The notes beneath the pieces are model-generated. The model made no database searches. It was given only the letters and a program-made list of their open reading frames with translations, and was not told the origin of the DNA. Positions 1 through 41,018 of a stretch of 41,018 nucleotides of DNA are shown here, one piece after another. The stretch lies in NCBI GenBank assembly GCA_900314485.1, contig OMVL01000008.1, positions 1 to 41,018 on the forward strand. Reading direction: 5' to 3'. Within the stretch, counting starts at the first letter, position 1. The number at the start of each line of letters is the position of its first letter. The position numbers were made by a program, and so were the translations under genes. The DNA is from an uncultured Eubacteriales bacterium. GTDB lineage: Bacteria > Bacillota > Clostridia > Oscillospirales > Oscillospiraceae.

Positions 1-131
1 TTTCCAATTCTGACTTTGGCAGCATCCCGAGCCACTCCGCATATTTAAGTGAGAGTCAGCCGCCTGCGCCAGCAGGTTGCCTTGACCGGGCGGTGGTGGA
101 CTGTTACAATGCCGACTCTGCGAGGGGGCAC
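1..131. other. unassigned left-edge DNA, probably mobile-element debris
   Basis: I see no credible gene here. The nonamer ATTCTGACT occurs at 7-15 and again at 139-147, just inside the broken end of the IS256-type fragment, so the stretch may be the end of a further insertion sequence. The family cannot be named from this fragment. Confidence 0.35.
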
Positions 132-466
132 TCACCTGATTCTGACTCCGTTGCACATTTCCGCCATGCCGGCAACAAGCGCTGCCTCACTTCGGGAGTA
201 GTTTTCAAAGGCCAACGTCTTGAATGGGACATTTCGGTGTCGAGGAACATGAAGTGTGATTCGTCCCAAGCGCGTGTTCAGCTCCCGGTCCCGGCTGCCG
301 TTGCGGCTGTCTGTACGTTCTGTGGACCGCTCATATGGCGCAGCTTTTAGCTGCTCGGCGGATTCAACCTGCATAATCTTATTGAGGCTGGCCTCGAGAA
401 TCTTTTTGAACGCATCCCCGCAATCATTCAAAAGTAGTGATTGAATTTCTTCCTGATTCAGTATAA
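132..466 (-). pseudogene. IS256-family (mutator type) transposase, N-terminal fragment
   Basis: The minus-strand reading frame gives an N-terminal piece of an IS256-type transposase. It contains the family patterns DAFKKILEASLNKIMQ, PYERSTERTDSRNG and LHVPRHR, then RSEAALVAGMAEM. In-frame sequence upstream of the first usable start (TTG at 431) still looks like the family N-terminus (LNQEEIQSLLL), so the 5' end reaches about 466, where it abuts the recombinase. Translation stops after about 100 residues, before any of the DDE catalytic domain, so it cannot be active. The right junction coincides with the point where the recombinase loses its N-terminus, suggesting that the insertion or a later deletion removed that part. 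Confidence 0.8.
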
Positions 467-1027
467 TATATCGTTGATTTGTTTTCGGGACTGAGACAAT
501 CTGAAATTCTCGGATTGCAATGGGACGACGTAGATTTTGATCATGAAGAGTTAATCATCCGGAGGCAGTTGCAGAAGCAGAGAACTCCAGATTATGTTTT
601 TCTGGACGAAACCAAAAACGGAAAAAACCGAACGGTCCCGATTTCATTCAGCGTCATTAAAGTGTTGCGGCAGCAGAAAACACAACAGGCAGAATGGAAG
701 TTAGCTGCAGGAAAGGCATGGAAGAATGATCATAATCTGGTCTTTACCGATGAGATGGGAAACCACCTGAAGCATGACACAGTATATCGTCACTTCAAGC
801 GTTTGGTCAAAAAGATCGGTATGGAAGAAACGAGATTCCACGATCTGAGACACTCCTGCGCCATCATGGCATTACAGGCGGGATGCTCCGTAAAGAGTGT
901 CCAGGAATCTTTAGGCCACTTCTCCTCAGCATTTACCATGGATGTGTACGGTGCTGTCAGCAACACCATGAAGCAGGATACTCGGGACAAAATGGAGCAG
1001 GTCTTTCAGCAGGTCTCGGATCTGTAA
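467..1027 (+). pseudogene. tyrosine recombinase (phage/ICE integrase), catalytic domain only
   Basis: This is the C-terminal catalytic domain of a phage-type tyrosine integrase. The catalytic set is visible: Arg in GLRQSE, Lys in the TKNGKNR beta-hairpin, HDLRHS (His and Arg), LGH and the nucleophile in MDVYG. The SAM-like core-binding and arm-binding N-terminal domains (normally about 170-200 residues) are missing, and the frame is closed by a TAA at 464-466. The possible TTG start at 479 has no good ribosome binding site. The gene points at the 3' end of tRNA-Arg(CCG), the usual layout when an element has inserted into a tRNA 3' end, so the lost element probably lay to the left. A functional protein is unlikely. 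Confidence 0.85.
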
Positions 1028-1105
1028 GGGGTGGAAATTGGGGTGGTAAAAAGCCAGCTTTAATAACTAGGAACAATCTAATCAAGAAATACTTGTAAAC
1101 AGTTA

Positions 1106-1143
1106 AAAACACCTGCGATTTTCAACAATCGCAGGTGTTTTCT
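1106..1143. terminator. bidirectional intrinsic terminator between integrase remnant and tRNA-Arg
   Basis: A 15-bp perfect stem has arms at 1106-1120 and 1127-1141 with a 6-nt loop. It starts in an A-run and ends in a T-run, so it can stop transcripts from either side: the recombinase remnant on plus and the tRNA on minus. Confidence 0.9.
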
Positions 1144-1219
1144 TGGTACGCCCGAAGGGACTCGAACCCCCAGTAACCAGAACCGGAATCTGGTGCCTTA
1201 TCCATTAGACCACGGGCGC
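1144..1219 (-). tRNA. tRNA-Arg (anticodon CCG)
   Basis: The minus strand folds as a complete cloverleaf of 76 nt including an encoded CCA. The acceptor stem GCGCCCG pairs with CGGGCGT (one G-T pair). The anticodon arm CCAGA-TTCCGGT-TCTGG gives anticodon CCG, reading CGG arginine codons. The T arm carries the usual GGTTCGAGTCC pattern. A strong promoter lies upstream and a terminator downstream, so it is probably a single-gene transcript. Its 3' end faces the truncated integrase and is the likely attachment site of the lost element. Confidence 0.95.
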
Positions 1220-1250
1220 AAATTGTACTGCGCACTCAAAGCGCTCAATT

Positions 1251-1279
1251 ATTATACCAACATCGGGCAAAAATGTAAA
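1251..1279 (-). promoter_or_regulatory. promoter of tRNA-Arg(CCG)
   Basis: On the minus strand, TTTACA (1274-1279) and a perfect TATAAT (1251-1256) are 17 bp apart. The start site would be near 1244, about 25 nt before the mature tRNA 5' end. The rest of the gene-free stretch up to 1404 shows nothing I can name. Confidence 0.85.
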
Positions 1280-1404
1280 GAGAGAAGCAAGAGTTTTTTT
1301 CGGAAATGTGCTAAAATGATGTGAGACAAAAAAAGAAGAGAAGTAAACCTCAATGTGGTAAGTGAAGTTGTCAACATTCCTTGACACATTTTCCACACGA
1401 ATGA

Positions 1405-1974
1405 TCAAGCAGCCTTGGCCTGTGCATCCAGATATCTCTGCCTCTTCACCATTGGAGGCAGCCCGCCATTGGCAGAGCAGATTCTCCTGTTGTTCCAGTA
1501 GCTCATGAAGTAGCGCCAGATCAGCGTTTCCAGTTCTGCTATGGTCATCTGTTTCGTGTCATACCTGTCGTAGAGCAATTCTTCCTTCATCCGTGCCCAC
1601 ATCGCCTCACAGCGAGCGTTGTCGTGACATCGTCCACCTGCGCTGTTCATGCTTTGGATGATGTTTCGGCGCTGAAGTTCGTCCCGGTAGAGCTGGCTGG
1701 TATATTGACTGCCCCGGTCGCTGTGGATAATTGCACCGCACATCTGTGGATACGTCTGGCAGGCATTTCTGACGGTCTCTACGCATAGCTTCGCTCTCAT
1801 ATTGTTTGCTATGGAGAGACCGAGAACGCCCAGATCGTAGCAGTCAAAAATGGCAGAAACATACAGTTTTCCGTCTTTTGCCGGGATTTCAGTAATATCT
1901 GTTACGCATTTGGTATAGGGGCGGTCAGCTGTAAAGTCTCGCTTTAGAAGATCGTCTGACGTTCGAGCTTCCCT
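1405..1974 (-). pseudogene. IS3-family (IS150-like) transposase orfB, C-terminal fragment
   Basis: The frame is open from about 1974 to the TGA at 1405-1407 and encodes about 189 residues of the integrase-like catalytic core. It starts with LLKRDFTADRP and VTDITEIP (first catalytic Asp), continues through HSDRGSQYTS (second Asp) and ARCEAMWARMK (catalytic Glu), and ends with WNNRRICSANGGLPP near the C-terminus. The annotatable ATG at 1800 is internal; the N-terminal part of orfB and the whole of orfA are absent. The 5' break at about 1975 abuts the IS1182-type fragment, so one element inserted into or recombined with the other. Confidence 0.85.
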
Positions 1975-1976
1975 TT

Positions 1977-2584
1977 ATGCATGGATGGATCACAACCAGG
2001 GAAGCACATAAGCAGATGTCTCTGTTTGTAAAACCGTCAAACCACGAGACAAGGAAACAGAAGAAGTATCGGACGGATATCAGTCGGCGGGAAAACATGG
2101 CCTATTGCCCAGAGACAGATACCTACACCTGCACACAGGGGAAGGAAATCTGCCCGGTCTATGTGCGGCACAGCAAGTCGGCCGGCGGGTATCCTATTGA
2201 AACGACGATCTATGAGTGCGGTGATTGCAGCGGGTGCCCGCTGAAAGAGAAGTGTATTCGGGCGGGCTCAAGCAGGACGCCGCTGGAAGAGCGGAGCAAG
2301 CGGCTGTACGTGTCAAAATACTTCCAACAGCAGCGGGAGCGGATGGAAGAGAAGATCAATACAGACGAAGGAATCATGCTGAGGGTGAACCGGTCTATCC
2401 AGGCAGAGGTGTCTTTGCGTTTATCAAGGAAGACATGGACTTCCGGCGGTTCATGCTGCGTGGAACGGTCCATGTGGCAGCGGAATGGATGCTGCTGAGC
2501 TTTGCATACAACTTCTGGAAGCTCCACCATAAGATACAAAACGGTCGCTTGGGAGACCATCTGAAAAATCCCAGGACGGCCTGA
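1977..2584 (+). pseudogene. IS1182-family transposase, truncated and frameshifted
   Basis: This is the C-terminal half of an IS1182-type DDE transposase. Family patterns are SRRENMAYCPETDTYTC, the zinc-like YECGDCSGCPLKEKC cluster and, near the end, EDMDFRRFMLRG followed by EWMLLSFAYNFWKL. The N-terminal catalytic part is missing. The frame also breaks near 2405: the first frame reads through RSIQAE and then turns to nonsense, while the next frame continues with VFAFIKEDMDFRRF. A single missing base (GAGGTG where GAG GGT G would be expected) explains this. The element is inactive. Confidence 0.85.
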
Positions 2585-2699
2585 TACCAAAATAATCCAC
2601 ATAAGCGCCAAACGAGAGCGGATTTCATCGCCGCTCTGGTCTTGTGCGCTCTTTTTTAGAAAAATTATCCACAAGTGCCATGATTTAAGTGCAAAATGA

Positions 2700-2748
2700 G
2701 GGGCTGCCTTGCAACGATCCTTAAAATCGTTTTGAGACAGCCCCTTTT
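2700..2748. terminator. terminator-like hairpin, probably derived from an IS1182-type end
   Basis: A long imperfect stem runs from GGGGCTGCCTT (2700 onward) to TTGAGACAGCCCC (ending 2744), followed by TTTT. It sits after the IS1182-type remnant on plus and about 35 nt past the ECF S gene on minus, so it can end both. The GGGGCTGTCTCA motif (minus reading) recurs in the hairpin at 40920-40949. The gene-free stretch 2585-2699 before it holds only another weak inverted repeat. Confidence 0.65.
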
Positions 2749-2778
2749 GATGTCAAAATGCAATTGAATGGCGTTTTC

Positions 2779-3366
2779 TCACTCTTCCAAAGCCAGATTG
2801 CTCTTTTTCAGCGCCTTGACCAGAGCGATGGCCAGCGGCGGGGCGACGGCAATGGCGACGACGGCGTTGAAAATGGAGGCGGGGATCTTGCCGGCAATGG
2901 CGGCAAAACCCAGAGCGGCAGAAGCACCCTCCTCGGCAAAGAGACCGGAGATCAGGAACGTCTTGAAGAAATAGAGGACGTAGTAAGTAATGGCGCCCAG
3001 CACAGTGCTGATCAGGTATTTGGCATAGCTTCTTTTGTAGCTGTCGCTGTCATCCTTCTTGATCAGCTTAGCCGCGGCAATACCGGCCACCAGACCCAGA
3101 GCGCCCTTGGTAAGGAAAGTGATCCAGCTCTCAGCAGCATAGACAGGGTTGGTGAGATCATAGAGGGCGGAGCCCAGACCGGAGGCCAGTCCGCCGATGG
3201 GGCCGAGAATCAGGCCCGCGAGGGCGCAAACGATGTTGGCCAGCGTAAAGGCGGTGGTGCCGCCGATACTGACGGGCAGAATGATGCGGGCGTAGTTGCT
3301 GGCAAAGACCAGCGCGGTCAGCAGACCCAGATAGGCCAGCTTGCGGGTAGAGATTTTTTGTTTCAT
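2779..3366 (-). CDS. ECF transporter S component (substrate-binding membrane subunit)
   Basis: The protein is 195 residues and almost entirely hydrophobic, with about five to six membrane segments and a short charged N-terminus (MKQKISTRK) before the first helix, where S components usually contact the shared EcfT subunit. The pattern LANIVCALAGLILGPIGGLASGLGSALYDL resembles the riboflavin/pyridoxine-like (DUF1393) branch of S components. The substrate, probably a vitamin or precursor, cannot be told from sequence alone. GGAAGG lies 6-7 nt before the ATG. No EcfA or EcfT genes are in the window, which fits group II ECF systems whose energising module is encoded elsewhere. It has its own promoter with a striking palindrome and does not share a transcript with the second S component. 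Confidence 0.8.
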   Translation of the reverse strand: MKQKISTRKLAYLGLLTALVFASNYARIILPVSIGGTTAFTLANIVCALAGLILGPIGGLASGLGSALYDLTNPVYAAESWITFLTKGALGLVAGIAAAKLIKKDDSDSYKRSYAKYLISTVLGAITYYVLYFFKTFLISGLFAEEGASAALGFAAIAGKIPASIFNAVVAIAVAPPLAIALVKALKKSNLALEE

Positions 3367-3411
3367 AAGAATCCTTCCAATCTAGTGGGTTAATTGCCTT
3401 AAGGTGATTCT

Positions 3412-3450
3412 ATTATAGCAAGAACTGGTATTGATTCAAATGCCAGTTCT
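3412..3450 (-). promoter_or_regulatory. promoter of the first ECF S gene with an overlapping 30-bp palindrome
   Basis: Minus strand TATAAT is at 3412-3417, with TTGAAT at 3434-3439 (16-bp spacer). Perfect 8-bp arms AGAACTGG (3421-3428) and CCAGTTCT (3443-3450) flank 14 nt that contain the -35 box. The position is right for a repressor that blocks RNA polymerase. On plus the same repeat is followed by a T-rich run and could be a terminator, but no plus-strand gene needs one. Confidence 0.6.
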
Positions 3451-3454
3451 GTTC

Positions 3455-3629
3455 TTTTTTATAAGGTCAGATTGAGGGGAGAACAGCGGGGATATACCCC
3501 GCCATAAAAAGATCAGATGACCATTCCGCCATTCACTCCGATCACCTGCCCGGTGATAAACCGGGCTTCTTCCGAGCAGAGAAAACGCAGCGTCTCGGCC
3601 ACGTCCTCCGGTCTGCCCAGCGTTTCCAG
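3455..3629. repeat. 175-bp direct repeat, copy A (fabG 3' end plus downstream flank)
   Basis: This aligns without gaps to 4883-5057 at an offset of 1428 bp, with about six or seven mismatches. Similarity stops abruptly at 3629/5057. The copies flank the YwlG-like/ECF S pair. Confidence 0.9.
3513..3629 (-). pseudogene. fabG 3'-end duplicate (last 38 or so codons)
   Basis: The frame encodes the final part of a short-chain dehydrogenase, [16 protein letters not shown] through [14 protein letters not shown], nearly identical to the C-terminus of the intact fabG at 4941-5678. There is no catalytic domain. The frame can be read from an ATG at 3722, but that part lies inside a terminator hairpin and is not related to the family, so no protein is expected. 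Confidence 0.9.
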
Positions 3630-3650
3630 GCGTGGACCAGTTCTGAAATG

Positions 3651-3701
3651 ACAAACGTATCGGCCCGTCTCCCCTGATGGTAGACAGGCCGATACGTTTG
3701 T
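3651..3701. terminator. strong terminator after the YwlG-like gene
   Basis: Perfect 15-bp arms at 3651-3665 (ACAAACGTATCGGCC) and 3687-3701 have a further inner GTCT/AGAC pairing. It begins 1-2 nt after the stop codon of the YwlG-like gene on minus, and has TTTT on the plus side. Confidence 0.85.
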
Positions 3702-3702
3702 T

Positions 3703-4248
3703 TTACAGGAGCGAACGGTCATATACCGCCCGCTCGCCGCCGATGAACTTTGCTCTGGTTCTGGCGGCGTTTACGTGGGCGCAGCCGATCGAATGATGCC
3801 GCAGCCGGACAGGCACCGCCACTTTTTTCAGATGCATTCCGATCAGCGTGTTTCCAATGTCAAGCCCGGCGTCCGCCCGGATCTCCTCTACGGCGACGGG
3901 ATCGGCAAAGGTCTTGTAGGCGGTGGTCCCGAAGGAGCCGCCGGCCTTTGGCTGCGGCACGACGTTGACGACTTCTGAAAAGGGAACCGCAGAGCGCTCT
4001 ACAATAATGGCGCGGTTGAGATGCTCGCAGCACTGCGCTGCCAGATAAATGCCCTGCTCTTTGACGACCTCGTAGATCCCCGCAAAGACCGCCTCCGCCA
4101 CCTGCAGATTGGAATTGCTGCCGATCTTATCCCCGCAGACCTCGCTGGAGGAACAGCCCACCACGAGAATCTGCCCCTTTTTCAGCCCGGCTGCTTCGCA
4201 GATTTCCTCTGCGGCAGCCCTTGCGGACGCTTTGATCTCTTCGTACAT
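3703..4248 (-). CDS. TIGR01440/UPF0340 family protein (YwlG-like, DUF436)
   Basis: The 181-residue protein matches the size and patterns of the UPF0340/YwlG family: [20 protein letters not shown] near residue 30, [15 protein letters not shown] near 75, VPQPKAGGS near 100, and a C-terminal [21 protein letters not shown]. The family fold is known but its biochemical role is not established as far as I know, so none is assigned. GGAGGC precedes the ATG. It lies 24 nt downstream of an ECF S component on the same strand and ends at a strong terminator, so the two form a small operon. This association hints at a link to vitamin or cofactor uptake. The pair is bracketed by a direct repeat of the fabG 3' region. 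Confidence 0.85.
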
Positions 4249-4272
4249 GACGAACGCCTCCTACTTTTTTCT

Positions 4273-4806
4273 TTATTGCCGACCGGGGAACCATCCGGCC
4301 GGGATCTTTGCCACATCCAGGACGCTGACACAAGCCGTGGCCAGGATGATGGAGACAAAGCCCTGAAGCAAGTTGCCTCCAATGGAGGACGCCGCAGCCA
4401 ATCCCTTTCCCAGAATCAGACTGGCATAGAGAAAATATCCGGCGACCATGATCACCTCCGCCACAACGGCACTGACCAGATAGCGCACCGTCTTCGGCGT
4501 CTGTTTCTTCGTAAAATAAGAAAACAGCAGATAAGCGGCTAGCGCCATAAGGCCTTTGATGAGAAATGTCCCCGGAACATAGTGTGCGTACCCGGCCAGC
4601 AGATCCGCAAGCGCAGAGCCCATTCCAGCGGCAAAAGCGCCGTAAAATCCGCCGAGCAGCCATGCGCTGAGCAGCACGATGGTATCCCCCACATTGACAT
4701 AGCCCCCCGTCACTGGGGTGGGGATACGAATGCTCATAGTCGCAACGCAGGTCAGCGCCGCGAACATTGCCGCCATTACCAGATGTCTGATGGTATGATC
4801 TTTCAT
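4273..4806 (-). CDS. ECF transporter S component, second paralogue
   Basis: This 177-residue hydrophobic protein has about five to six predicted helices. VTGGYVNVGDTIVLLSAWLL and FYGAFAAGMGSALADLLAGY are typical of S components of the DUF1393-like group, with HYVPGTFLIKGLMAL following. It is clearly not a close duplicate of the S component at 2779-3366. GAGGAGTG precedes the ATG. The possible promoter upstream (TATGCT with a poor -35) is weak, and no riboswitch fits in the short leader. It is the first gene of a two-gene unit with the YwlG-like gene. The substrate is unknown; a vitamin is likely from the family. Confidence 0.8.
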   Translation of the reverse strand: MKDHTIRHLVMAAMFAALTCVATMSIRIPTPVTGGYVNVGDTIVLLSAWLLGGFYGAFAAGMGSALADLLAGYAHYVPGTFLIKGLMALAAYLLFSYFTKKQTPKTVRYLVSAVVAEVIMVAGYFLYASLILGKGLAAASSIGGNLLQGFVSIILATACVSVLDVAKIPAGWFPGRQ

Positions 4807-4882
4807 GTCGATTCACTCCTCATTTGGAATTGGCTTACAGCATAGCATCAAACTGCACCTGTTAAAATGTTCAGTTTATAGT

Positions 4883-5057
4883 TTTTTTACAAGGTCAGAT
4901 TGAGGGAAGAACAGCGGGGATATATCCCGCCATAAAAAGATCAGATGACCATTCCGCCATTCACTCCGATCACCTGCCCGGTGATAAACCGGGCTTCTTC
5001 CGAGCAGAGAAAACGCACCGTCTCGGCCACATCCTCCGGTCTGCCCAGTGTTTCCAG
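4883..5057. repeat. 175-bp direct repeat, copy B (3' end of intact fabG)
   Basis: This is the partner of 3455-3629. It includes the last 39 codons of fabG and 58 bp beyond its stop, with a GCGGG-type hairpin that may help end the fabG transcript. Confidence 0.9.
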
Positions 5058-5678
5058 CGGCGTCTCCAGCCGTAAGGCTTCCAGATCCTCCGAAGACAGG
5101 TGCCCGTTCATCTCCGTCTGAATGACCCCGGGGCAGACGCAATTGACCCGGATACCGGAGGGGCCGACCTCTTTCGCCAGCGCCTTGGTAAAGGCAATGA
5201 CCGCCCCTTTGGCGGCAGAGTAGGCCACCTCGCAGGAGCCGCCCACCTGGCCCCACATGGAGGAGATGGTGACGATGTTGCCGGACTTCTGCCGCACAAA
5301 GTAAGGCAGCGCTGCCCTGACGGGGTAAAACACTCCGTCCACATCGGCGGCAAAGAGACTGCGCCACTGGTCGTCAGTCACATCAGTGAGCAGCATTTGT
5401 GGCAGGGCAATGCCGGCGTTACAGACCAGAGCGTCCAGCCCTCCGAAGGCGGCCACGGAGGTCTCGACCAGCGTCTTTGCCTGCTCCGGACGGGAGACGT
5501 CCGCCTGAACGGGCAGGGCGGAGCCTCCGGCGGCATTGATCTGACGGCAGACCGCCAGCGCCTGTTCCTCGCTGCGGAGATAGTTCACGACCACTTGCCA
5601 GCCGTGACGGGCGAAGGAGAGGGCGGCGGCGGCCCCGATGCCCCGGGAGGCGCCGGTGATGAGAACGGACTTGGACAT
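4941..5678 (-). CDS. fabG: 3-oxoacyl-ACP reductase-like short-chain dehydrogenase (FabG type)
   Basis: The 245-residue protein is a classical SDR. It has the NAD(P)-binding TGASRGIGAA near residue 8, DVSRPEQ near 64, NAGIA near 88, the catalytic Ser in ISSMWGQ and the YSAAK pair (Tyr and Lys) near 150, PGVIQTEM near 185 and a C-terminal [12 protein letters not shown]. FabG reduces 3-oxoacyl-ACP in fatty acid elongation, but many SDRs look alike and no other fab gene is nearby, so another oxidoreductase role is possible. The start at 5678 is chosen because GGAGGA lies 7 nt upstream; an in-frame start further up would run into the ilvE terminator. Its 3' end is duplicated at 3455-3629. Confidence 0.8.
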   Translation of the reverse strand: MSKSVLITGASRGIGAAAALSFARHGWQVVVNYLRSEEQALAVCRQINAAGGSALPVQADVSRPEQAKTLVETSVAAFGGLDALVCNAGIALPQMLLTDVTDDQWRSLFAADVDGVFYPVRAALPYFVRQKSGNIVTISSMWGQVGGSCEVAYSAAKGAVIAFTKALAKEVGPSGIRVNCVCPGVIQTEMNGHLSSEDLEALRLETPLETLGRPEDVAETVRFLCSEEARFITGQVIGVNGGMVI

Positions 5679-5689
5679 AATGGGTTCCT

Positions 5690-5733
5690 CCAGAAAAGAA
5701 AATCCCCGGTCACGGGCACTGCCTGTGGCCGGG
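5690..5733 (-). terminator. intrinsic terminator between ilvE and fabG
   Basis: On the minus strand, arms CCCGGCCAC and GTGACCGGG (plus 5725-5733 and 5705-5713) are followed by a T-rich tract that runs up to the fabG ribosome binding site. It should reduce read-through from ilvE into fabG. Confidence 0.65.
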
Positions 5734-5746
5734 AGAATAGAGACAA

Positions 5747-6820
5747 TTAGCCTTGGCAGACGGGGACGATCCAGCCCTTGGTATCCTCCAGTTTGCCCCA
5801 CTGAATGCCTGTGAGGGTGTCATACAGCTTCTGGGTCAGAGGACCGATCTTGCCGTCGGAGATGTAGGCAACCTCGTCCTTCCACTTCAGCTCCTTGACG
5901 GGGGAGACAACGGCAGCGGTGCCGGTGCCCCAGACCTCCTCCAGCTTGCCTTCCTTGGCGGCCTGCATCACGTCGGCAATGGCCAGCTTGCCCTCGATGA
6001 CCTCATAGCCCCAGTCCTTGCACAACTCGATAATGGAGCGGCGGGTGACGCCGGGAAGGACAGTGCCGGTGCAGGCGGCGGTATAGATCTTTCCGTCGAT
6101 CTTGAACATGATGTTCATAGAGCCGACCTCTTCCACGTACTTCTTCTCCACGCCGTCCAGCCAGAGCACCTGAGCGAAGCCCTGCTCCTCGGCCATCTCA
6201 CCGGCCTTGATGGAGGCGGCGTAGTTGCCGCCGCACTTGGTAAAGCCGGTCAGACCGGGAGCGGCACGGATATACTCGTCTTCCACATAGATACGGACGG
6301 GGTTGATGCCCTCAGCGTAGTAGGCGCCGGAGGGAGCGCCGATGATGCAGAAAACATAGTGCTTGGAGGCGTGAACACCCAGACCCACATCGTTTGCGAA
6401 GATAAAGGGGCGAATATAATAGGAAGAGCCGTCCAGATGGGGAACCCAGTCCTTATCCACCTCGACCAGCGTCTTGACGGCCTGCACAAAGTCCTCCACA
6501 GGGATGTTGGGGATGCACAGACGGTCGGCGGAATCATTCATGCGCTTGCCGTTGCAGTCGGGGCGGAACAGCTGGATCTTGTTGTCGGCGGTGCGATAGG
6601 CCTTCAGACCCTCGAAGATCTCCTGGGCGTAGTGGAGCACCACAGTGGCAGGGTCGATCTCAAAGGGCTGATAGGGGACAATGCGGGCGTCATGCCAACC
6701 CTGTCCCTCGGTGTAGTCCATGACGAACATATGGTCAGAGAATGCCTTTGCAAAGCCCAGCTTGCTCTCGTCGGCAGGCTTTTCCTTGGGCGTTTTAGTC
6801 AATTCAATACGAATATCCAT
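5747..6820 (-). CDS. ilvE: branched-chain amino acid aminotransferase
   Basis: This 357-residue fold-type IV PLP enzyme transfers the amino group between glutamate and leucine, isoleucine or valine. The probable PLP lysine is Lys195 in TGFTKCGGNYAAS. Further family patterns are QEIFEGLKAYR near residue 67, SSYYIRPFIFA near 132, EEVGSMNIMF, a C-terminal phosphate-binding GTGTAAVVSPV, and the opening SDHMFVMDYTEGQGW. Length and patterns fit the longer (type 2) IlvE group. AGGAGG lies 8-9 nt before the ATG, and a promoter lies about 90 nt upstream. No T-box or leader-peptide attenuator is evident in the leader. It is apparently a single-gene transcript, since a terminator follows. Confidence 0.93.
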   Translation of the reverse strand: MDIRIELTKTPKEKPADESKLGFAKAFSDHMFVMDYTEGQGWHDARIVPYQPFEIDPATVVLHYAQEIFEGLKAYRTADNKIQLFRPDCNGKRMNDSADRLCIPNIPVEDFVQAVKTLVEVDKDWVPHLDGSSYYIRPFIFANDVGLGVHASKHYVFCIIGAPSGAYYAEGINPVRIYVEDEYIRAAPGLTGFTKCGGNYAASIKAGEMAEEQGFAQVLWLDGVEKKYVEEVGSMNIMFKIDGKIYTAACTGTVLPGVTRRSIIELCKDWGYEVIEGKLAIADVMQAAKEGKLEEVWGTGTAAVVSPVKELKWKDEVAYISDGKIGPLTQKLYDTLTGIQWGKLEDTKGWIVPVCQG

Positions 6821-6904
6821 TTTGGTTGCCTCCTAAATCATATCGTGGCAGGGGAGCGGGCTCTGAGCCGCAGCCAGCCTGTCAGCGTTCCGGATAATGC
6901 ATTT

Positions 6905-6933
6905 ATTATAGCAGTGCCGATAGGGGCTTGCAA
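6905..6933 (-). promoter_or_regulatory. ilvE promoter
   Basis: Minus strand TTGCAA (6928-6933) and TATAAT (6905-6910) have a 17-bp spacer. The start site would be near 6898, giving a leader of about 80 nt. Confidence 0.8.
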
Positions 6934-7006
6934 GGCAGAGAGACCAACTTTTTGGGATTTTTTCGGAAAAAGGGAGAAGCCTGTTGGTAAAAATTTCAAA
7001 TTGATG

Positions 7007-7034
7007 TTGCAATTTGCGGGAAAAGAGACATAAT
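7007..7034 (+). promoter_or_regulatory. promoter of the lipid kinase gene
   Basis: TTGCAA (7007-7012) and CATAAT (7029-7034) have a 16-bp spacer; TAATAT at 7031-7036 with an 18-bp spacer is an alternative. It is divergent from the ilvE promoter. Confidence 0.55.
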
Positions 7035-7075
7035 ATTTGACAGACAACGCAGCAGAGAGTGAGTGTGGGAACGAC

Positions 7076-8008
7076 ATGAAAAAACTGCTCTTCATCTATA
7101 ATCCTCACGCAGGGAAGGGAAAAATCACCGACCAGTTGGGGCGCATCACCGAGATCTTTCAGGCCTACGGCTACCTCCCCGCCCTCTACGCCACTCAGGG
7201 CAAGGGGGACGGGGTCTGGGCCGGAGCGGCGTTGGGGGAGTACTATGACCATGTGGTCTGCTGCGGCGGGGACGGGACCCTCAGCGAGACCATTACCGGC
7301 CTGTACAGCCATAAGCAGGGCGGCATGAGCTTAGGCTACATCCCCGCCGGCACCACCAACGATTTCTCCCGCTCTCTGGAGCTGCCGGCAGACGACCCGC
7401 TGCTTGCGGCGGAGTACTCAGTGGCCGGCTACCGCCAGGCCTGTGACGTGGGCCGGGTGAACGGCAGACGCCTGTTTATTTATGTGGCGGCTTTTGGCGC
7501 CTTTACCCAGACCTCCTACGCAACGCCCCAGCCCATGAAAAATGTGCTGGGCGGCACAGCTTACGTTCTGGCCGGCATCAGCAGTCTGACCTCTCTGAAA
7601 AAGCACCATATGAAGGTGATCTGGGACGAAGGAGAGCTGGAGGACGATTTTATCTTCGGCATGGTCAGCAACTCTGTGTCCGTCGGCGGCTTTCAGGGAG
7701 TGGTCCAGGAAGAGGTTATTTTGGACGACGGACTGTTTGAGGTGCTGCTGGTCCGCTCTCCCAAACGACTGTCTGACCTGAATCAGATTGCCACCGCCCT
7801 TTTGGGCCATAAGCTTAACGAGAACTGTATTACCTTCCAGACAAGCCGCATCCGCTTTGAAAGCGAGGAGAGCGTCCCCTGGACGCTGGACGGCGAATTC
7901 GGCGGGGAGCACCGGAAGATGGAGGTGGAAAATCTCCCCGGATTTGTCACCCTGCTGAGCGGGAAACGGGAGGAAGAGGAGGAAGCGAAGGAGCCGGAAA
8001 AGGCGTGA
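7076..8008 (+). CDS. diacylglycerol kinase family lipid kinase (DagK/YegS type)
   Basis: The 310-residue protein has the three patterns of the DAG-kinase catalytic domain: YNPHAGKGK at residues 7-15, the nucleotide-binding CGGDGTLSETITGL near 62-75 and IPAGTTNDFSRSL near 90-102. The C-terminal beta-rich lobe ends in LDGEFGG and a Glu/Lys-rich tail. The family phosphorylates diacylglycerol or related lipids at the membrane. In Gram-positives this recycles DAG released during lipoteichoic acid synthesis, but the substrate here is inferred only. I start at the ATG at 7076, since the homologous part begins there; the in-frame TTG at 7037 would overlap the promoter region. It is probably monocistronic, with a strong terminator just downstream. 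Confidence 0.88.
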   Translation: MKKLLFIYNPHAGKGKITDQLGRITEIFQAYGYLPALYATQGKGDGVWAGAALGEYYDHVVCCGGDGTLSETITGLYSHKQGGMSLGYIPAGTTNDFSRSLELPADDPLLAAEYSVAGYRQACDVGRVNGRRLFIYVAAFGAFTQTSYATPQPMKNVLGGTAYVLAGISSLTSLKKHHMKVIWDEGELEDDFIFGMVSNSVSVGGFQGVVQEEVILDDGLFEVLLVRSPKRLSDLNQIATALLGHKLNENCITFQTSRIRFESEESVPWTLDGEFGGEHRKMEVENLPGFVTLLSGKREEEEEAKEPEKA

Positions 8009-8017
8009 AAAGTGATC

Positions 8018-8052
8018 AAAAACCGCCCCGTTGGTAAAATGGGGCGGTTTTT
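8018..8052 (+). terminator. intrinsic terminator after the lipid kinase gene
   Basis: The stem AAAACCGCCCC / GGGGCGGTTTT is closed by an 11-nt loop and ends in TTTTT. Confidence 0.92.
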
Positions 8053-8127
8053 GTTGACAGTTTTGCGAAGTATGACAGCCATAGACTTTTCGAAAATATT
8101 TTATTGGTGAAAATGCAGACAAAAGCG

Positions 8128-8156
8128 TTGCCAATTTGGCGTAAATACGTTATAAT
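8128..8156 (+). promoter_or_regulatory. promoter of the EF-G-like gene
   Basis: TTGCCA (8128-8133) and TATAAT (8151-8156) have a 17-bp spacer. The leader of about 75 nt contains a small GAGGCCC/GGGTCTC hairpin and ends with AGGAAAGGA before the ATG. Confidence 0.85.
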
Positions 8157-8235
8157 AACCAATAGTGAGTGTCCGAGGCCCCTGGGTCTCTTGAGCGATA
8201 CACCGTAAATTCAGTTAGGAAAGGACCGTCACACT

Positions 8236-10299
8236 ATGAGCTTCACTGTCAAACAAATCCGTAACGTCTGCTTGCTGGGCCATTCCGGCAGCGGCAAGAC
8301 CACTCTGGTGGAAAGCATGCTCTATCAGACCGACGCCATTGCCCGCATGGGCAAAACGCCGGATGGAAATACCACCTCCGACTTTGACGCTGAAGAGATC
8401 AGACGTCAGATCTCCATCTCCGCCTCCATCGTGCCCATCAAGTACAAGGACTGCCTGATTAACGTCATCGACTGCCCGGGCAACTTTGACTTCTACGGCG
8501 AGGTGGCCGAGGCTCTGACGGCAGCTGACGCAGCTGTGATCGTTCTGCCTGCCAAGGGCGGCGTGCCTGTGGGCGCAGAGCGTGCCTGGAAGCTGGCCCG
8601 TGCCCGCAAGCTCCCCACCATGTTCTACATTTCCAAGGTGGACGAGGACAACAGTGACTATAACGCCGTGGTGGCCGAGCTGAAGGAGAAGTTCGGCAAT
8701 CAGGTGACTCCTATCGTCTCCCCCCTGTGGGATGCCAATAAAAAGGTCATCGGCGTACTGGATGTGCTGGACCGCTGCGCCTACGGTATGCAGGCCGACG
8801 GCAAGAGCCATCACATCGACATTCCCGCCGACAAGGCAGATTTTGTGGAGGAGTCCTATGCCGCACTGATGGAGAATGTGGCAGAGTACAGCGAGGAGTT
8901 CATGGAGCTGTTCTTCGACGGCCATGAGTTCACTCCCGACGAGGTGGCCGAGGGTCTGCTGGGCGGCCTGAAAGAGGGCAGCATCGCTCCCGTCTTTGGC
9001 GGCAGCGCCTTTACCGGTCTGGGCACCGAGGCTCTGCTTCACGGCATCGTCTCCATCGGCCCGTACCCCACCAATACTGACCCCATGACCGGCGTCAATG
9101 CCGATGGAGATCCCATCGAAGTAGCTGTCAACAAGGACGGAGATACGGTTGCTTACGTCTTTAAGACGGTCTCCGACCAGTATGGCAAATATTCCTACGT
9201 CAAGGTGCTGCGGGGCGTTCTCCGCCCGGACATGACCCTCATCAACGGCACCACCGGCGCCAGCGAAAAGATTGGCCGTCTGTACGCCATGTGCGGCAAA
9301 AAGACCAGCGAGCTGAAGGAACTGAACGCCGGCGACATCGGCGCCATCGCCAAGATGGACCGTCTCAAGACCGGCGACACCCTCTCTCCCGGCGCTATCA
9401 AGCTGGACCCCGTGCCCTTTGCCGAGCCCGTCTACTCCAAGGCCATTGCCCCTGCCAAGCGGGGTCAGGAGGATAAGGTGGGCGTTGGCCTCAACCGCCT
9501 GAACGAGGAGGATCCCAGCTTCTCCATTGAGAACAACGCCGAGACCCATCAGATCGTCATCCACGCCGCCGGCGACATCCAGATCGACGTGCTGGTGGCC
9601 AAGCTCAAGAGCCGCTTCGGCGTGGACGTGGTGCTCTCCGAGCCCCGTGTGCCCTACCGTGAGAAGATCCGCAAGACCGTCTCCAAGCAGGGCAAGTTCA
9701 AGAAGCAGACCGGCGGCAGCGGTCAGTACGGCGACGTCTGGATCCGCTTTGAGCCCACCGACAGCGAGGAGATGGTCTTTGAGGAGGAGGTCTTCGGCGG
9801 CAGCGTGCCCAAGAACTACTTCCCCGCTGTGGAAAAGGGCCTGCGGGACGCCTGCCTCCACGGTGTACTGGCGGGTTATCCCGTAGTGAACCTGAAAGCC
9901 GTCCTCTATGATGGCTCCTACCATCCCGTGGACTCCTCCGAAATCGCCTTCAAGACGGCGGCGCAGCTGGCCTACAAGGCCGCTCTGCCCGAGGCAAGCC
10001 CTGTGCTGATGGAGCCTATCGGCGAATTGAAGGTCACCGTGCCGGACAGCTACATGGGCGATGTCATGGGCGATCTGAACAAGCGCCGCGGCCGCGTGAT
10101 GGGCATGAATCCCACCGACGACGGCGAGCAGATCATTGAGGCTGAGGTACCCATGGCAGAGATGACCTCCTATGCCATCGACCTCCGGGCCATGACCCAG
10201 AGCCGTGGCACCTTCGTGTTCCACTTTGTCCGCTATGAGGACTGTCCTCCCGCCGCACAGGCCAAGGCCATTGAGGCCGCCAAGGAGCTGCAGGAGTAA
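8236..10299 (+). CDS. EF-G-like translation GTPase (EF-G2 type)
   Basis: The 687-residue protein has the five-domain length of elongation factor G. The P-loop GHSGSGKTT is at residues 15-23, and the SKVD motif (in place of NKxD) is near 134. Domain III/IV patterns such as TGGSGQYGDVWIRF and FGGSVPKNYFPAVEKGL are present, with EPIGELKVTVPDSYMGDVMG in domain V. Switch regions differ from canonical EF-G: switch I reads EEIRRQISIS rather than RGITI, and switch II reads DCPGNFDF rather than DTPGHVDF, so the usual catalytic His is Asn. This matches a recognised group of EF-G-like paralogues of unclear function, and a canonical fusA is expected elsewhere. It stands alone, away from rpsL/rpsG/tuf, with its own promoter and terminator. 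Confidence 0.88.
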   Translation: MSFTVKQIRNVCLLGHSGSGKTTLVESMLYQTDAIARMGKTPDGNTTSDFDAEEIRRQISISASIVPIKYKDCLINVIDCPGNFDFYGEVAEALTAADAAVIVLPAKGGVPVGAERAWKLARARKLPTMFYISKVDEDNSDYNAVVAELKEKFGNQVTPIVSPLWDANKKVIGVLDVLDRCAYGMQADGKSHHIDIPADKADFVEESYAALMENVAEYSEEFMELFFDGHEFTPDEVAEGLLGGLKEGSIAPVFGGSAFTGLGTEALLHGIVSIGPYPTNTDPMTGVNADGDPIEVAVNKDGDTVAYVFKTVSDQYGKYSYVKVLRGVLRPDMTLINGTTGASEKIGRLYAMCGKKTSELKELNAGDIGAIAKMDRLKTGDTLSPGAIKLDPVPFAEPVYSKAIAPAKRGQEDKVGVGLNRLNEEDPSFSIENNAETHQIVIHAAGDIQIDVLVAKLKSRFGVDVVLSEPRVPYREKIRKTVSKQGKFKKQTGGSGQYGDVWIRFEPTDSEEMVFEEEVFGGSVPKNYFPAVEKGLRDACLHGVLAGYPVVNLKAVLYDGSYHPVDSSEIAFKTAAQLAYKAALPEASPVLMEPIGELKVTVPDSYMGDVMGDLNKRRGRVMGMNPTDDGEQIIEAEVPMAEMTSYAIDLRAMTQSRGTFVFHFVRYEDCPPAAQAKAIEAAKELQE

Positions 10300-10320
10300 T
10301 TAAAGCAAGTAAAGCACAAC

Positions 10321-10348
10321 CCCCGTGGGAGCTTCCGCTCCCACGGGG
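10321..10348 (+). terminator. hairpin after the EF-G-like gene
   Basis: The stem CCCCGTGGGAGC / GCTCCCACGGGG (12 bp) has a 4-nt loop. No T-run follows directly, so termination efficiency is uncertain. It is followed at once by a second palindrome. Confidence 0.65.
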
Positions 10349-10356
10349 TACCGTTT

Positions 10357-10384
10357 GTAGGGGCGATTCATAAATCGCCCCTAC
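10357..10384. repeat. REP-like palindrome GTAGGGGCGATT
   Basis: A 12-bp perfect palindrome (GTAGGGGCGATT / AATCGCCCCTAC, 4-nt loop) lies between the ends of the convergent EF-G-like and mreB genes. It resembles the GGGGCG-type palindromes at 15620-15694 and looks like a dispersed intergenic repeat. It could also serve as a bidirectional terminator. Confidence 0.6.
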
Positions 10385-10410
10385 GAATTTACGTTGTTTC
10401 AAAATCCGGC

Positions 10411-11439
10411 TTAGCTGTTCATCTGCTTCCGCCTGCTCAGATTCATCGTCCCATCCTGCATGGAGCCGATAGACTCCAGGCTCTTTCCGGTGCCGTAGGC
10501 GACGCAGGAGATGGCGTCATCCGCCACATGGGTCTCGATGCCGGTGTGGGACTCAATGAGCTTGTCAAAGCCCCAGATCAGGCTGCCGCCGCCGGTCATG
10601 ACGATGCCGTTGGTGGAGATGTCCGCCACCAGCTCCGGGGGCGTCCGCTCCAAAACGGCGTGAATGGCGTCTACAATGCGCTGGGCAGGCTCCTCGAAGG
10701 CCTCGATCATCTCGCTGGAGGAGACGGTGATGGACCGGGGGAGACCCACCATCTGGTCGTGGCCGGTGACCTCCATGGTCTGCTCCTCCGTGCGGGGGAA
10801 GACGCAGCCGAGAGAGATCTTCAGCTCCTCCGCCGTGCGGGAGCCAATGAGCAGATTGTACTTGCGGCGGATATACTTGATGACGGCGTCGTCAAAGGCG
10901 TCGCCGGCGATCTTGATGGAGGCGGACTCCACCACGCCGGACAGGGAGATGACGGCAATATCCGTGGTGCCGCCGCCGATATCCACCACCAGGTGGCCCT
11001 CCGGCTGGGCGATGTCAATGCCGGCGCCGATGGCGGCGGCCACAGGCTCTTCGATGAGGTAGACCTTCCGTGCGCCTGCGTGGATGCCGGCGTCGATGAC
11101 GGCCCGCTCCTCCACCTCAGTGATGCCGGAGGGGACGCAGATGACCACACGGGGCTTGAAAAAGCGGACGGGAGCGGCCTTGCGGATAAACTCCCTTAGC
11201 ATCCGCTCGGTCATGTCATAGTCGGAGATGACGCCGTCCCGCAGAGGGCGGAGGGCCACGATGTTGCCGGGGGTGCGGCCCAGCATCTTCCGTGCCTCGG
11301 TGCCCACCTTTAGCAGGCGGCCTGTGGTCTTGTCAATGGCCACCACAGAGGGCTCACGGAGGACGACGCCTTTGCCCTGGATGTAGACCAGAACAGAGGC
11401 AGTGCCCAGATCAATGCCAATATCACGTACAAAAGCCAT
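10411..11439 (-). CDS. mreB: rod shape-determining protein MreB/Mbl
   Basis: This 342-residue actin-like ATPase forms membrane-bound filaments that guide side-wall synthesis. Actin-fold patterns are IGIDLGTASVLVY (phosphate 1) near residue 7, GDIGGGTTDIAVISL (phosphate 2, written VVDIGGGTTD in this protein) near 150, IEEPVAAAIGAG near 127, and IVMTGGGSLIWGFD (adenosine site) near 280. Length fits MreB; an Mbl or MreBH paralogue is equally possible because no mreC or mreD follows. The ATG at 11439 has a modest GAAAGG upstream. It stands alone, convergent with the EF-G-like gene, with a promoter that overlaps a terminator hairpin. Confidence 0.92.
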   Translation of the reverse strand: MAFVRDIGIDLGTASVLVYIQGKGVVLREPSVVAIDKTTGRLLKVGTEARKMLGRTPGNIVALRPLRDGVISDYDMTERMLREFIRKAAPVRFFKPRVVICVPSGITEVEERAVIDAGIHAGARKVYLIEEPVAAAIGAGIDIAQPEGHLVVDIGGGTTDIAVISLSGVVESASIKIAGDAFDDAVIKYIRRKYNLLIGSRTAEELKISLGCVFPRTEEQTMEVTGHDQMVGLPRSITVSSSEMIEAFEEPAQRIVDAIHAVLERTPPELVADISTNGIVMTGGGSLIWGFDKLIESHTGIETHVADDAISCVAYGTGKSLESIGSMQDGTMNLSRRKQMNS

Positions 11440-11477
11440 ATAAAATCAACCTTTCAGGAAAATCGTGTCAAAGAAAA

Positions 11478-11532
11478 AGGACAGGCATTTCAGCCTATCC
11501 TATATTATACCCACTCCACCAATTATTTGCAA
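11478..11532 (-). promoter_or_regulatory. mreB promoter overlapping a terminator hairpin
   Basis: Minus strand TTGCAA (11527-11532) and TATAAT (11504-11509) have a 17-bp spacer. Immediately below the -10 box lies a 9-bp stem (plus arms 11478-11486 and 11493-11501, one G-U pair) followed on minus by TTTTTCTTT, an intrinsic-terminator shape. The expected start site (near 11497) falls inside the first arm. The hairpin should therefore stop transcripts arriving from the upstream aminotransferase gene but not those from this promoter. Confidence 0.7.
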
Positions 11533-11576
11533 TTGTCCTGCCAAAATCTTCCGTGAAATTTCGACCAAAACAATGC

Positions 11577-11597
11577 GGGAGCGGCAATGCCGCTCCC
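11577..11597 (-). terminator. hairpin after the AspB-type aminotransferase gene
   Basis: Perfect 9-bp arms GGGAGCGGC / GCCGCTCCC with a 3-nt loop lie about 17 nt past the stop codon. The following minus sequence is only mildly T-rich (ATTGTTTTGG). Confidence 0.6.
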
Positions 11598-11613
11598 GTC
11601 AAAAAGTTTAAAA

Positions 11614-12804
11614 TTACTCGGCCAAAAATCTCTCCAGCCGGTCCAGACCCTCTTTGATATTCTCCATAGAGGTGGCGTAGCTCCAGCGCAGGAAGTTGGG
11701 GTCACCGAAGCCGGTGCAGGGGACGATACAGACCAGTCCCTCCTTGAGGAAAATGTCGCCAAAGTCGTCGGCGTTGTTGATGACCTGACCGTGGAGGGTC
11801 TTGCCGATGAGCTTGGAGATGTTCATCATCACATAGAACGCACCCTCCGGCTTCAGGCAGCTGACGCCGGGGATCTGGTTCATCCGCTCCACCATATAGT
11901 CACGGCGCTTTTCAAATGCCTTGCGCATCTCCTCCACCGTGTCCTGCGGGGCGTTCAGCGCCGCAACAGAGGCGGCCTGTGCCGGGGCGGAGGGGTTGCC
12001 GGTGGAGTGGCTCAGATACTTGCTCATGACGGAGACCACCCGCTTGTCCGCGGCGATATAGCCGATTCTCCAGCCGGTCATGGCGTAGCTCTTGGAGACG
12101 CCGTTGATAATAATGGTCAGCTCCTTCACGTCCTCTCCCAGAGAGGCGATGGAGGTAAACTCCCGTCCATCATAGAGCAGCTTGTAATAGATCTCATCTG
12201 CAATGATAAAGAGGTCATGCTTCACGCAGACATCCGCAATGCCCTGCAATTCCTCACGGCTGTACAGCATGCCCGTGGGGTTGGAGGGATTGTTCAGCAT
12301 GACGCACTTGGTCTTGTCGGTGATGGCGGCCTCCAGCTTCTCCGGCGTGAGCTTGAAGTTTTCCGCCTCGGTGCAGACGATGGTGACAGGCTCGGCGCCC
12401 ACCATCTTCACCATCTCGTTGTAGGTGACCCAGGCGGGGGTGGGGATGATCACCTCGTCGCCGGGGTTGATGATGGCCCGGAGAGCGATGTACAGGCAGT
12501 GCTTTGCGCCGCTGGAGCAGACGATGTTGGCCGGCTCGTAGTCCAGACCCAGATCCTCCTTCAGCCGCTTGCAGACTGCCTTTTTCAGAGCCAGCGTGCC
12601 GGTGGCGGGGGTATAGCGGGTCTCGTCGTGCACAATGGCGGCCATGCCCGCATATTTAATATAGTCGGGGGTGGGGAAGTCCGGCTCGCCGGCGGCGAAA
12701 CCGATGACGTCCACGCCGTTTGCCTTCATTTCCTTATAAAGGGCATCCAGCGCCAGTGTGGTGGATGCCTGTACGTTTGATGCGATGGTAGACAGAGATT
12801 TCAA
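11614..12804 (-). CDS. aspB: class I aminotransferase, AspB type (aspartate aminotransferase)
   Basis: This 396-residue fold-type I PLP enzyme fits the AspB-type group that makes aspartate from oxaloacetate and glutamate. Visible patterns are IGFAAGEPDFPTPDYI near residue 34, TRYTPATGTLALKKAV near 62, PSNPTGMLYSREEL near 173, IIADEIYYKLLYDG near 198, and the PLP lysine in GVSKSYAMTGWRIGY near 236. The C-terminal GAFYVMMN and LRWSYATS contain the carboxylate-binding Arg. Residue patterns cannot fully exclude other specificity, such as an aromatic or prephenate aminotransferase. The start is TTG at 12804, supported by GGGAGGT 8 nt upstream; no ATG or GTG fits better. It has its own promoter. 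Confidence 0.85.
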   Translation of the reverse strand: MKSLSTIASNVQASTTLALDALYKEMKANGVDVIGFAAGEPDFPTPDYIKYAGMAAIVHDETRYTPATGTLALKKAVCKRLKEDLGLDYEPANIVCSSGAKHCLYIALRAIINPGDEVIIPTPAWVTYNEMVKMVGAEPVTIVCTEAENFKLTPEKLEAAITDKTKCVMLNNPSNPTGMLYSREELQGIADVCVKHDLFIIADEIYYKLLYDGREFTSIASLGEDVKELTIIINGVSKSYAMTGWRIGYIAADKRVVSVMSKYLSHSTGNPSAPAQAASVAALNAPQDTVEEMRKAFEKRRDYMVERMNQIPGVSCLKPEGAFYVMMNISKLIGKTLHGQVINNADDFGDIFLKEGLVCIVPCTGFGDPNFLRWSYATSMENIKEGLDRLERFLAE

Positions 12805-12838
12805 TGTGATGACCTCCCTCAGTTTTCATACATGCTAT

Positions 12839-12867
12839 ATTATACGCATCCACTTGCAAAATGGCAA
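12839..12867 (-). promoter_or_regulatory. promoter of the AspB-type gene
   Basis: Minus strand TTGCCA (12862-12867) and TATAAT (12839-12844) have a 17-bp spacer. The leader is about 30 nt, just long enough to contain the ribosome binding site. Confidence 0.85.
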
Positions 12868-13063
12868 GAGCGAAACGGAAAAAATGGCATAAAAATGAAT
12901 AAAAGGCCGGAAGCGGATGCAGAATTTGGAGATTGTCAACAGGAGCTGCCGGGCGGGGATGCAAAAAGTGGAGGACGGACTTGCAAAGACAGAGCGTTTC
13001 ACAGATGGATGCAGGAAATGATGCAGATAAAACGGGGGAAGAGCGGGGGTGCAAATCTCGCTC
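12868..13063. other. divergent intergenic region with repeated GGATGCA
   Basis: The gene-free stretch between the divergent aspB and ddl promoters holds no convincing coding frame. GGATGCA occurs at 12915-12921, 12957-12963 and 13007-13013, and GGATGC also lies on minus inside the aspB promoter spacer (12845-12850). Whether this is a binding site array or chance is open. Confidence 0.4.
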
Positions 13064-13092
13064 TTGTTCCAAAAGAACAAACGTGCTATAAT
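13064..13092 (+). promoter_or_regulatory. ddl promoter with a TTGTTC-N5-GAACAA dyad on the -35 box
   Basis: TTGTTC (13064-13069) and TATAAT (13087-13092) have a 17-bp spacer. The -35 box is the left arm of a perfect dyad TTGTTC CAAAA GAACAA (13064-13080), so a dimeric regulator bound here would cover the -35 element. Confidence 0.75.
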
Positions 13093-13148
13093 CTATTCTG
13101 AATGATTGTGCCGTCCCTGTAGACGGGGACAGAAGGAGTGTTTATCCT

Positions 13149-14198
13149 GTGAAAATCGTGGTTTTGGCCGGCGGCCTTTCAATGGAGCGCAATGTCTCTC
13201 TCTCCTCCGGTGTTATGGTAGCCGAGGCTCTGCGCCGGCGGGGCCATCAGGTGGCTTTGGCAGATATGTTCTTTGGCCTGGAGGGCTATGAGGGTACGCC
13301 GGAAGAGCGCTTTTCCGCCCCGCTTCCGGAGGAATGGCGAAAGGTGAGCCGCAAGGCGCCTGATCTGAAGGCCATCCGGGCCGGCCGGAAGGATCAGAGC
13401 AAGTCTGTCTTCGGCCCCGGCGTTTTGGAGCTGTGCCGCATGGCAGATATCGTCTATCTGGCCCTTCACGGGGACTGCGGCGAAAACGGCAGCGTACAGG
13501 CGGCTTTTGATCTGCTGGGCATCCCTTATACCGGTTCCGGCTCCTTCCCAAGCGCCATTGCCATGGATAAGGACCTGACCAAGCGCTTGCTGGCCGATAC
13601 CGGAGTCGCCACCCCCCGGTGGCGGAAGGCGGTCTATACGGAAAAGGACATTCCCACCCTCACTGAGGAGACGGCGGTGCCTGTGGTGGTAAAGCCTCTG
13701 GACTCCGGATCTTCCATTGGCGTGTCAATCGCAAAGACGAAAGAGGAGCTGTCCTCTGCCCTTGCCGACTGCCTGAACTACGGCGGCAAGGTGGTGCTGG
13801 AGCAGTACATTGAGGGCCGTGAGATCCAGGTGGGCTATCTGGCGGGCAAGGCGCTCCCTTCCATTGAGATCATCCCCAAAGAGGGCTTCTACGACTACGA
13901 GAACAAGTATCAGCCCGGCGCGACGGTGGAAATCACCCCCGCACCTATCCCGGCAGAATGGGAGAAAAAATTGGCCGAGGCCACAGAGACCGTATTTGAG
14001 ACCATTGGTCTTTCCGTATATGCCCGGGCGGACTTTATCGTCACCGAGGACGGCACCCCCTGGTTTTTGGAGATCAACACCCTCCCCGGCATGACCCCTA
14101 CCAGTCTGGTGCCTCAGGAGGCGGCGGTGGTGGGCATCGGCTACGGCGAGCTGTGCGAGACCGTCATTCGAGAGTCACTAAAGGCAAGAGAGGGATAA
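13149..14198 (+). CDS. ddl: D-alanine--D-alanine ligase
   Basis: This 349-residue ATP-grasp enzyme joins two D-alanines for the peptidoglycan stem. The N-terminal VLAGGLSMERNVSLSSG, LHGDCGENGSVQAAFDLLGI near residue 98, YTGSGSFPSAIAMDKDLTK near 118, VVKPLDSGSSIGVSIA near 175, YDYENKYQPGA near 248 and FLEINTLPGMTPTSLVPQEA near 305 are all present. The first signature normally reads SxEHEVSL; here it is SMERNVSL, a mild change near the first D-Ala site. The start is GTG at 13149, with AAGGAG about 10 nt upstream. murF starts 7 nt after its stop, so the two genes act in consecutive steps and are co-transcribed. A D-Ala-D-Lac ligase is less likely because of this pairing. Confidence 0.92.
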   Translation: MKIVVLAGGLSMERNVSLSSGVMVAEALRRRGHQVALADMFFGLEGYEGTPEERFSAPLPEEWRKVSRKAPDLKAIRAGRKDQSKSVFGPGVLELCRMADIVYLALHGDCGENGSVQAAFDLLGIPYTGSGSFPSAIAMDKDLTKRLLADTGVATPRWRKAVYTEKDIPTLTEETAVPVVVKPLDSGSSIGVSIAKTKEELSSALADCLNYGGKVVLEQYIEGREIQVGYLAGKALPSIEIIPKEGFYDYENKYQPGATVEITPAPIPAEWEKKLAEATETVFETIGLSVYARADFIVTEDGTPWFLEINTLPGMTPTSLVPQEAAVVGIGYGELCETVIRESLKAREG

Positions 14199-14205
14199 AG
14201 AGTTT

Positions 14206-15603
14206 ATGGAAGCGATCACGATACGAGAGATTTTAGCGGCGGTGGGCGGAACGCTGCTCCGACCCTTTGACGAGGACCGGACCATCGACTGCGTGGATAC
14301 CGACAGCCGGACGATGCATGAGGGCTCCCTTTTCATCCCCCTCAGCGGCGAACGGTTTGACGGACACGTCTATATCGATCAGGCTCTGGAGGACGGGGCA
14401 TTGGGCTGTCTGACCCACAAGAGCGTGGAGACGCTGCGCCCTGATAAGTTCTATATTCAGGTAGAGGACACCATGACCGCCCTGGGCACTCTGGCCCGGT
14501 ACTATCGGAACAAGTTTGACTTGAAAGTGGTGGGCGTCACTGGCAGCGTGGGCAAGACCACCACAAAGGATATGGTGGCCTCTGTCCTCAGCCAGCGGTA
14601 TCGGGTGCTCAAGACGGAGGGGAACTACAACAACAACATCGGTGTGCCCAAGACCCTCTTCCGCCTGGACCATACCCACCAGATCGCCGTCATCGAGATG
14701 GGCATGAACCACATGGGGGAGATCGACTATCTCACCCGCATTGCTGAGCCGGACGTGGCTGTTATCACCAATGTTGGCGATGCTCATATTGAAAATCTGG
14801 GCAGCCGGGAGAACACCCTCCGGGCCAAGGCGGAGATCTTCAGCGGCGTCCGCCAGGGGGGCGTGGCAGTCCTCAACGGAGACGACCCGCTGATTGCCAA
14901 GCTGGACGGGGTGCTCATCCACCCCATCACCTGGTACGGTGAGAGCGAGCACTGCGCCTGGCGCTGCACCTCCATCAAAGAGGCGGAGCACGACACGATG
15001 CACCTGACTGCTGAGACTCCGTTGGGCCATCTGGAGACCACCATCCACTGCCTGGGCCGGCACATGCTCTATCCTGCCCTCACCGCTGCCGCTGTGGGAG
15101 GCCGGTTCGGCCTGACCCTGGAGGAGATCAGCAGGGGCATTGAATCCTTTGTGCCCACCAAGATGCGGATGGACATTGTCCGGTGCAAAAACGGCGTCAC
15201 CATTTTAAATGACACCTACAACGCCAACCCCCAGTCCATGCGGGCTGCGGTGGACGTCCTTGCCAACTACTCCGGCTCCTACCGTGTGGCAGTGCTGGGC
15301 GATATGCTGGAGCTGGGCGATCTGGGTCCCATGCTCCACGAGAGCGTGGGCAAGGCTGTGGGCGGCACGCCCGGCATTGACTGCCTGGTCACCGTGGGTC
15401 AGCTGGGCGAGTATATTGCCAAGGGCGCTAAAAGCGCCGGAATGACCGAGGTCTACGACCGACCCAACAAGGAGGAGGCCAAGGTGGTGTTGGCGCAGGT
15501 GATGCAGCCCTCCGCCGTCTTCCTCTGCAAGGCCAGCCGGGGCATGAAGTTTGAGGAGCTGACCGAGTATCTCAAGCGGCTGGTGGAGAGTACGGCGGAA
15601 TAA
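14206..15603 (+). CDS. murF: UDP-N-acetylmuramoyl-tripeptide--D-alanyl-D-alanine ligase
   Basis: The 465-residue Mur ligase adds the D-Ala-D-Ala dipeptide made by Ddl to the UDP-MurNAc-tripeptide in the cytoplasm. The N-terminal domain has DTDSRTMHEGSLFIPL near residue 31. The ATP-binding loop VTGSVGKTTTKDM is at 111-123. MurF-type EGNYNNNIGVPKTLF is near 142, EMGMNHMGEIDYLTRIAEPD near 164, and the C-terminal domain opens with MRMDIV and LNDTYNANPQSMRAA. Length is normal for the family. It is translated right after ddl and precedes a palindrome cluster that may end the ddl-murF transcript. Confidence 0.95.
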   Translation: MEAITIREILAAVGGTLLRPFDEDRTIDCVDTDSRTMHEGSLFIPLSGERFDGHVYIDQALEDGALGCLTHKSVETLRPDKFYIQVEDTMTALGTLARYYRNKFDLKVVGVTGSVGKTTTKDMVASVLSQRYRVLKTEGNYNNNIGVPKTLFRLDHTHQIAVIEMGMNHMGEIDYLTRIAEPDVAVITNVGDAHIENLGSRENTLRAKAEIFSGVRQGGVAVLNGDDPLIAKLDGVLIHPITWYGESEHCAWRCTSIKEAEHDTMHLTAETPLGHLETTIHCLGRHMLYPALTAAAVGGRFGLTLEEISRGIESFVPTKMRMDIVRCKNGVTILNDTYNANPQSMRAAVDVLANYSGSYRVAVLGDMLELGDLGPMLHESVGKAVGGTPGIDCLVTVGQLGEYIAKGAKSAGMTEVYDRPNKEEAKVVLAQVMQPSAVFLCKASRGMKFEELTEYLKRLVESTAE

Positions 15604-15619
15604 ATCAGAATTGCCCAAA

Positions 15620-15694
15620 CGGGACGTCCGGAGGCCGTCCCCTACGCACAAATTACAGGATAATTCGTACGGGGCGGCGTCCACAACGCCCCGT
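15620..15694. repeat. pair of REP-like palindromes between murF and the ABC-F gene
   Basis: The first palindrome is GGGACG...CGTCCC (15621-15641) followed by CTACG, and the second is ACGGGGCG...CGCCCCGT (15669-15694). Both resemble the GTAGGGGCG palindrome at 10357-10384, and they occupy almost all of the 106-bp gap. They look like members of a dispersed intergenic family. No T-run follows, so they are poor candidates for terminators. Confidence 0.6.
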
Positions 15695-15709
15695 CCATAG
15701 AGAACAGCC

Positions 15710-17593
15710 ATGATCGACATTACCATTCAAAACCTCATAAAATCCTTTGAAGTGGGAGATAACCTGCTGGATGGCCTGACCTTCCAAATTGACTCCGGCG
15801 AGCGGGTGGGCATCCTGGGCAAAAACGGCTGCGGCAAGACCACCCTGTTCAAGATCCTCACCGGGGAATACGACTACGACGAGGGGCAGCTGTCCATTGC
15901 GCCGGGAAAGAAGCTGGGTCTCATCTCCCAGATCCCCGTCTACCCGGAGGGCTACACGGTGGAGGATGTGTTGGACACCGCCTTTACCCGGCTGCACAAA
16001 ATGGAGCGGGAATTAGAGGATCTGACTGCCAGAATGGGCGCAGGGGAGACGGATAAGGCCACCCTCACCCGCTACGACGATCTGTCTCAGCGCTTTGAGA
16101 CTGAGGGCGGCTACGATACCACCGTCCGTCTGGGCAAGGTCTGCAACGGCCTGGAAATCCCGCCTGCAATGCGCCAGCAGCTCTTCGATCAGCTCTCCGG
16201 CGGCGAGAAGACCAGGGTCAACCTGGCCCGGCTCATTTTGGAGGACACGGACATCCTGCTGCTGGATGAGCCCACCAACCATCTGGACCTCCGCGCCACA
16301 GAGTGGCTGGAGGAGTATCTGGATTCCTTTCAGGGCACCGTCCTTGCCATCTCCCACGACCGTTACTTTTTGGACCGTGTGGTGAAGCGCATCATTGAGA
16401 TCGACCGGGGCAGGGCGGTGTTCTACTCCGGCAATTACTCCTTCTACGCTGTGGAAAAAGAGCGGCGCTATGAGGAGCAGCTGCGCCAGTACGAAAAGGA
16501 GCAGGCCAAGATCGCCCAGCTCTCCGCCACTGCCACGCTCATGCACCAGCGGGGCACGGAGAAGATGCACAAGACTGCCTTCGCCATTGAAAAGCGGATC
16601 GAGCGGCTGCGCACTACCGACCGCCCTACGGGCGCCGAGCGGGTGATGACGGTGGGCTTTGGAGAGCGGGACTTTAACGGCGACGAGCTGTTTTCCGTCT
16701 CCAACCTCTCCAAATCCTTTGGAGACCGGACCTTGTTTGACCGCATTGACTTGGAGGTCTTAGGCGGAGAGCGCATTGCCATCCTGGGTGACAACGGCAC
16801 CGGCAAGACCACCTTCCTGAAGATCCTGCTGGAACAGGAAAATCCGGACACCGGCAAGATCCGCTTTGGCCCTATGGTCAAGACGGGTTACCTGCCCCAG
16901 ATCGTCCAGTTTGACCACCCGGAGCGGAGCCTGTTTGAGACTCTTTTATGGGAGGATAACTGCTCTGCCCAGGAGGCAAGAGACCGTCTGGGCGCCTTCC
17001 GATTCCGGGGGGAGGATGTGTTCAAAGAGGTATCCACCCTCTCCGGCGGTGAGCGCTCAAGGCTCAAGCTGTGCCAGCTGATGGCGAAGAACATCAATCT
17101 CCTCATTCTGGACGAGCCTACCAATCATCTGGACATCGCCTCCCGTGAGTGGATCGAGACTGCGGTGGAGGAGTTCGAAGGGGCCCTGCTCTTCGTCTCT
17201 CACGACCGATACTTCATCAGCCGCTTTGCAAACCGCATCTGGTTTTTGGAGGACGGGAAGATCACTGACTTCAAGGGGGGCTATGAGGACTGGCTCCGCT
17301 GGAAGGAGCGTCAGGCGGAACTGCGTAATGTCCCCCGATTCCAGCCGGAGAAAAAGCCGAAGCGGCAGAAACCGACCTCAGGCACCAAGCAACTGGAAAA
17401 GGAGCTGCGGGCGGTAGAGCGTCAGATCCAACGACTGGAAGAAGAGTCACAGCGATTGGAAACGGAGATGGCGGCCAACGCCACGGACTATGTGAAATTA
17501 CAGGAACTGACGGAACAGCAGACCGCCACAGAGACCGAGCTGGGGGAGGCGTATGAAAAATGGGAAAGCCTATCCGAACAGCTGGGCGGCTGA
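15710..17593 (+). CDS. ABC-F family ATPase (Uup/YfmR-like)
   Basis: The 627-residue soluble protein has two ABC cassettes and no membrane segments, the ABC-F arrangement. Cassette 1 has Walker A GKNGCGKT at residues 37-44, signature LSGGEKTR near 163 and Walker B ILLLDEPTNHLDL. Cassette 2 has GDNGTGKTT near 362, LSGGERSR near 445 and LLILDEPTNHLDI. An interdomain linker rich in charged residues (about 240-310) would reach the ribosomal P-site region, and the C-terminal 90 or so residues form a basic stretch plus coiled coil, as in Uup/YfmR. Such proteins resolve stalled ribosomes or protect them from antibiotics; no resistance role can be inferred here. The ATG at 15710 lacks a clear Shine-Dalgarno. 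The 3' end overlaps the YdcF-like gene by 34 nt. Confidence 0.9.
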   Translation: MIDITIQNLIKSFEVGDNLLDGLTFQIDSGERVGILGKNGCGKTTLFKILTGEYDYDEGQLSIAPGKKLGLISQIPVYPEGYTVEDVLDTAFTRLHKMERELEDLTARMGAGETDKATLTRYDDLSQRFETEGGYDTTVRLGKVCNGLEIPPAMRQQLFDQLSGGEKTRVNLARLILEDTDILLLDEPTNHLDLRATEWLEEYLDSFQGTVLAISHDRYFLDRVVKRIIEIDRGRAVFYSGNYSFYAVEKERRYEEQLRQYEKEQAKIAQLSATATLMHQRGTEKMHKTAFAIEKRIERLRTTDRPTGAERVMTVGFGERDFNGDELFSVSNLSKSFGDRTLFDRIDLEVLGGERIAILGDNGTGKTTFLKILLEQENPDTGKIRFGPMVKTGYLPQIVQFDHPERSLFETLLWEDNCSAQEARDRLGAFRFRGEDVFKEVSTLSGGERSRLKLCQLMAKNINLLILDEPTNHLDIASREWIETAVEEFEGALLFVSHDRYFISRFANRIWFLEDGKITDFKGGYEDWLRWKERQAELRNVPRFQPEKKPKRQKPTSGTKQLEKELRAVERQIQRLEEESQRLETEMAANATDYVKLQELTEQQTATETELGEAYEKWESLSEQLGG

Positions 17594-18180
17594 TCCGGCT
17601 GCTTCTGGCCCTCTTCATCGTGGGCATCCTCTGCTTCGGCATACAGGAGACCATTATCCTTGCGGGAGGACGGAGCGAACTCAGGACCCAGCCGGACGCC
17701 GTCATTATCCTGGGCTGTAAGATCTGGGGAGAGGACCCGTCTCCCGCCCTCCAAAACCGGCTGGACGCAGCGCTGGACTATCTGGAGGAACTGGAAGGGG
17801 AGGGCTGTACTCCCGTCATCGTCGTCAGCGGCGGACAGGGGGCGGACGAGCCCATCAGCGAGGCAGCCTGCATGGCGCAATATTTGAAAGAGAACGGCGT
17901 TTCGGCCGAGCGAATCCGAGTTGAGACAGAATCCACCAATACGGCGGAAAATCTGAGCAACTCCATGGCGCTGCTCCGGGCGGAGGGCTGGTCCGGTCGC
18001 TCTGTCACCATTGTCTCCAATGACTTTCACCTGACAAGGGTGCGGATGCTGGCCGGACGGATCATGCCGGAAATCACCTGTTCCACCCTGAGTGCTCCCA
18101 TGCCCACCCTTACTTCCGCCCTCTATTCAAATGTGCGGGAGGCATTTGCCCTCATCAAATCCTTTTTATGGGACCGATAA
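17560..18180 (+). CDS. YdcF family protein (DUF218), membrane-anchored
   Basis: The 206-residue protein has one N-terminal membrane segment (about 10-32, RLIRLLLALFIVGILCFG) and then a DUF218 domain facing outward. Family patterns are AVIILGCKIWGEDPSPAL near residue 47, VIVVSGGQGADEPISEA near 86, the conserved EAACMAQYL, ESTNTAENLSNS near 127, and VTIVSNDFHLTR near 150. Related proteins such as SanA and ElyC affect envelope integrity, but the activity is not defined. The ATG at 17560 lies inside the ABC-F gene with GGGGGAGG 11 nt upstream, implying translational coupling. prfA begins 6 nt after its stop. Confidence 0.85.
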   Translation: MGKPIRTAGRLIRLLLALFIVGILCFGIQETIILAGGRSELRTQPDAVIILGCKIWGEDPSPALQNRLDAALDYLEELEGEGCTPVIVVSGGQGADEPISEAACMAQYLKENGVSAERIRVETESTNTAENLSNSMALLRAEGWSGRSVTIVSNDFHLTRVRMLAGRIMPEITCSTLSAPMPTLTSALYSNVREAFALIKSFLWDR

Positions 18181-18186
18181 AGTGTT

Positions 18187-19257
18187 ATGTTGGATAAACT
18201 GAGACAATTAGATCAGCGTTACAGCGCCATGCAGGCAAAGCTGTCCGCCCCGGAGACCTATGAGGACCCTGCCCTGGTCTCCCGGCTCAACCGGGAGCTG
18301 GCGGAGCTGGAAGAGGTGGTTCACACCTACCGGGCCTGGCAGCGGGCCAGTGAAGACGTGGAGGCGGCGAAGGCCATGCTCTCAGAGCCGGACCCGGAGC
18401 TGCGGGAGCTGGCGAAAGAGGAACTGCAATCGGGAAAGGAGACCCTTGCCCGGCTGGAGCAGGAGCTGAAAATTCTGCTGCTCCCCAAAGACCCCAAGGA
18501 CGACCGGCCGGTGATCGTAGAGATCCGGGCCGGCGTGGGCGGGGAAGAGGCGGCGCTTTTTGCCCACTCTCTCTACCGCATGTATACCATGTACTCAGAC
18601 CGCCGACGCTGGCAGACACAAATCGCCAGTGTCAGCGAGACGGAGCTGGGGGGCGTGAAGGAGCTGATTTTCACCATTGAAAGCCCCGGCGCCTACTCCC
18701 GGATGAAGTTTGAGAGCGGTGTCCACCGGGTCCAGCGGGTGCCGGAGACGGAATCCGGCGGCCGGGTCCATACTTCTACCGCCACCGTGGCTGTCCTGCC
18801 ACAGGTGGACGAGGTGGAGTTTGAACTGGACCGCAAGGATTTGAGAATCGACACCTTCCGCTCCTCCGGCGCCGGCGGTCAGCATATCAATAAGACCTCC
18901 TCCGCCATTCGTGTGACCCACATCCCCACCGGCATGGTGGTGGAGTGCCAGGATCAGCGCAGCCAGCTTCAGAACAAGGAGAAGGCCCTCCAAATCCTCC
19001 GCTCCCGGCTCTGGCAGCAGAAGGCGCAGGAGCAGGCGGACTCCGTCTCCGAGAACCGCCGCAGCCAGGTGGGCACCGGCATGCGCAACGAGCGCATCCG
19101 CACCTATAACTTCCCCCAGGGCCGGGTGACAGATCACCGCATCGGCCTGACCCTCTACCGGATCGACAGCGTTATGGACGGCGATCTGGACGAGATCATC
19201 GACGCCCTTGCCGCCGCAAAGCAGGCGGAGGAGCTGGCGAGGGTGGGGGAGGGGTGA
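18187..19257 (+). CDS. prfA: peptide chain release factor 1
   Basis: The 356-residue protein recognises UAA and UAG and triggers peptide release. The GGQ motif is at 230-232 in SSGAGGQHINKTSSA. The stop-codon reading tripeptide is PET at 186-188 in RVPETES, the PxT form specific to RF1 rather than the SPF form of RF2. The N-terminal helical domain (1-110) is typical. The Shine-Dalgarno is poor, and the gene starts 6 nt after the YdcF-like gene, so coupling is likely. In many Firmicutes prfA is followed by prmC, which methylates the GGQ glutamine; here a repeat plus DUF559 unit follows instead and no prmC is present in the window. Confidence 0.95.
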   Translation: MLDKLRQLDQRYSAMQAKLSAPETYEDPALVSRLNRELAELEEVVHTYRAWQRASEDVEAAKAMLSEPDPELRELAKEELQSGKETLARLEQELKILLLPKDPKDDRPVIVEIRAGVGGEEAALFAHSLYRMYTMYSDRRRWQTQIASVSETELGGVKELIFTIESPGAYSRMKFESGVHRVQRVPETESGGRVHTSTATVAVLPQVDEVEFELDRKDLRIDTFRSSGAGGQHINKTSSAIRVTHIPTGMVVECQDQRSQLQNKEKALQILRSRLWQQKAQEQADSVSENRRSQVGTGMRNERIRTYNFPQGRVTDHRIGLTLYRIDSVMDGDLDEIIDALAAAKQAEELARVGEG

Positions 19258-19258
19258 A

Positions 19259-19363
19259 CTCCCTCCGCCCCTTCGGGGCACCTCCCTCAGAGAGGGAGGC
19301 AGTCGGACGCACACACAAAGGCTCCCTCTTAGAGGGAGCTGTCAGCGAAGCTGACTGAGGGAG
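19259..19363. repeat. inverted pair of double-hairpin palindromic repeats (MITE/REP-like)
   Basis: Two related units of about 42-44 bp lie head to head. The left unit (19259-19300) runs CTCCCTC, a CCCC-TTC-GGGG hairpin, then CCTCCCTC-AGA-GAGGGAGG. The right unit (19320-19363) is its inverted counterpart: GCTCCCTC-TTA-GAGGGAGC, then a GTCAGC-GAA-GCTGAC hairpin, then GAGGGAG. Only 19 nt separate them. They begin 1 nt after the prfA stop and end 21 nt before the DUF559 gene. I recall near-identical CTCCCTC palindromes as frequent in gut Clostridia genomes. They look like a mobile or formerly mobile repeat rather than a simple terminator. Confidence 0.8.
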
Positions 19364-19384
19364 AAAAGAGATGAGGGATGGCAT

Positions 19385-19750
19385 ATGTCTCTCCCATATA
19401 ACAGCAATCTGATTCCGACCGCAAAAGCGCTTCGCAGAAATGCAACCAAACAGGAGCGACATTTGTGGTATGATTTTCTGAGAAACTATCCGGTTCGCTT
19501 TCAAAGGCAGAAGACAATTGATCGGTTTATAGCAGATTTTTTCTGTGCTGCCGCCAAGCTGGTTGTTGAGGTGGACGGATCTCAGCACTATACAGAGCGG
19601 GGAATGACCGGCGATAGAGAGCGAAGTGACATTCTCGCCCAATATGGTGTGGAAGTTCTTCGGTTTTCAAACGCTGAGATAGATCAATGCTTTGAAGGTG
19701 TTTGCCAGCAAATTGATTTTACGGTAAGAAAACGTATTTCTGAGATGTAA
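19385..19750 (+). CDS. DUF559 endonuclease-like protein (Vsr-like fold)
   Basis: The 121-residue protein matches small DUF559 proteins, related to very-short-patch-repair and restriction-type nucleases. The N-terminus has NLIPTAKALRRNATKQERHL, the core RFQRQKTIDRFIADFFC then VVEVDGSQHY, supplying the Asp and Glu-x-Asp of a PD-(D/E)xK-like site, and the C-terminus VLRFSNAEIDQ. Its DNA is visibly poorer in GC than its neighbours, a sign of transfer. It has little ribosome binding sequence (AGAGATGAGGGATGG) and follows an inverted palindrome pair, an association I recall from other gut Clostridia. Function is unproven: it could be a selfish, homing-like nuclease, a repeat-mobilising enzyme or a repair nuclease. 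Confidence 0.85.
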   Translation: MSLPYNSNLIPTAKALRRNATKQERHLWYDFLRNYPVRFQRQKTIDRFIADFFCAAAKLVVEVDGSQHYTERGMTGDRERSDILAQYGVEVLRFSNAEIDQCFEGVCQQIDFTVRKRISEM

Positions 19751-19766
19751 AGGTGAAGTGCATTCC

Positions 19767-20807
19767 ATGCAAACCAAACTTTTCCACATCCCCATTCCTG
19801 TGGGGCATGAGAACGAAATACAGGAGGCTGCCGCCCTCATCCGCTCCGGCCAGCTGGTGGGCATCCCCACTGAGACCGTCTACGGACTGGGGGCAGACGC
19901 CCTGAATCCCGATGCGGTGGCTGCCATTTATGAGGCCAAGGGCCGCCCGTCGGACAACCCCCTCATCATCCACGTGCCCAAGGACAAGAGCTGGCTGGAC
20001 CGGTACTGTGTCAATGTGCCGCCCCTTGCCTATGAACTGGCGGACACCTTCTGGCCCGGGCCGCTGACCATGATCTTGGAGCGGAACACCATTGTCCCCG
20101 ACCGGACCACCGGAGGACTGGACACCGTGGGCATCCGCTGCCCCGATCATCCTGTGACGTTGGCCATCATTCAGGCGGCGGATCGGCCCATCGCCGCCCC
20201 CTCCGCCAACACCTCCGGCAGACCAAGCTGCACTTCGGCGGCAGAGGTCATGGAGGACGTAGGCGGCAAAATTGCGGGCATTGTGGACGGAGGAGCCTGC
20301 TCCGTGGGGGTGGAGTCCACTATATTGGACCTGACCGTCACGCCGCCCAGATTACTCCGCCCCGGCGGCATGCCGCTGGAGGCGCTGGAGGCTGTCTGCG
20401 GTGAGATTGAACTGGACGAGGCTATCCTCCGCCAGATGAAGGAGGGAGAACGGCCCAGAGCGCCGGGCATGAAATACCGGCACTACGCCCCTAAGGCCCC
20501 CGTCACCGTCTTTACGGGAGCGCCCTTCAAAACGGCGGCGGCCATTGCCCAGCTGGCAGGGGAGGGAAGCGGCGTCATCTGCTTTGAAGAGTTCCAAGAT
20601 GCGTTTCCCGGTGCGGTTGTCGTCTCCCTCGGCTCTGTGCAGGACAAGCAGGAGCAGGCCCGGCGGGTGTTCTCCGCCCTCCGGTCCTTTGACGGGACAG
20701 AGGTCGCCGCAATTTTTGCCCAGTGTCCGGACCCGGCGGGACTGGGACTTGCCGTGGGCAACCGGCTGAAAAAGGCGGCGGGATTTCAGGTCGTGGAGGT
20801 AGAGTGA
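19767..20807 (+). CDS. ywlC: L-threonylcarbamoyladenylate synthase (Sua5/YwlC type)
   Basis: The enzyme makes threonylcarbamoyl-AMP from threonine, bicarbonate and ATP, the first step of the t6A modification of ANN-decoding tRNAs. The YrdC-like domain (about 10-200) has GQLVGIPTETVYGLGADALN, KGRPSDNPLIIHV, TFWPGPLTMIL, GIRCPDHP and APSANTSGRPS. A linker with SPGMKYRHYAP-type sequence (APGMKYRHYAPKAPV) leads to the C-terminal Sua5 domain, so this is the long two-domain form. I prefer the ATG at 19767 (346 residues) because AAGGTG is suitably spaced; the in-frame GTG at 19758 is only 2 nt from it. coaE follows by 1 nt, so the genes are translationally linked. Confidence 0.93.
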   Translation: MQTKLFHIPIPVGHENEIQEAAALIRSGQLVGIPTETVYGLGADALNPDAVAAIYEAKGRPSDNPLIIHVPKDKSWLDRYCVNVPPLAYELADTFWPGPLTMILERNTIVPDRTTGGLDTVGIRCPDHPVTLAIIQAADRPIAAPSANTSGRPSCTSAAEVMEDVGGKIAGIVDGGACSVGVESTILDLTVTPPRLLRPGGMPLEALEAVCGEIELDEAILRQMKEGERPRAPGMKYRHYAPKAPVTVFTGAPFKTAAAIAQLAGEGSGVICFEEFQDAFPGAVVVSLGSVQDKQEQARRVFSALRSFDGTEVAAIFAQCPDPAGLGLAVGNRLKKAAGFQVVEVE

Positions 20808-20808
20808 G

Positions 20809-21414
20809 ATGACAGTCATCGGCATCACCGGCCCCACCGGGGCGGGCAAGACCACGGCGCTGCGGACACTGGAATCTCTGGGCGTCCGGGTACTGGACTG
20901 TGACGCCGTTTACCACGCCCTGCTGAGAGAGTGCCGGCCCATGCGCCGGGAACTGACGGACCGGTTTGGGGCTGTATTCAACGGCCCGGACTTGAACCGG
21001 CAGAAGCTGGGCAGGCTGGTATGGGGAGATCCTCAGGCGCTCAGCGACCTGAACGCCATCACCCACAAATATGTGATGGCGGAGCTGATGCGGCAGATTG
21101 AGGACGCAAAGGGTCAAAATCTCCCCGGCGTCGCCATTGACGCCATCGCCCTCATTGAGTCCGGAGCGGGAGACCTCTGCGATACCACAGTGGCAGTCAC
21201 CGCCCCCAAAGAGGTGCGCATTTCCCGCATTATGGCGAGAGAGAACATTGACCGGGACTACGCCGCCGCCCGTGTGGCGGCTCAGAAGGACGGCGAGTGG
21301 TTTGAAGAGCACTGTGACCACACACTCTCCAATGACAGCACGGAATCGGCCTTTCGGGCGACGTGTCTGACTTTTTTCCAGACACTGCTTTATCATAAAT
21401 CAAATTTATCATAG
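20809..21414 (+). CDS. coaE: dephospho-CoA kinase
   Basis: The 201-residue P-loop kinase phosphorylates dephospho-CoA, the last step of coenzyme A synthesis. Walker A is GITGPTGAGKTT near residue 5. LDCDAVYHALL near 30 is the usual CoaE substrate Asp region, followed by RQKLGRLVWGDPQALSDLNAITH near 64. The lid region has RIMARENIDRDYAAARVAAQ, and the C-terminus has HTLSNDSTESAF, close to the family ISNDGT pattern. Length is normal. The start ATG lies 1 nt past the ywlC stop. Downstream, 12 nt separate it from the M18 peptidase, which has its own strong AGGAGG site. Confidence 0.92.
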   Translation: MTVIGITGPTGAGKTTALRTLESLGVRVLDCDAVYHALLRECRPMRRELTDRFGAVFNGPDLNRQKLGRLVWGDPQALSDLNAITHKYVMAELMRQIEDAKGQNLPGVAIDAIALIESGAGDLCDTTVAVTAPKEVRISRIMARENIDRDYAAARVAAQKDGEWFEEHCDHTLSNDSTESAFRATCLTFFQTLLYHKSNLS

Positions 21415-21426
21415 GAGGAACGGAAC

Positions 21427-22818
21427 ATGTCTGAATCCAAGAAACTGAGAGAATCCCTCATGTTGGATCGGAAGGATGGCTATGAGAAGCTGAGCGGGGC
21501 GGAGCTGGCCGAGCTGGAGGCTTACTGCGAGCGCTATAAGGCATTCCTGAACACCAGCCGCACCGAGCGGGAGTGCGTGGAGCAGGCGATCGCCATGGCC
21601 GAGCGCAAGGGCTTTCACGAATATGTCCCCGGTGAGAGACTGACAAGCGGCGACAAGGTCTACTATAACAACCGGGGCAAGGCCATTATGCTGGCCGTCA
21701 TCGGCGAGGAAAAACTGGATAAGGGTATTGTCATCGGCGCTGCCCATATCGACTCCCCCCGCCTGGATCTGAAACCCTATCCCGTGGTGGAAAATACCGG
21801 TCTCTGCACCCTCAAGACCCACTATTACGGCGGCATCCGCAAGTACCAGTGGGTAGCCATTCCTCTGGAACTGGCGGGCGTGGTGGTCAAGAAGGACGGC
21901 ACTGCGGTGAAGGTCTCCGTGGGCCGCGACCCCGGCGATCCTGTCCTCACCATTCCCGACCTTCTGCCCCATCTGGGCGACAAGCAGTCCCACAAGCCCC
22001 TGTTTCAGGGCATCGAGGGCGAGCAGCTCAACCTGCTGGCCGGCTCCAAGCCCTATCCGGACGACGACGGCAGCGACCGTGTGAAGCTGGCGGTGCTGAG
22101 CATCCTCAACGACAAGTACGGCATCACCGAGGCAGACCTCATCTCCGCTGAGCTTTGCGCCGTTCCCGCCTTTGATGCCAAGGACGTGGGTCTGGACCGC
22201 TCTATGATCGGCGCCTACGGCCAGGACGACCGTGTCTGCGCCTACGCCAGCCTGGAGGCTCTCCTGGAGGTGCAGCCCAAGCGCACCGCCATCTGCATGC
22301 TGGCGGACAAGGAGGAGATCGGCTCTATGGGCGTCAGCGGCATGCAGTCCCATGCCTTTGACACCTTTGTCCAGCAGCTGTGTGACAGCCAGGGCGTCTC
22401 TCTCAAGGATTGCTTTGCCCATTCCTTCTGCCTCTCCGCTGATGTGACGGCGGCCTACGACCCCAACTTTGCCGAGGTCTTTGACAAGAACAACTCCGCC
22501 TTTATCAACCAGGGCGTGGGCCTGTGCAAGTACACCGGCTCCCGGGGCAAGAGCGGCTCCTCCGACGCCGCTGCCGAACTGGTGGCCAAGGTCCGCCGGA
22601 CGTTGGACGACGCCGGCGTCATCTGGCAGATGGCGGAACTGGGTAAGGTAGACGAGGGCGGCGGCGGCACGGTTGCTCTTCTGATGGCAAACCGCAACAT
22701 CGACACTCTGGACGCCGGGACGCCTGTCCTCGCCATGCACGCCCCCTTTGAGGTAACCTCCAAGCTGGACTGCTACATGACCTATCGGGCCATGAAGGCG
22801 GTATTTGAGGAGAAGTGA
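21427..22818 (+). CDS. M18 family zinc aminopeptidase
   Basis: The 463-residue protein is a cytosolic M18 metallo-aminopeptidase that removes N-terminal residues, often acidic ones. The dinuclear zinc ligands can be read in order: His in IGAAHIDSPRLDL, the bridging Asp in GAYGQDDRVCA, the catalytic Glu pair in ADKEEIGSMGV, Asp in LSADVTAAYDPN, and His in LAMHAPFEVTSKLD. Length and order fit the aspartyl aminopeptidase group. AGGAGG lies 8 nt before the ATG at 21427. It follows coaE closely and uppP starts 38 nt later, so it may belong to a long mixed operon. Confidence 0.9.
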   Translation: MSESKKLRESLMLDRKDGYEKLSGAELAELEAYCERYKAFLNTSRTERECVEQAIAMAERKGFHEYVPGERLTSGDKVYYNNRGKAIMLAVIGEEKLDKGIVIGAAHIDSPRLDLKPYPVVENTGLCTLKTHYYGGIRKYQWVAIPLELAGVVVKKDGTAVKVSVGRDPGDPVLTIPDLLPHLGDKQSHKPLFQGIEGEQLNLLAGSKPYPDDDGSDRVKLAVLSILNDKYGITEADLISAELCAVPAFDAKDVGLDRSMIGAYGQDDRVCAYASLEALLEVQPKRTAICMLADKEEIGSMGVSGMQSHAFDTFVQQLCDSQGVSLKDCFAHSFCLSADVTAAYDPNFAEVFDKNNSAFINQGVGLCKYTGSRGKSGSSDAAAELVAKVRRTLDDAGVIWQMAELGKVDEGGGGTVALLMANRNIDTLDAGTPVLAMHAPFEVTSKLDCYMTYRAMKAVFEEK

Positions 22819-22856
22819 ATCATAAAATATCCCGAGTATGAAAAGGAGGAGCCTGT

Positions 22857-23705
22857 ATGAATTTTCTGACCTCGATCTTTCTCGGACTAGTTCAGGGACT
22901 GGCGGAGTTTCTGCCCATTTCCAGTTCCGGACATCTGTCCCTGTTCCAGAACTTCTTCGGCCTGACGGATGCGGGCATGTTCTTTGACGTGCTGCTCCAT
23001 CTCGGCACACTGATCGCAATCTTCGTCTATTACTGGAAGGACATCAAGGGCATGATCCTGGAGTTTTTCGAGATGTGCAAGGAGATCGGCGGCAAGCGCT
23101 CCTCCCGGCCTGCCCCCGAGGCCATGAGCCTGCGGCGGATGATCCTGCTCATTATCGTAGGCACTCTGCCCCTGTTCATCATCCTGCCCATCAAGGACCA
23201 CATTGAGAAGCTGTACGGCAACACCTGGTTTATCGGCCTGGCCCTCATTGCCACCGGCTGCCTGCTGTACTTCTCCGACCGGATGGCCAGGGGCAAAAAG
23301 GGCGTGAACACCACCAAGATCACCGATGCCCTCATCATCGGCTGCGGCCAGGCGGTGGCTACCGTCCCCGGTCTCAGCCGCTCCGGCACCACCATTGCCA
23401 CGGCCATGCTGCTGGGGGTGGACCGGAAGTTTGCTGTCCGCTATTCCTTCCTCCTCAGCCTGCCCGCTGTCATCGGCGCCAATCTGCTGGAGCTGATCAA
23501 GGCATTCAAGCTGGGCATTGAATGGGGCCTGATGCCAGTCTATGTCGTGGGCGTGTGCGTTGCGGCCATGAGCGGCTACTGGGCCATCGGCGTAGTGAAG
23601 CGCCTGACCGATCAGGGCAAGTTCGGCAGGTTTGCCTATTACTGCTGGGGCGTGGGCGCCCTGGCAATCGTACTGTCGGCGGCGTTTGCTATCGTCAACC
23701 GTTGA
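22857..23705 (+). CDS. uppP: undecaprenyl-diphosphatase (UppP/BacA)
   Basis: The 282-residue integral membrane phosphatase converts undecaprenyl diphosphate to the monophosphate, recycling the lipid carrier for peptidoglycan synthesis; overexpression of the family gives bacitracin tolerance. The first conserved motif is QGLAEFLPISSSGHLSLF near residue 14, with the catalytic Glu. The second is TVPGLSRSGTTIATAML near 172, with the essential Arg and Ser. About seven to eight hydrophobic segments are visible, and a cytoplasmic KRSSRPAPEAMS loop lies near 77. AAGGAGG precedes the ATG. Functionally it belongs with ddl and murF upstream. Confidence 0.95.
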   Translation: MNFLTSIFLGLVQGLAEFLPISSSGHLSLFQNFFGLTDAGMFFDVLLHLGTLIAIFVYYWKDIKGMILEFFEMCKEIGGKRSSRPAPEAMSLRRMILLIIVGTLPLFIILPIKDHIEKLYGNTWFIGLALIATGCLLYFSDRMARGKKGVNTTKITDALIIGCGQAVATVPGLSRSGTTIATAMLLGVDRKFAVRYSFLLSLPAVIGANLLELIKAFKLGIEWGLMPVYVVGVCVAAMSGYWAIGVVKRLTDQGKFGRFAYYCWGVGALAIVLSAAFAIVNR

Positions 23706-23809
23706 GGATCATGTGACGCCCTCTCCGCCGCGGAGAAGCTGTGACGGAGAGAATGAGCGTTGCCAAACAACCGTTACAGAACGAAAACCCTTTACAAAGA
23801 GGAATCTAC

Positions 23810-26608
23810 ATGGCTACAACCAAGAAGAAAACCAAATCAACAGCGTCAAAGGCTCAGACAGGCCGGAAGAAGTCAACTGCTTCCGCCCGTGACAAGAGCA
23901 CCGGGGCGAAGCGCAGTACTACCTCCCGCAAGCGTGCTCCCGCCAAGCGGAAGGACTACCGTCCCCGTCTCATCGGCGGCGCAATTTGCTTTGCCCTGGC
24001 GGTGTTTTCCGCCTTCGGCTATTTCGGCATTGACGCTGTCGTGATCCGTCTGCTGGTGCAGTTGGAGCAGGGCCTGGCGGGCTACGGCTATTGGATCACC
24101 CCGGTCATGCTGCTCTGGGCCAGCATCATCCTGATTTTTCATGACGGCATGCCGGTGCGCCTGCGTACTACGGCGGCCCTCGCCGTCCCCTTGCTCATCG
24201 GCACCCTGGGACAGATTCTGCTGGGCAGCGGCGAGTATGCCATTGGTCTGCCCCTGGTCCGGTCCCTGTGGAGCTATGGACTGGAGCTTCGCTCCGGCGG
24301 CGTGCTGGGCGGATTGCTGGGGGCGGTGCTGGTGACCCTGCTGAGCAAGGCGGGGGCGGTGCTGGTCTGCCTGGTGCTGTTCTTTATTGCCGGCATGATC
24401 CTGGCCCAAAAGACTGCTGCCGATCTGGTGGAACTGACCCAGCTGCTCACCAACCGGAGAAAGGACCGCCGTGAGCAGCGCCGGATGGAGCGGGAACTGG
24501 AGCCGGAGGAGGACTGGGAGGAGGTCCCGGAGGAGCCGGAGCCTCTGTTCCCCGTGCGCCAGACGCCCAAGCGCCGCCGGGCACGGAAGCAGGACATCGA
24601 CATCCCGGTGGATGCCGACGTGGAGGAACTGCCCGATGAGGAGCCGGAGGTCAGCCCCATCCCCCTGAAGAAGCGTCCCTCCCGGCAGAAGCCTGCCCAG
24701 GCTGCGCCAAGCACGCCTGCTCCTCCGTCTCAGCCTGCCCGGGAGGAGGAACCGGCTAAGCCGGAGATCATCTTCGACCGCCTGTTCCCCAAGGAGCCGG
24801 CAGTGGAGGAGCCGGGGGCGGACTACGCTCCCAAGCCGTCTGCGGTGCCCGCCCCGGAGGTGCCGTCGGAGACCCCGGCGGACGTGGGGCTGCCTCCTCT
24901 GGAGGACCAGAGAAAGATCAACGAGCGCCAGCGGCGCGAGCAGAAGATCGCCTCTGCTGAAGTGGCTCAGGAGCTGGAGGAGAATCTCCAGCAGGTGGCG
25001 GAATACGTCCATCCCCCTGTCGAGCTGCTCACTGCCGCCGGCAAGGGCAGGGAGGACGCCCGGAACGAGATCGCCGAGGTCCGTGCCCGCCTGGACGACA
25101 CCTTTGAGGCCTTCGGCATCGACGCCCATGTCGTTGGCGAGATCCGGGGTCCCACAGTGACCCAGTACGAGCTGGAGCTGGGCCGGGGCGTCAAGCTCAG
25201 CCGAGTCACCGGTATGGCGGACGACATCACTGTCACTCTGGGCGTGGAAAAGGTCCGTATCGCCCCCATTCCCGGCAAGAGCCAGGTGGTGGGTGTGGAG
25301 ATTCCCAACCGCAAGGCCACCCCGGTACCCATCCGGGACGTCATCGCCAGCGACGAGTTTCGCAGCCACAAGTCGAATGTGGCCTTTGCCCTGGGCAAGG
25401 ACATCTCCGGCGGCATTGTGGTGGGCAATATCGCAAAGCTGCCCCATATGCTCATCGCCGGTACTACCGGCTCAGGTAAGTCGGTCTGTACCAACTCCAT
25501 TGTTATCTCGCTCCTCTACCGCTCCAGCCCGGAGCAGGTGCGGCTGATTATGATCGACCCGAAAATCGTCGAATTTGAGGGCTACAATGGCATTCCCCAT
25601 CTGCTCATCCCCGTGGTCACAGACCCGAAAAAGGCTGCCGGCGCTCTCCAGTGGGCGGTGACGGAGATGCTCAAGCGCTACCGGCTCTTTGCCGAGCGCC
25701 ACGTCCGTGACCTGGAGGGCTATAATCAGGCAGTAAAGGCAGACCCTGACACTGATGAGAAGCCCATGCCACGCATTGTGGTCATTATCGACGAGCTGGC
25801 CGACCTGATGCTGGTGGCGTCCAAAGAGGTGGAGGAGTCCATCTGCCGTCTGGCCCAGATGGGCCGTGCATCGGGCATGCACCTGATTATTGCCACCCAA
25901 CGTCCCTCGGCGGATGTCATCACAGGACTGATGAAGGCCAATATCCCCTCCCGGATTGCATTGACCGTCTCCTCCGGTATGGAGTCCCGCATCATTCTGG
26001 ACGTGCAGGGTGCGGAAAAGCTGCTGGGCCACGGCGATATGCTCTATAATCCGGTGGGCGCCAACAAGCCCACCCGTGTCCAGGGCTGCTTTATCTCCGA
26101 CGAGGAGGTGGCCGCTGTGGTCAGCTTTGTCAAGTCTAATTCGGAGAGCAACTATGACGACACCGTTCTGGAGCAGGTGGAGCAGAATGCCGAGAATACC
26201 GGCAAGACCGGCAAAAAGGGCGGAGGCTCTGCCGCCGCTGCGGACAGCGCCGTTCCCGCCCCGGATCCCGGAGCGCCCACTCCCGACGATGGCGACCCCA
26301 TGATGAACGCCGCCATTGATGTGGTGGTAGAGACCGGCATGGCCTCAGTCTCCTCGCTTCAGCGCAAGCTGAAGCTGGGTTACTCCCGTGCCGCCCGTCT
26401 GGTTGACCAGATGGAGGAGATCGGGGTGGTCGGCCCCTTTGAGGGCAGCAAGCCCCGGAAGGTGCTCATCACCAAGGAGCAGTGGACCGAGATGAAGATG
26501 CGTGGCGGCAGCCTGACCGAGCTGGATCAGGCGAAGGCCATGAGCGAGGAATCTGACCGGGAGGCCATGGCCGCAGAGGATGTGGAGATGCCCCCCTTTG
26601 AGGTGTAA
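23810..26608 (+). CDS. ftsK: DNA translocase FtsK/SpoIIIE
   Basis: The 932-residue protein pumps chromosomal DNA through the division or sporulation septum. The basic N-terminus (KKKTKSTASK...) is followed by about four membrane segments (roughly 50-190), then an acidic, Pro-rich linker of about 200 residues. The RecA-like motor has Walker A IAGTTGSGKSVCTN, IMIDPKIVEFEGYNGIPHLL, Walker B RIVVIIDELADLML, and IIATQRPSADVITGLMKANI. The C-terminal winged helix (gamma domain) contains LQRKLKLGYSRAARLVDQME and reads the polar KOPS/SRS sequences. An extra Ala/Gly/Pro-rich stretch (GGGSAAAADSAVPAPDPG) separates motor and gamma domain. I start at 23810 because AGAGGA precedes it; the upstream GTG at 23741 would add 23 unrelated residues. 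Confidence 0.95.
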   Translation: MATTKKKTKSTASKAQTGRKKSTASARDKSTGAKRSTTSRKRAPAKRKDYRPRLIGGAICFALAVFSAFGYFGIDAVVIRLLVQLEQGLAGYGYWITPVMLLWASIILIFHDGMPVRLRTTAALAVPLLIGTLGQILLGSGEYAIGLPLVRSLWSYGLELRSGGVLGGLLGAVLVTLLSKAGAVLVCLVLFFIAGMILAQKTAADLVELTQLLTNRRKDRREQRRMERELEPEEDWEEVPEEPEPLFPVRQTPKRRRARKQDIDIPVDADVEELPDEEPEVSPIPLKKRPSRQKPAQAAPSTPAPPSQPAREEEPAKPEIIFDRLFPKEPAVEEPGADYAPKPSAVPAPEVPSETPADVGLPPLEDQRKINERQRREQKIASAEVAQELEENLQQVAEYVHPPVELLTAAGKGREDARNEIAEVRARLDDTFEAFGIDAHVVGEIRGPTVTQYELELGRGVKLSRVTGMADDITVTLGVEKVRIAPIPGKSQVVGVEIPNRKATPVPIRDVIASDEFRSHKSNVAFALGKDISGGIVVGNIAKLPHMLIAGTTGSGKSVCTNSIVISLLYRSSPEQVRLIMIDPKIVEFEGYNGIPHLLIPVVTDPKKAAGALQWAVTEMLKRYRLFAERHVRDLEGYNQAVKADPDTDEKPMPRIVVIIDELADLMLVASKEVEESICRLAQMGRASGMHLIIATQRPSADVITGLMKANIPSRIALTVSSGMESRIILDVQGAEKLLGHGDMLYNPVGANKPTRVQGCFISDEEVAAVVSFVKSNSESNYDDTVLEQVEQNAENTGKTGKKGGGSAAAADSAVPAPDPGAPTPDDGDPMMNAAIDVVVETGMASVSSLQRKLKLGYSRAARLVDQMEEIGVVGPFEGSKPRKVLITKEQWTEMKMRGGSLTELDQAKAMSEESDREAMAAEDVEMPPFEV

Positions 26609-26612
26609 CGCT

Positions 26613-27410
26613 ATGAAGCTGCCAAAACTGATCCTGTCCGATCTGGACGGCACCTTGGTCCCGGAAGGGGAGGGGAGCCTGCCGGAAAAGCTGGTGAAGG
26701 TCGTTGACCGTCTTCAGCGTGCGGGCATCCCCTTCGCTGTGGCCAGCGGCCGGCAGTACGAGAGCCTCCGCCGGGTATTCGACCCTCTGGAGCAGCCGCC
26801 CCTGATCGCCGCTCTCAACGGCGGCTGCATTTTTCGGGAGGGGAAGTGCCTGTTCACCGACCCCATGCCCCAGGAGGCTGCGCTGGAGATCGCCCGTCAG
26901 GCGGAGAAATGGCCTGGCTGCGAGGTCATTTTGGAGACGGCAGAGGAGTGTTGGGTCTATCGCTCCAAAGGAGCCATGGCGGCCCAGCTGAAACGCCGCA
27001 AATACCACTTTGCCGAGATCGACGACCTTTCACAGCTCACCGGCCAGGTCATCAAGGTGGCCTGCTATCTGCCGGAGGGCGGTGTAGAGGATCTCTTGAC
27101 CTGGGGTCAGGCGCAGTGGGGCAGTCAGGTCACGGTCGTCCGCTCCGGAGAGCTGTGGGTGGACTTCAACGTGGCGGACAAGGGCAAGGGACTCCGGGCG
27201 GCCTGCGGGCTGGTGGGCATTTCAACAGAGGAGGTCCTCTCCTTCGGAGACAATCTGAATGACGCCCCCATGCTAAAGATTGCAGGAGCGGGCTATGCCG
27301 CACCGGGAAGCCTGTTGGCAGCGACGGGGGATTTTTCCGTCTGTCCGGATATTTTGGCGGCGCTTGAAAAAATTTGCGATGAAGCCGAAAAAAATGCTTG
27401 CAATCCGTGA
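26613..27410 (+). CDS. Cof-type HAD-IIB phosphatase
   Basis: The 265-residue HAD hydrolase has motif I ILSDLDGTLVP near residue 6 (nucleophile and acid Asp), motif II FAVASGR near 40, the motif III Lys in VADKGKGLRAACG, and motif IV SFGDNLNDAPML near 218. The cap between motifs II and III is of the C2B (Cof) type. Members dephosphorylate sugar phosphates, flavins or other small metabolites, so the substrate is unknown. The ATG at 26613 starts 4 nt after the ftsK stop, with only a weak site, so coupling to ftsK is likely. The 3' end carries the -35 box of the tRNA-Arg(ACG) promoter. Confidence 0.9.
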   Translation: MKLPKLILSDLDGTLVPEGEGSLPEKLVKVVDRLQRAGIPFAVASGRQYESLRRVFDPLEQPPLIAALNGGCIFREGKCLFTDPMPQEAALEIARQAEKWPGCEVILETAEECWVYRSKGAMAAQLKRRKYHFAEIDDLSQLTGQVIKVACYLPEGGVEDLLTWGQAQWGSQVTVVRSGELWVDFNVADKGKGLRAACGLVGISTEEVLSFGDNLNDAPMLKIAGAGYAAPGSLLAATGDFSVCPDILAALEKICDEAEKNACNP

Positions 27411-27426
27411 GCGACTGTGGTATCAT
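27398..27426 (+). promoter_or_regulatory. promoter of tRNA-Arg(ACG)
   Basis: TTGCAA (27398-27403, inside the end of the HAD gene) and TATCAT (27421-27426) have a 17-bp spacer. The start site would be near 27433. Confidence 0.75.
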
Positions 27427-27459
27427 ATTTTAGCTGTCAGCGAGAGATCGCTGCGGTAT

Positions 27460-27533
27460 GCGGCAGTAGCTCAGTTGGATAGAGTGTTTGACTACGAATC
27501 AAAAGGTCGGGGGTTCGAGTCCCTTCTGCCGTA
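27460..27533 (+). tRNA. tRNA-Arg (anticodon ACG)
   Basis: A complete cloverleaf of 74 nt without encoded CCA. The acceptor stem GCGGCAG pairs with CTGCCGT. The anticodon arm TTTGA-CTACGAA-TCAAA gives ACG, which after A34-to-inosine editing reads CGU, CGC and CGA. The T arm is GGGGG-TTCGAGT-CCCTT, of which the last pair is weak. Together with the CCG tRNA at 1144-1219, the window covers the whole CGN arginine box. Confidence 0.95.
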
Positions 27534-27538
27534 TGGTT

Positions 27539-27575
27539 AAAAGCCTTGAATCTGAACGGTTCAAGGCTTTTTCGC
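27539..27575 (+). terminator. intrinsic terminator after tRNA-Arg(ACG)
   Basis: Arms AAAAGCCTTGAA (27539-27550) and TTCAAGGCTTTT (27560-27571) have a 9-nt loop and a T-run. Confidence 0.9.
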
Positions 27576-27627
27576 AACTTTTAGAGGAATAAAAATTGCT
27601 GTGCTAGATAAGTGCTAGAAAAATGAC

Positions 27628-27658
27628 AAACGAGTCACCCTGAACGGGCGGCTCGTTT
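27628..27658 (-). terminator. intrinsic terminator of the DUF4830 gene
   Basis: Arms AAACGAG (27628-27634) and CTCGTTT (27652-27658) enclose an inner CCC/GGG pairing. It begins right after the stop codon on minus. Confidence 0.75.
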
Positions 27659-27661
27659 CTC

Positions 27662-28117
27662 TTACAGCAGTTTCTCCCGGCTCACCAGTGCCCGCATAAA
27701 CCCGTCCAGCCGGGGCGAACGCAGCTCACCCCCCACGATCTCGCCGTCCAGCACCAGCAGATCCGCTAATATCCCCTCCTCGCCGGTGGGATAGTTGGAA
27801 AGGGGGTAGCTGTATCGGGTGACGGTCTCTCCCGCATGGGCGGCAAGGTCAAACCCTGCCTGCACCTGAATGGCGAGATACTCCTCATACTCCGCTCCAA
27901 AGGATTCCGGCAGACGCACCTGATCCACAGTGGGTTCTCCGGATACCTCCCAGCCCAGCTGGCTCAGATAGTCGGCAGGTTGGACAGAGGGGGGAAGGTC
28001 GGCTGAGGCGGCGGAGACCTGATCTGCCTGTCCGCCCCACAGACAGAGGAGAAAGGCGGCAGTGAGCGTCAGAAAGGCGGAGACCTCCTTCCAGCGCAGC
28101 TTGGCACAAACGATCAT
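27662..28117 (-). CDS. DUF4830 domain protein, exported or membrane-anchored
   Basis: The 151-residue protein has a hydrophobic N-terminal segment (about 12-32, VSAFLTLTAAFLLCLWGG) that could be a signal peptide or anchor. The rest matches my recollection of DUF4830: YLSQLGWEVSGEPTVDQVRL near residue 50, LPESFGAEYEEYLAIQVQAG, FDLAAHAGE, a YSYPLSNYPTGEEG region and a C-terminal GGELRSPRLDGFMRAL. The role of the family is unknown. AAAGGA lies 11 nt before the ATG. It is divergent from the RsuA-type gene and ends at its own terminator, so it is a single-gene unit. Confidence 0.75.
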   Translation of the reverse strand: MIVCAKLRWKEVSAFLTLTAAFLLCLWGGQADQVSAASADLPPSVQPADYLSQLGWEVSGEPTVDQVRLPESFGAEYEEYLAIQVQAGFDLAAHAGETVTRYSYPLSNYPTGEEGILADLLVLDGEIVGGELRSPRLDGFMRALVSREKLL

Positions 28118-28215
28118 GGCAGACCAGTCCTTTCAGTTGAGATGGACAAATCTATGCCACGACGGGGGAAAGTATGCTATACTAATGCAAACGAATCCTG
28201 GCAGGAGGGGAGAAC

Positions 28216-28941
28216 ATGGGAAAGAAGCTGCGTCTGGACAAGCTGCTCTCGGATACCGGTCGCTGGTCCCGGAAGGAGGCCAGAGATCTGATTCGGGGCG
28301 GCAGTGTAACCGTAGACGGGGTCGTCCTCCGCCAGCCGGAGGAAAAGGCGGACCCGGACACTGCTGCAATTGCCGTTGACGGTGTGCCTCTGGGCTGGAC
28401 AGCATATCGCTACCTTTTGCTCAACAAGCCTGCCGGCTATCTCACCGCCACTGAGGACGCCTGTGCTCCTACCGTTATGGATCTGATCCCGGCGGAGTTG
28501 AGAAAGGCAGGACTAGCCCCGGTGGGGCGGTTGGACAAGGATACCACCGGCCTGCTGCTGATCACGGACGACGGTGCGCTTGCCCACGGACTGCTGTCCC
28601 CACGGCGCCATGTGGACAAGGTATATCTGGCGTGGGTGGACGGCGCCGGGACAGAGGAGGACTGCGCCGCCTTTGCCCGGGGCATTGTGCTGGGAGACGG
28701 CACGAAATGCCTTCCCGCCCGGCTGGAACTGCCCCGGCCCGGACTTTGCCGGGTGACGGTCCGGGAAGGAAAATTTCACCAGGTCAAGCGGATGCTGGCC
28801 GGCCGAGGCCTTCCGGTGAAGGCGCTGAAGCGTGTGTCCATGGGGCCGCTGAAACTGGATGAAACGCTGGAGGAGGGCCGGGTCCGGCCGCTGACAGAGA
28901 AGGAAATTGCAGCGCTTCGTCAGGCCGCCGGGCTGATTTGA
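28216..28941 (+). CDS. rsuA: RsuA-family 16S rRNA pseudouridine synthase
   Basis: The 241-residue protein has an N-terminal S4 RNA-binding domain (about 5-55, LRLDKLLSDTGRWSRKEARD then GGSVTVDG). The catalytic domain follows, with LLLNKPAGYLTATED near residue 66, the catalytic Asp in PVGRLDKDTTGLLLITDDG near 100, HVDKVYLAWVDG near 134 and REGKFHQVKRML near 183. This matches RsuA, which makes pseudouridine 516 in the 530 loop of 16S rRNA; RluB/E/F relatives cannot be excluded. GGAGGGGAG precedes the ATG. The 100-bp divergent region upstream has only a weak plus promoter (TATACT). Confidence 0.88.
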   Translation: MGKKLRLDKLLSDTGRWSRKEARDLIRGGSVTVDGVVLRQPEEKADPDTAAIAVDGVPLGWTAYRYLLLNKPAGYLTATEDACAPTVMDLIPAELRKAGLAPVGRLDKDTTGLLLITDDGALAHGLLSPRRHVDKVYLAWVDGAGTEEDCAAFARGIVLGDGTKCLPARLELPRPGLCRVTVREGKFHQVKRMLAGRGLPVKALKRVSMGPLKLDETLEEGRVRPLTEKEIAALRQAAGLI

Positions 28942-28981
28942 CAGCATTCGTCGAAGTGTACAAAATAATTCTATTGTCCTA

Positions 28982-29010
28982 TTGAAATTTCCTGATCGAA
29001 ACGGTATAAT
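28982..29010 (+). promoter_or_regulatory. promoter of the PucR/CdaR-type regulator
   Basis: TTGAAA (28982-28987) and TATAAT (29005-29010) have a 17-bp spacer. The leader is about 70 nt and A-rich, with GGAAAGAGAGGAAA before the ATG. Confidence 0.85.
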
Positions 29011-29084
29011 AAATGTAATTGCAAAAGCCAAAATCAAAAAAGTGTGAACGTTGATGGAGCAACTCCAGGAAAGAGAGGAAACCT

Positions 29085-30176
29085 ATGTCCAACCGTATGT
29101 TCCAAAGTGTTGTCCTTCAGATGAAGGAGAGTACAGACCGGGTCATTGGCGTCATTGACGAAGACGGTATCGTCATTGCCTGCAATGATCTGCCCTGTAT
29201 TGGGGAGAACTGGTCCGGAGTTGTGCAGACCATTAACGGCGCCAGAGATGAAGTGGCAGTGGCCGCCGGCAAGACGTTCAAGCCCCTCAGCGGCTGGAGC
29301 GCCCAGTTTGACTACGCTGTCTTTGTCACCGGCGAGGACGAGCAGGCAAAGCTGATCTGCTCCATGGCGGCGGTTGCCCTCAACGGCGCCAAGGCCTATT
29401 ATGAGGAAAAGCACGACAAGGCCACCTTTGTCAAGAACATCATCTCCGACAATATCATGTTGGGCGACATTTATGTCCGGGCAAAGGAACTGCATTTTGC
29501 CACCGAGGCATATCGGGCAGTGTTCCTGCTCCGGCAGGTGGGAGCAACGGATCTGGCAGTGGTGGATACCGTACAGTCCATCTTCCCTGACCGACAGAGC
29601 GACTTTGTGGTCTCCATCAACGATACCGACGTGGTCCTCATCAAACAGGTCCAGGAGAGCACCACCGGCAAAGAACTGATCCATATGGCAAAGCAGATCT
29701 CCAACGCCATGGAGAGCGAGCTGAAGGTAAAGGTGGTCATCGGCATCGGCACTGTCGTCGGCCATATCCGGGACCTGGCCCGGGCCTATAAGGAGGCTCA
29801 GATGGCCATTGACGTGGGTAAGGTTTTTGATACCGAGCGCTCCATCGTCAACTACGACAACCTGGGCATCGGCCGGCTGATCTACCAACTGCCCACCACC
29901 CTGTGCGAGATGTTCCTGGAGGAAGTCTTTAAGAAAAACCCCATTGACGCACTGGACCAGGAGACCCTGTTTACCATCAATAAGTTCTTTGAAAACAATC
30001 TGAATGTGTCCGAAACGGCACGAAAACTCTTCGTTCACCGGAATACGCTGGTCTATCGTCTGGAGAAGATCAAAAAGCTCACCGGACTGGATCTGCGGGA
30101 GTTTGACGACGCCATCACCTTCAAGGTGGCCCTCATGGTCAAGCAGTATCTTCGCTCCCGGGGCATCAAATCTTGA
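29085..30176 (+). CDS. PucR/CdaR-type helix-turn-helix regulator
   Basis: The 363-residue protein has an N-terminal sensor-like region (1-130, RVIGVIDEDGIVIACND), a degenerate GGDEF-like middle domain (about 150-280, with VVIGIGTVVGHIRDLARAYKEA) and a C-terminal PucR-type helix-turn-helix (about 300-345, NLNVSETARKLFVHRNTLVY then RLEKIKKLTGLDL). Such proteins respond to small metabolites such as sugar acids or purine breakdown products; the ligand here is unknown. It lies just upstream of ftsE-ftsX but has its own promoter and terminator, so it is not in their operon. I recall regulators of this type near FtsEX in related genomes, though control of that locus is unproven. Confidence 0.8.
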   Translation: MSNRMFQSVVLQMKESTDRVIGVIDEDGIVIACNDLPCIGENWSGVVQTINGARDEVAVAAGKTFKPLSGWSAQFDYAVFVTGEDEQAKLICSMAAVALNGAKAYYEEKHDKATFVKNIISDNIMLGDIYVRAKELHFATEAYRAVFLLRQVGATDLAVVDTVQSIFPDRQSDFVVSINDTDVVLIKQVQESTTGKELIHMAKQISNAMESELKVKVVIGIGTVVGHIRDLARAYKEAQMAIDVGKVFDTERSIVNYDNLGIGRLIYQLPTTLCEMFLEEVFKKNPIDALDQETLFTINKFFENNLNVSETARKLFVHRNTLVYRLEKIKKLTGLDLREFDDAITFKVALMVKQYLRSRGIKS

Positions 30177-30210
30177 AATGTAAATTTTTGTAAACAGTTT
30201 TGATTACAGA

Positions 30211-30246
30211 AAGGTCTCCGCTTGCGACAAAAGCGGAGACTTTTCT
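30211..30246 (+). terminator. intrinsic terminator after the PucR/CdaR-type gene
   Basis: Perfect 10-bp arms GTCTCCGCTT (30214-30223) and AAGCGGAGAC (30231-30240), followed by TTTTCTCTTT. Confidence 0.92.
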
Positions 30247-30276
30247 CTTTGGTTCTTAATATTCTATGAACAGAGA

Positions 30277-30305
30277 TTGACATAAGTTACAAGAGGAGAT
30301 ATAAT
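30277..30305 (+). promoter_or_regulatory. consensus promoter of the ftsE-ftsX-hydrolase locus
   Basis: A full consensus sigma-A promoter: TTGACA (30277-30282), a 17-bp spacer and TATAAT (30300-30305). It is the only perfect match among the promoters I found here, which implies strong constitutive expression of the division module. Confidence 0.92.
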
Positions 30306-30310
30306 AAAAT

Positions 30311-30358
30311 ATGCCAAAAATCAAGCGCACGCAAGGAATGGTTGGGAAAAGATTATGA
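30311..30358 (+). CDS. possible 15-codon leader peptide overlapping ftsE
   Basis: The frame [15 protein letters not shown] begins 6 nt after the -10 box, about where transcription should start, so it would be translated leaderless. Its TGA overlaps the ftsE ATG (ATGA). It might deliver ribosomes to ftsE, whose own site is only GGGAAAAG. It could equally be chance. Confidence 0.3.
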   Translation: MPKIKRTQGMVGKRL

Positions 30359-31047
30359 TCCAGTTTAACCATGTAAAAAAGATATACGAGAGCAACCTGA
30401 CCCACGCTCTGCATGACATCTCCTTTGTCATTGAAGACGGGGAATTTGTCTTTCTGGTGGGCCCCTCCGGTTCGGGCAAATCTACCATTATCAAGCTGAT
30501 CACGGCGGAGGAACGTATGACCTCCGGCGGCATTTTGGTGGGCGATTTCGACCTGGCCAAGCTGAAAAAGCGGAAGGTGCCCTATCTCCGCCGCACCTTG
30601 GGCATTGTGTTCCAGGATTTCCGGCTGATTGAAAACCGGACGGTCCGGGGCAATCTGGAGTTTGCCATGCGGGTGGTAGGAAGCCCCAATAAGGTCATCA
30701 AGGAGCGCATCCCCTATGTGCTTGATCTGGTGGGCCTGTCGGAGAAGGCGGACTGCTATCCCAACGAGATCTCCGGCGGCGAGCAGCAGCGTGTGGCCAT
30801 TGCCCGTGCCCTTGTGAACAACCCCAAGACCATCATCGCTGATGAGCCCACCGGCAATCTGGACCCGGAGCGGTCCTATGAGCTGATGTGCCTGTTGGAG
30901 AAGATCAATCAGCTGGGCACCACCATGCTGGTGGTCACTCACGAGCGGGATTTGGTCAACTGCTTTAACAAGCGGGTCATCAGCATTGACAGCGGTCTGG
31001 TCACCAGTGATATGGAGAATGGTTTGTACGATTATGAGACGATTTAA
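30355..31047 (+). CDS. ftsE: cell division ATP-binding protein FtsE
   Basis: The 230-residue ABC ATPase pairs with FtsX to couple ATP hydrolysis to activation of peptidoglycan hydrolases at the division site. Walker A is GPSGSGKS at residues 36-43, the Q-loop VFQDFRLI near 86, the signature ISGGEQQR at 139-146, Walker [12 protein letters not shown] at 160-170, and the switch His in VVTHERDL near 195. YERMTSGG-type loop sequence ([10 protein letters not shown]) and overall length fit FtsE rather than a LolD/MacB-type protein, and ftsX overlaps its 3' end by 14 nt. Translation may depend on a short upstream frame. Confidence 0.95.
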
Positions 31048-31921
31048 TTTAGGATATTACATCAAAGAGGGTTTTCATGGGGCAGGCAGCCATGGATTTA
31101 TGACCTTTGCCGCCATTACGATCATGGCATCCTGTCTGGTCATCATGGGCAGCTTTGTCCTTCTGGCTTTGAATCTGGAACACAATCTGGATGCCCTGAT
31201 GGCGGAGAACGAATTCCTTGCCTATGTGGATGAGGCCTATTCCGACGAAGAGGGCGCCCTTTTGGGCGAACAGATCGGCGCCATTGAAAACGTGGCCTCC
31301 TATCGGTATATTACCCGGGAAGAGGCCCGGGCCGACTATGTGAGCGGTCTGGAGGATGATGACCTCTACGCCGATCTGCCGGCCTCGATTTTCCGGGGAC
31401 GGTTCAGCATTCAGGTGAAGGATATTTCTCAGCTCCCGGATACCATTGCAGAGGTTCGGAATGTGGAGGGCATTGCCAAGATTTCCGCCGCATTGGATGT
31501 GGCAAACGGCTTTGTCACGCTGCGAAACGTCACGATCATCATCGCCCTCATTCTGGTGGTGGTGCTGGTGGTCGTCTCCTTCTTTATCATCTCCAACGCC
31601 ATCAAGCTGGCCACCTCCGGACGTGAGGGAGAGATTGCCATTATGAAGATGGTGGGCGCAACCAATGCCTTTGTCCGCTGGCCCTTCGTGGTAGAGGGCA
31701 TCATTCTCGGCCTGGGCAGCGCCATTCTGGCTACCCTGGTCCAGTGGGGCATCTATGAGCTGCTCATGAAGGCCATCAATGTGTACAGCCACGTGCAGCT
31801 GATCAACATCATTCATTTTGACCAGCTGGCCCTGCCCCTGTTGGCCGTCTTTGGCGGCATCGGCCTCATTGTAGGCGTTTTGGGCAGCTTGATCACCATT
31901 CGGAAATTCCTGAGAGTCTGA
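31034..31921 (+). CDS. ftsX: cell division protein FtsX
   Basis: The 295-residue permease-like partner of FtsE has the expected four membrane segments: one near the N-terminus (FMTFAAITIMASCLVIMGSF), then a large external loop (about 45-160) that in FtsX binds the hydrolase, then three segments near residues 170-290. The conserved IAIMKMVGATNAFVRWPFVV motif lies near 200. I start at the ATG at 31034, inside ftsE; the upstream in-frame start would add unrelated residues. The first hydrolase gene begins 14 nt after its stop with a good AGGAGG site, supporting an FtsEX-hydrolase operon. Confidence 0.95.
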   Translation: MRRFNLGYYIKEGFHGAGSHGFMTFAAITIMASCLVIMGSFVLLALNLEHNLDALMAENEFLAYVDEAYSDEEGALLGEQIGAIENVASYRYITREEARADYVSGLEDDDLYADLPASIFRGRFSIQVKDISQLPDTIAEVRNVEGIAKISAALDVANGFVTLRNVTIIIALILVVVLVVVSFFIISNAIKLATSGREGEIAIMKMVGATNAFVRWPFVVEGIILGLGSAILATLVQWGIYELLMKAINVYSHVQLINIIHFDQLALPLLAVFGGIGLIVGVLGSLITIRKFLRV

Positions 31922-31935
31922 GCAGGAGGGTACAT

Positions 31936-33262
31936 ATGGCCGGACAAAAAATCAATGGAGGAGAGGGAAAGCCCAAATGGGACGCCCGGCGGATTGTCGT
32001 GGCTGTCCTCGCCTTTGCCATGGCAGTTCTGATGCTCCTTCCCTTAGTGACCAATGTATTTCTCTTCTCCCACGCTGTCACAAAAGAGGACATCGAGGCT
32101 CTGAGACAGCAGAAGCAGAGCATTGCCGGACATCATTGACGAATACGACGTGCTCATTGCCGAGAGCAAGGACGAACTGGCCCAGGCACAGGCGGACGAG
32201 GATCTGTACTATCAGCAGTTTTTGCAGCGGGTCCGGGCCATGGAGGAGGAGGGCCAGGTCTCCTATTGGCAGATCCTGTTCCAGTCCTCAAACTTCTCTG
32301 AACTGCTGGACCGCTTCAACTTTGTCAACGACGTCATGAAGTATGACAACAACGTGATGGACAACCTGGCCGCCGCCCGCCTTGCTGTGGACGCCGCCGA
32401 GCAGAAGCTGGAGGAGGAGCAGGCCGAACAGCAGGAGGCCCGTGACCAGCTGGAGGCAGAGCGTACCGAGCTGGAGGAGACTGCCCAGCAGGAAGAGGCC
32501 GTCCTTCAGGAGATTTTGGCAAACGAGGAAATTTACTCTGACCAGATTGCCGCCCTCTCCACCCGTGAAGAGGAGCTGATGGGCGAGATCACCGCTGCTG
32601 AAGAGGAGTACGCCGCCGAGCAGGCCCGTCTCGCCCTGGAGGCCCAGCGCCGCAAAGAGGAAGAGGAACGCCGGGCCGCTGAGGAGGCCGCCCGGCAGGC
32701 CGCCATCCGCAAGCAGGAAGAGGAAGAAGAACGCCGCCGTCAGGAAGAGGAGAATAATCAGCCGGAAACCCCTGCCGAGGAGCCTGAAACTCCTGCTGAG
32801 CAGGAGCCGTCCCAGCAGCCTGAGACGCCCACGGAGGAGCCGGCTCAGGAGCCGGAAAAGCCCGCCCAGACAGGGAAAAATCCCTCTGCCTCCTTCAGCG
32901 GCGCAACCCTTGTGAACTTTGCGTCTCAGTATGTGGGCGTCATTCCCTATGTGTGGGGCGGCAGCAGCCTTGAGACAGGAGCGGACTGCTCCGGCTTTGT
33001 CTCCGCCGTGCTGCGGCATTACGGACTCATGTCCGGCCGTATCACTGCCGCCGGTTTTGCCTCCTTCGGCAAGGAGGTCAGCGTGGAAAACATGCAGGTG
33101 GGAGACATCGTGGTCTATTCCAGAAGTGACGGCACCTCGCCCTATGACCATGTGGGCTTCTATGCCGGCAACGGCCTGCTGCTCAGCGCCAGAGGGACCG
33201 GCAAGGGCATCGGCTATTGCTCCGTCTACTATCGCCCCATCTATACCGTTCGCAGAATCTGA
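31936..33262 (+). pseudogene. FtsEX-associated coiled-coil NlpC/P60 hydrolase, copy 1 (frame broken)
   Basis: Two frames make up one protein. The first (31936-32139) encodes a cytoplasmic start, one membrane segment or signal (VVAVLAFAMAVLMLLPLVTN) and SHAVTKEDIEALRQQKQSIA. The second (open from 32105, to 33262) encodes a long coiled coil (DEYDVLIAESKDELAQAQAD, AMEEEGQVSYWQILFQSS), an EEERRAAEEAARQ stretch, a Pro/Glu linker and a C-terminal NlpC/P60 domain with Cys in ADCSGFVSAVL and His in DHVGFYAGNG. The layout is like PcsB/CwlO hydrolases activated by FtsEX. The frame changes by +1 right after AGCATTGCCG (ending 32128), and compared with copy 2 another 57 bp is missing at that point. It may be a pseudogene or an assembly error. 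Confidence 0.8.
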
Positions 33263-33305
33263 CAAATAGCTATTTTACAGAAAAATCCCAACAGGAGGAG
33301 CAATT

Positions 33306-34737
33306 ATGTCTGCACCCAAAACCAATCGAGTAGAACAAAAGACCAAGTGGGACGCCCGGCGGATCGTCGTGGCTGTCCTCGCCCTTGCCATGGCAGTACT
33401 GATGCTCCTTCCCTTAGTGACCAATGTATTTCTCTTCTCCCACGCTGTCACAAAAGAGGACATCGAGGCTCTGAGACAGCAGAAGCAGAGCATTGCCGCT
33501 CAACGCGCTGGAAGAGGAGATCGGCCTGCTGTCCGATCAGATCAACACCACTCAGGACATCATTGACGAATATGATGTGATGATCGCCGATACCAAGGAC
33601 GAGCTGGCCCAGGCACAGGCGGACGAGGACCTGTACTATCAGCAGTTTTTGCAGCGGGTCCGGGCCATGGAGGAGGAAGGCCAGGTCTCTTACTGGGAGA
33701 TTTTATTCCAGTCCTCCAGCTTCTCCGATCTGCTGGACCGCTTCAACTTTGTCAACGATGTCATGAAGTACGACAATGACATGATTGACAACCTGGAGGC
33801 CGCCCGCCTTGCTGTGGACGCCGCCGAGCAGAAGCTGGAGGAGGAGCAGGCCGAACAGCAGGAGGCCCGGGACCAGATGGAGGTCGAGCGGGCGGAACTG
33901 GAGCAGACCGCACAGGAAGAAGAGGCGGTCCTCCAGGAGATTTTGAACAACGAGGAGATCTATTCCGCACAGATCACGGCTCTCTCCACCCGTGAGGAGG
34001 AACTGGCCGGCCAGATCAGCGCCGCTGAGGAGGAGTACGCCGCCGAGCAGGCCCGTCTCGCCCTGGAGGCCCAGCGCCGTAAGGAGGAAGAGGAGCGCCG
34101 TGCTGCCGAGGAGGCCGCCCGTCAGGCGGCCATCCGCCAGCAGGAGGAAGAGGAGCGCCGCCGTCAGGAAGAAGAGAATCAGAACGCACAGGAGCCTGAA
34201 CCGACCCAGGAGCCGGCTGCGGCCGAAGAGCCGACCACGGCCGAAGAACCCTCCACTGCTCAAGAGCCAACTACGGCTGAGGAGCCTGCCACCACCCAGG
34301 AACCGGCTACGGTGGAGGAACCTGCCGCCACCAAGGAACCGGATCCTGAGCCTGTGCAGCCTGCCGACACGGGCAAGAACCCCTCTGCCTCTTTCAGCGG
34401 CGCCACGCTGGTCAACTATGCCTCTCGGTATGTGGGCGTCCTGCCCTATGTGTGGGGCGGCACCAGCCTAGAGACAGGGGCGGACTGCTCCGGCTTCGTC
34501 TCCGCCGTGCTGCGGCACTACGGACTCATGTCCGGCCGGCTGACCTCCGGCAGCTTCCGCAGCTTCGGTAAGGCGGTGAGCGTGGAGAATATGCAGGTGG
34601 GCGACATCGTCTGCTATTCCGGTCATGTGGGCTTCTACGCCGGCAACGGCCTGCTGCTCAGCGCCATCGGCACCGGCAGAGGCATCGGCTATATGTCCGT
34701 GTACTACAAGCCCATTTTGGCGGTACGCCGTGTGTGA
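33306..34737 (+). pseudogene. FtsEX-associated coiled-coil NlpC/P60 hydrolase, copy 2 (frame broken)
   Basis: This tandem paralogue of copy 1 lies 43 nt downstream and has its own AGGAGGAG site. The first frame (33306-33566) gives the membrane segment and SHAVTKEDIEALRQQKQSIA, then nonsense; the correct frame resumes with PLNALEEEIGLLSDQINTTQ and runs through the coiled coil, a longer repeat-rich linker and an NlpC/P60 domain (ADCSGFV, SGHVGFYAGNG) to 34737. The +1 frame change falls after the same AGCATTGCCG (ending 33496) as in copy 1. About 100 bp before the break (from 33397) is identical to copy 1. The expected role is cutting septal peptidoglycan under FtsEX control, if the break is not real or is bypassed. 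Confidence 0.8.
34192..34345 (+). repeat. Pro/Glu/Thr repeat linker in hydrolase copy 2
   Basis: Imperfect tandem units of the form EEPTTAEEP / QEPATVEEP encode a flexible linker between coiled coil and NlpC/P60 domain. Copy 1 has a shorter and different linker, so this part is evolving by repeat gain and loss. Confidence 0.7.
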
Positions 34738-34761
34738 GCGCAGCAGCCGTACATCATTCTT

Positions 34762-34800
34762 CCGGAGTCTCTCATTTTGGGAGGCTCCGGTTTTATTTTT
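34762..34800 (+). terminator. intrinsic terminator of the ftsEX-hydrolase locus
   Basis: Arms CCGGAGTCTC (34762-34771) and GAGGCTCCGG (34781-34790, with one G-T pair) are followed by TTTTATTTTT. Confidence 0.92.
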
Positions 34801-34802
34801 CC

Positions 34803-34831
34803 TTGTATTTGCATTGGGAAGGAGATATAAT
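34803..34831 (+). promoter_or_regulatory. promoter of the Lrp-type regulator operon
   Basis: TTGTAT (34803-34808) and TATAAT (34826-34831) have a 17-bp spacer. It directly follows the terminator of the upstream operon. Confidence 0.8.
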
Positions 34832-34876
34832 AATCCTAATCCGACTTTGCTTCGACATCTGACAGGAGGTACAGAT

Positions 34877-35359
34877 ATGGACTATAATTTGCTTCGTCTG
34901 CTGGAGGGGGACTGCACCCTGTCCAAGAAACAGCTTGCCGCCATGGTTGGCACCTCTGCCGACCGTGTAGAGGAGACCATTCAGGAGTATGAGAAGGCCG
35001 GTATCATTCAGGGCTACAAGGCTGTCATCGACTGGGATGCCACCGACCGCCAGGATGTGACCGCCCTCATTGAGGTCAAGGTAGAGCCCCAGCGGGACGA
35101 CGGCTTTGACCGGGTGGCAGAGCGGATCTACCAATATGAAGAGGTGGAGTCCTGCTACCTCATGAGCGGCGATTTTGATATGACGGTCATTATCTCCGGA
35201 CGCAGCCTTCAGGAGGTGGCCCGCTTCGTCTCTCAGAAGCTGTCCACCATCGACGCAGTCAAATCCACTGCCACCCACTTCATCCTTAAGAAGTATAAGG
35301 AGAGCCACCTCATCTTCAAGAAGAAGGAGGAGCAGGAAGAAGGGTTTGTGTTCGTATGA
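34877..35359 (+). CDS. Lrp/AsnC family transcriptional regulator
   Basis: The 160-residue protein has an N-terminal winged helix (about 1-50, LLRLLEGDCTLSKKQLAAMV then GTSADRVEETIQEYEKAGII, the AsnC-type helix-turn-helix) and a C-terminal RAM ligand-binding domain (about 65-140, ALIEVKVEP and YLMSGDFDMTVIISG). Family members sense amino acids and control their metabolism. AGGAGGT lies 7 nt before the ATG at 34877; the longer upstream frame has no support. Its TGA overlaps the ATG of the aminotransferase gene (ATGA). That pairing is common in Clostridia and suggests it regulates this operon in response to an amino acid. Confidence 0.9.
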   Translation: MDYNLLRLLEGDCTLSKKQLAAMVGTSADRVEETIQEYEKAGIIQGYKAVIDWDATDRQDVTALIEVKVEPQRDDGFDRVAERIYQYEEVESCYLMSGDFDMTVIISGRSLQEVARFVSQKLSTIDAVKSTATHFILKKYKESHLIFKKKEEQEEGFVFV

Positions 35360-36525
35360 TGGACTACAGCAAAATATTGAACAGCCGCATCTCTGCTGTC
35401 CCGCCCTCCGGCATCCGCAAATTCTTCGACCTTTTGGAGGATATGCCGGACGCCATCTCTCTGGGCGTGGGCGAGCCGGATTTTCCCACCCCCTGGCACA
35501 TCCGGGATGCAGGCATCTACTCTCTGGAGAAGGGCCATACCCGCTATTCGCCCAATGCCGGATTTTCTGAGCTGCGCCGGCAGATTGCCGCTTACTTAGA
35601 GCGCCGCTTTGCCCTTCACTATGATCCTCAGGGGGAGATTTTGGTCACTGTGGGGGGCAGCGAGGGCATTGACCTGGCCCTCCGCTGCATTCTGGAGCCG
35701 GGAGATGAGGTCATTATCCCCACGCCCTCCTTTGTCTGCTACGGCCCTCTGGTCTCCATGTCCATGGGCGTGCCCGTCTATGTGGAGACCAAGGCGGAGG
35801 ATGAGTTCCGCCTGACCCCGGAGCAGTTGAAGGCCGCCATCACCCCCAAAACCAAGGCCCTGGTGCTGCCCTATCCCTGCAACCCTACCGGCGGCATTAT
35901 GGAAAAGGCGGATCTGGAGGCCATTGCCGGGGTGTTGGAAGGCACCGGCATTATGATCATCTCTGACGAGATCTACGCTGAGCTGACCTACGGCGGACTG
36001 CATCACACCTCAATTGCCAATATTCCCGGCATGCGGGAGCGGACGCTCCTGGTCAACGGTTTTTCCAAATCCTATTCCATGACAGGCTGGCGCATGGGCT
36101 ATCTCTGCGCCCCCAGAGCGCTGATCGGCAGCATCATCAAGCTGCATCAGTACGGCATCATGTCCGCCCCCACTACCAGCCAGTACGCCGCCATTGAGGC
36201 AGTGAAGTACGGGGACGAGGACATTGAGACCATGAAGGCGGAGTATGACGGCCGCCGCCAGTTCCTGCTTCAGGGCTTCCGGGACATCGGCCTGGAGTGC
36301 TTTGAGCCGAAGGGCGCCTTCTACATGTTCCCCTGCATCCGTTCCACCGGTCTGGATTCCGATACCTTCTGCGAGAAGTTCCTTCTGGCAGAGCAGGTAG
36401 CCACCATTCCCGGCTCTGCCTTCGGCCCCGGCGGCGAGGGCTTTATCCGCTGCTGCTACGCTACTTCTATGAAGGAACTGGCCATCGCTCTGGAGCGGCT
36501 GGAGCATTTCATCAAGCACAGATAA
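35356..36525 (+). CDS. class I aminotransferase (PatA-like group)
   Basis: The 389-residue fold-type I PLP enzyme has SGIRKFFDLLEDMPDAISLG near residue 18, GEPDFPTPWHIRDA, TRYSPNAGFSELR near 62, YPCNPTGGIMEK near 173, IISDEIYAELTYGG near 199, and the PLP lysine in GFSKSYSMTGWRMGY near 235. RCCYATS near the C-terminus holds the carboxylate Arg. It resembles the Bacillus PatA/AspB-like enzymes; the substrate may be an aromatic amino acid or a lysine/diaminopimelate-pathway intermediate, but cannot be fixed. It is distinct from the AspB-type enzyme at 11614-12804. It overlaps the Lrp-type gene by 4 nt, and DUF1015 follows after 12 nt. Confidence 0.85.
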   Translation: MMDYSKILNSRISAVPPSGIRKFFDLLEDMPDAISLGVGEPDFPTPWHIRDAGIYSLEKGHTRYSPNAGFSELRRQIAAYLERRFALHYDPQGEILVTVGGSEGIDLALRCILEPGDEVIIPTPSFVCYGPLVSMSMGVPVYVETKAEDEFRLTPEQLKAAITPKTKALVLPYPCNPTGGIMEKADLEAIAGVLEGTGIMIISDEIYAELTYGGLHHTSIANIPGMRERTLLVNGFSKSYSMTGWRMGYLCAPRALIGSIIKLHQYGIMSAPTTSQYAAIEAVKYGDEDIETMKAEYDGRRQFLLQGFRDIGLECFEPKGAFYMFPCIRSTGLDSDTFCEKFLLAEQVATIPGSAFGPGGEGFIRCCYATSMKELAIALERLEHFIKHR

Positions 36526-36537
36526 AGGAGACTACTC

Positions 36538-37803
36538 ATGAATCCCCTGTTTCAGCAGCTGGGCTTTGCCCCGGCAGACATCCTGATCCCTCAAAACTGC
36601 GACCTCTCCAAGTGGAGCGTGGTGGCCTGCGACCAGTATACCTCCCAGCCGGAGTACTGGGAGCGGGTGGCAAACTACGTGGGTGACGCCCCCTCTACCC
36701 TCCGTCTGGTCTTTCCCGAGAGCGATTTGAATCGGCCGGACAAAGAGGAGAAGATCAAAGAGATCAACCGCACCATGGAGGAATATCTGGCTGAGGGCCG
36801 GTTCCGCACCCTGAGCGACAGTTTGGTCTACGTGGAGCGTTGGCTGGATAACGGCACCCTCCGCCGGGGCCTTGTGGGCATGGTGGATCTGGAGCAGTAC
36901 GACTATACCCCCGGCAGTTCCGCCCTCATTCGGGCCACCGAGGGTACCGTCCTCTCCCGCATCCCGCCCCGTGTGGCAGTGCGCCGCAATGCCGCCCTGG
37001 AGCTTCCCCATGTGCTTATGCTGCTGGACGACCCGGACTGTCAGATCATCGAGCCGCTGACCCTGGAGACCGGGGAGATGGAGCAGGTCTATGACTTTGA
37101 CCTGATGGAGCGGGGCGGCCACATCACTGGCTACCGCATGACAGAGGAGCAGACTGCCCTTGTGGCCGACCAGCTGGCGGCCCTGGCCGATCCCGCCGTC
37201 TTTGAGGAGAAGTATCAGGCACCCGGCAAAGCGCCGCTGCTCTTTGCCATTGGCGACGGCAACCACTCTCTGGCCTCCGCTAAGGCGGCCTATGAGGAGA
37301 AGAAGGGGACGCCGGAGGCGGCACTGGCCCGCTATGCACTGGTGGAGCTGGGCAACCTCCACGATGAATCTCTGGAGTTCGAGGCCATCCACCGTGTCTG
37401 CTTCAATGTGGACGGTAAGGAACTGCTGGGCGCTCTGCTGGCCTACTACCCCGGCGCCCATCTGGGCCGGGGTGAGGGCCAGACCATCCGCTATGTGACG
37501 GAAGGGGAGGAGGGAGTCGTCACCGTCCCTGACGCCCCCAGCCAGCTGTCTGTGGGCACCCTTCAGAAGTTCTTGGATGCGTATCTTCCCACGGTGGGCG
37601 GCACAGTGGATTACATCCACGGAGAGGACGTCACCCGTGAGCTGGGCAGCAAGCCCGGCAACATGGGATTCCTGCTGGACCCCATGGGCAAGGGGGAGCT
37701 GTTTCAGACGGTGATTTTTGACGGCGTTTTGCCCCGCAAGACCTTCTCTATGGGAGAGGCCCACGACAAGCGGTTTTATCTGGAAGCCCGGAGGATCAAA
37801 TGA
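36538..37803 (+). CDS. DUF1015 family protein
   Basis: The 421-residue protein matches DUF1015 throughout: WSVVACDQYTSQPEYW near residue 27, RRGLVGMVDLEQYDYTPGSS near 112, IRATEGTVLSRIPPR, the highly conserved LLFAIGDGNHSLASAKAAYE near 235, and MGFLLDPMG near 378. It has no signal or membrane segment, so it is cytosolic. The family has no established reaction that I can cite; the GDGNHS core suggests an enzyme. Its gene lies in the Lrp-aminotransferase operon and overlaps ispE by 4 nt (ATGA), so a link to amino acid metabolism is inferred from context only. Confidence 0.88.
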   Translation: MNPLFQQLGFAPADILIPQNCDLSKWSVVACDQYTSQPEYWERVANYVGDAPSTLRLVFPESDLNRPDKEEKIKEINRTMEEYLAEGRFRTLSDSLVYVERWLDNGTLRRGLVGMVDLEQYDYTPGSSALIRATEGTVLSRIPPRVAVRRNAALELPHVLMLLDDPDCQIIEPLTLETGEMEQVYDFDLMERGGHITGYRMTEEQTALVADQLAALADPAVFEEKYQAPGKAPLLFAIGDGNHSLASAKAAYEEKKGTPEAALARYALVELGNLHDESLEFEAIHRVCFNVDGKELLGALLAYYPGAHLGRGEGQTIRYVTEGEEGVVTVPDAPSQLSVGTLQKFLDAYLPTVGGTVDYIHGEDVTRELGSKPGNMGFLLDPMGKGELFQTVIFDGVLPRKTFSMGEAHDKRFYLEARRIK

Positions 37804-38660
37804 AAACGCTGACGGTACCGGCCTATGCCAAGATCAACCTGTCTCTGGACGTGCTGGGCAAACAGGAGAGCGGCTACCATGACCTGAAAATGGTTATGCA
37901 GTCCGTCAGTCTGTGCGACAGGGTGACGCTGACCCTGGATGAGGCGGAGACGCTGACCCTCTCCACCAACCTGGGTTTTCTCCCGGTGGACGAGAAGAAC
38001 ATTGCCGTCATTGCCGCCCGGGCCTTTGCCCGGCATACGGGAAAAAGCGTGGAACATCTCTCCATCCGGATTGATAAGCGCATTCCCGTCTGCGCCGGAA
38101 CGGCGGGGGGGAGCAGCGACGGCGCCGCCGTCCTCCGGGGCCTGAATGAGCTGATGGAGACCGGGTTATCCCTGACGGAATTGGCCAAAATCGGGGAAGA
38201 GGTGGGTTCAGACGTGCCTTACTGCGTGCTGGGCGGCACCGCTCTGGCAGAGGGCAGAGGCGAAGTTCTGACCCCGCTGACCCCTTTGGAGCCATGCCAT
38301 ATCCTCCTGTGCAAACCGCCGTTTCCAATCTCCACCCCGGAGCTGTTTCACGCCATTGACAGCGTCAGGCTTCGCTGCCGGCCGGATACGCAGGGACTGA
38401 TGGAGGCGCTGGAACGAAAGGATCTCCACGGGGTCGCTATGCGGATGTTCAACGTCTTTGAGCAGGCGCTCCAGCCCAAGCGTCTCCAGACGGTTGAGGA
38501 GATCAAAAACGTCATGATCCAGCGGGGCGCTCTGGGCGCCTGTATGTCCGGCAGCGGGCCAACCGTCTTTGGCATTTTCCGGGAGCAAGAAACGGCACAG
38601 GCGGCAGCGAATGAGCTGAGACAGAACTACGCCGACACCTTTGTGACTGTTCCTGTTTGA
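37800..38660 (+). CDS. ispE: 4-diphosphocytidyl-2-C-methyl-D-erythritol kinase
   Basis: This 286-residue GHMP kinase phosphorylates CDP-methylerythritol in the MEP isoprenoid pathway, which supplies undecaprenyl carrier lipid. The N-terminal AYAKINLSLDVLGKQESGYH holds the substrate-binding Lys; the family YHEL is YHDL here. The ATP loop is PVCAGTAGGSSDGAAVLRGL near residue 97, where the usual GLGGGSSDAA or GLAGGSSDAA has Thr in place of Leu. SDVPYCVLGGTALAEGRGE near 139 and the C-terminal GACMSGSGPTVFGIF complete the active site. It overlaps DUF1015 by 4 nt. In many spore formers ispE lies close to spoIIR-type genes, as here. Confidence 0.93.
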   Translation: MKTLTVPAYAKINLSLDVLGKQESGYHDLKMVMQSVSLCDRVTLTLDEAETLTLSTNLGFLPVDEKNIAVIAARAFARHTGKSVEHLSIRIDKRIPVCAGTAGGSSDGAAVLRGLNELMETGLSLTELAKIGEEVGSDVPYCVLGGTALAEGRGEVLTPLTPLEPCHILLCKPPFPISTPELFHAIDSVRLRCRPDTQGLMEALERKDLHGVAMRMFNVFEQALQPKRLQTVEEIKNVMIQRGALGACMSGSGPTVFGIFREQETAQAAANELRQNYADTFVTVPV

Positions 38661-38668
38661 AATGGAAA

Positions 38669-38717
38669 AACACCGTCCATACTGAGGGTAGAAGATCTGC
38701 TTTCAGAGGACGGTGTT
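38669..38717 (+). promoter_or_regulatory. inverted repeat over the spoIIR ribosome binding site
   Basis: AACACCGTCC (38669-38678) and GGACGGTGTT (38708-38717) are perfect 10-bp arms with a 29-nt loop. The right arm covers GAGGACGG, the only Shine-Dalgarno candidate for spoIIR, and is followed by ATTTT. It could end ispE transcripts or hide the spoIIR site in read-through mRNA. Confidence 0.6.
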
Positions 38718-38722
38718 ATTTT

Positions 38723-39346
38723 ATGAACAGATGGGATACCAGGCTGCGGCCCTGGGAATTGATACTGATGATCGTCATGGCAGTGTTCCTGCTCTGCCTT
38801 TCTGTGGGAGGGCACGACCAGCGGCAGCTGGCGGATCAGGTGCTCCGGCTCCATGTGCTGGCAAACTCGGACAGCGATGAGGATCAGGCCCTCAAGCTGG
38901 AGGTGCGGGACGCCGTGCTGGCAGAAGCCGAGCCGTGGCTTTCCGGTATCACCGACCGGCAGGAGGCGGAGCGGATTTTGCAAGACCATCTGGCCCAGAT
39001 CAGCGCCGCCGGACAGGCAGTGGTGGACAGGGAGGGCTATCCCTATACCGTCCGGTCCGAGCTGACCACCTGCTATTTTCCCACCCGGGCGTACACCGAT
39101 TTTGCCATCCCCGCCGGGGAATATCGGGCCCTTCGGGTGGAGATCGGAGCGGCGGAGGGCCATAACTGGTGGTGCGTGGTCTATCCGCCCCTCTGCTCCG
39201 TAGGGGTAGAGGAGAGCGAGCCTGCCTCTCTGGGCCTGGGGGAGGAGGAGCTGCGCCTCATCACCCAGGACAGTCCGGAGTATGTCATCCGTTTTCAGTG
39301 CGCCGAGTGGTGGAGCGAGCTGACCGAGAAACTCGGCGGCGAGTGA
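38723..39346 (+). CDS. spoIIR: stage II sporulation protein R
   Basis: The 207-residue protein is the forespore signal that makes SpoIIGA process pro-sigma-E in the mother cell. The N-terminal segment (about 10-30, LRPWELILMIVMAVFLLCLS) is a signal or anchor. The family patterns LADQVLRLHVLANSDSDEDQ near residue 35, LKLEVRDAVL, FPTRAYTDFAIPAGEYRALR near 115 and NWWCVVYPPLC near 150 are clear. Its presence shows a sporulating lineage. I start at the ATG at 38723, because upstream in-frame codons overlap ispE and encode unrelated residues. I could not find a convincing sigma-F promoter. The last 62 nt overlap the converging flippase gene. Confidence 0.93.
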   Translation: MNRWDTRLRPWELILMIVMAVFLLCLSVGGHDQRQLADQVLRLHVLANSDSDEDQALKLEVRDAVLAEAEPWLSGITDRQEAERILQDHLAQISAAGQAVVDREGYPYTVRSELTTCYFPTRAYTDFAIPAGEYRALRVEIGAAEGHNWWCVVYPPLCSVGVEESEPASLGLGEEELRLITQDSPEYVIRFQCAEWWSELTEKLGGE

Positions 39347-40856
39347 GATGAAACAGCTGCAGGGGATGGACATCCATCATCCACAGCGTCACCAAATAGA
39401 GAAACAGCCCTATGGCAGTGCAGCAGAAGAGGGTCACTGCCATGGGGCTGTTTTGCTGTCCCATGGCCATGTACAGCAGGTGTACGCAAAGCCCGGAGAG
39501 GAGGGCGCCCAGAGCCGGGGCGGAAAAGGCCTGGAAGAAATTGAGCCGCAGTCCCGTCCGGCGGGCGATGAGCAGATAACGCAGCAATACCCCCAGAGCT
39601 GAGGTCACGATCAGACCGATGAGAAATCCATCCAGGCCCCGGCCGGTGACGGTAAAGACCAGCTGCAAGGCGCCGCAGAGCAGGCTGACCGCCGCCGACC
39701 AGATCTGCTTGCCGATGCCGTTGAGCACCGAAGCCAGCACAGACTCATAGCTCCCCAGCACCACGCCCACGGCAAGGGGCAGCAGATGGTCGCCCACCGT
39801 CTCATTTTGAAACAGCAGTTCACCCAGATCCGGCCCCAAGGTCACCAGGAATGCGGTGGCGGGCAGGACGATGACAGATGCCGCCAGGATGGCCTTGGAG
39901 ATCTTCTCCCGGCACTCCCGCTCCCGCTTTTTTGCCTGACACTGGCTGAGCCGGGGGACGATGGCGAGACAGAGCGCCCCGATGAAAGCAGAGGGGAGAT
40001 TGAGCAGCGGCACTGTCATGCCAAATACCACGCCGAACTGGCTCATGGCCTCTGACTCTGTCAGTCCCACAGCCATCAGCTTCCGGGGGATAAGGATGGA
40101 GTTGGCGGAGGCCATCAGGTTGCCTAACAGGGCGGTGGCTGCCACAGGAATAGCTACCCGGGCCATCTGGCTGGCAAGTCCGGTGACAGGCCTCTCCTCC
40201 CGGCCATAGGTGCGCCCCCGCTCCCGCCGCTTTCTCAGCAGCGTCAGAGAGGAGGAGGAAAACACCTCGCTGATCAGCATGCCCAAAACAATGAGCGCCA
40301 CCGTGACGGAGGGGTCCTCCGGGAGAAAAAACCACACCAGTCCCAGCACAGCGGCAGTGCGGACAAACTGCTCGCCCAGCTCCACCGCCGCCGGCAGCCG
40401 GACCTCTCCCATACCGTAGAAGTGGTGCTTGGTCAGATTCTCCACCCCGGTGAGCAGCAGCACGGGGAGGAGGAGCATCAGCCCCAGCCGGGTCCGCTCG
40501 TCCCCCAGGAGCAGAGAGGCAATGGGCCCGCTGAACAGTACCACTGCCATGGCAATGGGCATCCATAGCAGGACCAGCCCCCGAAAGCCCAGGGTGAGGA
40601 TGCGCCGGACGGCGGCATGCTGTCCCAGCGCATCATAACTGGCCGTCAGAGAGGAGATGGCCACCGTCAGCCCGGTGACGGCGATGGAGAGAAAGATGGA
40701 GTAGACCGGCATAATGAGTTGGTACAGGCCCATGGTCTCCGCACCCACCAGACGGGAGAGACACACCCGATAGAAAAAGGCCAGGAGCTGGGCTACCAGT
40801 CCTACCGCCGTCAGCAGCAGGGTGGAGCGGGTGAGTGAGTTCTGCCGGTCGTTCAT
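39285..40856 (-). CDS. spoVB: SpoVB-like polysaccharide/lipid II flippase family protein
   Basis: The 523-residue protein has about 14 hydrophobic segments of the MATE/MOP superfamily. The start NSLTRSTLLLTAVGLVAQLL and FYRVCLSRLVGAETMGLYQL near residue 28 are typical of SpoVB and Wzx-like proteins. LLTGVENLTKHHFYGMGEV near 135 and VFGMTVPLLNLPSAFIGAL near 275 follow. SpoVB moves cell-wall precursors during spore cortex formation; MurJ or another polysaccharide flippase remains possible. The C-terminus is unusually basic and Ser/Arg-rich (LTRRRVSRSARSTTRRTENG) and is encoded by DNA antisense to the end of spoIIR. GGGGG lies about 10 nt before the ATG. Confidence 0.8.
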   Translation of the reverse strand: MNDRQNSLTRSTLLLTAVGLVAQLLAFFYRVCLSRLVGAETMGLYQLIMPVYSIFLSIAVTGLTVAISSLTASYDALGQHAAVRRILTLGFRGLVLLWMPIAMAVVLFSGPIASLLLGDERTRLGLMLLLPVLLLTGVENLTKHHFYGMGEVRLPAAVELGEQFVRTAAVLGLVWFFLPEDPSVTVALIVLGMLISEVFSSSSLTLLRKRRERGRTYGREERPVTGLASQMARVAIPVAATALLGNLMASANSILIPRKLMAVGLTESEAMSQFGVVFGMTVPLLNLPSAFIGALCLAIVPRLSQCQAKKRERECREKISKAILAASVIVLPATAFLVTLGPDLGELLFQNETVGDHLLPLAVGVVLGSYESVLASVLNGIGKQIWSAAVSLLCGALQLVFTVTGRGLDGFLIGLIVTSALGVLLRYLLIARRTGLRLNFFQAFSAPALGALLSGLCVHLLYMAMGQQNSPMAVTLFCCTAIGLFLYLVTLWMMDVHPLQLFHLTRRRVSRSARSTTRRTENG

Positions 40857-40919
40857 ATCATTGTCCCCCTAGAAAAATGCTTACACCAGTCTATGTGGAC
40901 AAGGGGGCAAAAAGAAGAT

Positions 40920-40949
40920 GGGGCTGTCTCACTAAAACGAGGCAGCCCC
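40920..40949. terminator. hairpin GGGGCTGTCTC upstream of the flippase gene
   Basis: Arms GGGGCTGTCTC and GAGGCAGCCCC (one G-U-type pair) have an 8-nt loop. The sequence shares GGGGCTGTCTCA with the IS1182-associated hairpin at 2700-2744, so it may be an insertion-sequence end or a terminator derived from one. Confidence 0.5.
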
Positions 40950-40975
40950 AAAGTTCATATGACAGAAACTAACGA

Positions 40976-41002
40976 CAGCCGGCTCTGTTCAAGAGTCGGC
41001 TG
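40976..41002. other. second hairpin at the right edge
   Basis: An 11-bp stem (CAGCCGGCTCT / AGAGTCGGCTG, one G-U pair) with a 5-nt loop lies 26 nt after the previous hairpin. No gene is visible from 40857 to the window end; this is probably the edge of a mobile or intergenic repeat. Confidence 0.45.
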
Positions 41003-41018
41003 CCGGCGTATAATTAGG

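Follow-up and report, generated by a model that had tools for sequence, protein, structure and literature searches.

Matching frame breaks in two tandem FtsEX-linked hydrolase genes are very probably assembly scars at a repeated stretch

Two tandem genes for PcsB-type NlpC/P60 peptidoglycan hydrolases lose their reading frame at the same base in the window (the whole analyzed stretch of 41,018 nucleotides), and we consider it very probable, judging from the assembly geometry and from related genomes, that both breaks are scars left by the assembly at a repeated stretch, which would make them ordinary and not new biology. In both genes AGCATTGCCG is the last stretch in frame. The initial annotation had recognized this shared sequence and placed the breaks at 32128 in copy 1, which is correct, and at 33496 in copy 2, which is a slip of two bases (33498 is the correct position). 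The roughly 100 bp of identity that it described before the breaks amount to exactly 100 bases (Table 1), with the very next base already different, and its claim that copy 1 resumes 57 bases deeper into the gene than copy 2 is confirmed by matches between the copies: a 17-base match starts at 32129 in copy 1 and at 33556 in copy 2, and the identity between 32128-32427 and 33555-33854 is 91%. Reading on from the left pieces leads to stops and gives ORFs of 67 aa (copy 1) and 86 aa (copy 2), and the frame of both right pieces is open as far as their own stop. The identity is not due to chance, since no exact repeat in the 678,673 bases examined is longer than that of the hydrolase pair.

Table 1. 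Features of the hydrolase locus and of the contig end, in positions of the window.
Feature	Position	Strand	Evidence and remarks
FtsE (ABC ATPase)	30355..31047	+	Pfam ABC_tran; gene order alike in relatives
FtsX	31034..31921	+	Pfam FtsX and FtsX_ECD
Left part of copy 1: hydrolase N-terminus (64 codons)	31936..32127	+	Translation; 86% paralogue match to copy 2 piece
Copy 1 exact 100-base block, break at block end	32029..32128	+	Repeat comparison
Right part of copy 1 up to its stop, with the PcsB coiled coil from profile position 16 onward and the NlpC/P60 domain	32129..33262	+	ORF, Pfam
Intercopy spacer of 43 bases, AGGAGG upstream of copy 2	33263..33305	+	Ribosome-binding site read by eye
Left part of copy 2: hydrolase N-terminus (64 codons)	33306..33497	+	Translation; no Pfam match
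Copy 2 exact 100-base block, break at block end	33399..33498	+	Repeat comparison
Right part of copy 2 up to its stop, with the PcsB coiled coil and the NlpC/P60 domain	33499..34737	+	ORF, Pfam
Final 99 bases of window contig, identical to final 99 bases of contig C54	40920..41018	+	Gives the overlap length of the assembly

Both genes have the features of FtsEX-linked PcsB-type hydrolases, as they adjoin ftsEX and combine a PcsB coiled coil (PF24568, 44.6 and 37.8 bits at a cut-off of 27, profile positions 16-72 of 75) with a C-terminal NLPC_P60 domain (PF00877, 52.0 and 56.8 bits at a cut-off of 23). Unlike in the 28 other genomes matched below, two copies lie in tandem, and this assembly lacks the beginning of the coiled-coil region. 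The order FtsE-FtsX-hydrolase was found in seven loci from six genomes (two of the loci, L004 and L063, apparently come from a single contig), and in six of these seven loci genes for Lrp and an aminotransferase follow 3' of the hydrolase; in L007 no match to either was found within 1,500 bases after the hydrolase.

A comparison with relatives revealed how much of both genes is missing. The 64 residues of the copy 2 left piece were used as query against 59 genomes (32 of the genus including this one and 27 from the wider family or order), and matches were obtained in 29 genomes including this one, 26 of them belonging to the genus. In the 28 other matched genomes there is one N-terminal match apiece, situated in a stop-free frame of 326-630 aa that in some cases reaches the contig end, and only this genome has two such matches among the 29. 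The alignment of intact homologues, which had been proposed as a check, showed additional in-frame sequence at both breaks in all 28 relatives: 23 residues lie between the left piece and the copy 2 right piece and 42 residues in the case of copy 1, although the counts for the most distant relatives are based on weak alignments. These numbers come from one alignment of 23 genomes and from separate alignments of five (G028, G037, G019, G033 and G035), with the opposite-strand rows G035-, G002- and G014- left out of the five-genome count. As these residues are kept in the relatives, copy 2 lacks about 68 bases and copy 1 about 125 bases; the earlier guess of about 50 missing residues was near.

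The second line of evidence comes from the assembly itself. The terminal 300 bases of each of the 76 contigs, left and right, were compared, and 142 of the 152 ends were readable, the remaining ten (five contigs) reading N. Among the readable ends, 16 pairs have in common exactly 99 bases that extend to both termini, and a longer overlap occurs in no pair; 12 of these pairs are facing and four run in the same direction, including the right end of the window, where the base preceding the 99 bases in common with C54 is already different. Other overlaps to both termini have lengths of 29, 36, 54 and 55 bases and occur once each. The uniform overlap indicates that the assembly was of the de Bruijn type and that its largest k was 99 or 100, whichever published rule holds; the default largest k of idba_ud is 100. 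According to COBRA (PMC10914622) the end overlap equals maxK for metaSPAdes and MEGAHIT and maxK-1 for IDBA_UD, whereas Chen 2020 (PMC7111523) gives n for IDBA-UD and n-1 for metaSPAdes. The nearest relative, RUG12037, judging by its name, probably belongs to the data set of Stewart 2019 (PMC6785717), for which idba_ud was used for single samples and MEGAHIT with k up to 87 for co-assemblies.

Furthermore, 14 contigs that cover 678,673 bases or 38% of the genome (441,018 bases in a first pass) were searched on both strands, each against itself and against the others, for exact repeats of at least 40 bases. This analysis yielded 17 pairs, none of them longer than 100 bases. Two pairs measure 99 bases, one of which (C28/C37) is a contig-end overlap, and the other, at 9560 and 17559 of C66, is the only other one located inside contigs. 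At this site (9560-9708 and 17559-17739) 99 identical bases are followed by a skip of 32 bases in one copy exactly at the block end and then by 49 more identical bases, and the site reads as another scar, built like the hydrolase breaks. Thus, both internal blocks at the ceiling of 99-100 bases carry a jump. An ORF on the minus strand of C66 (17644-19152) resembles a serine recombinase by eye. Among the shorter repeats, a 92-base exact direct repeat in the window (3498-3589 and 4926-5017) is in register on both sides, and we attribute its assembly without a jump to a length below 99 bases; its first copy looks as if the end of a gene on the minus strand, by eye a short-chain dehydrogenase, had been partly duplicated there. 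An 84-base pair is in register on the right side, and a 61-base pair in C52 is part of a tandem array with a period of 189. An 80-base exact repeat (C26 25535 and C57 21045) has a 17-base shift at one edge, indicating that repeats of a length other than 99 bases can also have a shift at their edge. Neither the window nor the stretches of the 14 contigs contain any N, so that a stripped gap is indistinguishable from a trimmed join.

The assembly join at a repeat, one of several options in the initial annotation, is strongly supported by the 99-base contig-end overlaps, the repeat ceiling and the site in C66. We assume that the 5' parts of two tandem PcsB-type hydrolase genes are identical over a stretch longer than the k of the assembler and probably shorter than the read-pair distance, so that the left piece of each gene would end 99 bases into the repeat. 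Read-pair distance would then probably have guided the attachment of each right piece to its own left piece, with the middle of the repeat omitted and no Ns inserted, and the two right pieces would have lost different lengths at their start. This unequal trimming would account for the same break base, the different resumption and the lost frame, and the real genes would be whole; IDBA-UD may be the program, as its behavior fits. The identical block of the hydrolase pair, at 100 bases (99 plus one) and not exactly 99 as in C66, speaks against such a scar. The additional G would fit if each right piece opens with the last base of a codon, and G is present at that codon position in six of six relatives printed for copy 1, but in only two of six for copy 2. 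In addition, the right pieces do not start at the point expected from a plain graph, 99 bases before the copies diverge, and for this reason an unproven trimming step is needed. Errors of a related kind have been described for short-read metagenomes, where pieces likewise end at the overlap length into a repeat: COBRA recommends the use of contigs instead of scaffolds for IDBA_UD owing to scaffolding errors (PMC10914622), and Chen 2020 suspects that local assembly errors are prominent in IDBA-UD assemblies (PMC7111523). A tandem gene pair scarred twice at one base and a trimming of the right piece are not described in the available text of these two sources. A twin break at one base resembles shared biology, yet the geometry of an overlap-length block followed by a jump recurs in the same draft genome, and the measurement of contig-end overlaps is a quick test before recoding or paired pseudogenes are claimed in metagenome-assembled genomes. 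In the present case, annotation would miscall both FtsEX-linked hydrolases of the species as truncated.

The copies are more alike before the break than behind it, as none of 33 third positions differ before and 20 of 100 after the break (Fisher p 0.004, with a boundary picked after the block had been seen), and two of 50 over the wider span of codons 15-64 (p 0.007). Probably, gene conversion homogenized both 5' parts, and such conversion would have extended the repeat beyond what the assembler could resolve. The initial annotation had suggested conversion of a broken N-terminus; the conversion is in line with the third positions, but the converted N-terminus would have been intact. The same homogenization fits real damage, in which one copy was broken by a deletion and the other either by gene conversion or by a further deletion with the same left end, leaving pseudogenes or truncated proteins that start at an internal TTG, and TTG-started ORFs of 379 and 414 aa are indeed present. 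Nevertheless, we regard real damage as very unlikely: the left edge coincides with the overlap length of the assembly itself, the different right ends mean that one converted deletion is insufficient, and C66 shows a like anatomy elsewhere in the genome. Moreover, the right pieces have kept a dN/dS of 0.18 over 368 codons (0.11 in the first 190 and 0.24 in the last 120; the value of 0.58 for the N-terminal part was set aside, being based on few changes), and by this measure of codon changes they are under purifying selection. Due to the left end at the overlap length and the differing right ends, neither paired deletions, for which the initial annotation had considered a hotspot of recurrent deletion, nor a converted broken N-terminus is our leading reading. 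A variant in which a recombination hotspot removes different lengths from a shared left end, conversion keeps the left parts identical and the hydrolase output can be switched or truncated seems highly improbable.

The two N-terminal matches in this genome only, among the genomes matched, could also suggest that the tandem arrangement is a chimera that the assembler made from two strains or species. We give this extremely little weight, since the copies are separated by a spacer with its own AGGAGG, diverge far above strain level (dS about 0.6) and are flanked by FtsEX before and Lrp-aminotransferase after, same as in relatives, and since the best match lies within this genome (83% versus 79% for the nearest relative). 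A search for a second strain of the species in genome contigs, a collection that may omit records of this genome itself or of very close ones, returned three loci with best segments of 75, 68 and 65% identity, none of them from the same species. Programmed frameshifting or translational bypass, as exemplified by phage T4 gene 60, likewise involves two successive reading frames of one gene, and the signal-like AGCATTGCCG and the net shift are common to both copies; the idea that ribosomes shift or bypass there and join both parts, raised initially as a recoding signal, finds no support and has almost no probability left, as all 28 other matched genomes read through the region in one frame without a stop, the frame change is not conserved, and the product of a shift would still be short of the 23 or 42 residues kept by relatives, coding sequence being missing here and not skipped.

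Apart from the probable assembly scars, what remains real is a tandem duplication with a homogenized 5' part that was long enough to defeat the assembler. The copies also differ in their linkers: 18-base repeats at 34172-34340 encode a Glu/Pro/Thr/Ala-rich linker in copy 2, and the linker of copy 1 is shorter.
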